Below, piece after piece: positions 1-64,000 of a stretch of DNA of 64,000 nucleotides. Origin of the DNA: Salminus brasiliensis (Eukaryota; Chordata; Actinopteri; Characiformes; Bryconidae); NCBI RefSeq assembly GCF_030463535.1, contig NC_132896.1:32582477-32646476 (forward strand), given 5' to 3'. Within the stretch, counting starts at the first letter, position 1. Every line of letters starts with the position of its first letter. Position numbers and translations under genes: made by a program. Under the pieces are notes generated by a model. That model saw only the letters and a program-made list of their open reading frames with translations, was not told the origin of the DNA and did not search any database.

Positions 1-1023
1 AACATAAATAATACTATAGTGGAGCCTGAATTAACTGCAATTCAGTGAAACACCTAAAGTTTAGATTCCTTCAGGAAGGTCTGATCCATTATAAAATTAA
101 ACAATTGATATTTGAAAAAAAGTTCAGTGCTGTTAATATAATATTTTCACTGCCGGTCATAAACAAACTGTAAAATTGTTCATAAGTGATGAGAAAGATT
201 TGTTTTGGTGTGTATGCAGTGATTAACAACTCTAAAAACAAGATAACAATATATAAATCTGCAATTTATCAAACATAAAGAAACTGAACTATACTACAAC
301 CAATAAATAAATAATTGATAAAGTGACAAACGACACTAAAAGAAGAGCACAGTGTATTATATGGTAAATAATGATATGCACATTTATTACTGTAAACTAA
401 GGTTTGTCAGTTCTACGTCATTTAAGAAAAGACAGTTTCATTGGTTTGACTCAACTCAAATAAGCCATTAGACTTAGGAAATGGCAATAAAATGTGTAGT
501 CTACTCTCAAATGATGATTCAAATGGCTCTTTGCATGATGCCAAAGAAGAACCATTTTTGGTGCCAAAAAGAAGCATGTTTATAATAGAGCTGTGGGTTC
601 TATTAGTTTTATAGGCCTCAAAACCATCACTTAATGTAACAGATCATTTCTAATTTAAAGGTTCTCTATTAGAAACACAGTTCTTTATGGGACAGCCTGA
701 TAGCATCCTATTCACCAGCCTGAAGTACAATTTATAAACCATAAAGAAAGATCTAAACTTTACCAATCAAAGTATTTAGTGAAATGAAGCTACCTTGAAT
801 ATTTTATTGTGTTGAAAACTGTAAATACAAGTCATTTAAGGTTCTTCTTCTGTTAGGTAACACTTCCTAAATGAGGGTTTTCATTGGCTGTTGCACAATT
901 GATGACACAGTGGTTTCTAAAGAGGCCCAGAGGTCTGGTCTGGTAGGTACATTACGCTCCATCAAGCAGGCAGAAGGACTTTGTGGTTTCCTTTCAAACG
1001 TTTCTCTTCAAATAGCTTAAATA
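1..1023. other. Left flank, no gene seen
   Basis: AT-rich non-coding sequence before gene 1. I see no Ig-domain exon or known repeat in it. The last part (about 860-1020) should hold the gene 1 promoter. It has a reverse CCAAT (ATTGG, near 884) and TTTCCTTT at 987-994, but not the GTGA/CCAAT layout found upstream of most other genes in the cluster. Confidence 0.5.
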
Positions 1024-4000
1024 ATGATCATGCATTCTGAGAAGATCACTCCAGTTTGGATTCTTATAGCAACACTTTGCAGAATAGGTTCGTTTCTGCA
1101 TTTGTTTTAACCGAAATCTACAAAACCAATGCTCAACTTTGTGACTTTTTTTTTGTTACTTTTTTTACAGATTCTGGAGAAGCTGTGAGTCTTCATCAGA
1201 AGCCACCAGTTGTGTTAGCTAAGGCTGGTGAAGCTGTTACCCTTCACTGCACATTTGAGGAAAAGAACAGTAATGAACGAATGGTTTGGTATAAGCAGAA
1301 ACCGGGACAGGCTCCTCAGAATGTGGCAGTAATTATAGCAAATAGCGAACCAGTGATTTCACCTGAGTTTGAGAAATCAGGAATTCAGCTGGAGACAAAC
1401 AGGAGCAGAATTTCTCTGATTATTCCACATACAGCTAAAGACCATGAGGGAACGTACTTCTGCGGTATTTCTCAAATCAACATGATTCTCTTTTCCAGTG
1501 GAACTTTGTTAGCAGTGAGAGGTAATCACCAACTCTTTATTTTCATCTGTTATAAACATTTACATATCTTTGCTGACAAACCTTGTATCTCCATTTTAGT
1601 TCTAGGTGATAATGACATATTTTAACTTATATGTTTAACTCATTTGTAGATCATTCACAGCCAAGCATCTTAGTGCATCAAACTCCAGTATCGAGATCAG
1701 TTTCTCCAGGAGAACCAGTGACTCTGCAGTGCACGGTCCTCTCTGAGATCGCAGCAGCTGATATCCGAGTGCTCTGGTTCAGACCTTCTGCAGGAAAATC
1801 CTTGCCTGAAATCATCTTCACTGATAACAGCAACAGCAGCCGTCAGTGTGAGACCAGCTGTGTGTTCAACTTCTCCAAGAACATTCTCAATAAGGCCGAT
1901 GCTGGAACTTACTACTGTGCTGTGTCCACCTGTGGGAAGATCCTACTTGGAAATGGGACAGCAGTGAATTTAGGTAACCTTTCATTTGAAAAAATGAATG
2001 GAAAAGAAGCTTAGAATTACTAACTGTTGTACCAGTTGTAATAATTGTAATAATTAACAATAGAATTTACTTACTTACCAAATGTAAGACAGGTAAAACT
2101 ACTGTGAGAGCTGTTAAATAGACTTCCATCATTACTGCTACTAACTATTTGTTTCTGAGTATGACAAAAGCTAGAAAATATATTAGGAAGGTAAAACTAA
2201 CGTCATTATTTTATGGACACTGCCATATATGAACATGTTACAACAATGTGAAATATCCCACATCTACATCCAGTGGGCACAGGGGGCACATTTGATATTT
2301 TTAAGGCATTCTTTTTTCTCTGGTCAATGTTTTATGACATTTCTAATGACATTAGTTTTACATTTCTAATATATTTTCTAGCTTTTGTCATACTGAGAAA
2401 CAAATAATTGAAAGTAATGATGGAAGTCTATAACAGTATCACAGTAGTTTTACCTGTCTTACATTTTGTCCAAAGTAAATTTTATTTTATTACAATTATT
2501 ACAATTTGTACAACAATTAGTAATTCTAAGCTTTTTTCCATTCATTGGTCAAGTTAGCATCGACTGGGGTTCAATGTCATAAAACATTGACTAGAAAAAA
2601 ATAACTTTTTTGCCTTAAAAATATAAAATGTGCCCCCGGTGCCCACTGGATGTAGATGTGGGATATTTCATATTGTAGTAACATATTCATATATGGCATC
2701 ATCCATAAAAAAATCTATACAAAGAATTTATTTCCTGAACAAGTGCTCGAAAATAATCTTGAGATTCAGTCTTCAATAAAAGAATAGATCCAGACCCATT
2801 GTTAAAAATGGTCAATTCAGAAGTGGCAATAATGTTTATAAGTTCTATATTATTCAATACTACATATACTTAATAGGTCTTAAATTGGCAAGCAACAAGT
2901 CCAAAAAGTCACTGGGAAGTAACTAGCTGATTATGATCTAGTTATTACGCAGTACCAAACGTAATTAAGCATTTTCTTGAACACCTGTAAATGTACTTAT
3001 TAAGACTTAATAAGCAAGTGCTTCAAATAAGTATCTGATTGCTAATTACCTCATTATTAGGGAATAATTAAAGAAAAATAAGCATTTATTCAAATCTCTT
3101 GTAACATACTTATTGTTAACACTTAACAAGTAATTAGTTGGTAAGTAACTGGCTGCTTATTGCCTCAGTTTTAAGCAGTAATTGGAGTGAATTTAGAATT
3201 TTTGTGTATACAATGGTGCTCAAGTCTAGTCTAGTCAGAAAGGACCTCACTGCTGAAGGAGGACTTGATTTACATGTGACAGTACTGGTTTAAAATGTAA
3301 AATATAAATATGTTTTTTTTTAATTAAAAACAGAAGAATGGGAAATCGAGGCCTTGCATTTTACTGAGATTGGTCTTGAGAATAAATCTTTACTCTGAGG
3401 CCAAGACCAGCCCAAGACTCATTTGTGGTGTTGAGACTTGACCATTACAATACCATATAATACACAAATTAAGGTGCTCTGGAAAATGCTTAATTCATCA
3501 TTAAGTAATAGTGCGGCAATATGTGCCAGTTACTCACCAGCTACTGAAGCTAAAACTTGTTAAGGCAGTTCTTCACTCCTAAACAAACTGCTACGAGGAG
3601 CCGTAGAAGAAATACCATTGGTTCCATAAAGAACAATTATTGTAAATAGAGATCTGTACATTTGAAGAACCTATTGAAGCTTTAAGAAATATTTTTATAT
3701 ATACATGGATCATCTCTATGGAAGCAAAAGAGGTTTTTCTATGACAGTGCTCAAAGAAATATTTGTAGCAACTTTATTTTTAAGGGTGCAAAGGCCTTTT
3801 ATTTTCTCTAGATGCTGAAGTGATATGGTAAAAATGTACCAGTAATATTAATAACTAACTAAATAATATAAGCATAATGTTCTCATGATATTGTAAATGT
3901 GAGATTTTCAGAATAGCATTTTAAGATACACTAAGGTTTATGATGCTTTTCATAAACATTAATTAAAGATGGCCAGATGCTGTTGTAATCTTTTAATCAT

Positions 4001-4661
4001 GAATGTGCTTCAGTAAGGCCTCTGGATCCTGCTGTGATCTGCCTGGGAGCGGCAGTGGGAGTGTGTGTTGTGGTGATATCTGTACAAGCTGTTTTAAACT
4101 GCAAGAAGAAGATCTGTGGACAGTGCAGCGGTGAGTATGAAAAGATCATTAAGATCACACTTGATATCATATAACATGGTAATATGCTTTCATGGTTTAA
4201 TTAATTACAAAAAAAAAGTTACAAATGAAGCAACGCAAATATTAATAATTTATTTGAAATAACTAAATAATTACGCAAATGAAAAAGTATTTTAACATTA
4301 CGATGAAATTGCAAAGAGCAAACTCCTAAACCTCTCAACAGAAAAATAAACACGCTGCCCTTCTCCCCTATTTCTGTTTCAGCTGAGATGCTTCAACAAG
4401 GCTCATCCAAAAAGAACAAAACCAGACAGGTATTACTTCATCACATTATCATGTACATTACACAGAAAGACCTCCTTGTTAAATGTCCATTTAACATGTC
4501 CTTTCCTGCAGGACCACGGAGCAGAGGAGCTGAATTACGTAGCTCTGAATTTCCATGAGCGGAAAACTAAACAAACACGGGTGAAGAAAGAACAACCTCA
4601 AGACACCCTCTATTCTGAAGTGAAGTGTTCCTCTGTTAACGAGCGCAGGGTGGCTCATTAG
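1024..4661 (+). CDS. nitr: Gene 1: NITR, inhibitory type (ITIM + ITSM)
   Basis: Two-Ig-domain type I membrane receptor, probably inhibitory on lymphoid or NK-like cells (family knowledge). Exons: 1024-1087 leader, 1171-1521 V, 1650-1973 I, 4014-4130 TM, 4383-4429 and 4512-4661 tail; 350 aa. A second in-frame ATG at 1030 is an alternative start. The V domain (about residues 22-138) has LHC, WYKQ, the EGTYFCG cysteine and a degenerate J-like FSSGTLLAV. The I domain (139-246) has LQC, VLWFR, RQCE, YYCAVSTCGK and GNGTAV. The TM helix (about 253-274) has no charge and is followed by a Lys/Cys-rich stop. The tail carries LNYVAL (Tyr310, ITIM) and TLYSEV (Tyr335, fits ITSM TxYxxV). The 2-kb intron before the TM exon contains an inverted repeat. 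A possible poly(A) signal is AATAAA at 5061. Its V and I domains are the most diverged of the cluster. DICP or another fish Ig receptor family is the alternative; the I-domain signature favours NITR. Confidence 0.85.
1993..2712. repeat. Circularly permuted inverted repeat in gene 1 intron 3
   Basis: Segment A (about 1993-2208) and segment B (about 2209-2340) recur on the opposite strand as A' (about 2344-2548) and B' (about 2574-2712). The order is A-B-A'-B', not the A-B-B'-A' of a simple hairpin. Identity looks about 85-90 percent by eye. It has no coding potential. It may be a non-autonomous mobile element or an inverted copy of a tandem unit. Confidence 0.7.
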
Positions 4662-5276
4662 TTCAATTTTACACATTTCTAATATAAGCAAAGATTAACA
4701 AAGCCTGCATCTCCTGTACTCTGCTGCTTACAGTTCTTTTTTATTGATTTGTAATTTGACTTATAATATTTGTTCTGCTACAGTAGAACTAATGTCTTAC
4801 ATTTTTTACATTTATACAGTTTATTTAGACCATTTGTCATTTTCTGCAAATAATGACTTTTTTGTATTTATTTTTTTTGTATGTTGTCAAAAGTGTCCAT
4901 TTTACTCAAATACATACCTATTAATAGTGATAGTAATACGTCTTCAAATTGCCACCTATGTAGAGGATAACACCTTCTTAGCTTTGAATGAAAGTCAGTT
5001 GACATGTAAAGTTACTGAGTACTACTGGGCAGAATCTTTTCTAATCTGTTTTCACATAAAAATAAAAACAAACAAGAAAAGAAAAGTACAAATGTGACCA
5101 GTAATATTAAAAATACTATATTTTTCTGTCTGTCCGTCTGTCTATCTATTCTATCTATGTATCTGTATACTACTCTTTCCTGACGTCTAGTGGACAAGGT
5201 GGTTACAACACACTTGCATATTAAACTTTAACTTGCATATAAAATTCTCAACTTTAAAAACCAAGCCCAACCAAGC

Positions 5277-5280
<4 letters not shown>

Positions 5281-5340
<60 letters not shown>
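5281..5340. repeat. (TA)n microsatellite, about 30 units
   Basis: Uninterrupted TA dinucleotide run of about 60 bases directly next to the Tc1-like relic. The apparent Tyr-Ile repeats in reading frames here are artefacts of this run. Confidence 0.97.
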
Positions 5341-5342
<2 letters not shown>

Positions 5343-5960
5343 GCATTGGTAAGCACCAGCTTTCCTGAGGAATCTTAGCAAAATCCTCATGGGTAGTGTC
5401 CTCCAGTTCACGAATATTCTTGGGTTTGCTGCAGCAACCATCTTCAAATCCCACCAAAAGTTTTGTTTGAGCTTCAAGTCAGGCCACTGCGATGGCCAGT
5501 CCAGAATCTTCCAGGACGTCTTCTGGAACCAAGCCTTGGTGGACTTTGAGGTATGCTTGATATCATGGTTTATTGGAAGGTCCAATGGCGCCCAAGTTCC
5601 AGCTTACTTACAGAAGGAATGACGTTTTCTTTCTAGGATTTTCCAATATTTACTTAACCCCTCGCACATTACAGTGCAAACTGAAACCTCAGGGCCTGCT
5701 GCCACCAAATCTTGCTGCAGGTATTTTTCAGTCTCTAAAAGGTTTTTGACCACCTGCCTTCTCAAGAATTAGGTTAGCAGTGGGCTTCCTTTTTCTGCCA
5801 CATCCAGGTAGGCAGACTCTGAAGTATTTTGGCTTGGAGTCCGGGTCATCGTTCCTGTGGTCAGCGTGAAGTTTGTTTGACACATGATTGGACTGTAAAA
5901 CAGGGTATATAAAGGGTAAGAGGATCAGGGAGGTCCTTCTCCCAAACTTAAGTGGTGCCA
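5341..5960 (-). mobile_element. Degenerate Tc1/mariner-like transposon relic
   Basis: The minus-strand frame at about 5341-5585 encodes a Tc1-type transposase C-terminus: an HDIKHTSK motif, then LDWPSQWPDL and NFWWDLK. These correspond to the family's DNDPKHT and [15 protein letters not shown]. The catalytic Glu of the last motif is replaced (KLKQNFW), and the flanking frame is broken, so it is dead. The sequence at 5590-5960 looks like further parts of the same repeat (short frame with CGRKRKPTAN) but I cannot classify it. Confidence 0.6.
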
Positions 5961-6049
5961 TAACTCCACATAAAGAACAACTGGCAGATAAGATGGCGAT
6001 GAGGATGATATAATAATGTGGGAGGAGCCTGCAGGAGATTGGGGAGAAC

Positions 6050-6660
6050 TTAAGAGAACCTTGGTTTAGAGTTCAGGAGGTCTCTAATTTGAGCTAGAAC
6101 CTTCCACTGATAAGTGAAGGAATGGCTGAGATATGATTTAGGACGTGAGACAGAGAGGTGGTGGTGGTGGTGGTGGTTGTGTGCTGAAACTTTGTCATAG
6201 ACACGTGAAGATGGAAATGATAGGAAATTAGATTAAAGAGGGGAGGGGCTTCAGTTATGTTTCTACTTAAGATCTTCCCCCAACATTTCATTCAAACTGA
6301 TAGAATGCCCACACTGTGCTCACATATGTGTTTATATGTTTTAATTATTTTGATTTAGCCTTTTTTTGGTCATTTTACCAGTTTTACCAGTCAAAGTTGA
6401 GAATAGAATGAAACCAGTGTTTACCAGTAGGAGGCAGCATGACCATTGGCTGTGACCATTGCTGTTGTTTTGTGGTACTTTCCTTTCAGACCTGAGAGGA
6501 ATTCTTGAACGCAAGCCATGTGACTTGTCTTCTGTCTCAACATTTTTGCCCTCTTTTACAGGAACCTTTTCAGCCCAATGAGCCTCACTCTTGAGGTCAT
6601 GACTTAACTGGCCAAGACTAGACTGGCCATTGTAAAATATGGAACACAGTCATAACTGCA
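6050..6660. repeat. Left end of duplicated block, copy 1
   Basis: This region resembles 15095-15720, including the shared GGAGGCAGCATGACCATTGG at about 6431 and 15532. It marks the front edge of a roughly 9-kb block (about 6.05-15.09 kb) that recurs at 15.1-25.3 kb. A (GGT)n run lies near 6157. Confidence 0.65.
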
Positions 6661-6748
6661 CATTTTATTCCGATATATTACAGGACTCAACCTGCTATCT
6701 AAAATAATGATGCAATAGGCTTAAAAAAAGGGTTGGGGGAGGTCTGAT

Positions 6749-6830
6749 GTGACTTTCACCAGCCAATGAACTCGATCTTCTGAGCCCAGCCAGCTGATAC
6801 AGTTTGATGCTCTTGCTAATGGCTTCCTTT
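6749..6830 (+). promoter_or_regulatory. Gene 2 proximal promoter
   Basis: GTGACTTT starts at 6749 and CCAAT lies at 6763-6767 in CAGCCAATGAA, 100 bp before the ATG. A GATACAGTTTG element follows, and CTTCCTTT (ETS-type core on the reverse strand) lies at 6823-6830. The same order occurs upstream of most genes of the cluster. Confidence 0.6.
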
Positions 6831-6862
6831 CCAGTTTGCATCAAAGAAGAGCTGCTGCTTTT

Positions 6863-9471
6863 ATGACGACGACCACGATGTTGGTTCTCATTTTATTTCT
6901 CTATGTAATATGTAAGTTCATTTGCTCTTCATACAAACAAATTGTGAACTTTGCTTCTTTTGTTTCTTTCTCAGCTGAGCTCTGAACCTCTTTTATCCTG
7001 CAGATCCGGCTCAAGCTGCAGACCATTATGAGCCATTTGTATCAGTTAAGTCTGGTGAAAATGTGACTCTTCACTGTAAAGAAAAGCTTGATCAAGACTC
7101 TAGGGTTTGGGTTTGGTACAGACAGAGAGCGGGACAGGAGCCTCAAGAAGTGGCAACACAGTTAAAAAACAGAGATCCCATTCATCCATCAGAAAAATTT
7201 AAGATAAAGGAACACTTTTCTCTGACTATTGAAGGAGCTACTAAAGATGATGAAGGGATGTACTTCTGTGGAAAAGGCGACGGATACACGCTTCATTTTT
7301 TTAACGGCACATTTGTAGCTGTGACAGGTAACAGAATACTGTTTTGACTTTTGTCGGTATCTAAACCCACTTACAACTTTTACACTTCTAATATAAAACT
7401 GCAATCAAAATTAAATTCATGTATGTTATATGTTATGTATGTAAGAAATCAAAATTAACATCATTGTATTTGTAGCATCTCAGTGTTTTATTGCTCATAT
7501 TTGTGCATTATTAAGCCCACACAGTATCAACATACAATATCACCACATTTAAATAAAATCACATTGTTTCTGGCTAATCAAGATGGCAATGGTAAGATGG
7601 TCTTTATTTTATTGACCAGGTCATCCCCAGTTAAAGATCTCAGTGATCCAAACTCCAGTCTCAGCATCCGTTCCTCTGGGAGAAAATGTGACTCTGCAGT
7701 GCACGGTCCGCCCTGAGAACCGAGCAGCAGAACTGCAAGTGCTCTGGTTCAGATCTGCTGCAGGACGATCCTTTCCTGAGATCATCTACACTCATCACAA
7801 CAGCAGCCGTCAGTGTGAGATCAGCTCTTCTAAAGACGGCTGTGTTTTCAACTTCACCAAGAACATCAACAACAGTGAAGATACTGGAACTTACTACTGC
7901 GCTGTGTCCAGCTGTGGGAAGATCATTATTGGGAATGGAGCACATGTGAACTTCAGTAAGACAATTTTTAACGTGTTGCTTCTAGGTAGTATCTAGATAT
8001 AGAAGATATTAGTACAGTGCTCTGACTCCTCATTTCATCATATATTGAAATAAAATAGAAATAAAATGATACAGTAAAAATTAATTAAATAAAAAAGAAA
8101 GAAAATATTGTTTATGTGTATTAATTATGTGTATTATCTAAACTACAAAGCTATCATTTATTAATTAATTGATGTGTTAGATTTTGCAGCATTCAATATG
8201 CTAGAAATGCTAGAACGTTTTATATCAACCGATTTAGTGTTATATTGAACTCCAGGAAAGGCACTAATCAATGATCTCACAGACATAAACATAAACCTGG
8301 TTAGATTTAGACAATGCAATATTCCTGACTCCAACGTGGCCTCCAGTAGGCCATTGAGGATAATTAGTATTATGACTTTCTGCTATTATATCTGACTGTT
8401 TTACTTCAGAATCATATTTTTCCTCATCTTTTTTGATAATTACTGTCAATATATGTCACAAGACTGAAAGTAAAGCATTCTTTAACCAGTGCTTCTGTAC
8501 TTTCTGTGCAGTCAGTGTTGTACTGGGTTCCACACTGGTATTCTTAAACTGCACACACTAATATATCTTCTGTACACACTGACATTTAACTTCAGAACTA
8601 AATACTAACTAATGAACTTAATGAACTGTCAATAAATAACACAATTAAGAGAAATAATCTAAATTGTCCTCTATATACTAAAGTCATTGGACTAAATTCA
8701 TTGTGTTCAATAGTATTTTGTATTTGGTCATAAGTTCAAAAAAGCTTAATGAATAATTAATGATCTCTTATATTGAACTAAAGCTCTGAATTGTTTAAAT
8801 TTCTTCTATACATATTTCATTTGTATAGAAGATATAAGAGAAACAAAGGCAAAAGAAACATGAACTGAGATGGTTAAAAGTTGTTTTATCATAAATATGA
8901 CTACTTCTATCTTTCAGAGGAGTCTGTGGATCCCACTGTGTTCTATCTGGGAGTAGCTTTGGGAATTTGCGTGGTTGTCATTTTTGGCCTAGCTGTTTTA
9001 GACTGCAGAGGTAAGTGCAGCTCTATTATTACTCTTTTGTAATTAATACACTTGTATGATTTAATGGTTAGAATACATTTTTAAAATGCTGAGTTTTGTA
9101 GCTCAGTTCCAGCAGACAAAACAGACAACAATGATGGCTTATCAAATTAATGTGAAATAAAAAAATACCAACAATAATTGTTATTTTTCATTTTTCCATT
9201 GTAGTGAGGCCTCAGCAAGATTCATTGGATAAAGATATGACCAGTCAGGTAGTACTTGTGCTCTCACATGCCGTGGTGTTGTGGTGGACATGAACTACTT
9301 TTCTTTAAAAATAATAATCTGATCTATTTCCTTTTGTTTCCACTGGACCAGACTGCTGTGGAGTGGATTTACGCTGCCAAAAAACTGAGGATGAAGAAAA
9401 GACACTCCGGAGACAGTGTGTACTCTGAAGTGAGCTACTTCTCTGTTACTGATGCTAATCTAACTCGCTAA
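6863..9471 (+). CDS. nitr: Gene 2: NITR type A, inhibitory
   Basis: Exons 6863-6911 leader, 7004-7327 V, 7620-7955 I, 8918-9010 TM, 9205-9248 and 9352-9471 tail; 321 aa. V has LHCKEK, VWYRQ, EGMYFCGKGD and J-like FFNGTFVAV. I has LQC, VLWFRSAAGRSFPEII, RQCE, DGCVF and YYCAVSSCGK. It ends in GNGAHVNF instead of the GNGTAV of its relatives, so the usual glycosylation sequon NGT is lost. The TM has no charged residue. In the tail the first motif is spoiled (WIYAAK, Lys at +3), but SVYSEV and VSYFSV both fit the ITIM consensus and sit nearly back to back. The I-to-TM intron contains a copied 448-nt segment (8214-8661). Poly(A) signal AATAAA lies at 9649. The closest relatives in the window are genes 4 and 7. 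Confidence 0.88.
8214..8661. repeat. Intronic copy of intergenic segment
   Basis: Nearly identical to 10456-10900, which lies downstream of the same gene. Both copies end sharply, in shared AACGTTTTAT on the left and GAAATAATCTA on the right. A diverged relative lies downstream of gene 4 (about 21000-21170), suggesting that the downstream position is ancestral and the intronic copy is derived. Confidence 0.8.
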
Positions 9472-11513
9472 CTCCGAACATTTGAGAAAAATTTAACTTT
9501 TATTAGCATTTATATTTCTTAATTTCTGATTCATTTGATTGGCAATTTGGATTGGACAATTTTGAAAGGTGTTCAGTGTAGCAACAACATTGAAAAGCCA
9601 ACTTTGGTTTCCTAAAGGAAAGGACTTTAAGGTACTGTTGAATTGGCAAATAAACTTTATATCTAGTGAAGAGTTTTGATAGATTTCAAATGTTTTGACA
9701 CTTACAAATCTCTGTTACAGTCAGTGTTATTTATGGAAACAAAGTTGGCTGTTGCACGGCATCACTAACAGAACCCTTTGAGTAATTAATTAATTTCCAA
9801 AATCCAGGATGTTAAAGTGCTTCACTTTGTCTAGATACCATTTGAGCTTAAAACTGTAGGCCTGAATGTTTGGTTTTGAAGGTTTCAGTTCTCTGAAGGA
9901 AGGTGTGAGAACACTTCTTCTTTCACACATGGCCGACGCTCTCATTAGCTTAGATGGTGTCTGATATGATCTGATATCACCTTTTATGGAAATGTGGAAA
10001 CTGAGTTTCAGAAGAGAATGTCCACATTATTTTTTTTAAACTAAAGCTGTGATCAATTCTGCAAATAAGCAAAAGTTGACTTGTGGAGAATATGACTTGT
10101 GGTATTATCATTTTCATCAGTTTCTTTAATGTTTATCCATTTTTGAGTAATCAATGAGACATTATGCTGTGTAACAGATCTTACAAATATAGCTTAATTA
10201 AAAGTAAATAAATAAATGATTACATAGCTGAAATATGTTTTTACTGTTTATTTCTGACTACAAATGCATTGATTTGTTTTGTTTGTTTTAATAACTTGTT
10301 GTGTATGTACATATAATAAAGCTGTTTTTTTACTTGTGCAGAAGAAATAAAGTACACATTACATGTAAAAAATGCCTGGAATGTATTTGTCAAATGTTTA
10401 CAGCAAAATGTTATTAAAATATGATGCCTTAAAGAATTATGTTTACTATGACCTCAACGTTTTATATCAACCAATTTAGTGTTTTATGCAACTCCAGGAA
10501 AGGCACTAATCAATGATCTCACAGAGAACCTAAACCTGGTTAGATTTAGACAATGCAATATTCCTGACTCCAACGTGGCCTCCAGTAGGCCATGGAGGAT
10601 AATTAGTATTATGACTTTCTGCTATTAAATCTGACTGTTTTACATCAGAATCATATTTTTCCTCATCTTTTTTAATAATTACTGTCAATATGTGTCACAA
10701 GACTGAAAGTAAAGCATCCTTTAACCAGTGCTTCTGTACTTTCTGTGCAGTCAATGTTGTACTGGGTTCCACACTGGTATTCTTAAACTGCACACACTAA
10801 TATATCTTCTGTACACACTGACATTTAACTTCAGAACTAAATACTAACTAATGAACTTAATGAACTGTCAATAAATAACACAATTAAGAGAAATAATCTA
10901 TAATCAATCAAGTTTGCTACACAATTTACAGATCTACAAATGAAACTTCTGACTTGAAAATCTAATGATGTCTTAAACACATGAGTAACAGGAGTAAGTT
11001 AAATACAGGAAAATTAAGTGCAGTCTTTAAAAGGTTCTCAGAGAATGAAAACCTAAAGTATCAAAAGTATAGTATAGAGAATTAAAAAAAATAACTAATT
11101 TACAGTACAATTAATGTTTATTAATGTCCAGAACATCAGCAATACAGATTCATTACTGAAAACCTACATTCCTTTTATAACAGTCGACCAGGTTTTAATC
11201 CGCTCTTGAACATTTTGACCTGCAGAGGCAAAGATCATATGGACAAATGAGCAAAGATCAGATGCCTAACAAATAAAACCACAATAGAGTTTTCCAGGAA
11301 CTAAGACAACTAGTATTAACACTTACAGAGAGTTTAAGGAAGAAGAAGCCAAACAAGAAAAGAACTGAAGCTGCCTGAAAGAACCATGTGATTTTTTGCG
11401 AGCCAATGAAATTCAGAATAAGAACCCCCTCCAGGCCAATACAGCTTGGTGTGTTTGGTCAGTTACTTCCTTTAGAATATTTTCATAGAGTTATAACTGT
11501 TGCTTTTTCTACG
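9472..11513. other. Intergenic between genes 2 and 3
   Basis: Contains the 3' flank of gene 2, which is alignable with that of gene 4 (about 9800-10000 against 19720-19930). It also contains the partner (10456-10900) of the intronic repeat and the promoter of gene 3. No other exon is seen. Confidence 0.6.
11388..11473 (+). promoter_or_regulatory. Gene 3 proximal promoter
   Basis: GTGATTTT starts at 11388, CCAAT lies at 11403-11407 (111 bp before the ATG), AATACAGCTTGG follows, and ACTTCCTTT (ETS-type core, reverse strand) lies at 11465-11473. The layout matches gene 5 closely. Confidence 0.6.
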
Positions 11514-13637
11514 ATGGCTCGAGCTGTGATTGCCGCTGTAATTCTCTACAAAATGTGTAAGTTCCATACTTAAGTCCACTGAGATCCGCTAACACTGTAA
11601 GGAAATCTGAGCTGTATAGTTTAATATATATATAGTTTTATTATTATATTTCACCTGTTTTTATTATTGATTTGGCTGAACTGTATTTTACAGGTTCTGT
11701 TCAATCAGCAGGAAATTCTGAGTCATTGTATCTCTCAATTAAACCTGGTGAAGCAGCTACTCTCCGCTGCCCATATGAAGAACACTCCAGCACGTCGATG
11801 AGGATGTGGTTCAAGCAAAGACTGGAGCATTCACCGCTGGAAGTGGTGTCAAAGTTAGGAACAAAAGATGCAATATTTTCTTCCCAGTTTAACCAGTCAA
11901 GATTTAAAGATTTAAACAGAAATGCGAGCAGCTTTTCTCTGACTATAGAAAATGTTACTAAACAAGACGAGGGGATGTACTTCTGTGGAGTGGGTGATGA
12001 AAAAACACTGAAGATATCTAACAGTACTTTCCTAGCTGTTACAGGTAATCACTTTACTTCTATTTATATACATGATCACAATATGTTCAATCATATCTTC
12101 AAATATACCTTTTCAAATATAATATTCACCTATTATTCGATGTCAGTCTGAGGTTCATTGTTGCTACTATTACTAATATACTAAATATATTCTGTAAATA
12201 TTCATTATATACAATCAAGAAGCTTCAACACTGGAGCTTTAAACGAGTATCAGACACATAAGACCCAACTATACTACTGTGATCCAGATTTCACTCTGTC
12301 TGTATTACCAGGTGATATAAAGATCTCAGTGGATCAAACTCCAGTATTCCAGAAGATCATCATTGGCAATGGAACAACAGAGTGCTGGAGTAAGACGTCA
12401 TCTCTTTATAGGTTAATTAAACTTGACCAAACTGTATCTAGCTAAGATGGTATGAAATGCTTACCCAGCCAGATTCGTCCAGTTCACAGTTTACTGCATC
12501 TAAGAATTACATCACAGAATTTATTATGAATATATTGCCTGACGACAGAGACATTTCCAACAATTCCCCACATTTATTTCAAAGTTTTCAGATTTATCAA
12601 TGTTTTATAATTGTCAATATTACTTATAAAACTCAGAAGATGTGTATCAGTTCACCAGTATGTTTGGAGCAAAAACACAAATTTGCATTGGCAACATTGC
12701 AACCTCTATTTCCATCTGCTAACACTGTAAAGAAATCTGAGCCGTATAGTTGTTTTCTACACTGAACTATTTCACACCAAATTTGAAAAATAGGCATATT
12801 AATTATGCAGAAATGTTGAAAATCTTACATGACATTTAAACTTAATAATAACGACATTTGACTTGTTGGGCTTATAAGTTGCATCAAAATTATTGTCTTA
12901 CAGCAGAGTCTGACGTTCGTCTACTGATGTCCCTTGGAGTGTTTTCGGGGGTGTGTGTGGTTGTTATCTGTGTTCAAGCCATTGTAATATTTAAGATGAG
13001 AAGGTCTGGTGGTAAGTGTTCATTGGGTTGTATCTGATTTTGGACTAGATTACTTCTTATATATCTTAAAGTAATTTGGATTCTTTCTACAGAGAAACTT
13101 CAGGAGGGTGAAGGACCTCCTAACCAGGTATTTCTCATACAGTTGCTGTTTTACTGTTAATATTTTGGTTAGGATTGGACAGTCTTCAATGCAATGGTTT
13201 ACACCTGAACTTGTAAACCACTATCACCTGAGATCCCATTTGGGATTGCTTTTAATTATATATATATATACATATATATATTTAATGTTTTGCACAAAGG
13301 CACAACTGGAAGCACCCAGCCAATTCTGGCATCTAACTTCAACCATGTAGTTACTGCATTAAGTAACATAGAGTTACGGTAAATCTTAACTAATTTGATC
13401 TTGAGAAAACTGAAGCTCTTTGGCATCTTTTAGGTAGCTTGAAGCAGCTCATTAAATAACAATTAAATCAGGATCTGTTCTTTCCCACAGGATCATAATG
13501 CTGACAATCTGAATTATGCTCCCATTCGCTTCATTGACAAGAAAACCGGGAGAGAAAGAAAGAAAGAACAGCCTGAAGAACTCGTGTACTCCCAAGTGAG
13601 AATCTCCCATGCTAATGATCATCGTTCAAAGCGCTAG
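11514..13637 (+). CDS. nitr: Gene 3: NITR type B with collapsed I domain
   Basis: Exons 11514-11556 leader, 11694-12044 V, 12312-12389 mini-I, 12904-13011 TM, 13093-13127 and 13491-13637 tail; 253 aa. V is complete: LRC, MWFKQ, EGMYFCGVGD and J-like SNSTFLAV. The I exon keeps its first about 13 codons and its last about 13, joined as TPVFQKIIIGNGT. It is 78 nt against 336 nt in gene 5, so 258 nt (86 codons) are missing, in frame, with both splice sites kept. The protein would therefore have one Ig domain on a short stalk. The TM acceptor is a CAGCAG tandem (start 12904 or 12907), and both choices stay in frame. The tail has two canonical ITIMs, LNYAPI and LVYSQV. AATAAA lies at 13869. It could be a working V-only receptor or a decaying gene; the intact frame favours the first. 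Confidence 0.8.
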
Positions 13638-14055
13638 TTACCGAGGTTTTGAGTACCTGCTGTTATGCAGATGATGTCTTTAATGCCTTATTTGTTGTCA
13701 GGGAGAAATTCTACTTGCTGCTGTGTGTTTGAAAAGAATGGGTTTTTAGTGTCAAGACTGTATGGTCACTATGGACTTTAGTTCATGGACTTGTATTATG
13801 GGCTTCAGTTGTGCTTATTATTATTTATATTTCAGACTTTATATGGTAACAGTTCATCTTTAGATATTAATAAAAATACAAATAACCTATAAATAATTTA
13901 ATGCTGTATCTAACATTGACTTTATAATTATTTTATATACTATGTGCTGTATTTCCCATAATGCGCACTGTTAGTAATTTAAATATATATATATATATAC
14001 AAATATTAATAAAAATACTTTTGTTTAAGAAAATAAATTGAATGTATATAATTGC

Positions 14056-14070
14056 TCTCTCTCTCTCTCT

Positions 14071-14129
<59 letters not shown>

Positions 14130-14137
14130 TTTTTTTT
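14056..14137. repeat. Compound (CT)n(TA)n(T)n microsatellite
   Basis: A CT run, then a TA run of about 20 units, then about 27 thymines. Reading frames crossing it (poly-Lys, Tyr-Ile) are artefacts. Confidence 0.95.
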
Positions 14138-15094
14138 CTTGAAAAAACTCTTTATTGATATTTGTGTGATACAAATCTCACATTTGTGTGATGTGAGAAA
14201 GGTAATATAATATACATTATATTTACACAAATTTATACAAAAAGAAATATACAACGCAGGGATGAGTGTCAAGTGTAAAGTGCAACACATGAAAAGTGTA
14301 TGTACCTCCAAAAAAAAAAAAAAAACCTGTACCTTTTCATGAGATGGAAATAATGTTTATAACTGAGTGTGAGTTCAATGTAAATAATTACATTTAAGCA
14401 TTTCTGCATTCTGTCTCCTCATCACAGCAAGTTCATACAATATAAAGGACAACTGCTGTGACCACATGATATAGAAAATAAAAATAAAGATATTTATTTG
14501 TCTGTCTTCCGGTCTATCTATGTATTCATGTTTGTATCTATCTGATCTTCTGCCTGGTTATCTATTTATCTTTCATAACATAAAGAATTCAATTGCAATG
14601 TAATTGTAAACTAAATTGAATGTAACATGTCCTGTTCCTGTTAAAGTAAAAATCCTATGTTTTAATAAACTCTGATGAAAAGGCCAGAAATGTTCTATTT
14701 TAAGTAGCATTTTTATGCTTGCTGTTCTTGCTGTGCCTTATATTCACTAATTTGCAGCTTCTACTCTGATCTTATTTAAAAGCATTAATCTCAGTAAAAT
14801 GTTTACGAGTACAAACTCCAGATCCCTTCATACCAGACACAGGTAAGCATGAATACAATAAAATGTAAAAGGAATTTCTCATTTTGAAGAAAGAAGCTAA
14901 GAAGCTTAAAAGCTAAGATCATAGATATATTGTTTTGTTCTTCAACAGGTGCTTTTATTTCAACAATTCTCAAAAATAATTTACTGAGAACTGCCTCAGC
15001 TGAAAAAACAGTGCAGAACAGGATGGTTCCCCGTTCACTCTTACATTTTGTTTTTTGAGTTTGATAACAATCCATGCTGAACTTCCACCTACTG

Positions 15095-15720
15095 TTCTGG
15101 GGTTCAGGAGAACTCTCCTTTGAGCTAGAAGGCCAGACCCCATTCTATTAAGCAGAGCAAGGACTGAGAGATATGATTGGTTTAAAAGGTAAGACAGGGT
15201 GATGGTGATGGGCTAGACCTTCATCAATGACACATGACAGCCAAGATAGGAAATTATTAGAAATTAGATTGGAAGGTGGAGGGACTTCAGGCATGTTCCT
15301 CCTCCCAAAATTCAGTTTTTAACTCACCTACTGGCCTGTTTCAGATCATACCACACCATTACAATCAAGTTGATTGACAAAAGAAACCCACACTATACAC
15401 ACACATGTTTATATATATATTGTCAATTTAAATTTTCCTTTATTTTGCATTTTTACTTTCTAACATTATTGATGGACTTTTTATGTCCTCAAACTTGTGA
15501 TTCAAATGAAACACCTGTTGTTGCCAGTAGGAGGCAGCATGACCATTGGCTATGCTTTGGGTACTTCCTGTAGTCTTGTGGTGCTTTCCTCTCAGACTAC
15601 AGAAGCAGTCATGAACACAAGCTCTGTGAAGCCCTGGGACATTTTCAGTGCCATGTGCCTCACACTTGAGGTCAAGACATGACTGGAAAAGGCTGAACTG
15701 GCCATTGGAAAATATACACC
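15095..15720. repeat. Left end of duplicated block, copy 2
   Basis: Counterpart of 6050-6660, with shared stretches scattered over the region but more diverged than the gene 2 and gene 4 promoters. It precedes gene 4 at a larger distance because a SINE and other sequence lie in between. Confidence 0.6.
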
Positions 15721-16024
15721 CCAGTATACATAGAGTTCTATATGAGATGAAACATTTTAATGAACAGTTTGAATTTGTTGAAATTTTAAGAGAAACTGTG
15801 TTTATTTTTGCTTTTTCAAAAATGTTCAAAACATCTAATTAAGAACCTTGTGGCGAGCCAGTGCAATTACTTACCTGGCAGGGGAGATACCATGATCAAG
15901 AAGGTGGTTCACCCAGGGTGAGGCTCAGCCATTGCACTCTGGTTGTGCTGACCCCTGCGAATTCAACTGCATAAATTCTGGTAGTGGGGGACTGTGTTTG
16001 CGCTCTCCCCTGATTTTTGGTGTA

Positions 16025-16300
16025 GTGGTGGCTCAGCGGTTAGCGCGCTGGACTGTTGATAACAGGGTTGTGGGTTCGATTCCTGGGCTCGGGAAGCTGC
16101 CACTGTTGGGCCCTTGAGCAAGGCCTTTTACCCTCTCTGCTCCCTGGATGCTGGAGTTGGCTGCCCACCGCTCTGGGTGTGTGTGTACTCACTGCACCTG
16201 GTTCACGTGTGTGTGTGTTCACTACCACAGATGGGTTAAATGCAGAGGGCACATTTTGCAGTACAGAGTACAGTGACAGATATGTGCACCCTTACCTTTA
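16025..16300 (+). mobile_element. tRNA-derived SINE
   Basis: Begins with a tRNA-like head: A-box-like GGCTCAGCGGTTAGCGCGC, then B-box-like GGTTCGATTCC about 30 nt on. A long unrelated body follows with GGGTTAAATGCAGAGG, a stretch common in ostariophysan SINEs. Its right end abuts a relic of a NITR tail exon. Confidence 0.75.
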
Positions 16301-16311
16301 TTTCTTTCTTC

Positions 16312-16610
16312 CTCCCATGCTAATGATCATCATTTAAAACCTTAGTAACTGAAGTTCTGGGACATTTTTTTATGAGCACCTGCTGTTATGCAAATGACGT
16401 CTTTAATGCCTTATTTGTTGTCAGGGAGAAATTCTGCTTGCTACTGTATGTTTGAAATGAATGGATTTTCAGTGTCAAGACTGTATGGTCACTATGGACT
16501 TCAGTTGTGCTTATTAATCATATTCTATGTAAAACAGAGACTTTATATGATAATAGTTAATCTTGAGATATTAATAAGAATAAAAAAGAACCATTATTGA
16601 ATATTGAATG
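16312..16610 (+). pseudogene. Relic of type B NITR last exon and 3' UTR
   Basis: CTCCCATGCTAATGATCATC matches the last codons of gene 3 (S-H-A-N-D-H). The next 250 bases follow the gene 3 3' UTR (about 13640-13870), including TCAAGACTGTATGGTCACTA. The coding part upstream is missing and a SINE sits directly before it. This is the tail of a lost gene between genes 3 and 4. Confidence 0.75.
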
Positions 16611-17207
16611 TTGTACCTATTCAATTTCTTTGTTTCTATTTTTTAAGAGGGGCCTGTGATGAGCCTGTGCAATGTCTGGCAAGGTTGTGGTGGGTGAGAT
16701 TGAAGGCCTAATCAGAAGCACTATTTACACTGGTGTAGTTTGCTTGTGGTGGGCTTCTCTTTAGCTCTTTTTCTTCTGCATCGAAGATTTTTTGGGGTTT
16801 TTGGGACTGTTTTATTTTGGGTATTTTTGCTTTTAGTTTTTTATGTTTTTATAGCTTATTTTTTAACCTGTTACCTCTGAGATGTTTTGTTTTTTTATTA
16901 AATTTAATTTGCCACTTATGCACCTTATATTTGTCATGTTGTTGAGGCAGTTGTGACAACCTACTGAATGATCTTCATCAGCAAAAGCTTCATTTAAAAC
17001 CAACATGTTTGACATTAGCTATTCACATTAACGTATAGGAATTTGAGCCCAGTCTTCATTGCAAAATTGAAATAAGGTAAATTACAGGCCATATAGGCCT
17101 CTCTGCCATTCATTTATCTACTGCCTTAGTCTGAACCTGGTGTTTCTGTGGGTTAGTGCTACAATGATGCCCAAATAGGTTTAAAAGGAGGTTTGGGGAG
17201 GTCTGAT

Positions 17208-17289
17208 GTGACTTTCACCAGCCAATGAACTCGATCTCCTGAGCCCAGCCAGCTGATACAGTTTGATGCTCTTGCTAATTGCTTCCTTT
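17208..17289 (+). promoter_or_regulatory. Gene 4 proximal promoter
   Basis: GTGACTTT starts at 17208, CCAAT lies at 17222-17226 (100 bp before the ATG), GATACAGTTTG follows, and CTTCCTTT lies at 17282-17289. Nearly identical to the gene 2 promoter over the whole 150 bases. Confidence 0.6.
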
Positions 17290-17321
17290 CCAGTTTGCAT
17301 CAAAGAAGAGCTGCTGCTTTT

Positions 17322-19365
17322 ATGACGACGAACACGATGTTGGTTCTCATTTTATTTCTCTATGTAATATGTAAGTTCATTTGCTCTTCATACAAACAAA
17401 TTGTGAACTGTGTTGCTGAAATATCAGCCACTGTTTTCTTTATCAGCTGAGCTCTGAACTCCTTTTATCTTGCAGATCCTGCTCGAACCACAGACCTTAA
17501 TGAGCGGACGTTTATCTCAGTTGAGTCTGGTGAAAATGTAACTCTTCACTGTAAAGAAAAGCCTGAAAAAGCCTCTAAGGTTTGGGTTTGGTACAAGCAG
17601 AGAGCGGGACAGGAGCCTCAAGAAGTGGCAACACAGTTAACCAGCAACAACCAAGAGCCTTTTTTGAATTCGATTTTTCAGAAAGGATTCAAAATAGATA
17701 AGAAAGACTTTTCTCTGACTATTAAAGGAGCTACTAAAGATCATGAAGGGATGTACTTCTGTGGAAAAGGCGACGGGAACACGCTTAAGTTTTTTAACGG
17801 CACATTTGTAGCTGTGACAGGTAACAGAACTGATGTTTTGACTTGTGTTGATAGATAAACTCATGATACATTTATACATTTATACATTTATAATATAAAA
17901 CTGCAATAATAATCAAACCTGTGTGAGCTCTTCACTCCTGTGACATAGAAAGTAAAAATATATTTGGAGCATCTCAGTTTTTCTTGATTATACTTATACA
18001 CTATTATTTTATTGACCAGGTCATCCTCAGTCAAGCATCTCAGTTATACAAACTCCAAAATTAGCGTCGGTTCCTCCAGGAGATAATGTGACTCTGCAGT
18101 GCACGGTCCACCCTGAGAACCAAGCAGCTGAACGTGGAGTGCTCTGGTTCAGATCTGCTGCAGGACGATCCTTTCCTGAGATCATCTACACTCATCACAA
18201 CAGCAGCCGACAGTGTGAGATCAGCTCTTCTAAAGACGGCTGTGTGTTCAACTTCACCAAGAACATCAACAACAGTGAAGATACTGGAACTTACTACTGC
18301 GCTGTGTCCAGCTGTGCGAAGATCATCATTGGGAATGGAACAGCAGTCAGATTGAGTAAGCCAAATTTTTGTGTTTTACATTTACAGTTTACAGTTTTGT
18401 GTTGTGCTTCAGATACTAAGTATGTAAATAGAAGATGGGTTGGAATTAAATGCTAATAAAAATCTATCAAAAAAAATTAAATAAAATTTCTAAATTTCTA
18501 ATAAATAAAAAAAAATAATGTTTTGATTATCTAAATATGCAGAAATAGTTACATAAAAGTTATTCATTACTGTACATTATTGAATTTGTGCTTCAACAGT
18601 ATTTTGTATTTGATCATAAGTTCAAAAAAGCTTTCATCTATGGTCTCTTATATTAAACTAAAGCTGTGAAAAACATTATTTTTCCCATACATTCATGTTT
18701 TATTTTGTTAATTGAGTTAAATCTGAGGTTTGTAAGAGATACAATGGTCAAATACCATGATTTGAGAGTTGGTTGAAAGGTCTTTTACCGTAATGTATAA
18801 AGTACATTGACTATTGTTGTCTTTCAGAGGAGCCTGTGGATCCCATTGTGTTCTATTTCGGAGCAGCTTTGGGAATTTGTGTGGTTGCAATCTTTGGCCT
18901 AGCAGTTTTAAACTGCAGAGGTAAGTGTAGCGTTTTTGATGCTCTTTTGTAAGTAATGACTTTTAGGATGTTAAACTTTATAAACTATTAAAATACTAAA
19001 CGTTCTGAAGCTCAGTTGCAGCAGACAAAACAGACGACATTGATGGCTTATCATATGGATGTGAAATAAAAGAATCTCTGACTGAAATTTTTTCCATTGT
19101 AGTGAGACCTGAGCAAGATCCCCTGGATGAGAATATGGTCAGTCAGGTTGCATTTCTGTTCTCTTACATTTGATGAGTTATGATTTATTTAAATGTAGAA
19201 ATAATTATCTAATCTCTAATCTTTTGTTTCTTCTTTTGTTCCCAGACTGCTGTGGAGCGGATTTACGCTGCCAAAAAACTGAGAATGAAGAAAAGACGCT
19301 CTGGAGACAGTGTGTACTCTGAAGTGAGCTACTTCACCATTAATGATGCTAATCTAACTCGCTAA
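17322..19365 (+). CDS. nitr: Gene 4: NITR type A, inhibitory
   Basis: Exons 17322-17370 leader, 17476-17820 V, 18020-18355 I, 18828-18920 TM, 19103-19146 and 19246-19365 tail; 328 aa. The gene is parallel to gene 2 exon by exon, but its V domain differs between the cysteines (TSNNQEPFLNSIFQKG in the C''-D region) and is seven codons longer. V ends in EGMYFCGKGDGNTLKFF and J-like NGTFVAV. I has the shared VLWFRSAAGRSFPEII block, SSCAK where relatives have SSCGK, and GNGTAVRL. The TM has no charged residue. The tail has a spoiled first motif (RIYAAK) and two ITIMs, SVYSEV and VSYFTI. AATAAA lies at 20811, far downstream. This is the block-2 counterpart of gene 2. Confidence 0.88.
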
Positions 19366-20656
19366 TGGAAGTTATAAGACTCTGCACATTTGCAAATATT
19401 TTCACCAGTATTGGCATTCATGTTCCTTTTTTCTGAATTAACTTGACTGGCAAGTTGGATTTGACGGGAATGCTTTGAAGTTCTGGAGTTCTGACCATAA
19501 ACAAAACAACTTTGGTTCGCTAAAGAACCTTTAAATCAGCAAAGAAACTTTATATCCAGTGAAGGTTCTTTATAGATTTTAAACATTTTGGTCACTCACA
19601 TATCTCTTTTCCAAACATGGTCCTTCATGGAGACAAACTTGTTTGTTGTAAGGCATCGCTCACAGAACCATCATATAAAGCATCTTTATCTGTAAGTCAT
19701 TTCCAGGACCTGTATGTTAATGTGCTTCACTTTGTCTAGATACCATTTGAGCTTAAAACTGTAGGCCTGAATGTTTGGTTTTGAAGGTTTCAGTTCTCTG
19801 AAGGAAGGTGTGAGAACACAGTTTTCGAGTGTGTTGTCTCTACAATCTTTCACACATGACCAACGCTCTCATTAGCTTAGATGGTGTCTGATATGGTCTG
19901 ATATCACCTTTTATGGAAATGTTGGAAATGTGTGAGAATCAGATTAGAATGGTCACATTATTCATTTAAACGAAAGCTGTGGTCACTCTTCAGACCTGTG
20001 GAGAACAGGACTGGTGTTTCTTAGACAGCATTCAAATGTACTGCTAAACACATTTTACATTTGAATTGAAAACCTGATAGAATACAGTACAGAGACATGG
20101 AGCAAGAGGGAGAGTGGTTTACTTCATAGTAATGCCAAAATAAAAAGCCATTATCTGTTGTTTATTAAGTTATATGTGTTAGCAACATAGGTTTTATAGC
20201 TGTAGTACACAATTAAAGAAGAATAATTCAGACACCAGACATGTATCATCTGACTGATTGCAGTAGAGGTAAGAGGAAGAACCAAAAATTAAGATTTGTT
20301 GTGAAATATGTCTTAATAAAAAATACATTGAATTTTAATGCCTTTGACTTGTCTTGGCTATGCAAATACTGTATCATTGTTCTGCTTTGTAATGTCTGTA
20401 ATATGATTTGTGCCTTAAAAACTTAGTTTTTATACTCTTTATACATTAAACAAAACAGTGTTAATATTTGCTCTGGTGGTATTATCATTATTTGTCTTTG
20501 AGACATGAAATGTTCTACTTTTATGTTTATCCATTAAATAAAATAATTAACCTGGAACTGTGCTGTGCTGTGGAAATGAGTTGCAATATAATTAACATTT
20601 TATAATTTTTATTTGATTAGATTTGAATTTGATTTGAATAATTAAAATAATGTATT

Positions 20657-20660
<4 letters not shown>

Positions 20661-20723
<63 letters not shown>
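20661..20723. repeat. (TA)n microsatellite
   Basis: About 31 TA units in the intergenic stretch after gene 4. Confidence 0.95.
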
Positions 20724-20726
<3 letters not shown>

Positions 20727-21684
20727 AGTATATCAATATATTTTTTACTGATATTATTACTGATTATAGATGCATGGAGCTGTTTTTGAACTTGCTGTGT
20801 ATATGCACATAATAAAGCTGTTTATTTACTTGTACATACTGTGAAGAAATAAAGTACATTAACTGTGAAAAATGCCTGAAATGTATTTGTTAAAATGTTG
20901 CAGCTAACTGTTAAGGAAATCTGTATGATATGACATATTTTAAATATCGAGACTTTTTGATATTTAAAATATTTTTAAATATCATATTTTCTATCAATTT
21001 AGTTTTATGTTGCTTCTGTGTTTAACTTAAATTATTATGTGACTCCAGACAAGACACTGTTCAGTGGTCTCACAAAGCAACAGACAACATTACCCTGGTT
21101 AGAATGAGAAAATTCCTGTCTTAAATATGTATTATTAAGGCTAGCTGCTATTATATCTGATTGTTCTTAAATCAGAATATTTAGAAGGTCTTTGATAGGT
21201 CTTTGATCTATAATCAAATATGTTTTTTTATGTTACTGTAAATAACCTCTAGCCTAGTAAAAATCTAAGGAGTATGTAAACAGACAAGTCATATGATTCA
21301 GGTAAATAAGCTTGATTTAATATTTCCAATAAGAAAACAAATATTGTCCCTCTGGACTTTATTCTGGACATTTATTCTGGAAATATCCATATATGAATTA
21401 CAGTACAGCTGCGATTTGTTTAATGTTAGAAAATCAAGTAGGTTCTATTACTGAAAGTGTGTATTACCTTTTCTACAATCAAGCAGGGTTTAAATCTTTC
21501 ATGAAAAGTGTGTCCTCTTAGAGACCTGCAGAGACAAAGATCAGATAAGACTAACTGAAAAAAACACAAGTGAGTTTTCCATTAGTTCCAGGAACTGATA
21601 CAACTGAAAATAACACTCGCAGAGTTTAAAAGAGCCCAGAAGAAGCCAAACAAGGTAGGAAGTGAAGGTGACTGAAAGAACCAT

Positions 21685-21770
21685 GTGATTTTGTTTGTCA
21701 GCCAATGAAGTTCAGAATATCAACCTTCCAAGCCAATACAGCTTGGTGTGTCTTGTCAGTTACTTCCTTT
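21685..21770 (+). promoter_or_regulatory. Gene 5 proximal promoter
   Basis: GTGATTTT starts at 21685, CCAAT lies at 21702-21706 (110 bp before the ATG), AATACAGCTTGG follows, and ACTTCCTTT lies at 21762-21770. Confidence 0.6.
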
Positions 21771-21811
21771 ACAATATTTTCTTTTGAGTTATAGCAATAG
21801 ATTTTTCTTTG

Positions 21812-24200
21812 ATGGCTCGAGCTGTAATTACGGTCTTATTTCTTCACCAAATGTGTAAGTTCCATACTTACGTTTTTGTAATTATTGATGATTTTGATGA
21901 ATTTTGTTTTTACGTTTTTACGTATTTCACTTGTTTGTTTTTTTTTGCTGATTTGGACTTTTATTGATTTATTTAACAGGTTCTGCTCAAGCAGCAGGAA
22001 ATTCTGAACCACTGTTTCTCTCAGTTAAATTTGGTGAACCGGCTACTATCCGCTGCTCATCTGGAGAAAGCTCCAATACAGAAGTCAGAATGTGGTACAA
22101 GCAAAGACTGGAGCATTCACCACTGGAAGTGGCATCAAAGTTAGGAACAAAAGAGGCAGTAATGTCATCCCAGTTTAGCCATTCAAGATTTAAAATAAAC
22201 AAAGCTGGGAACACTCTCACTATTGAAAATGTTAGTAAAAAGGATGAGGGGATGTACTTCTGTGGAGCGGGGGAAGCGAAAACACTGACATTTTCTAACA
22301 GTACATTCCTAGCTGTTACAGGTAATCACTTCACTTCCATTTATATATATATACTAATATACTAAATATATTCTGTAATTATTCATTTATTACAATCAAG
22401 AAGCTTCAACACTGGAGTTTTAATCGAGTATCAGACACATTAGGCTCAACTATATTACTGTGATCCAGATTTTACACTGTCTGTATTACCAGGTGATATA
22501 AAGATCTCAGTGGATCAAACTCCAGTACTGGAATCAGTTTCTTCAGGAGAGTCGGTGACTCTGCAGTGCACAGTCCTCTCTGAGGTCAGTCCAGAAGATC
22601 TCAGGGTGCTCTGGTTCAGATCTGCTGCAGGACGATCCTTTCCTGAAATCATCTACACTGATCACAACAGCAGCAGCAGCCGTCAGTGTGAGACCAGCTC
22701 CTCTCCACACAGCTGTGTGTACAACTTTTCCAAGAGCATCCTCAACGACAGTGATGCTGGAACTTACTACTGCGCTGTGAGCACCTGTGGGAAGATCATC
22801 ATTGGCAATGGAACAACAGTGTGCTTGAGTAAGATGTCTTTTTTTTTAAGGGCAATTAAACCGATTTTACAAACTGTATCTAGCTAAGATGGTGTGAAAT
22901 GCTTCATTCTAGAGAAACCTACCCAGTCAGAATGGATCACAATGGTGATGAACTGGACCAGACATCCACACCAGAGTTAAAAACTACTAAACATAATGCT
23001 GTATTTTAAATACACTACATATAGATTGAAAGGGTACGTGCAGGGAGTTTTAGGAAAAAAAAGTTTCTATAAAAAACTAATTTAAAATTTCAGATTATTC
23101 AGATTATTTTTTGAATTGGCAACATCACTACCCCAGCTCCATTTACCATCTCTGTAAATAAATCTGACCCATCTGTTTCTCAATATTACACCGTTTCACA
23201 CCAAAACCGCTTGAGACTTTTTACATTTTTATTTTAATTAGACACCAAATGTATTTGTTTGTTCATATGTGATATTAGTTTATGTCATCAGTAATAACAT
23301 TAATTTATATTAAATAGAAATTGAAAAAAGAAAAAAATACTACTAATACTTGTATAATAATTCTTGTCTTACAGTAAAGTCTGACGTTCCTCTACTGTCC
23401 CTTGGAGTGTTTTCGGGGGTGTGTTTGGTTGTTATCTGTGTTCAAGCCATTGTAATATTTAAGATGAGAAGGACTGGGGGTAAGTGTTTATTGGGATTTG
23501 CCTGTTTTTGGATTAGATTGCTCATTATGATGAATAGAAAGTAGCCACTATAATACCATAGAATTCATTTGGATTTTTTAATCTGCAGAGAAACATCAGG
23601 AGGCTGCTGTAAATGAGAGACCTCCAAACCAGGTATTTCTTATGCAGTTGCTGTTTTGATTGCCACTCTTCAATGCAATGGTTTACATCCAAACTTGCAA
23701 AGCACTATCACCTGAGATTCAGTTTGGGATTGTTTTTAATCAGAGCAGTTTTTTGCGATTTTTTTAAGTATTAAAAATATGTAATAAATGTTTTGCTTAA
23801 AGTTACACTCAGAAGTACCCGGCTAACTCTGGGATTTAACTTTATAACCGTGCGGTTGCTGGCTCTGTAACTACTGGGTATTGCTTTGGTTATATATTTA
23901 TTTTCAATGTCATGCTGGAGAGTTTTGAATATTTAAATATAACAGGCTTAATTACATAATATAACAAGCTTTAATTTTGTTTTATAAAAACATGTATTTT
24001 ATTCTACCAATATAACATAGTTTTAAAAAATCAGGATCTGTTCTTTCCCACAGGATCATAATGCTGACAATCTGAATTACGCTCCCATTCGCATTGTTGA
24101 CAAGAAAACCGGGAGAGAAAGAAAGAAAGAGCAGCCTGAAGAACTCGTGTATTCCCAAGTGAGAACCTCCCATGCTAATGCTCATCGTTCTAAACGCTAG
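21812..24200 (+). CDS. nitr: Gene 5: NITR type B, inhibitory, full I domain
   Basis: Exons 21812-21854 leader, 21980-22321 V, 22493-22828 I, 23375-23479 TM, 23589-23632 and 24054-24200 tail; 338 aa. This is the intact form of which genes 3 and 8 are the I-deleted versions: same leader style, same V framework (IRC, MWYKQ, EGMYFCGAGE, SNSTFLAV), same tail as gene 3. The I domain has LQC, VLWFRSAAGRSFPEII, a four-Ser run before RQCE, SCVYNF, YYCAVSTCGK and GNGTTVCL. The last Cys is extra and not shared with other full I domains here. The TM is uncharged. The tail has ITIMs LNYAPI and LVYSQV. AATAAA lies at 24234, only 34 bases after the stop. Confidence 0.88.
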
Positions 24201-26221
24201 ATGTTTTGGACATTTTTTACCTTCTGTTCTACAAATAAACTCTTTAACTCTTTATTGTCAGACAGCATTTCTGCTGACTACTGTGTATTTAAACAAATAC
24301 TGGATTTTCATTGTCTAGGTGTGTGTGGTCACTATGGTTAAATTTCCACAGTAGTAATTGATAATTAATGTTAATATAAATATATAATATATATAATGTA
24401 GTATTATATAATATAGAATGTTAATATTAATGGAAGTTAGTTAATTTTTTTAGATTGGCTGAAAAGTTGTGGCTAAGTTAATGCTTAATTTAATCTAACA
24501 TTGCCTTTAGAACTGCCGTATTTCTAATAATGATCACTGCTGCTAACCTGTTATTGTATTTTTTGTGCTTGTAAATTTGCATTTATGTTTGATTCATATC
24601 GCTATCCAAACAAAAACCCTGTACATTTACATGAGTTATAAAAATAGCATTCATATCTTTCAGTGTAAGTTAAATGCAGATAATTGTGGAATTTTGGAGG
24701 GTTTCTGTTGGTCTGTTCATCGCAGCTGGTACATATAGGAAATGTATTCGGCCTTCGGTCTGTCTTCCTGTCTATCCATCTATATTTCATAGCATAAAGA
24801 ATGAAATTGTACTATATTTAAAGCAATATTTCCAATAATATTTCTTGCTCCCATTTAAAAAATCAAATTTAATAAATAAAAATCCAGAAATGTTGAATTT
24901 GATGTTGCAGTTTTGTGTTTGTCTTACTGTGCCGTATATGCACCTCTTACTCTGATATTATTTATCTTACCAATACATTTAGCTTGTAAAACCTTCAGAT
25001 CCCATTAGAACAAGTGCAGGGAAGCATAATTATGATGAAGAAATTGAAGAAATAATAAGAATTTCTCATTCTGAAGAGAGTAGTAAAGATCTTGTGAGCT
25101 TGTTTGAAGAACAAAGCTTGGTTCTAGATTTGTCCTAGACTCTCCCAGCCAGCGCAGCATGGATATGTCCAATTCCATCACCAGCTCACCTGATTCCACA
25201 TCATCAACCAAACCATCTGTTGAATGATAACTATAAATAATGCTAGACTCCCATGAGGAGAGCTTTGGAAATGTTTTAATGAGCACAGTGATGGACAACC
25301 ATGACATATTTGTATTTATTCTAATATTAGCATTTTACTGAGTGCAAAGGGCTTCAAAAAAGCAGCTGTTGATCAATTTACAATTTTTTCTCAATTTATT
25401 TGATGGGTTGTTTTGCTACACCAGGTACTATTTTGGTTTAATGATTTTACATAAATATATACTATACTTAATATATATGAAATATACATGTACTATTATC
25501 TTAGATATAGTACACATAAAACACATTTTTGTATTTTTGTCAATAAAAAGGCATAATAGTTAAACATGGAATATGAAACATAGGCTTCAGCATAGATTTT
25601 AACAGTAAAATATACCTATACTTAAATAATGCTTCACAATGTAAGCTCACACCAGCCGACCTGTCTAAAGTGTGCTTTGACCTGAGCTCTATTGCTGAGC
25701 ACTATTTTTCTGCCATTCTGAATTACATTAACATTTACAGCCGCAGCTCTAACTGTTTGACCTGATGGTTTACCAAAACAAACTTGACCTAGCTTCATTT
25801 CAGACGTCAACATCTGTTACTGATCTGAATTTACAGCAATAGCAAAGCAAATAAAAAATAAAATAAAATAAAAATATACAAAAAAATGCAAGGCAATTTC
25901 ATCAAATTTATATTAAAAAAAGTACATAAAAACAACAAATTGAATAAGTCGTAATGTACATTAAGGACTGAGATGTTTAACTGATGATAACCTGGACAAT
26001 ATAGTACACAATGTAAGGTGAAAACTCCACATATAAAGCTAGGACTGTCAATCATCTAGGGAGAGTGGAACAGATGCATTGATGTGGTCTAAACATGTAC
26101 ATGTACACCAGTCCTATAGTATCTGTCCACTAATCTATATATTAGTCCCAGGTTGGTCTGCTTTCTGCCTCTCTCCATGGTGCTGAGACAGACATGTGTT
26201 GCTCTCCATGGTGCTGGAAAC

Positions 26222-26463
26222 CACATGCCTTATGCCTCAACATTTACATTTACATTTATGGCATTTAGCTGACGCTCTTGTCCAGAGCGACTTACAAGGT
26301 AACTCGTATTACAGAGGAGGGTCAGTGTAGTGGTAGGAGTCTTGCTCAAGGACTCTTATTGGTGTAGCGCAGCATAGTCACCCAGACCGGAAATCGAACC
26401 CCAGTCTCCCACATGGTGTGGTAGCTCAGTGGCAAGTAGTGATGTTATCTGTTGCGCCACACC
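26222..26463 (-). mobile_element. tRNA-derived SINE, minus strand
   Basis: Read on the minus strand: a tRNA-like head with GAGCTACC and GGTTCGATTTCC, a body with GTCTGGGTGACTATGCTGCG, and a tail GTAAGTCGCTCTGGACAAGA ending in short TAAATG repeats. Same family as the elements at 33945 and 37027. Confidence 0.8.
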
Positions 26464-27269
26464 AAACACTTAACCAACCACTTAACTCAACACAAAATAA
26501 TGATTGCAGTCCTCTTTCTAATTAAAATTATTTTAATTAATATCACATTGTCTCACTCGATGTCCAATTTGCTGAATAAATGTAGAAGTAGGGACATTAT
26601 CTTGAACTGGATGTATGTACAGCAGCAAATTTCTTAATTCTGAAGTGCTCTACAGGAGGCAATTTTAAATATGAAATCATTGCATGTTTTAGAATTTCTA
26701 TGCTTTTATAGAAAGAAAATAAGGCAAACATAGTTATTGTGCAATTAGTTTCGCGTTAAAATAAGCAAATAAACAGTACTTATGCTTTAAAACCTGTAGA
26801 GAAGTTGTTCTCTGTAGACGATGTAAATCTAAAACATATGTCATTTGACCAGGGGTGTCCAAACTTTTGCATGAGAGTGTATATAAACCTCTAACCTGAA
26901 AGCAACTTTAGACCACCTTCGATAAGCAAGAAGAGGAGAATAATAGCTGCAGTGTTGCACTCCACCACTAGGGGGCATCTGAGTTCCACACACTCCAGCA
27001 CATCAGCACATCTGGAGGAATGGTGTCTGGAACTTGCAGCTGGGAATGAAGGGGACGCGTGCAGCAAGACTTGATCAACTGATCTGAATCAATTAAGCAG
27101 CCAATAAGTCCAAATCTGATCAGCTGTTCTCAGACCTGTCTCTTACCTCCTCTGATCACACTGGAGACAAGAGGAACAGCTGCTGCCCACATGCTCCTCC
27201 TCTAATCCTCCCCTAAGTACCAACCCTTCTATGTAGTGATTTCTGCTGACAACAGGCCTTCAACCACAC

Positions 27270-27273
27270 ACAT

Positions 27274-27308
<35 letters not shown>
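27270..27308. repeat. (CA)n microsatellite
   Basis: About 19 CA units. Confidence 0.95.
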
Positions 27309-27309
<1 letters not shown>

Positions 27310-27690
27310 CTTGTCTAGTCTCGGTAGTGAAGTACTACCAATAGAATAGGACTCTCTGGAGCAGATAAACATGAACCTCTTGGCACCATGCTGCCTAATG
27401 CCAGGCGTGGGCTAGGGAGCAGTGGAAGAACCGTGTTCTCTGGAATAATGGATGGTGCTCCATCTAATACGTTTGGGAAGAGTTTGGGAGTTGGGGGTGA
27501 GATGGGGTGGTGATCATCCAACATCCTGACCTCATTAATGATCTAGTCAATAAATGCAATCAAACTCTCAAAGCAAATCTTCCCCCAAATCTAGTAGAAA
27601 GCCATCTCTGGATAATCTTATATCTGTAATTGCAGGTGTCCCATTACTTTTGTCCACTTTGTCCATACCTTTGGGACATATAGTGTATCT
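27309..27690. repeat. Interspersed DNA-repeat copy
   Basis: Shares phrases such as TAATGCCAGGCGTGGGCTAG and GGTGATCATCCAACATCCTG with 37490-37770. Its right end reads GGTGTCCCATTACTTTTGTC followed by ATATAGTGTAT, the kind of terminus carried by fish non-autonomous Tc1-like elements. Other partial copies lie near 29520-29760, 40128-40335, 52862-53090 and 60089-60310. Confidence 0.55.
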
Positions 27691-29499
27691 TGTGAACTAG
27701 TTAAATGAAGGTTAATTGTTCTATGCACTCCAGCCACTTACAGCACAGCTTTACTTTAATGAAGTATTGATTGACCATATATATATATATGTATGTATTC
27801 ATATATTTATCAGATGGTCTAAGAGTTTCTGCACAGGGCTGTTTATCCGAGTTTCCATTCACTTTCCATTCGCATTATGAGTGCAGCAATTTCTCACACT
27901 TCCTCTGGGCTGCCACAGAAAGACAGTCGCTGTGGTTTTTAACTGCAGACTGTAAGATCTCACACCATAGCACCCTCTGCTCTTGTGAGCATAGAAATCT
28001 TACACACCATCTTAAAGACCTGAGACCCTTAAACTGCTAAGAAAACAAAACTGTTCTGACCAGAAGTCACTGTTGACTTCTGGTTAGAACAAATTCAAAG
28101 TAAAGATCTGATCCATTATTGCATTTGTTTTGTTAACATAGCAAAACAAATCCCCAAAGCTTTATTGTTTTGAGGATTTTATGGACATGTGGAAATTATG
28201 TTTCTATAAAAGCAGGTAATGACCCATCCCACCTCAGCATCACCCCCTGAACTCCTGGAAACTTCACCATAACTAGCACAAAACACAAGAATTTAATTCC
28301 TGCTATGTTATCGGTTATTGGAAAACTCCATTTTTATCACTGTATCTTAAACCCCTCAATCAATAAACCAGCTTCCCCACCTCATACACATCTTCTGATA
28401 TTACGCCTCTTTTCAAATTATCAGCTTTTTTTTTTTTAAATTGCTTTGTAAGTAATTTCTTCTTCCTTCAGCTAGACACGTCCCATGCCGGCCTTTAGGT
28501 AAAGAACCACTGTGCTCTGAACAGAGGAATTAACATGAACCCACACACATACACATACACTCTGTATACACACTATATACACACATGAAGGTCATGGGTC
28601 AGGAGTAAGAACCTCCAGCAGTATTCCACCACTGTGCATTACCATTTACACTGATACATTTATTATGTTTTACACTTCAGGAGACCAGACTGTTATGAGT
28701 CTTTACTTTAAATAGATCTATTGTACTTCTTGTAAAGTGTAAAGTGTAAAGTGTAAGGTGGAGATCAACAAATAAAGGTTTATAATAATAATAATAATAG
28801 TAAACATTAATAATAAACATTAAGGATTAAGGATTAAGGAACATTAAGGATGTAATAATATAACATATAAATATCACTGATAGGGTCGAGGAAAAAAGTC
28901 ATTCATATTCGCTACATAATCGAAATATGACTGTGATATGACTGTGCTTATTCAGATTCAGCCATGATTACAGTCTGCTAGGAGAAGTGACGTTGAAGTT
29001 TGTCATTCCCCAAATCCATCAGCATTGTGCTTTTGTACCTCTTCATTGGACAGCACTGAACCTTTTTACAGTACAGAGTATGTTCGCATGCCGTGTCTGA
29101 AAAACAAAACAAAAAAAAAATAAATAGAAATAGCTGAGCATCCTGTGGAAACTTTGACGTGTTGGGTTGTTTTTCTCAGAAGCCCGACCCTTCAGTGATG
29201 CAGGGGCTAAAAGATCAAGGCGTTGAGGACTCAGAGCTGCGAAAACCACCAACGGCTAAAACACCACCACAGGCAGAGACGTTCACTGACACGTCAAATC
29301 AAGAAACATCGAACACATGCACACACAAATGCACGTACACACTCACCCCTTGCATATTTAAAAGAATGAGCTCATCATAATAATTAAAAATATGTATTAA
29401 TATCAATACAGACAGCCAAACCTAGTTCCTCTTTCTCACGGAGGACTTCAGCGACTTTAAACTACAGCTATACCTTTAATATTAAGTGTTAAAATCCCT

Positions 29500-29760
29500 A
29501 AAATCCCTACCAATAGACTGAGGAGCAAAGGGTATAAAGCCCTCCAGCACTGGGCTGTGGAGCAGTGGATCTGCATTCTCTGGAGTGATGGAGCTCATCC
29601 GAACAATCATCCAAGTCTCCCCAGAAGAGTAGAAGCTGCTCCAGCAGCAAAGGGGAACAACCTCACTATTGATAACCTTGATTTTAGAAGAAATGCTAGA
29701 TATTCAGGTGTCTATAAGCCCCTAAACTTGGACAACGGGCTCTGATTTTTGAAGTCAAGT
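29500..29760. repeat. Interspersed DNA-repeat copy (partial)
   Basis: Shares GTATAAAGCCC, GGAGCAGTG and TTCTCTGGAGTGATGGAGCT with the family copies at 27309 and 37490. No coding potential. Confidence 0.5.
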
Positions 29761-32016
29761 GTTGCCTGACTGCTTTGGGGGAAGGGGAAGAGCGAGAGAG
29801 AGGGAGGGTGAAAAAGAGAGCGAGAGAGAGATGATTTGTAAATGTGATTACATAGTGGTGGAGGAGGAGCCCCAGTGAGAACTGAAGCTAACTCTGCCCA
29901 TATATAGATATTATAGAAGCTATTTCAGTATTACAGCTTAGTGTTCCGATGTTGCAGCTTTTACAGACCCTAGTATTATCCAGCCATGGCAGTTCTTTAT
30001 ATCATATAGCACTTTTTATTTCCCACTGACATCTCCAACACATGCTAAAGCATCATTGAGATATAGTTCACTACAGTAAATGAAAAATTTACTAGATGTA
30101 TCTAATCAGTCACAAATAGTGGCCTAGGTTTTCTGTAAATGGCCCAGGATAGCGTTCAGTCCAGCTTTCAGTATTTGTCACCTATCCCAAACTGAACCAG
30201 ACCAGTGGATGCGTCAAACTGAAGTGTAAGCAGGGCAGGAAGACTTGTTTTTTAGAACTATAGAGCTGGCTTTAGTAGGGTTTTTGTCTGTGGTGAGTGT
30301 TAGTCACATCCAGCTAGGCCTGTGCTTGACCTTGACCTTCTCATCGAAAACAATGAATGAGCACAGCACTGGAGTTAGATGGTGTAAAGATTTGACTGAG
30401 TGTCAGAATCAGCTCTTTCTGCAGCGGTAGTTTAACATGCAGCATAGCTGGATTCTTATTTGGTGGCATGTTAGGTCTGACCAGCATCAAGGAGATACTG
30501 CCACCTATGGACTTTACTATTGTGTTGTTTAACCCCCTGAACCACAGGTTTAATCTTGTGTTATTGATTCTAAAATAGAAACTATCATAAATGTATCTTG
30601 TAACCATTTAGCATTCAGTCCCACAGGGTTCTATTTTAGGGCCTATGAAAGTGATATTGACTGTGAGAGGGAAGTAGCTATAAGGGTGAATACCTGCGGT
30701 GTGGGTCTATGTACATGGTTTAGGAGGTGGGTGGTGGGGGGTGGTGGTATTGTTGTCATCTCTTGGCAGCCAATAATAAATATGCCACTTAGTCAATTCA
30801 ATCGTGCTTAGGGCCACTAAAAGGCTTGAGTCAGCCATGCAATATAGGACTCTCCAGATGCAGGCGCTGTGTGTTGGTAATTAATATGTGTGATCTTTTG
30901 AACATGCTGATTTTGATTGGCTGGTACTGAGGCCATGAATAAATATTCTATAGCATTAAACAGCATGGCACTAAAAATGCATGATGTAGTGCTGATACTG
31001 CCAAGTGTTATGAATCTGGACATTAAACCCAAATCTGAAAACAGGGTGTGTTAAATAAGCTGTTAGTAAAACATTTTTTTAATTTATGAGAGTAAAAAAC
31101 TGAAGTGTAGACTCACAAACATTCGAGATCATGATGTTAAACTGTTGTGTAACTTACTGTAGGTATACTGTGTCTGTTTTCTGATTATTTTTACACACAG
31201 TAAAAAAATCTATTAAATATGATCTATGCAAAAATAATGTTACTTTAAATGTGCTATGTATTTTTATCCCCAGTGTGCAAAATTTGCAAATGTCATATTT
31301 AAGTGACTTATTTTGGCTTTACAATGAACATATATTATCACATTAACACAGGTGTAAAGATGAGTGAAAATACAGAATATGTATAAACTAAAAATATAAA
31401 ATATTCAGATCTTACAATGTTGTCTTGCTATTTACATTTAGGCATATAGAATTGATTTATTATTTTATTTTTCTATTTATATTTAGAGAAGTTTTATAAA
31501 AAGTTTACATTTTGCAAAATGACCTTTAACAGTTTTTTTATTTCTTTTTTATAATTGTAGTTATATGAGTGTATTTATGAATGGCCAATAATTCATTTAT
31601 ACATATATAATACTTATATACATATATAAGTATTTGTTAAACATCAAAAACTAGACCTTTCATCTTATGTTGATTGTGTTTACTCTGACCTTTCCTATAC
31701 TAATAGCTAATGTTTTACCTCAGATTTTGTCTAAACGTGGTGAGAAATGAGTAATGAGATGTTATATTTTTAGAATTTTTGAGGGAGGAAGAAAAACTGA
31801 ATACTTTTGACACAATTTTATATAAACTCATAAGTAATTTTAAAAAGTGTGACATTAAAGAGCTTAGATTTGTAAATAGCATTACAGAAAAGCTTTGGTT
31901 ATGGGCTGGTTTGAGGACCATAAGCAAAAGCATTTCTCAGTTAAATGATGCATCTATGAGGTAACACTGCTGCATTTACCTACTCTTTTCAGCACTGACT
32001 TCTGGTGGCCAAACCT

Positions 32017-32108
32017 GTGATGTGTCAGCCAATGAGGTGAACATACTTTGAGCCCAACTGACTTCAAATATCTGCTGCTTTGGACATTTGAAGATTTCAC
32101 TGTTTCTA
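32017..32108 (+). promoter_or_regulatory. Gene 6 proximal promoter
   Basis: GTGA at 32017 and CAGCCAATGAGG with CCAAT at 32029-32033, 80 bp before the start position. The CTTCCT element of the other genes is degenerate here (ACTTCAAA). Confidence 0.45.
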
Positions 32109-35100
32109 GTGTTTCGAGTCTGGATTCTTATTCTGTGTTTCTACAAGATGAGTAAGTTTTAAAAGTTTATAATATATTTATCGTATAAAACAAATAAAAC
32201 CTTGTAGCACATTTGGCTGATAGAATTAAATTAGTTAAAACACATGATTATTCTTATTATTGTTGTTATTATTTTTGCTTTAACTGTGTATTTATTCCTT
32301 GTATCTCCGTTTTACACTTGTGTAAAAAAAAAAAAAAATGTTCCTTTTCTTATGAAGCTGGAATTTTGGAAATTGGTATAAACACTACAGTGTTCTTGTA
32401 GATCCTGTACAAATGATGCATCTCCACCACCTGGTATCATTTGTCTTTGCTGAGCCTGGGGAAGCAGTCACTCTTCAGTGCACAATTGGAAAAAAGTCCA
32501 GTGAACTTTTTCTTTGGTACAAGCAGAGATTGGGACACACTCCTCAGCAGGTAGGGTTGTCGGGACCACGGTTAGATCCCATACTTTTTCCACCATTCCA
32601 AGAGTCTGGCTTCAAACTAGAGAGAACGGACAAAACCATTTCTCTGACTATCCCATGTGCTACTAAAGATGATGAAGGAATGTACTTCTGCGGATCATCT
32701 CTGGTGAATGTGATCACATTCTTCAGTGGGAGCTTCTTAGCTGTGACAGGTAATTATTTATTTCACCTACACGGTTAGGTTTAGATATTTTTACAGCAAT
32801 AGAAAACCAACCTTGCACATTTGTCACATGCATTCACTATTTTATGAATATTTTATGAATATTACTATGCTATCTCGAGACTTTTCAGCTAATTATTTCA
32901 CTGTAAAAATATATGTATTTTTTTTAATGTAAAAGCCCATGTTCTACAGTTTAACATTTAATGTTAATAGTTCAACGGTATGTTTTTAAGATAGATATGT
33001 ACATTTCTATTCTGGCACTTCTAAAAGCATACACCCATGTATTATTATTATAAACTACAATAAATGTTGTACTGTATGTGTACTGAGAAGTGATTGGTAT
33101 ATTTAAAAATATTCACAAAGTTCACATACAACATTTTTATTAGCTAATAATTATCATTTATTTCACCTACACGGATACATTTCATCTTTTTACAGCAATA
33201 CAAAACATTTTTTTAACAAAGTAATCAGAGGTAGGTGACTGGAATTGGCATGAACAGGTCCAAAAACATCTAATCTTTGTATTATTTTAAACAGGTGATC
33301 CAGATATGAACTTTTATAATTTATCGCTACTCCAAACACCAGCATCTGCATCGGTTCCTCCAGGAGAGTCGGTGACTCTGCAGTGCACAGTCCTCTCTGA
33401 GATCCATTCAGAAGATCTCAGGGTGCTCTGGTTCAGATCTGCTGCAGGACGATCCTTTCCTGAAATCATCTACACTGATCACAACAGCAGCAGCAGCCGT
33501 CAGTGTGAGACCAGCTCCTCTCCACACAGCTGTGTGTACAACTTCTCCAAGAACATCCTCAACGACAGTGATGCTGGAACTTACTACTGCGCTGTGAGCA
33601 CCTGTGGGAAGATCCTTTTTGGAAACGGAACAGCAGTAGATCTGAGTGAGCATTACAGACCGCTCACTATGACTATGTAACTATTTCCCTCCCAAACAAC
33701 AAACAATATCCACAAACCTCTAAAAATAACAGGGCTGAGTTTTTGTATAGTCTGATGATTGACCTTGGCGGGTTTCCTTCAGGTCCATCAAATATATCTG
33801 AAGGGCTTGTACTGTAAGAAGTTTTTTTTTCCAGTCCATCATCACAGAGTACAACCTAAGATACATTTTACACATACAAGTTTTGACTGAACATTGTCAT
33901 TGCTGACATTTCCATTTCCATTCCTTCGGCTGATGCTCTAATTCATTTACATTTACGGCATTTAGCTGACGCTCTTATCAAGTTGCCCAAGGGCTCTTAT
34001 TGGTGTAGCACAGCACAGTCACTCAGGCCGGGCCTCGAACCCCAGTCTCCCACATGGTATGGTAGCTCACTGGCAGGTAGTGGTGTTATCTGTTGCACCA
34101 CACCAACCACATACAGAGCAGTTCAGAACAATTCAGAGCAACATACATTTGCCAGATGCTGATTAAACCTGGTTTTTAAGTAATTTAAGTGTACCACAAA
34201 GGGCCATAGAATAACTATGTTTGGTTGAATGAAGAACTGTTTAAATACAGGAGATGAGGGTATGACGACCCATCAATTTAGTAAAGTTGAAGTTTTTTTC
34301 ACATTTATTTTTTTTTACAAAAATGGTTGTAAATGAACTAAAATGGTTCTGTGGCATTGTTCAAAGAATCCTTTGAAGCACCTTTATTTTTAAATGTTGC
34401 TTTTTTGTAATTACATAAAATGTATAAAATATGTTTATTAATCTAAAGTAAGCATTCTTGTTACATTTATATTTTCATTTGAATATAGAATTTACAGTGT
34501 TTAAAAAATTTGATTTATATAGTTTTGTCCCAATCATATTTTGTTGTTATTGAAAATTATTGAAAATTAATACTCATAGATAGAACATAGATACACTGTT
34601 AGGCCTCTTTAAGTTAAATACCTGTGTAAAATGTGTAAAAAAACAACATGCTTACAGTGTTTTATTTTTATTACATTCATCCAACAGTGCGGCCTGTGAA
34701 TTCCTCAATCATTTACCTCGCAGTTGCTTTGGGAATGTGTGTAGTTGTGATCTCGGCTCAAGCCGTTGTGATCTGTAAAAGGAAAAGCTGTGGTCACTGT
34801 GGTGGTAAGTAAGTCAGATCATTGAGATTTTGTGATGTTGGGAGGAATTAACTTCAACTACTTAACTAACAAGCTCATATTACTGGTACAAGTTTTTCTT
34901 TAGTTAGAAATGTTCTTTTCCTAATTTACTTCCCAGTTTAGTCATTGACAGTTCCCACCCACTAGCTAAGACTCCCCCATCTCACAATGCTACAAGACAT
35001 GATGAGTAAAGGCCAGCATATGCTTCCCCTGAGACACATAAACCTAGTCAGCAGCAGCTATCAACATAATTGGATACCTGAACATGCTTCAACAGTAAGT

Positions 35101-36152
35101 GCATTTCTGCATCAGTGAGCAGACACCCAATCTCAATCAAATCAAACATCCCCTGACAGTAAGGGTAAGGGTGATTGCTCTCTCTTGGACTCTCAGCCCC
35201 GGAAGGATTGAACCCATGATCCCCCAATGATAGCGCCATTAATTATTATTACTAGCTTATTAGCATATTTGTTAGTTACAGGAAATAGAAATTAAATTAA
35301 CTTAATGCTCATTACATGGTGGACAGAAAAAACATACTGTGCCACTGTGCATCCCCCACACATACAGGCACGCCATATAAAGCACCCACCCATCCTCCCT
35401 CCTTTAGCAAATGTCATTGTGGTTCAAAAGCAACTCATACAAAAGAGTTTAGATCATTCTTCCTATAAATATACAGTATACTCTGGAAATTTTGAAATAT
35501 GAATGATGATAACTGTGGCACCAAAGATCATGTGTGGTTTGAGTGGTATGTCATTTCTGACAGTAGTGGTTTTTTGGTGGTTGAGATCTCACAGATATAA
35601 ACACACAGTCTGTTTATCCGAAGCCAGGATTGAGATGCATTGGAATACAAATATGTGGTATATTACATTGACAGTTTACATGTTGGTGCTAACTGTTTCT
35701 CAGTATTACTGAGCTCTGCTAAAGCCTGAGTAGACTGATAAATCACTGTGCTATTCAGTTATTATTATTATTATTATTATTATTATTTTTAATCAGTTTT
35801 TAATCTCAGTGTTACTGAACTCTACTAAAGCCTGAGTAACTTTTTAGTTATATTGTTACCAACCTATGACTTTAAATTGTGCTTATTTTCACTAGAGAGA
35901 CATCGTCAAGGTAATGTGGCACAGATGAGAGCCAATCAGGTACGGTCCTGCCACTACATACACAAACTCATGATGTGCGTTAACAGTCCTATGGTGTTTA
36001 ATGTTCAATGTCTGTTCCCGCAGGCCCAAAATGCTGCAGAGCTTAACTATGCTGCTTTACATTTCTCAAAGAGGGAAACCACAAGCGGAAGAAGAGAGCC
36101 GCCACAACTGAGCTTATATTCTGAAGTGAAGTGCGCCACCAACGCTGACTGA
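32109..36152 (+). CDS. nitr: Gene 6: NITR, inhibitory, start codon GTG instead of ATG
   Basis: Exons 32109-32151 leader, 32402-32749 V, 33295-33645 I, 34688-34804 TM, 35896-35939 and 36024-36152 tail; 343 aa if translation starts at the GTG. The leader aligns without gaps to those of genes 3 and 5, with GTG at their ATG. No in-frame ATG lies between an upstream TGA (near 32053) and this point. Everything after it is open and spliceable: V with LQC, LWYKQ, EGMYFCG and J-like FFSGSFLAV; I with the shared block and the most canonical J-like tail, ILFGNGTAV; an uncharged TM; tail ITIMs LNYAAL and SLYSEV. AATAAA lies at 36471. It may be a recent pseudogene, use an unseen upstream leader exon, or carry a non-ATG start. 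Confidence 0.72.
33945..34110 (-). mobile_element. tRNA-derived SINE, minus strand, 5' shortened
   Basis: In the I-to-TM intron of gene 6. Same family as 26222: TTACGGCATTTAGCTGACGC at the left and GTAGCTCACTGGCAGGTAGT at the right, read in reverse. An internal part is missing compared with the 26-kb copy. Confidence 0.75.
35759..35788. repeat. (ATT)n microsatellite
   Basis: About nine ATT units inside the gene 6 intron before the first tail exon. Confidence 0.9.
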
Positions 36153-36627
36153 GAAGTTGTCTAAAGGCAATCTCTAAAAGCCCATGACCTACAGTTTAAC
36201 ATTTTACAACCTCTCTTTATCCTTAATAATTCTACTGTATATTTTTAAGATAGATACATGTGCATTTCTATTCTGATTAACTGCCTCTTTAAAAAAAAAA
36301 AGCATACACCCATGTAATATCCTTATAATCTGCAATATACATTGTACTGTATGTGTACTGAAAAGTGATTGGTGTATTTTAAAATATTCACAAAGTTCAC
36401 ATATAGCTTTTTTTTTTATAACAAAATATAATAAATAATAATCTGTTTTATATCCCACTTTGTTATTTCAAATAAAGTAACAGAAATGTCTGAATGAACT
36501 GAATTCTGATTTTAAATAAATTAATATATATGTTTAGATTTCCATAAGTATCCACACTTTACTTTTGCAGGGGGTAATGGGGCTCTTGGTGGCTACAGAG
36601 GCGAACGCATGAAAAAAAAAAAACACC

Positions 36628-36960
36628 ATGTGACTGTCGCCAGCCAATGACGTCAACCTCAAGAGCCCAGCTATCTATTACAGTGTGTAGTGGTATATAT
36701 TTAGTTTCTATAATAATAAACATTTTAGTTTCTAATAAACACTGCTTATTTTAGGGTGATGGCTTCAAGTTTTTTAGATCTTCAGCTGTTTCTTATTTTG
36801 GGCTTTTGAAATGCGCTGGTTTATTCTTGGTCTTCTACTTCATACTAACTTCATGACTTCATCTCATTTTATAGATCCTTTTAAAGCTGTGGATCTTTAT
36901 GAGCATGATTTGACTCAATTAGGTCTGCGGCAAGTATAACTCTTCACTACAGACTTGCAG
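36628..36960 (+). pseudogene. Broken NITR: promoter, leader and start of V exon
   Basis: The promoter layout is present (GTGACTGT, then CCAAT at 36644-36648). A leader-like ATG lies at 36811 with a hydrophobic stretch (RWFILGLLLH). A splice acceptor at 36874 is followed by the start of a type A V exon (DPFKAVDLYEHD). The frame shifts shortly after and meets TAA. In the shifted frame the LHC cysteine codon reads TAC (LHY). Homology stops at about 36960. Most of V and all of I and TM are gone. Confidence 0.75.
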
Positions 36961-37026
36961 TATTGAAATTAACCTAAATTGTTATGTAAATATACATAAA
37001 CACATAATACTTTATATACAGTAAAA

Positions 37027-37252
37027 CAGTGTGGCACAACTGATAACACCACTACCTGCCACTGAGCTACCACACCACGTGGGAGACTGGGGTTCAATTC
37101 CTGGTCTGGGTGACTATGCTGCGCTACACCAATAAGAGTCCTTGGTCAAGACTCCTAACACTACACTGACCCACCTCTGTAATACAGGTAACCTTGTAAG
37201 ATGCTCTGGATAAGAGTGTCAGCTAAATGCCACAAATGTAAATGTAAATATA
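37027..37252 (+). mobile_element. tRNA-derived SINE, plus strand
   Basis: Head with CCACTGAGCTACCACACCA and GGTTCAATTCCTGG, body GTCTGGGTGACTATGCTGCG, tail with GATAAGAGTGTCAGCTAAAT and short TAAATG units. Lies inside the broken NITR locus, so it probably entered after or during its decay. Confidence 0.82.
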
Positions 37253-37318
37253 AAACACATGATGACAGTAAGACTCTGGTGGTCAAACATGGTTATAGTC
37301 AGTCAGAAAGAGCTGTGC

Positions 37319-37345
37319 CACTTTTGCCAGCCAATGAGGTTTGTC
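37319..37345 (+). promoter_or_regulatory. Orphan NITR-type CCAAT element
   Basis: CACTTTTGCCAGCCAATGAGG with CCAAT at 37331-37335 repeats the promoter layout of the functional genes, but no leader exon follows. It suggests a second lost gene next to the one at 36628. Confidence 0.45.
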
Positions 37346-37489
37346 TTTTAAGGTTAGGATACTAAGCCAACTCAATGTTTTAGTCTTGCTTTTAGTTTAT
37401 TTTTTAATCAAGTTAGTTTAATCAAGTTTAATCAAGTAACCTGTTGGTTTTTGGCTTTCGATTCGACACACACTGCTTGTCTAGTCCCT

Positions 37490-37770
37490 GTCGAGAAGTA
37501 TTGTCAATGTAATAACGTAAACCTACTGGCTCTATGCCTAATGCCAAGTGTGGGCTAGAGGGGTATAAAGCCCCCCATCAGTGAACTGTGGAGCAGTGTA
37601 ATTGAGTTCTCTGTAATGATGATGCTCCATACAGCATTTTTGGGACGATTGGGGGTGAGGTGAGTTGGTGATCATCCAACATCCTGACATCAATAACACT
37701 CTCGCCACTGAATGCAATCACATTATCACAGCAATGTTTCAAAATCTGATAGAAAGCCCTCCGTGGACAC
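37490..37770. repeat. Interspersed DNA-repeat copy
   Basis: Counterpart of 27309-27690, with shared GGTGATCATCCAACATCCTG and flanking phrases. Lies between the orphan CCAAT element and the orphan tail exon. Confidence 0.5.
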
Positions 37771-37994
37771 GGTTATCCAGACAAAAGCAGCATAAATCTC
37801 TTTTTGAACCCTATGATGAGCAAAATGGGCAAAGAAAAGAATCTGACCACTCGGCTCAGAACATCTCCAGAGCATCAGGCAGGTCTTGGTGTGTTCCCAA
37901 GATGCATTGGTCAGTACCTACCAAAAGTGGCCCAAACCCAGAAGAGCTACTACAGAAACTGCTGAAAAGGTTAATGCTGTCTTGTGAAGTCCAG

Positions 37995-38084
37995 GGCCTC
38001 AGCATCTGCTTAAATGCTGCCAATCAGCTGAGAACGAAGAGTGGAAACAGTTTGTACTCTGACCTGGAATACTTCAAAGTGTGA
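37995..38084 (+). pseudogene. Orphan NITR last tail exon with two intact ITIMs
   Basis: A phase-0 acceptor (CCAG) is followed by 29 codons and TGA. The end, SGNSLYSDLEYFKV, matches SGDSVYSEVSYFTI of genes 2 and 4. Both tyrosines keep full ITIM context (SLYSDL, LEYFKV). The following 3' sequence also resembles those genes (GTGTGATGTGAGAACAC). No TM, I or complete V exon remains upstream, so it belongs to a broken gene. Confidence 0.7.
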
Positions 38085-38646
38085 TGTGAGAACACTTTTG
38101 AACAGTTTTAGAGCGTGTGGTCACTAAAGTCTTTCGCTTGATAAACATAGACGTGGTCAGACTGATGGTGCCTGATTGTGTGCCCTGATGGAAGTTTTGT
38201 ATATATCTTTCTTTCCTTTTTTATCTGCTTTGACAGAAATAACTTTTCAGTGGTTAAACTAAAGTGTGATCACGCTTCAACAACCCGATGTGAAGTGATG
38301 TGAAGTGGTGATGGAAACAAATAACTAAGTTAGCTTCACTTCACTTAGTAGCTATTTTATATATTATTTTTAAAATGTTATTTTTTAAACTGTAACACAT
38401 TTCCATTATACAACTTAGACAATATTTTTAAAGCCTGAGTAGACTGATAAATCACTGTGCTGATCAGTTATTTGTCTCAGTAATACTGAGCTCTACTAAA
38501 GCCTGAGTAGACTGATAAATCACTGTGCTATTTCTGAAATTCTAGGGCATGACGTTCTAATCTATTAATCTATTCCAGTCAGGATGATTCACAAGTAATA
38601 ATTCACAAGTAATAATTCAAAACTCATTTTAATGACATAAAAAAAT

Positions 38647-38652
<6 letters not shown>

Positions 38653-38695
<43 letters not shown>
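38653..38695. repeat. (TA)n microsatellite
   Basis: About 21 TA units. Confidence 0.93.
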
Positions 38696-38698
<3 letters not shown>

Positions 38699-39549
38699 TA
38701 TAGAATATTATATAATATAAATTACATTATTTATATTATATTTCAAATTTGTAATACCAATTGTAATTGCCCATATAAATAAATTATATTATTATATTAT
38801 ATTTCAAATATTAAGATGAACAGCTATCAGTCAGCACTGTTGGAGTGTTTTCAGCTGCTTCACTTTTCAAATTGCACATACCTAGGATCCTAAACCCCAG
38901 GATAAAAGTGAATTACTTAGGCAGTATAAACAATATTTCAGATGTTACCATCTGAAATTTGAATGTCACCATCTGTTTGCTACAAGCAAGTAAAATTTTA
39001 GGCCTACTTTGTTGTTTTGTGTTGCTTTGAGAAGTGATAGAGATAGATAAACACAGTATGAGGAAGAGAAAGAGGGATTATGACTGGTAGGGAAGGAGGT
39101 GGTGAAGGAGGAGCTCCAACCCAACCCATTTCTACAGTTGTTCCATTGCCAAAAAAGGTTCACACATCACTGCTATAGATGGTTTCAGGAAAGGATCATC
39201 TAAGTTTTCAATTACCTTCAACCTTTAAACCTCTCAATGATGCTCAGCACCTTGCTCAGAGTGTGGCAGACCACCATGGTGGAGAGTCTAAGTGGCTGCT
39301 TCAGTGTCGATCTCTTCACATGTGAATGTCAGTGTTGATATGAGAGTCTGTGGTGGCCTGAGCTGCTAACACACTTCAACCTGTTTGATGAAACTGGTGC
39401 TAAGAAGAGAGGTCAGCCCCTTTCATTCAGATCTTGACAGACCTTGTTGTGGGTTTTACAGGTTTGATGACTGAGGTCTACTTGAGGAGCAGGAACAAAG
39501 AAAGGTGGTCAGACTGACCCAAGTGGCAAAGGGTTGTGGCTTTACAGGC

Positions 39550-40137
39550 ATTAGCCACAATAGTGTAAACACCTCTCTTCATATTCTCCTCATATTGTGT
39601 TCAGAATTCATGATAAATAGACCAATAGAAATGCTCCAAAATGACATCAATTGATTTTTAAAGGTTTTAGAGATAGAAGGTTTTGTCTTGACTCCAGGGT
39701 TCTTTAAATTAAAATGTTATGAAATGTTACATAAGCAATATTGATTCGGGAACCTCTGGAAGTGAAGTCAGACTCCAGAGATTGCACTGTTTCATCTAAA
39801 TTTAAATTAAAACTCAAAATAACAATTTTCTCAGAATATTTTCGGCTTAGTTTTGAAACAAGCCTCAATAAAGCCACTCTGCACTTCTGATCAAGGGCAA
39901 AAAGTCCAAGATCATTGATTTGGGGTCTGGCTGGTCTCAAGACTGGTCTTGAGTATCACAATTGGTGGAAATTTTGCAACAGTGTATTAAACAGTCGTGC
40001 TCAACAGGTGTGATTTACCCTTTATTTACCAACTGATCAACTGATTGTCAACAGATTTCAACAGTGAGATATTTATTCATGTAGCCAATGAAAAACCCAT
40101 TATCATCATATTGTGCACATTCAAATACCATATACCC
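39550..40137. repeat. Direct repeat flanking gene 7, left copy
   Basis: Recurs downstream of gene 7 in two pieces: about 43800-44148 and 45372-45618, split by about 1.2 kb. It contains the uninterrupted target of the Tc1 insertion that ends the right copy (ACCATATACCC near 40127). Confidence 0.75.
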
Positions 40138-40514
40138 ACATGTTTGTGGACATTCCTTGCAATAAATGCAATTGAGCTACTTGAAATTGCCTCTATTGCT
40201 AATACACATGTGCAAAGGCACACACTCAGCTTATCTAGTGCCTTTGGAGAAGCACGGCCAATACCTTAATACTTTTAATTGTGGAAGAAACAATGAATGA
40301 GCAGGCGTCCCAATTCTTTTGTCCATTTAGTGTATATTATTGTGTTCAGATGTATTTAGGAAACGCAGAATCTAGCAGATTTTGTTTTTTTTATCACAAC
40401 ATGTTTATGAAACCAAAACTGTAACTGATAATGCTCAAAATAGATGAAGTGTTCTGTTGGCCAAATATGTGTTAATCAAGCAGTGTTAAAAAAAAAGAAA
40501 AAATGAAAACCCTT

Positions 40515-40590
40515 GTGACTTTTCACAGCCAATCAAGTTAAGTTCATGGGTCCTGCCAGTTATTTTGGCTCTTTGGTCAGTTGCTTCCTC
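40515..40590 (+). promoter_or_regulatory. Gene 7 proximal promoter
   Basis: GTGACTTT starts at 40515, CCAAT lies at 40529-40533 (107 bp before the ATG), and CTTCCTC lies at 40584-40590. Confidence 0.55.
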
Positions 40591-40635
40591 TCCAAGTCTG
40601 CTTCAGTGAAGATCTCTGGAGTTTCTTGTACAGTC

Positions 40636-43347
40636 ATGTCTCTGATATTGATTCTCATTTTGTCTCTTCAGATAATCTGTAAGATTTTGAGCTTTTTACT
40701 ACATTATTTAGTGTTTTAAAGTTGAGTACTCTGGGTTTACTGTGAACTGTGCTTTCTGAAATATCAGTTACTGTATTCTTTCTCAGCTGAGCTCTTAACC
40801 TCTTTTATCCTGCAGATCCGGCTCAAGCTGCAGACCATTATGAGCCATTTGTATCAGTTAAGTCTGGTGAAAATGTGACTCTTCACTGTAAAGAAAAGCT
40901 TGATCAAGACTCTAGGGTTTGGGTTTGGTACAGACAGAGAGCGGGACAGGAGCCTCAAGAAGTGGCAACACAGTTAAAAAACAGAGATCCCATTCATCCA
41001 TCAGAAAAATTTAAGATAAAGGAACACTTTTCTCTGACTATTAAAGGAGCTACTAAAGATGATGAAGGGATGTATTTCTGTGGAAAAGGCGACGGGAACA
41101 CGCTTAAGTTTTTTAATGGCACATTTTTAGCTGTGACAGGTAACAGAACTGATGTTTTGAATGTCATATGTCTGAATTACTGTCTGTAATAATTTACAGT
41201 CTATTTATTTGTAGCATCTCAGTGTTTTGTTTATAATTATACATTATAAAACCCACCCTGTGCTTCAATATCACCATATTGAACTGACAATTATGTTTTG
41301 ACAAACCAAGTCTTTATTCTATTGACCAGGTCATCCTCAGTTAAAGATCTCGGTGCTGCAGACTCCAGTCTCAGCATCGGTTCCTCTGGGAGAAAATGTG
41401 ACTCTGCAGTGCACGGTCCGCCCTGAGAACCGAGCAGCAGAACTGCAAGTGCTCTGGTTCAGATCTGCTGCAGGACGATCCTTTCCTGAGATCATCTACA
41501 CTCATCACAACAGCAGCCGTCAGTGTGAGATCAGCTCTTCTAAAGACGGCTGTGTTTTCAGCTTCACCAAGAACATCAACAACAGTGAAGATACTGGAAC
41601 TTACTACTGCGCTGTGTCCAGCTGTGGAAATATCATTATTGGGAATGGAACAGCAGTCAGATTGAGTAAGCTACTATTAGTCATTGATCGTTTATGCAAT
41701 GAAGGCAAATCAAGGAATGGAGGACATTCGTCAGCTGAAATAATTGCTGTTCAGTGTAATATTAAATTAGTAATTTATTATCAATCCTAAGAAAACGTTG
41801 ATGTGCATTGTTTGTTCTTTGCTTTTGGAACTGAATCTAAAACTGTAGTTTCAGTTCAATATGATGATATTGAAGCACTGGGTGGGTTTTATAATGTATA
41901 ATCTAAAAACGTATAGTTTGTTGACGTATTACATTAAGATTTTATTGAGGAATTTTTCTTACAGTTTTAATGTATTTATGTATTGTCTCATAGAGGATCC
42001 TGTAGATTCCATTGTGATCCTTCTGGGAGTTGCTTTGGGAGTGTGTGTGGCTGTGATCGTTACTCAGTCCATTGTGTTTTGTAAAAGGAGAAAAGGTGAG
42101 TTTTAGAAGTTAGTAGATTTTTTTAGTTCAGTTCATTTGTTTTGACTTGACTTTTTCTTTAAACCCTAAAATAATTCAGTAAAACAATTCCTTTATTCTC
42201 ATGTAAATTTGTATTAATTGGTTTAGTATATGATTAACAATAGGGTCAACATATTGTTATATAGATGATATTCTTACAATAATATATAATCAATATTATT
42301 ATAAGAATTTTAACATTTAAAACCAAGTGTCCCAGAGTCTTAAAAAATAACGGTTCTTACATTGTTCTTAACTTGCATGTACGGTTCTAGAAAAAAATCT
42401 TATAAAGTAAAGAATCCTTGCCTTAAACTCAGGTTCTTTAACATTTAAGACCAGATTTAACATCAAACAGTCTTAAAAACAAAGATTCCTGGATTGTTCT
42501 TGGTAAGAACGTACAGTTCTAAAGAAAATAAATCTGTATAGACTGTTACCTGCTATAGAAGTGCTTTAATATTTAACCCTATCAGACTTAACATCTCACA
42601 TGCAGTCTTAAAATTAAGGTTCCTAAATTGTTCTTGGTTTAAACATACCCTAACTAACATCTCACACTTCAAGAAATGTCAAACTTCAATAAAGTTTCTA
42701 AATTGCTCTTGGTTACATACAGTTCTAAGAAAAAAAAAGAATAAAAATATTTACTGGTCATTTAACCTTTACATTATGCTGATTTTGTTTTTAAACAAAC
42801 ACACACAAAAAAAAAAATGATAATGTTTTATCCCAGTTCAATATTGTTTTACAGAACCGCATGTTTATACCAGGATGCATTTATGTCATGAACCTTTTTT
42901 ATATTTAAGACTGTAAGACAATCACATCTAATAGTGCTAACAGTAAATGAAAATACTTGGACAGAATGTTATTTGACACTAAAGTAACATTCCAACCAAT
43001 GATGGTACTATACATTGTTTTCCCACTGTAGGGAAATCTACAAACAGCCGTCAAAGGTCGGTCACTGAGAACCCACCCAGTCAGGTACTACCTATGTGTC
43101 CTCTTGTGCTTTTAGAAGATAAGCCATGATGCACTGATTCTCTTTAAACTCACCTTGACTTTTCTAACCACTGAACATCCCTGTGTCTTTGTTCCAGCAG
43201 GATCATGAAGCTGCTGGGATGAATTATGCTTCCATACAATTCAAAGAGCGGAAACCTAAACACGGGAAACAGAGGAGAGAACCGCCTGAAGACGTGGTGT
43301 ACTCTCATGTGAGCCACGCTGCTACTGCTCATCGCTCAAACCGCTAA
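40636..43347 (+). CDS. nitr: Gene 7: NITR, mosaic of types, inhibitory
   Basis: Exons 40636-40678 leader, 40816-41139 V, 41330-41665 I, 41994-42095 TM, 43032-43084 and 43201-43347 tail; 334 aa. The V exon is almost base-identical to gene 2 up to about the YFCG codon. The last part (GNTLKFFNGTF) then follows gene 4. The I exon does the same: gene 2-like front, then the gene 4 ending GNGTAVRL. Leader, TM (uncharged, then CKRRKG) and tail belong to neither. The tail has MNYASI (Met at -2, so a weak ITIM) and VVYSHV (canonical). The last exon has a CAGCAG acceptor; starting at 43201 gives D-H-E, at 43198 adds one Gln. Confidence 0.87.
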
Positions 43348-43709
43348 TTCTCTTTCCTTATGTAAACCAGACTGAGGTTTGCAGATATTCTGATATACTG
43401 ATAAGACGTTTTAATGTTTTACAACAATTTGTGAAAAATTGACTAATAGAAATGTTGTACAGTGATTTGCAGTGGAATCTCTTTACATTGAGGTACACTC
43501 TATAAAAAGCTTTATAGAACCAAAATAATTCATGTATGTGAATGTAAATTGGTTAAAGGATTCTTTGCAGTAGTGAAACATGTTTTACAAATTGGTTCTA
43601 TATAGCACCAGAGAGTATTATTATAAGTCACTAGTTTGAGTCAAAGAAACCTTTTCAGTGACAAATAGAACTTTTCTTTTCTACATGTATGTTAAATTAA
43701 GAACAAGTG

Positions 43710-43718
43710 TTATTATTA

Positions 43719-43759
<41 letters not shown>

Positions 43760-43770
43760 GTTATTTTTAG
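43710..43770. repeat. (ATT)n microsatellite
   Basis: Imperfect run of about 18 ATT units. Confidence 0.9.
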
Positions 43771-43799
43771 TGTTATTATTTTAAATATAATTATGTATG

Positions 43800-45618
43800 C
43801 ATTAGCCACAATAGTGTAAAAACTTCTCTCTTCACATTCTACTCATATTGTGTTGAGAATTCATGATAAATGGACCAATACAAATGCTCCGAAACGACTT
43901 GATTTCTATTAAATTTATAAAGGTTTTCTTTCTTCTCAAAGTTGTTTTAGAGATAGAAGGTTTTGTCATGAGGGTTCTTTAAATTAAAATGTTATGAAAT
44001 GTTACATAAGCCATATTGATTCAGGAACCTCTGGAAGTGAAGTCCAGAGCACTATTCCATCTAAGTTTAAACTAAAACTCAAAATAACAACAATTTTCTC
44101 TGAATATTTCCTGTTTAGTTTTGAAGCCTCAATAAAGCCACTCTGCACATCCAGCCTACCTCTTCATTACAGTTTATACTGAGACATGTTTTACTTGTGT
44201 ATTTTATTCATGATCATTTGCTCAGGTTCTTTACAGATATCATGTGAATTTATTCATTTAAATCTTTGATGATACATGTCTTTGCCACAGACTGATAGAA
44301 AAAAAGAAAATAATGCCTTTTGTTTATAATGATATGATAATGAAAGAACAAATAATTGACATTATTTATTTATTTTATGTAATTACCTGTACCTTTACTT
44401 TAATTAACTGCATTTTACTGTGCAGGTTGTACTTCAACGTCACCTTGTTGCTGCAGGAGTGCTACCATGTGGTCAGTGTTTGACAATAACATGAAAATTG
44501 AAGTTTTGAACAAAATCATAAAAGATAATAACTATCTTACAGGGTTTACTACACAGCCCAAACAGGATACAGCCTTATAGCTTACTAACTTACTAATAAA
44601 ACTAGTTGACTCCTGTTCTTTCAAACCAAACCACAAGCTGTGACGTTCTGCAGCTTGTGTAATGACTACAAAAAAAAAAGTATGTACTGAGATGTTTACC
44701 CTCCCTAAACTCTCTGAAACTGAACATCATCTCCAACAAGCTGGGGGCGGGGGGTGGCTAACAAGGCAAGCATCTCATCTTCCTTCAAGCCACATGAAGC
44801 TACATCACAACTTTTCAAACTGCTGGAAATACAATGTTTCTGACAGCACATGCAAAGTAAATTCTGTTTACATTGTTTGACTGGGGAACGGGGTCAACCT
44901 ACCCACCCAGAGAGAATGAGGTCAGTTCTACCAGAAGACTCGGGAGACATTTGGGTAGTAAATTATCAATTTAGTCTTAAAAGATAATGAGATGAGAACA
45001 ATGTTAGCAAAGTTGTTAGCAAACTGTTGATTGACTTTGGCGTAGGCCCTGCCATCAGCCCAGGTCTTGCAACATTAGGACTTAGATCGCAGATCCTGCT
45101 GAACTTGCAGGCTGATGGGTGGAGCCTACACCCTGAAAGCTGTCTGGACCAACCTGGTGTTGGTGGTGGTGAAAGGGAGGAAGAGGGAGAGATGTGAGAT
45201 CAAAAAGCAACAATGAAAGCATGTAATTAGAAGTATTTTAACACATGTAGAGGCTGGTGATTGGCTGATTAGAACTTTTACTAGAGCTTTCATTTATACT
45301 TTTTTAGACTGCTGACAGATGACTGTGGCATAGCTGGGGTTCCAGCTCAAAATCTCACACAAACGATGTGGAGATCAAGGGCAAAAAGTCCAAGATCATT
45401 GATTTGGGGTCTGGCTGGTCTCAAGACTGGTCTTGAGTATCACAAATGGTGGAAATTTTGCAACAGTGTATTAAACAGTCGTGCTCAACAGGTGTGATTT
45501 ACCCTTTATTTACCAACTGATCAACTGATTGTCAACAGATTTCTACAGTGAGATATGTATTAATGTAGCCAATCAAAAACATATTATTATCATATTGTAC
45601 ACATTCAAATACCATATA
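43800..45618. repeat. Direct repeat flanking gene 7, right copy (split)
   Basis: 43800-44148 and 45372-45618 together match 39550-40137. The break falls after CACTCTGCAC, and the insert between the two halves has no counterpart on the left. Confidence 0.7.
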
Positions 45619-46943
45619 CAGTGGGAAAAGAACGTATTTAGTCAGTCACCAATTGTGCAAGTTCTCCCACTTAAAAAAATGAGAGAGGCCTGTAATTGAC
45701 ATCATAGGTAGACTCAACTATGAGAGACAAAATGAGAATCACATTGTCTGATTTTTAAAGAATTTATTTGCAAATAATGGTGGAAAATAAGTATTTGGTC
45801 GCCTACAAACAAGCAAGATTTCTGGCTGTCACAGACCTGTAACTTCTTCTTTAAGAGGCTTCTCTGTCCTCCACTCATTACCTGTATTAATGGCACCTGT
45901 TTGAACTGGTTAACAGTATAAAAGACACCTGCCCACAACCTCAAACAGTCACACTTCAAACTCCACTGTGGTGAAGACCAAAGAGCTGTCGAAGGACACC
46001 AGAAACAGAACTGTAGACCTGCACCAGGCTGGGAAGACTGAATCTGCAATAGGCAGCAGCTTGGTGTGAAGAAATCTACTGTGGGAGCAATAATCAGAAA
46101 ATGGGAGACCTACAAGACCACTGCTAATCTCCCTCGATCAGGGGCTCCACGCAAGATCTCAGCCCGTGGGGTTCAAAATGATCACAAGAACGGTGAGCAA
46201 AAATCCCAGAACCACACGGGGGGACCTAGTGAATGACCTGCAGAAAGCTGGGACCAACGTTACAAAGTCAAGTCAAGTCAAGTCAAATTTATTTGTATAG
46301 CGCTTTTTACAACTGTTGTCGTCACAAAGCAGCTTTACATAATTAGTACTTAACAAAGGCTACCGTTAGTAACACACTATGCCGCCAGGGACTCAGATCT
46401 TGCAGTGCCAGACGTGTTCCCCTGCCTAAGCCAGTACATATCCGGGCATGTCTGAAGTTTGCTAGAGAGCATTTGGAAGTTCCGGAAGAGTTTTGGGAGA
46501 ATGTCTTAGAGATGAAACCAAAGTAGAACTGTTTGGTACAAACACAACTCGTTGTGTTTGGAGGAGAGTAAATGCTGAGTTGCATCCAAAGAACACCATA
46601 CCAACTGTGAAGCATGGGGGCGGCAACATCATGCTTTGGGGCTGTTTCTCTGCAAAGGGACTAGGACGACTGGTCCGTGTACATGAAAGAATAAATGGGG
46701 CCATGTATTGTGAGATTTTGAGTGCAAACCTCCTTCCATCAGCAAGGGCATTGAAGATGAAACATGGCTGGGTCTTTCAGCATGACAATGATCCCAAGCA
46801 CACTGCCAGGGCAACAAAGGAGTGGCTTTGTAAGAAGCATTTTAAGGTCCTGCAGTGGCCTAGCCAGTCTCCAGATCTCAACCCCATAGAAAACCTTTGG
46901 AGGGAGTTGAAAGTCCATGTTGCCCGCTGACAGCCCCAAAACA
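45619..46943 (+). mobile_element. Tc1/mariner-like transposon, 3' truncated
   Basis: Begins with CAGTGGGAAAAG right after TA, the Tc1 target, and has an ITR-like first 100 bases. A transposase reading frame follows: KTKELSKDTRNRTVDLHQAG near 45972, frameshifted soon after, then an open stretch at 46493-46930 with [31 protein letters not shown]. The catalytic Asp of the second motif and Glu of the third are present (DD34E type). The frame ends early (HVAR stop), homology stops near 46943, and the right ITR is missing, so it is dead. An 85-base foreign insert lies inside it. Confidence 0.85.
46268..46352. mobile_element. Short element nested in the Tc1 relic
   Basis: Interrupts the transposase frame between ACAAAG (46262-46267) and a second ACAAAG (46353-46358), a 6-bp target duplication. 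The insert contains AAGTCAAGTC repeats and TTTATTTGTATAGCGCTTTT, a very common fish interspersed repeat. I cannot assign its class. Confidence 0.75.
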
Positions 46944-47500
46944 AATGTAAAACAATTCCTGGAATGCAGTGAATGTCAATGCATTAAGACTTTATAAGTT
47001 TATAAACAAAGGTATCAGTCTGAAATATCTAATATCCAGTCTATCAGGATGTTCTGTAAAGTATAATTGTGATTAAGTATTGTATTAGATTAAACAGGAC
47101 ATGTATAATAAAGGTCCAAGCATGCATGCCAAAGAAATGATGCAACAGCAATATTTATTATGTTAAAATATATATAATATTTTAACCTAATTAAAGTACA
47201 TTACAATACATTTAATTACTCACAGTAATGGATTAATCACAATAATAAATCACAGTAATGAACTAAAAAAAAAATCAGTTTGCCTGTTCAGGGTGTTTAA
47301 AAAGTATAAAAGAACATAGCCATTTACTGTCAATAGTCTTAATGCTAGCCTAAAACAGGCCTGCACTCCAAAAACAAGAAAACTGCAAATCTATATATTG
47401 TCAAAAAATGTATATACAGGATATATCAGGGCCAGAGGACGTCCGGTGACCTAATAAGGTTATGGGAAGCAGACAGATAAAATCATGTAGCTTATTTCAG

Positions 47501-47583
47501 CCAATGAGGATGAACCACACAAGCAAATACAGCTCAGTGCTTCCATTTTTTCTTTACTTTCACTGGTTTCCTTCAAGTTGAAC
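47501..47583 (+). promoter_or_regulatory. Gene 8 proximal promoter
   Basis: CAGCCAATGAGG with CCAAT at 47501-47505 (99 bp before the ATG), then AAATACAGCTCAG and TTTCCTTC at about 47576-47583. The GTGA element is replaced by ATGTAG. Confidence 0.5.
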
Positions 47584-47599
47584 TGGCTTCTGTTTTGGC

Positions 47600-50597
47600 A
47601 TGATGACTCTACAGAGGACTGGGGTTATCATTTTAATTCTCCAAAACCTGTGTAAGTTTTACAAAATTTCACACGCTTGTTATGGTTATGGTTTCAAATT
47701 AAAAGATTTATTTTTGCTTTCTGGAAGAATCATGTTTGAGTGTGAGAAGCCTTTTTAAGATTCAAGAATCTTTAAATACTGTAATCTAAAAGTCCTGTAC
47801 CAAATTATGAGTTTGTCCTGGAACCTTTTTATTCTTTACATCTTAAAATGTTAAATCTCACTATTAAATCTGTTAAATCTACAAACACGATTCTCTAAGG
47901 AACCACTAACTGAAGGGTGATTTTTTTTAGCAAAGGTTTGGCATCAAGAGCACATATTTTTATGATTGATTTATTTATTATGTTGATTTAACTGTATTTT
48001 ACAGGTTCTGCTCAATCAGCTGGAAATTCTGAGTCATTGTATCTCTCAATTAAACCTGGTGAAGCAGCTACTCTCCGCTGCCCATATGAAGAACACTCCA
48101 GCACGTCGATGAGGATGTGGTTCAAGCAAAGACTGGAGCATTCACCGCTGGAAGTGGTGTCAAAGTTAGGAACAAAAGATGCAATATTTTCTTCCCAGTT
48201 TAACCAGTCAAGATTTAAAGATTTAAACAGAAATGCGAGCAGCTTTTCTCTGACTATAGAAAATGTTACTAAACAAGACGAGGGGATGTACTTCTGTGGA
48301 GTGGGTGATGAAAAAACACTGAAGATATCTAACAGTACTTTCCTAGCTGTTACAGGTAATCACTTTACTTATAATTTTATATATAATTACATTATATTCA
48401 ATCACAATAACATGTCAGTTTGAGATTCATTGTTGCTACTGTTACTGTTACAATCAAAAAGCTTCAACACTGGAGCTTTAAACGAGTATCAGACACATTA
48501 GACCCAACTATATTACTGTGATCCAGATTTCACACTGTCTGTATTACCAGGTGATATAAAGATCTCAGTGGATCAAACTCCAGTATTCCAGAAGATCATC
48601 ATTGGCAATGGAACAACAGAGTGCCGGAGTAAGACGTCATCTCTTTATAGGTTAATTAAACTGTTTTGTCCAAACTGTATCTAGCTAAGATGGTATGAAA
48701 TGCTTACCCAGCCAGATTCGTCCAGTTCACAGTTTATTGCATCTAAGAATTACATCACAGAATTTATTATGAATATATTGCCTGAAGACAGAGACATTTC
48801 CAACAATTCCCCACATTTATTTCAAAGTTTTCAGATTTATCAATGTTTTATAACTGTCAACATTACATATAAAACTCAGAAGATGTGTATCAGTTCACCA
48901 GTGCATTTGGAGCAAAAACACAAATTCGTATTGGCAACATTGCAACCTATTTCTATCCGCTAACACTGTGATATAAAGATCTCAGTGGATCAAACTCCAG
49001 TACTGTGCTGGAGTAAGACATCTTTGTGTTCTTATATGTTGTATAAATGTATGTTTATACATGTAAATAATTATTATTTTATAAGATATGTATACATATA
49101 CATTCAAATGCAGATAATGCAATCAATTGTTTATTGTTCTCATTGTTGCTCTTATCATAGCTAATGTCAATGTTCACAGAAGAAAACGTTTCTACATTTT
49201 CTTTCCTTCCTGACCTCACTTAGCTTGTCACCAACCAGTGCTGGTTCTCAGCCTTGGTCTGGCTCTGGGGTTGAGCTTATTTGGCAATATCATTCAGGCC
49301 TGCTGGAGCTGGAGGAGAGGGATCTGCAGTGGTGAGTTTATTCAGATGAACCAAATGTTCTTCAGTTTATGACCAGGTTCCTAAACTTCTAACACGGCTC
49401 CTCTCAATGCATTTCAAGGTAAGACATCTCAGTCTGACCTCCACGATTTCCAAGAACTTCTAAAAGACCAGGTATGTTAGGTTTTCTCTTTCATTTTTCC
49501 TCTTTTCTGTAAAGTTGATATTTTGGAGATGTTTGGAGAAGCGTTCCTCTGTCAGGAAATATATACTTAACATTGTTGATCTGGTTTGAAGACTTCTTTC
49601 AAGCGGTGAATACATTAGGCAGCAACTGAACAGTCAGGTTTTGAAGGTGATGATGGTGTTAAAAGCAGGAAAAATGGTCAAGTGTAAGAATCTGAGATTA
49701 GCATCTCTAATATTGTGTGGTGTTGCTAAAATGCAGTGGTCATTAGCGACAGAAAGTGCTTGAAGTAAGGACTGAACTGGTGATAGGGTAATGGTCACGG
49801 AAAGCTCACAGATGCTCGAGGAGGTCCCACTTTACAACTTACAAGCCTTAAAGGATTTACTACTACTAATTAATTAATTAAGAGGTCTTGTGGATATATA
49901 TATATATGTGTGTGTGTGTGAATTTATAAAGACAATAAAGAGACTGTATTAATTATCAACTAATAAAAAAGACTTTATTTAAATGTTTAGATTTGTTTTA
50001 GGTTGTTGAACCGCCGTGCTAAATTGCTGTTGTGATTTAGTTCTTTTAATATGAATTGAACCTGTTACATGTTAAGGATGTGTTTATGTTATAGATATGT
50101 ATGTTATAGTACTTACTGACTAATGTATAGTGGTGATTGAGTGTTTTGTAGTAATATTATAGTAGCAATTGAGTACTTCATAAACATTGTGTTTCACTGA
50201 ATGAATGATAATATTTACTGAATGTCAGTCATTTCTATAAAATATGTTTTTAGATTAATATCTGAACGAGTCTAACGAACATGGAAAAGACCTCTTCAAC
50301 AACAGACAATAGACCTGACCTCTAGGTTGTAGATTATATCTGCTCTCTGCTAAACGCTGGTGAGAGGAAACTTTCACACCTCCCTTTGGGCGTTGGGGTG
50401 AGAACAACAGAGCGCGCTCAGTGCAGCTGATCTGGGTCAGACATCGGCTTCCTCACTTAGACGTGTCAACAGTGGATGACATGATGTATACTGAGATATG
50501 GTGTCTAAGCATGATCAGATTCATCTATTTTTATGTTATTTGGGGATTCTCAAAAATTGCAACTTCATAAGAAAAGAAAAAAACACTTTGAATTGAA

Positions 50598-50630
<33 letters not shown>

Positions 50631-50918
50631 TGTGTGTGTGTGTAAACATGCATGAAACTGCATTGTGCTCATAATAACCTGTCTTTAATCATGCATAAAT
50701 ATGATATGTCCTGTTAGATTTTAAATACTGAGGTCATACTGCCACCTACTGGAGCTCCTTACCTCAGCTCTGCTCTTTTTTTATAGGATGGTGATGAAGA
50801 GGAGTTCTACTTCGCTGCTTTACATTTCTCTGATAAGATGAAGAGACGAGGGTTCAAGGAGAACGTTTTCACCAAAGTCAGATTCACCCCTTTTTCTGAC
50901 CACAAACCCGCCCAGTAA
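47600..50918 (+). CDS. nitr: Gene 8: chimeric NITR, collapsed I domain, Tyr-less ITIM sites
   Basis: Exons 47600-47651 leader, 48005-48355 V, 48551-48628 mini-I, 49224-49331 TM, 49419-49471 and 50787-50918 tail; 257 aa. V differs from gene 3 by only a few bases at its 5' end. The mini-I exon has the same 258-nt in-frame loss. The TM exon (CHQPVLVLSLGLALGLSL, then WRRG) resembles no other in the window. The tail is that of gene 9: aligned to ELNYAALHF of gene 6 it reads EFYFAALHF, and aligned to LYSEVK it reads VFTKVR, so Phe stands at both ITIM tyrosine positions. A Tyr one position earlier (FYFAA) has no Leu/Val/Ile at +3. The product would be a one-Ig receptor without a usable ITIM. ATTAAA lies at 51152. 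A second possible last exon lies at 51765. Confidence 0.78.
48965..49014 (+). pseudogene. Second, shorter I-exon relic in gene 8 intron
   Basis: GTGATATAAAGATCTCAGTGG and the following bases repeat the start of the type B I exon, then jump at CCAGTACTG straight to TGCTGGAGTAAGA, the exon end. The preceding bases are CACT, not an AG acceptor, so it is probably not spliced in. It is a separate deletion from the one in the mini-I exon 340 bases upstream. Confidence 0.7.
50603..50642. repeat. (GT)n microsatellite
   Basis: About 20 GT units. A matching run lies in the second copy of the duplication at about 57814-57860. Confidence 0.93.
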
Positions 50919-51510
50919 AACTGTATCAGTGCAGTGATGTAGAGGCTCTGTGATCTTTGGAGATCTTGGTCTTCATTTTCTCGTTGGATATTTTTCATCA
51001 TGAGCTGATTCTGTAAAATTATCTGCTGTTTAGTTTCTTGCTTTGTGTTTGTAAGTTGTAAGATTGTAGATTTACTAATCACAGTTCTGTCCTTTGTGAG
51101 TTCTGCTGGGATGGTCATGAACCTTCACCCTGATGTTTTGTAAAATGTCACATTAAAGGAATGTCTTCTTTAGACTCTGTTTTGTCTTTTATAATCATTT
51201 AACATTAAACAACACAAGCCATCATATATGTCTGCATGTGAGATTTTGGATGCATGTGAGTTCAGTGAGCTCTTTAGAACCTTCTATTTTTTCACTAATG
51301 TGTGGAAATGCAGATTACATGACTATGAAGCTGAATTTAATTATTAAGAGGCGTCCCAAAGTTTTGTCTATATAATAACTATGCACATTAATGAAATACA
51401 GCACAATGACCTTCTTTCCTTACAAATAAATAAATAGGAACAGACTGTGTCTGAAATGCACTGAAAGACAAATGCAAATATTTTTTTTCTGGTCATAAAC
51501 TGGTACACTG

Positions 51511-51866
51511 GTGGAGAACACAACCAATCAGGTACTACCTGTGTCCTTTTCTGCATTTAGAAGATGTGTTATGAAGCACACTGATAATCCTGTACTAAAA
51601 GTTAAGTTCTCAGACCTGTTTAACACTGTATCTCCATTCTGACAGAACCCTGATTCTGATATTAAAGGCCCTGATGGAATTATGATTATGGTTATGATTA
51701 TTAAAGTTATGCTGCTACCTGCTGGAGTTCCACATTTCAGTTCTGGTCTTTTAATCTGTAACAGGACCCTGATGAGGAGGAGGAGTTCTGCTTTACTGAA
51801 AAGATGAAGAACGTCTTCACCAAAGTCAGAATCACCCCTTTTCCTTACCACAAAATCACTCAGTAA
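51511..51866 (+). other. Alternative or relic tail exons downstream of gene 8
   Basis: GAGAACACAACCAATCAG followed by GTACTACCTGTGT (donor at 51532) resembles the first tail exon end of gene 7 (ENPPSQ). A clean acceptor at 51764 then opens a 102-nt phase-0 exon (51765-51866): DPDEEEEFCFTEK, VFTKVR, stop. Compared with the 50787 exon, the membrane-proximal site is lost entirely and the second keeps Phe. It is either an alternative 3' end of gene 8 or the remains of a separate gene's tail. Confidence 0.55.
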
Positions 51867-52861
51867 AACTGAATCAGACAGAACACAGAGTTTCTGTATT
51901 TTCTTCTTTGATGTATTTTTATATATATATATTTACAGTAAACTCATTTCTGCATGATTATCCTGCGATTCATTTTTCTGTGTTGTAGCTTTACTGTAAA
52001 CGGCTCTTTCTGAACCAGTTCTGTCCTTGGTGAGTTTTGCTAAGATGCTCATGAACCTTCACCTTGATGTTCTGTGAAAACGTCACATTAAAGAAATTTC
52101 ACACTTTGATCACTTTGTCTTCTTTAGACGCTGTTTTGTCTTTAATACATGAGAAGTCTCAGACAACATCATCTAAACATAGATTAGAGGGAAGGACAGC
52201 AGAATATAACTCTGAAAACCACTAAAGAACTTGTGGTTGACTTCTGTGAAGGAAGTGAAGCTACAGGGGTTCTAAACATGGGGAACTGAGAACAGCTTCA
52301 GTCAGCAGTACAGTCATCTCATTCTCTCTGAAATGGGAGGATAATCCAGATTCCTACTTAAGGCTTTATTATTGTACCAGCTTCTATAAATCGGGGTCTG
52401 GAGAAATGGAATGTCAATATTCTAAAAAGAGCTACTATAAAATGTACTTATCTTTTTTATTGACTGTGAGGTGAGTGATTGTGTGAGAGAGTGCACGTAG
52501 TAAAATATAGGAATGCAGACAAAATTAGTGTTGCACTTCGGGGCTGTAAAATAAGCCTGTATTTCCTTGGTCAGTTGGTTTTAGTTCCAAAAAAGGTTGA
52601 AATCTGACTTTCTGTCCCTCAAGCACCAGCAGATTGACTTCACTCTCTCAGACCTGAGTCATGATCATCTAAACTTGTGTCAGGGGTGACTCAGCAGAGC
52701 TGTTTGCTTGCCAGCTAAACTAATGCTAACTAGCTCCCACTATTTAAAATTTAGCAGTTATCAATAAAATGGTGGCTTTGTAAATATATATTTACAGATA
52801 ATTGGTGATTCAAATTGGGCAAAAGATGAAAAATGAATGAAAAAATGTCCAGTGTATTGTA

Positions 52862-53090
52862 CTCTGAAATCTACATAACATGTCCAAATGTTTGTGGACA
52901 CCCCTGAAATGAAAGCATTCATCTGTTGCAGCATTCAGCTGCACCCATTTGCTGACAGATGCACAAGTGTACACACACAGATTTTTCCTTGTACTGAAAT
53001 AAGGCAGAACTCTATGGTGCAGATAAACGTGAACCTACTGGCACCATGACTAATGCCAGGCATGGGATAAAGCCCTTTACAGCCCCGAAG
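52862..53090. repeat. Interspersed DNA-repeat copy
   Basis: CCAAATGTTTGTGGACACCCC at the left, ACTAATGCCAGGCATGGGAT at the right. Duplicated at 60089-60310 by the segmental duplication. Confidence 0.55.
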
Positions 53091-54815
53091 AAGTGTGGAA
53101 AATATAAATTAGGATTCAAAATATTCTAAATATGGTATTTTTTGAAGAGCATGACTGAAAACTATAGAATACGAGTACGAGTAGTAGAATGACTGTGGAT
53201 CATCTATTTGTATCAAGTGAGAGTGTTTTTAAAAATGTAATTGTGGAACTGAAAAAACAGTTACTTTAAATATAATTTTTTAAGACTCAAAACTATGGAC
53301 TTTATTTAATCTATATCTCAGAGTTCCTTCTATGGGATGAAGCTTGGAGTACTCTGTAAAATGTGAATCTTGTACTGTGTCACCTGTGTTCAGTTTTTTA
53401 AATTGGTGTTTATAATTCAATAAAGATACATAGAAAAAAAATACATAAAATGAAGCCCTTCAGAACTTTGATGATTGGGGAGTTGAGGGTGAGGTGAGGT
53501 GAGTTGGTCTACTATCAGCTTCTTTGTCTTGCTGATGTTAAGGAGAACATTGTTATTCTGGCAGTTCTCCAACTTGGCCATACCATCACAATAAGAAGGT
53601 AGACATCCTACAATACTTACGAACTTGTCAATTGTGGTAGAGCTGGAAGAAGCCATATTCATGTATTTCTGTACTTAATTTAAAAATAAAGTGGCAAAAA
53701 AAGAGGTGGCACTGAAGCGATGTAAATGTAACACTAGTCAGAAAACTGGTATGTGTATGAAGTTTGTACAGAATTTAGCAAAGTTGTTCCTTTTAGCTAC
53801 AATAGGCCCAGCTTCAGGCATAGGGGCACAAGCATGAAGCTCATAACAGGCCCAGGTCAAGAGAACTATCACTGAAATTGTACAGCCAACACCTTTTGTT
53901 TACCAGAAGCAACAATCAGATGTTGTGTTTCAATCAATCAATCAGAATAAACAGCTAAAAGATTTTTACTGTTTTACATTTTGTCTGATTGCCAATAATT
54001 ATGTTGCTTATTATACCAAGGTCAAAAGGTCAATGGCACGTAGTGTTGGGATTTATATAGTTTACTAGGAAATTTGCAAGCAGTCAATGATGACAGTCCA
54101 TAAAAATGTAGATGTTTTACATTGATTTTAGACAAGAACTAAATGAAAGCTCATTTCAAAGCTACAGAAGAAAGAATTTGACTATGCAAATATCCATTTC
54201 TCTCATTCATGTTTAAGGAACGTTATTTTAGTTCCCATGTTTTAGTAATGTAATATCAGTATGCTGGGCAATAACACAATTAGTATCTGTGAGTTAGTTG
54301 GAAATGAGCATGAGCTGCTGGCCCAAAGGCCTGTAGAGGAGCCTGTAGACGACAAATGAACAAACATTCATCGGACAATGTTTGAACAAATGACATCGAT
54401 CAAATGAATTAGTCAAGTTACATAATTCAGAAGCCTAAATATGAAAGACAATTAGAAAGTATTTCTTTTTGAATGGCTGTACCAGTCCTGGATGGTCAAA
54501 TTCAATAATAACATGTATCATACATGCATCGTCATTGAAATTCTCAACCTTTTAAGTACAGATTTTTTTCTGTGATTTGTATGTTTGTGTATTTGTAATG
54601 ATCTCCTCTATTTAAGTAAGCTGGTCTCTTTTATTTCAGTTCCACTCTCCATTGTAGACTTTGAAACATTAAGGGTTTATATATTGAATAGTTTTTACAT
54701 AACTGTTCTAGGGAGTGTCTCGACTTCTACGCTTAATGGAAAAGTACTATGATAATGAAGTCAAGTAAAACATGGGTTACAAGTCAAGAAAAAAAAAAAA
54801 ACTTGTCAAGTCTAG

Positions 54816-54877
54816 CCAATCAGATTCAACTCAAGACCTGCTTATACATTTTGATGCCTCTGTCAACTACTTCCTTT
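54816..54877 (+). promoter_or_regulatory. Gene 9 proximal promoter
   Basis: GCCAATCAG with CCAAT at 54816-54820 (82 bp before the ATG); reversed, it reads CTGATTGGC, a classic Y-box/NF-Y site. CTTATACATTTTG follows and ACTTCCTTT lies at 54869-54877. Confidence 0.55.
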
Positions 54878-54897
54878 CCAGTTTGCCTGAAACAAGA

Positions 54898-57813
54898 ATG
54901 GCTTCATTTATGATGACGACTCCGACGAGGATTCTCATTTTCCTCTTCTACATAATGTGTAAGTTTATAAACTTCTTAAATCGTTCAGGTCTTCAGCTGC
55001 TTCTAGGGTTGGAGCTTTACTGTCAGGTGTAGAAACCTTGTCTAACTTTTCTTTCTTGGTTTTAATCGGATCTTAATTTATTTTATAGGTTCTGCTGAAG
55101 CTGAGGATGTTGCTGAGCGAGTGTTTATCTCAGCTGAGTCTGATAAGTCTGTTACTCTTGACTGTAAAGCTGTAAAACAGTCTGTTGCCTACACACACCG
55201 GGTTTGGTACAAGCAAATTCTGGGCCAGGAACCTCAGGAAGTGGCAACAAGGCTTCAAGACAAATCATGGGGCGCTCTTTCACCTGGGTTTGATGCTTTA
55301 GCTTTAAAACTGCACAACAATTTTTCTTTAACTATTGAAAAACCGACTAAAGCTCATGAAGGAATGTACTACTGTGGGCGAGGAGATGCAAAAAGCTTTA
55401 CATTTACAAATGCGATATTTGTAGCTGTGGCAGGTAATGACATTACTTTTTTAACTGCTGTATTTCAGTAAAGTTGAACATTGTTACTAATTCACACTCT
55501 ACACTGTCTGAAGCAACCGCAATATTGAAGCATTTTATAATCAAACATGTATCATGGGTAACCGACTGCTCCGGGCGAGACCAAGAAAACCCAATATCAG
55601 TTCAAAAGATCCTTAAATAAGACATAATTGAATATCCATTCTAAACTTTATTGATTATTAATTCCGTAACAGTTTACCTGCATATCCTAATCTTACACTG
55701 TCTTTATCATATTGATCAGATCATTCCCAGTCCTTAACCTCAGTTACCCAGAGTCCAGAATTCCAGTCAGTTTCTCCAGGAGAACCAGTGAATCTGCAGT
55801 GCACGGTCCACAGTAAGGTCCAAGCAGCTGAACTTCGAGTGCTCTGGTTCAGATCTGCTGCAGGACGATCCTTTCCTGAGATCATCTACACTCATCACAA
55901 CAGCAGCCGTCAGTGTGAGATCAGCTCTTCTAAAGACGGCTGTGTGTTCAACTTCTCCAAGAACATCAACAACAGTGAAGATACTGGAACTTACTACTGC
56001 GCTGTGTCCAGCTGTGGGAAGATCATTATTGGCAATGGAACAGCAGTAGACTTTAGTAAGCCTCACATCTTTCTTAATATGCAGTCACATACAGGGGGTT
56101 CTGCGTTATATCTAGAACCTTGATGTCTTAGGAAGCCATTGAATGCTTATGTTTTGTTTTTTTTTCTTTGTAACACTGAATAGTTCCTGGATAGCCTGCT
56201 GTAAGGAACATTTTCCCTATGGCACCAAAAAGGGTCCCACTTTCATTAGAAGTCATAGAACCTTCTTTAGTAAAGTGTACAAATAGTATAAACACCTTGG
56301 AAGAGCTGGATAAAATGAGCTTCTGATGCTTTAGTTAGTCATATTTGACATACTCTTACCATACCATATCTTACCATCATACTGGTTAGGTCTTTAATGC
56401 TTATGATTATAAATATGTAGTAATTTAATGATTTATATCTTCTAGAGAAACCTGTGGATCTTGCTGTGATCTTCCTGGGAGCAGCATTGGGAGTGTGTGT
56501 GGTTGTGATCGCAGCTCAATCCATTTTAATCTGTAAAGGAAACTGTAAACACTGCAGCGGTGAGCGTCTTTTGAGTTTTTACCCATATATTTTACTGTGT
56601 GCTTAAATAAAGGTGAGCTCTTACTATGTAAAATGTAGATCAAGCCTCATCATGATTGTTTCAAGGTAAGACATGTCAGTCTGGCCTCCACGATTTCCCA
56701 GAGGTGCTACAAGACCAGGTAAGTTGTGTTTTCTCTTTCATTTTTTTTACTGAATTGTTTCCTCGTCACTCAGTAACATTGTGGGCTGGATACATTAGGC
56801 AGCAACTGAACGGTCAGGTTTTGAAGGTGATGATGGTGTAAAAACAAGAAAAATGGTCAAGCGTAAGAATCTGAGATTAGCATCTCTAATATTGTGTGGT
56901 GTTGCTAAAATGCAGTGGCCATCAGCTACAGAAAGTGCTTGAAGTAAGGACTGAACTGGTGAAAGGGTAATGGTCACGGAAAGCTCACAGATGTTCGTGG
57001 AGGTCCCACTTTAAAGGACTAAAGGATCTACTACTGCTAATGTCACAGGATACATTAAGAGGTCTTGTGGAGTCCATAGCTCAGGTTAGACCATAACCTT
57101 TAGGTTAGTTCAGAGAAAATGTATGTTATGGCTGATTTGTATATATATCTGTATGATCAAATTTATAAAGACTCTAAAGACATTTTGCTCATAATTAATT
57201 AATAAAAAAGACTTTAATTAAATGTTTAGATTTGTTTTAGGTTGTTTAACCATTGTCCTAAATTGCTCTTTTAATATGAATTGAACCTGTTACATGTTAA
57301 GATGTTATGTTATAGATATGTATGTTATAGATATGTATGTTATAGTACTTACTGACTAATTTATAGTGGTGATTGAGTGTTTTGTAGTAATATTATTGTA
57401 GCAATTAAGTACTTTATAAACATTGTGTTTCACTGAATGAATGATAATATTTACTGAATGTCAGTCATTTCTATAAAATACGTTTTTAGATTAATATCTG
57501 AACAAGTCTAAAGAACATGGAGAAGACCTCTTCAACAATAGAGATGATAGATTATATCTGCTCTCTGCTAAACGCTGGTGAGAGGAAACTTTCACACCTC
57601 CTTTTGGGCGCTGGGGTGAGAACAACAGAGCGCGCTCAGTGCAGCTGATCTGGGTCAGACATCGGCTTCCTCACTTAGACGTGTCAACAGTGGATGACAT
57701 GATGTATACTGAGATATGGTGTCTAAGCATGATCAGATTCATCTATTTTTATGTTATTTGGGGATTCTCAAAAATTGCAACTTCATAAGAAAAGAAAAAA
57801 ACACTTTGAATTG

Positions 57814-57857
<44 letters not shown>

Positions 57858-58123
57858 GTGTAAACATGCATGAAACTGCATTGTGCTCATAATCATGCAT
57901 AAATATAATATGTCCTGTTAGATTTTGAATACTGAGGTCATACTGCCACCTACAGGAGCTCCTTACTTCAGCTCTGCTCTTTTTTTTATAGGATGATGAT
58001 GAGGAGGAGTTCTACTTCGCTGCTTTGCATTTCTCTGATAAGATGAAGAGACGAGGGTTCAAGGAGAACGTTTTCACCAAAGTCAGATTCACCCCTTTTT
58101 CTGACCACAAACCTGCCCAGTAA
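54898..58123 (+). CDS. nitr: Gene 9: NITR with Tyr-less ITIM sites
   Basis: Exons 54898-54958 leader, 55089-55433 V, 55720-56055 I, 56446-56559 TM, 56666-56718 and 57992-58123 tail; 346 aa. V has LDCKAV, VWYKQ, EGMYYCGRGD and a worn J-like end (FTNAIFVAV). I is full, with the shared VLWFRSAAGRSFPEII block, RQCE, DGCVF, YYCAVSSCGK and GNGTAVDF. The TM is uncharged and followed by CKGNCKHCSG, close to genes 1 and 6. The last exon is nearly the same as in gene 8: EFYFAALHF and VFTKVR, Phe at both ITIM positions, after an acidic DDDEEE start. ATTAAA lies at 58357. Unlike gene 8, both Ig domains are complete. Confidence 0.87.
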
Positions 58124-58747
58124 AACTGTATCAGTGCAGTGATGTAGAGGCTCTGTGATCTTTGGAGATCTTGGTCTTCATTTTCTCGTTGGATATTTTT
58201 CATCATGAGCTGATTCTGTAAAATGATCTGCTGTTTAGTTTCTTGCTTTGTGTTTGTAAGTTGTAAGATTGTAGATTTACTAATCACAGTTCTGTCCTCT
58301 GTGAGTTCTGCTGGGATGGTCATGAAACTTCACCCTGATGTTTTGTGAAAAGTCACATTAAACAAGTGTCTTTGTTCACGGTCTTCTTTAGACTCTGTTT
58401 TGTCTTTTATAATCATTTAACATTAAACAACACAAGCCATCATATATTTCTGCATGTGAGATTTTAGAAGATATCTCGATCAAAGTTATGCTAAGAACAG
58501 TATAACAGGAGAGATATTTTGCTTTGTTTATTGAGCTAAAGAGCAGAACCTTGCTGGAGTTCAGTGAGCTCTTTAGAATCTTATCATTAATATTATGTAA
58601 AAATACAAATAGAAAATACAATAACTATGCACATCAATGAAATACAGTACAATGACCTTCTTTCCTTACAAATAAATAAATAGGAACAGACTGTGTCTGA
58701 AATGCACTGAAAGACATTTTTTCTGGTCATAAACTGAAGAGTTGCCA

Positions 58748-59105
58748 GTACACTGGTGGAAAACACAACCAATCAGGTACTACCTGTGTCCTTTTCTGCA
58801 TTTAGTGTTATGAAGCACACTGATAATCCTGTACTAAAAGTTAAGTTCTCAGACCTGTTTAACACTGTATCTCCATTCTGACAGAACCCTGATTCTGATA
58901 TTAAAGGCCCTGATGGAATTATGATTATGGTTATGATTATTAAAGTTATGCTGCTACCTGCTGGAGTTCCACATTTCAGTTCTGGTCTTTTAATCTGTAA
59001 CAGGACCCTGATGAGGAGGAGGAGTTCTGCTTTACTGAAAAGATGAAGAACGTCTTCACCAAAGTCAGAATCACCCCTTTTCCTTACCACAAAATCACTC
59101 AGTAA
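58748..59105 (+). other. Alternative or relic tail exons downstream of gene 9
   Basis: Duplicate of 51511-51866. The 102-nt exon 59004-59105 appears base-identical to its partner and keeps acceptor, frame and stop. Confidence 0.55.
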
Positions 59106-61780
59106 AACTGAATCAGACAGAACACAGAGTTTCTGTATTTTCTTCTTTGATGTATTTATATATATATATATTTACAGTAAACTAATTTCTGCATGATTAT
59201 CCTGCGATTCATTTTTCTGTGTTGTAGCTTTACTGTAAACGGCTCTTTCTGAACCAGTTCTGTCCTCGGTGAGTTTTGCTAAGATGCTCATGAACCTTCA
59301 CCTTGATGTTCTGTGAAAACGTCACATTAAAGAAATTTCACACTTTGATCACTTTGTCTTCTTTAGACGCTGTTTTGTCTTTAATACATGTGAAGTCTCA
59401 GACAACATCATCTAAACATAGATTAGAGGGAAGGACAGCAGAATATAACTCTGAAAACCACTAAAGAACTTGTGGTTGACTTCTGTGAAGGAAGTGAAGC
59501 TACAGTGGTTCTAAACGTGGGGAACTGAGAACAGCTTCAGTCAGCAGTACAGTCATCTCATTCTCTCCGAAATGGGAGGATAATCCAGATTCCTACTTAA
59601 GGCTTTATTATTGTACCAGCTTTTATAAACTGGGGTCACTATTCTAATGAGAGCTACTAGAAAATGTGCTTATCTTTTTTATTGACTGTGAGGTGAGTGA
59701 TTGTGTGAGAGAGTGCACGTAGTAAAATATGGGAATGCAGACAAAATTAGTGTTGCACTTCGGGGCTGTAAACTAAGCCTGTATTTCCTTGGTCAGTTGG
59801 TTTTAGTTCCAAAAGAGGTTGAAATCTGACTTTCTGTCCCTCCTGCACCAGCAGATTGACTTCACTCTCTCAGACCTGAGTCATGATCATCTAAACTTGT
59901 GTCAGGGGTGACTCAGCAGAGCTGTTTGCTTGCCAGCTAAGCTAATGCTAACTAGCTCCCACTATTTAAAATAAAGTCATCAATACATATATATATGATA
60001 ATTGGTGCAATTGGGTCAAATTGGGCAAAAGATCCTAAAAAAAAACAACTTTGTTTTGCCCAGTGTATTGTACTCTGAAATCTACACAACATATCCAAAT
60101 GTTTGTGGACACCCCTGTAATGACATGCATTCATCTGTTGCATCATTCAGCTGCACCCATTGCTGACACAGATGCACAAGTGTATACACACACAGATTCC
60201 CTAAGAGATGTACTGAAATAAGGCCGAAGTCTTTGGTGCAAATAAACGTGAACCTACTGGCACCATGACTAATGCCAGGCATGGGATGAAGCCCTTTACA
60301 GCCCCAACGAAGTGCGGAAACAATTAAAATATAAATTAAGATTCAAAAAAGTACTAAATATGATATTTTTAAAGAGCATGACTTCTTGTGGTTGTCTTGT
60401 GAAATAAAAACTATGGAAAACAAGTAGTAGAATGACTGTGGATCATCTATTTGTATGAAGTGAGAGTGTTTTTAAATGAAATTGTAGAACTGAAAAAACA
60501 GTTACTTTAAATATCATTTTTAAAGACGCAAAACTATGGACTTTATTGAATCTATATCTTGGACTTCCTACTGTGGGATGAAGCTTAGATTAGTTATTAC
60601 AAAGATAAACACCAATTTGATAAAGATGAAAAAATATATAATAATGATAAAGATAAAAAATAAAGATTTTGATGAAGATAAAAATAGTAATAATAATAAT
60701 AATAATAAAGTTCCTTTTAGCTACAATAGGCCCAGATTCAGGCATGCGGGCACAAGCATGAAGCTCAGAACAGGCCCAGGTCCAGAGACCTATCACTGAA
60801 ATTGTGGGATACTTCATGTGTAGACAGCCAAGTTTTATTATTTTTTACCACAGGAAGAAGCAACACTCAGATTTTAGGTTTCAATCAATCAATCAATCAA
60901 TCAATCAGAATAAACAGCTAAAAGATTTTTACTGTTTTACATTTTGTCTGTTTGCCAATAATTCTGTTGCTTATTATACCAAGGTCAAAAGGTCAATGGC
61001 ACATAGTGTTGGGATTTATACAGTTTACTAGGAAATTTGCAAGCAGTCAATGATGACAGTCCATAAAAATGTAGAAGTTTACACCTTTTAGACAAGAACT
61101 AAATGAAAGCTCATTTCAAAGCTACAGAAGAAAGAATTTGACTATGCAAATATTCATTTTCTTAATTTATCCAACTGACGAAATCTGTCTCTCTTTCATG
61201 TTTTAGGAATGTTATTTTAGTTCCCATGTTTTAGTAATGTAATATCAGTATGCTGGGCAATAACACAATTAGTATCTGTGAGTTAGTTGGTAATGAGCAT
61301 GAGCTGCTGGCCCAAAGGCCTGTAGAGGAGCCTGTAGACTACAAATGAACAAACATTCATCGGACAATGTTTGAACAAATGACATTGATGGCTGTACCAG
61401 TCCTGGATGGTCAAATTCAAAAATAACATGTATCATAATCCACTGGCAGAGGGAACACAGTAAATCTTTAACTTTTACACTCAAATTTCTGAATTACATT
61501 TAAATTCTCAACCTTTTAAGTACAGATTTTTTTCTGTGATTTGTATGTTTGTGTATTTGTAATGATCTCCTCTATTTAAGTAAGCTGGTCTCTTTTATTT
61601 CAGTTCCACTCTCCATTGTAGACTTTGAAACATTAAGGGTTTATATATTGAATAGTTTTTACATAACTGTTATTGGGAGTGTCTCGACTTCTACGCTTAA
61701 TGGAAAAGTACTATGATAATGAAGTCAAGTAAAACATGGGTTACAAGTCAAGAAAAAAAAAAAAAACTTGTCAAGTCTAG

Positions 61781-61842
61781 CCAATCAGATTCAACTCAAG
61801 ACCTGCTTATACATTTTGATGCCTCTGTAAACTACTTCCTTT
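61781..61842 (+). promoter_or_regulatory. Gene 10 proximal promoter
   Basis: Same as gene 9: CCAAT at 61781-61785 (82 bp before the ATG) and ACTTCCTTT at 61834-61842. Confidence 0.55.
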
Positions 61843-61862
61843 CCAGTTTGCCTGAAACAAGA

Positions 61863-63480
61863 ATGGCTTCATTTATGACGAGGATTCTCATTTTCCTCTT
61901 CTACATAATGTGTAAGTTTATAAACTTCTTAAATCGTTCAGGTCTTCAGCTGCTTCTAGGGTTGGAGCTTTACTGTCAGGTGTAGAAACCTTGTCTACCT
62001 TTTCTTTCTTGGTTTTAATCGGATCTTAATTTATTTTATAGGTTCTGCTGAAGCTGAGGATGTTGCTGAGCGAGTGTTTATCTCAGCTGAGTCTGATAAA
62101 CCTGTTACTCTTGACTGTAAAGCTGTAAAACAGTCTGTTGCCTACACACACCGGGTTTGGTACAAGCAAATTCTGGGCCAGGAACCTCAGGAAGTGGCAA
62201 CAAGGCTTCAAGACAAATCATGGGGCGCTCTTTCACCTGGGTTTGATGCTTTAGCTTTAAAACTGCACAACAATTTTTCTTTAACTATTGAAAAACCGAC
62301 TAAAGCTCATGAAGGAATGTACTACTGTGGACGAGGAGATGCAAAAAGCTTTACATTTACAAATGTGATATTTGTAGCTGTGGCAGGTAATGACATTACT
62401 TTTTTAACTGCTGTATTTCAGTAAAGTTGAACATTGTTACTAATTCACACTCTACACTGTCTGAAGCAACCGCAATATTGAAGCATTTTATAATCAAACA
62501 TGTATCATGGGTAACCGACTGCTCCGGGCGAGACCAAGAAAACCCAATATCAGTTCAAAAGATCCTTAAATAAGACATAATTGAATATCCATTCTAAACT
62601 TTATTGATTATTAATTCCGTAACAGTTTACCTGCATATCCTAATCTTACACTGTCTTTATTATATTGATCAGATCATTCCCAGTCCTTAACCTCAGTTAC
62701 CCAGAGTCCAGAATTCCAGTCAGTTTCTCCAGGAGAACCAGTGAATCTGCAGTGCACGGTCCACAGTAAGGTCCAAGCAGCTGAACTTCGAGTGCTCTGG
62801 TTCAGATCTGCTGCAGGACGATCCTTTCCTGAGATCATCTACACTCATCACAACAGCAGCCGTCAGTGTGAGATCAGCTCTTCTAAAGACGGCTGTGTGT
62901 TCAGCTTCTCCAAGAACATCAACAACAGTGAAGATACTGGAACTTACTACTGCGCTGTGTCCAGCTGTGGGAAGATCATTGTGGGCAATGGAGCTACAGT
63001 AGACTTTAGTAAGCCTCACATCTTTCTTAATATGCAGTCACATACAGGGGGTTCTGCGTTATATCTAGAACCTTGATGTCTTAGGAAACCATTTGAATGC
63101 TTATGTTTTTTTTTTCCTGGTTCCTGGATAGCCTGCTGTAAGGAACATTTTTCCTATGGCACCAAAAAGAGTCATAGAATCTTCTTTAGTAAAGTGTACA
63201 AATAGTAGAAACACCTAAGAAGAGCTGGATACTCTGAGCTTTAATAAACTGATGCTTTAGTTATTCATATTTGACATCATACTCTTACCATATCATATCT
63301 TACTGGTTAAGTCTTTAATGCTTATGAAAATAAATATGTCGTAATTTAATGATTTATATCTTCTAGAGAAGCCTGTGGATCTTGCTGTGATCTTCCTGGG
63401 AGCAGCATTGGGAGTGTGTGTGGTTGTGATCGCAGCTCAATCCATTTTAATCTGTAAAGGAAACTGTAAACACTGCAGCG
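61863..63480 (+). CDS. nitr: Gene 10: NITR, tail beyond window
   Basis: Exons 61863-61911 leader, 62042-62386 V, 62673-63008 I, 63367-63480 TM; 281 aa so far, open at the 3' end. It is the duplicate of gene 9: V differs at two residues (DKSV to DKPV, TNAIF to TNVIF). The leader is four codons shorter, through loss of 12 bases in an ATG/ACG repeat. In I, the changes are an Asn-to-Ser (FNF to FSF) and three residues in the J-like tail (IIIGNGTAV to IIVGNGATV), which removes the NGT sequon. No tail exon is visible in the 520 bases left: the sequence departs from gene 9 exactly where its tail exon begins. Whether the tail has ITIMs cannot be told. Confidence 0.85.
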
Positions 63481-63530
63481 GTGAGCGTCTTCTGAGTTTT
63501 GTGTTACCTCATGATGATTGTTTATTTGAC

Positions 63531-64000
63531 TGTAATTTAGGTAATGGTTTCTTTTGTAGTACCTTATAGTCTAAGTGCTGACCGGCTAAGTATAATAATA
63601 ATTATTTGGGGAATATTATAGTCATGACAGTCTAATTATATTACCCTGAAATAATTAACTGGTTAACAGGTTCTAGCTTTTCAGATCATGTTAATGCTAA
63701 TGATTATAACTTGTATAACTGATTATAACGTATATATGTACGTGACTAATAATTTAAAGTAGCAGGGTGGTAATAACCCAAATACTCTAAACAATAAAAT
63801 TTACTCTAATATCAAACAAACATTTTAGCAGGACAATAAATTATAAAACATAGATTTGTGAATGATGAATAATGTCCCATTAAATAGCCATTGCCTTCTT
63901 TCACAGTCTAGATAATTGGGTGTAGATAAAAGATGGCTACATGGTACAGTACAGCTTTGTGTCTTTGTCCAGGAAATGAACTTTAAAGTTTCCAGTTTAT
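63531..64000. other. Right edge, intron of gene 10 or flank
   Basis: AT-rich sequence past the end of the duplication. I see no tail exon, SINE or transposon in it. Confidence 0.5.

Follow-up and report, generated by a model that had tools for sequence, protein, structure and literature searches.

A phenylalanine-tailed class of NITR-type receptor genes in Salminus brasiliensis as a candidate non-inhibitory half of a paired receptor set

Here we describe a class of NITR-type receptor genes in Salminus brasiliensis in which the last exon, where full-length, encodes phenylalanine at both positions occupied by the ITIM tyrosines of neighbouring genes. Judging from their sequences, we consider it rather probable (roughly 0.55) that these genes, termed Phe genes below, represent the non-inhibitory half of a paired receptor set and that their products would not recruit SHP phosphatases at these sites. 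The window, that is, the whole stretch of 64,000 nucleotides analysed, covers positions 32,582,477-32,646,476 of the forward strand of NC_132896.1 (assembly GCF_030463535.1); coordinates above 64000 refer to an extended window on the same chromosome (contig position minus 32582476). Analyses of the cluster as a whole span 194 kb of chromosome in this one species, across which about 27 V-bearing units form a tandem cluster. Within the NITR literature covered, which is incomplete, we found no published report of a natural class of ITIM tails with Phe in place of Tyr.

Two Phe genes, genes 8 and 9, lie in the window, with the following exons.

47600..47651, plus strand: gene 8 leader exon (open model, phase 1 donor)
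48005..48355, plus strand: gene 8 V-domain exon (Pfam V-set, E 1.8e-14)
48551..48628, plus strand: gene 8 I-domain exon, shortened in frame to 78 bases
49224..49331, plus strand: gene 8 transmembrane exon of the Phe-gene class, with an uncharged core containing Asn
49419..49471, plus strand: gene 8 C1, first cytoplasmic exon, GKTSQSDLHDFQELLKDQ
50787..50918, plus strand: gene 8 C2, last exon, long Phe tail (open model)
51765..51866, plus strand: second, shorter Phe-type last exon 3' of gene 8
54898..54958, plus strand: gene 9 leader exon (open model)
55089..55433, plus strand: gene 9 V-domain exon (Pfam V-set match)
55720..56055, plus strand: gene 9 I-domain exon (Pfam V-set match)
56446..56559, plus strand: gene 9 transmembrane exon of the ITIM class, with the same protein sequence as the transmembrane exon of the ITIM gene at extended 167837
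56666..56718, plus strand: gene 9 C1, first cytoplasmic exon, GKTCQSGLHDFPEVLQDQ
57992..58123, plus strand: gene 9 C2, last exon, long Phe tail (open model)
59004..59105, plus strand: second, shorter Phe-type last exon 3' of gene 9

Their features place genes 8 and 9 among the NITR-type receptor genes of fish, a name assigned from general NITR features and those given in the consulted sections of PMC2442602 rather than from a match to a named NITR. As in NITRs, cluster genes follow the exon plan L-V-I-TM-C1-C2, the C1 of genes 8 and 9 being a short exon between the transmembrane exon and the C2 tail. A V-type Ig domain is followed by an I-type domain, with Pfam V-set matches for both V exons and for the I exon of gene 9, gene 8 retaining only a stub of its I exon. 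Inspection by eye further revealed that the I exon of gene 9, and of most cluster members, closes with a J-like GNGT (GSGT in one). NITR I domains carry six conserved cysteines; five were counted by eye in the gene 9 I exon and six are present in several other members. PDB searches returned antibody and TCR V domains, and no NITR entry, among the best 60 of 559 and 5444 matches.

Full models of both genes are open with phases 1-1-1-1-0, encoding 257 residues in gene 8 and 346 in gene 9. The V protein of gene 8 is 99% identical to that of ITIM gene 3 (11693-12043), and the deletion in its I exon also occurs in gene 3 (about 12311-12388), the splice sites being kept in both. By sequence, gene 8 is a front half near-identical to ITIM gene 3 joined to a transmembrane exon and tail of the Phe class, while gene 9 is a chimera of an ITIM-class transmembrane exon and a Phe tail. 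With the I exon reduced to a stub, genes 3 (ITIM) and 8 (Phe) are single-V receptors; a further short I-exon remnant lies at 48970-49005, and an intergenic open frame before gene 8 (46466-46930) resembles by eye the end of a Tc1-like transposase. The nearest V relative of gene 9 is gene 10, the tail of which falls outside the readable DNA, and no ITIM partner for gene 9 was found in the readable DNA. Gene 10 itself (V, I and TM, 62041-63482) is a near copy of gene 9.

A preliminary description had presented genes 8 and 9 as two cases of ITIM loss, which does not hold. Their tails and flanks repeat at about 7.2 kb in blocks that are 88-95% alike, so that the two genes are copies of one tandem duplication and constitute a single event rather than independent cases. 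Both are moreover unusual members of the class, gene 8 having lost most of its I domain and gene 9 being chimeric, and the real case rests on the 11 Phe-type last exons of the chromosome.

The account given of the tails themselves fared better. Exons 50787-50918 and 57992-58123 are open, stop-terminated and preceded by acceptors with long pyrimidine tracts; alignment supports their proposed homology to the ITIM tails of the cluster, and alignment of the last exons places Phe, and no Tyr, at both ITIM positions of both window tails, as had been claimed. Likeness to ITIM tails was equalled in 0/5000 shuffles for the tail at 50787 and likewise 0/5000 for that at about 111463-111466, in 7/5000 and 32/5000 for the diverged copies at about 175529-175532 and at 70536, and in 2175/5000 for the short copy at 51765, which is thus not above shuffling. 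Pairwise Z values of the 50787 tail were 6.0-6.9 against four of five ITIM tails and 1.9 against the fifth. Homology at the second site derives from global alignments and position, the local match of the profile stopping short of it.

A whole-genome search with the 50787 tail, in which 11 candidates were scored and counts are a lower bound, yielded at least 8 matches at E <= 0.001, all within the same stretch of chromosome arm. On the chromosome, 11 Phe-type last exons extend over about 125 kb, the short ones located by tblastn in the 194 kb, and five whole Phe genes were found in addition to those of the window.

Long Phe tails (n=8), starting at: 50787, 57992, 70536, about 111466, 146795, 147677, 157544, about 175529
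Short Phe tails (n=3), starting at: 51765, 59004, 164792
Further whole Phe genes (n=5): 67005-70670, 108592-111609, 143533-146926, 153947-157675, 171738-175651

All seven gene models tried (genes 8, 9 and these five) are open; an eighth Phe gene, at 160998, has a short tail only and its C1 was not found. Phe occupies both sites in 8/8 long tails and the second site in 11/11 tails, the first site of the three short tails lying in or beside a deletion; Phe codons of the long tails are TTC, with a single TTT at the first site. ITIM-type tails carry Tyr at the first site in 16/16 and at the second in 15/16. As the preliminary description had stated, the consensus ITIM is lost, being present in 0/11 Phe-type tails versus at least one copy in each of 16/16 ITIM-type tails. 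An acidic start of variable length is found in all 11 Phe tails. The Phe tail represents a class of its own and no local accident.

Tails of other cluster members vary in their own ways. Genes 2 and 4 (9352-9468, 19246-19362) retain the first Tyr without an ITIM consensus (IYAAK) and have a consensus ITIM at the second position. In the ITIM-type tail at extended 74351-74467 the second Tyr is replaced by His (SVHSEV), another kind of motif loss within the cluster.

Scanning 4692 open fragments of the 194 kb with a profile built from 7 ITIM tails identified, in readable DNA, no significant hidden ITIM exon in the intervals separating a Phe tail from the V exon that follows it. An FDYANI match near 54180 and 61140 was set aside because the DNA around it is AT-rich, an indel distinguishes its copies and its E value is 6.5. 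Family searches with the Phe tail returned no Pfam family at a threshold of 0.01 and no NCBIfam family at a threshold of 1.

The ectodomains and the tails of the Phe genes differ in their history. Six Phe genes group, in the tree of transmembrane exons, in one 100/100 clade that includes, on a long branch, the minus-strand ITIM gene at extended 95541-98779, while the other two (gene 9 and that at 160998) fall in the ITIM transmembrane class; the Phe label requires 4 changes versus a shuffled mean of 7.0, with 5/500 shuffles as low. In the V tree the same label is maximally dispersed, with 8 changes for 8 rows versus a shuffled mean of 6.8. The minus-strand gene, the only one on that strand seen in 194 kb, has V, I and Phe-class transmembrane exons, the last with WNIT, and Tyr at both tail sites. 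Its tail is the best tail match for three of the four long Phe tails tested. Since tails outside the class carry Tyr, the change probably ran from Tyr to Phe, although the position of the minus-strand gene within the Phe transmembrane clade makes this order of events less certain.

For the V exon, seven of the eight Phe genes are closest to an ITIM gene, with 87-99% identity in protein.

13491..13634, plus strand: ITIM-bearing last exon of gene 3, the V domain of which matches gene 8
24054..24197, plus strand: ITIM-bearing last exon of gene 5, the V of which is 97% identical to that of the Phe gene at extended 143835
Nearest V pairs (Phe gene, then ITIM gene): gene 8 and gene 3, 99%; 143835 and gene 5, 97%; 108757 and 127623, 98%
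Nearest V pairs, continued: 154593 and 77107, 93%; 67151 and 77107, 92%; 171894 and 88806, 87%; 160998 and 166655, 97%

A near-identical ligand-binding domain joined to different tails, the configuration of paired receptors, is thus present in 7/8 Phe genes. Six of the seven pairs differ in V by a dS of 0-0.013, the remaining one (171894 and 88806) by a dS of 0.113. Across these subfamilies, 13/13 genes have a nearest V relative with the opposite tail, an arrangement equalled by 32/1716 relabellings in a test that was framed after the pattern had been seen and that comprises five pairs and one trio. Among the six pairs compared, those with a Phe-class transmembrane exon, DNA likeness to the partner stops within about 10 bases of where the I exon ends in the five with full I exons (143835, 154593, 67151, 108757 and 171894), and in gene 8 it stops in the intron after the I exon. 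Such a boundary is expected if recombination runs through a shared I exon. Partner V domains differ by 47 nonsynonymous and 12 synonymous changes over the seven pairs, close to the neutral ratio, and positive selection between partners is not claimed. These findings raise the likelihood of the competing, decoy-like role suggested in the preliminary description, since the V domain of most Phe genes is held in common with an ITIM gene; the sharing may nonetheless reflect gene conversion acting neutrally among tandem copies.

The tails, in turn, look to be maintained by selection. Fits of a codon model, with a likelihood-ratio test (LRT) applied alike to three tail sets, gave omega 0.354 for the 8 long Phe tails (LRT 8.81, p = 0.003), 0.363 for all 11 Phe tails (LRT 11.27, p = 0.0008) and, among ITIM-type tails other than that of the minus-strand gene (n=15), 0.592 (LRT 9.71, p = 0.0018); these p-values are optimistic and the test weakened, since the copies are related and may recombine. 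The dN/dS comparison between copies that had been proposed as a check therefore yields omega below 1 for the Phe tails. Pairwise omega is scattered from 0 to 0.86, a few pairs having no synonymous change. By a simple Poisson estimate, the chance under neutrality that both Phe codons are retained on the fitted tree is about 0.015. These values bear on the alternative that Phe tails are decaying relics of ITIM exons which survive through recent duplication and gene conversion, as might be suggested by the missing bulk of the gene 8 I domain, the in-frame deletions of the short tails, the very recent copying of the ectodomains and the motif loss in other cluster tails (second-site Tyr to His in 1/16 ITIM-type tails). 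Against decay, the constraint just described is accompanied by indels in multiples of three, the 11 tails are without stop or frameshift, every model tried is open, and the same Phe is kept in long-tail copies at tail dS of up to about 0.4-0.6; we regard this alternative as unlikely.

The transmembrane segments argue against an activating partner. Paired receptors usually set an activating form against an ITIM form, according to the sections used of PMC3533184 and PMC2832619, and a Phe receptor might signal through an adaptor by way of the core Asn of the transmembrane class common to six Phe genes. However, the 19-residue core is free of K, R, D and E in all eight Phe genes (one Glu was seen among 27 transmembrane segments examined), and gene 9 and 160998 carry ITIM-class transmembrane exons without the Asn. 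The same Asn is found in the minus-strand ITIM gene, so it is not tied to ITIM loss and was rejected as an activating sign. Adaptor signalling consequently seems improbable. Phe genes likewise have neither the charged transmembrane core of an activating NITR of the Nitr9 type nor the one or more consensus or near-consensus ITIM tyrosines of an inhibitory NITR, so that neither standard label fits.

Some features of the cytoplasmic region could instead indicate a role in trafficking or adhesion rather than signalling, through an acidic cluster, a DFQELL-like C1 or a phosphorylation-free aromatic motif. All 11 tails start acidic, and both gene 8 and the gene at 171894 have a C1 that contains DFQELL, which fits the acidic dileucine pattern. 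The dileucine is nevertheless not conserved (EVL or KVL in other C1 exons), YxxL/I/V occurs in 0/8 long tails, and an LIR-like autophagy motif, present as EFYFAAL in 6/8 and at the second site in 8/8 long tails, was rejected as a mark of the class because LIR-like matches occur in 16/16 ITIM-type tails. A sorting function accordingly has little likelihood.

A similarly low probability attaches to the proposal that the Phe tail has traded SHP for the serine/threonine phosphatase PP1, which would dock on the conserved KVRF of the tail. KVRF is found in 8/8 long and 1/3 short Phe tails, compared with RVxF matches in 0/16 ITIM-type tails; it lies within NVFTKVRFTPF, the most conserved block of six aligned tails, and is the PP1-binding motif of GADD34 in the part of PMC10743859 used. 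It carries small weight, however, since matches to so short a motif arise in 10%, 10% and 6% of the shuffled versions of three long tails and since the Phe tails descend from one ancestor and count as one observation. In addition, two of the three short tails have KVRI, the minus-strand ITIM tail already has the RF, and no second PP1 motif was identified. A family split between an ITIM half using SH2 tyrosine phosphatases and a Phe half using constitutive PP1 via KVRF on the same ligand, which would free the Phe class of phosphotyrosine control, appears very improbable.

Returning to the Phe genes as non-inhibitory partners within a paired set, the sequences, exon structure, constraint and shared V domains together suggest the following scenario. 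The Phe C2 exon would encode the cytoplasmic tail of a separate NITR-type class, kept by selection, with Phe for both ITIM Tyr. Recombination would repeatedly homogenise the V domains of Phe genes with those of ITIM neighbours, their transmembrane and tail exons presumably remaining separate. If expressed, a Phe receptor might then bind the same or similar ligands as its ITIM partner, would probably fail to recruit SH2 phosphatases via the Phe sites, and could by competition withdraw ligand from the inhibitory partner. Phe receptors would thereby be natural counterparts of laboratory Tyr-to-Phe ITIM mutants and, given expression, would show that a conserved partner with neither an ITIM nor a transmembrane charge can be favoured by selection in a paired system. 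The class allows one to ask whether NITRs compete for ligand and what role a conserved tail without a tyrosine motif may have.

Compared with the NITRs of bony fish, the cluster shares the clustering of genes, the L-V-I-TM-C1-C2 exon set, V-type Ig domains, the J-like GNGT and ITIM tails in the genes neighbouring the Phe class, whereas the Phe class itself lacks both an ITIM and a charged transmembrane residue. ITIM-like variants of medaka, as covered in the sections used of PMC2442602, miss the first or last consensus residue and not the Tyr. Mammalian CEACAM1/CEACAM3-type pairs similarly keep the ligand-binding V exon alike despite different tails, with a very low synonymous change in the V exon that the consulted portion of PMC2832619 reads as gene conversion or recombination; in contrast to the Phe class, which has no known signalling motif, the CEACAM partner has an ITAM-like motif. 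The horse CEACAM1 paralogs are likewise amplified inhibitory receptors that lost ITIM function, but the loss is described, in the passages drawn on from PMC5856374, as occurring by splicing and stop codons and not by Phe for Tyr with the tail kept. SIRP-gamma has its ligand in common with SIRP-alpha, has no signalling motif and is listed as giving no signal in the section used of PMC3533184. By analogy, SIRP-gamma beside SIRP-alpha would be the nearest functional likeness of the Phe class. SIRP-gamma is nonetheless a single gene with a very short tail, whereas the Phe class has a full-length tail conserved in 8 genes.
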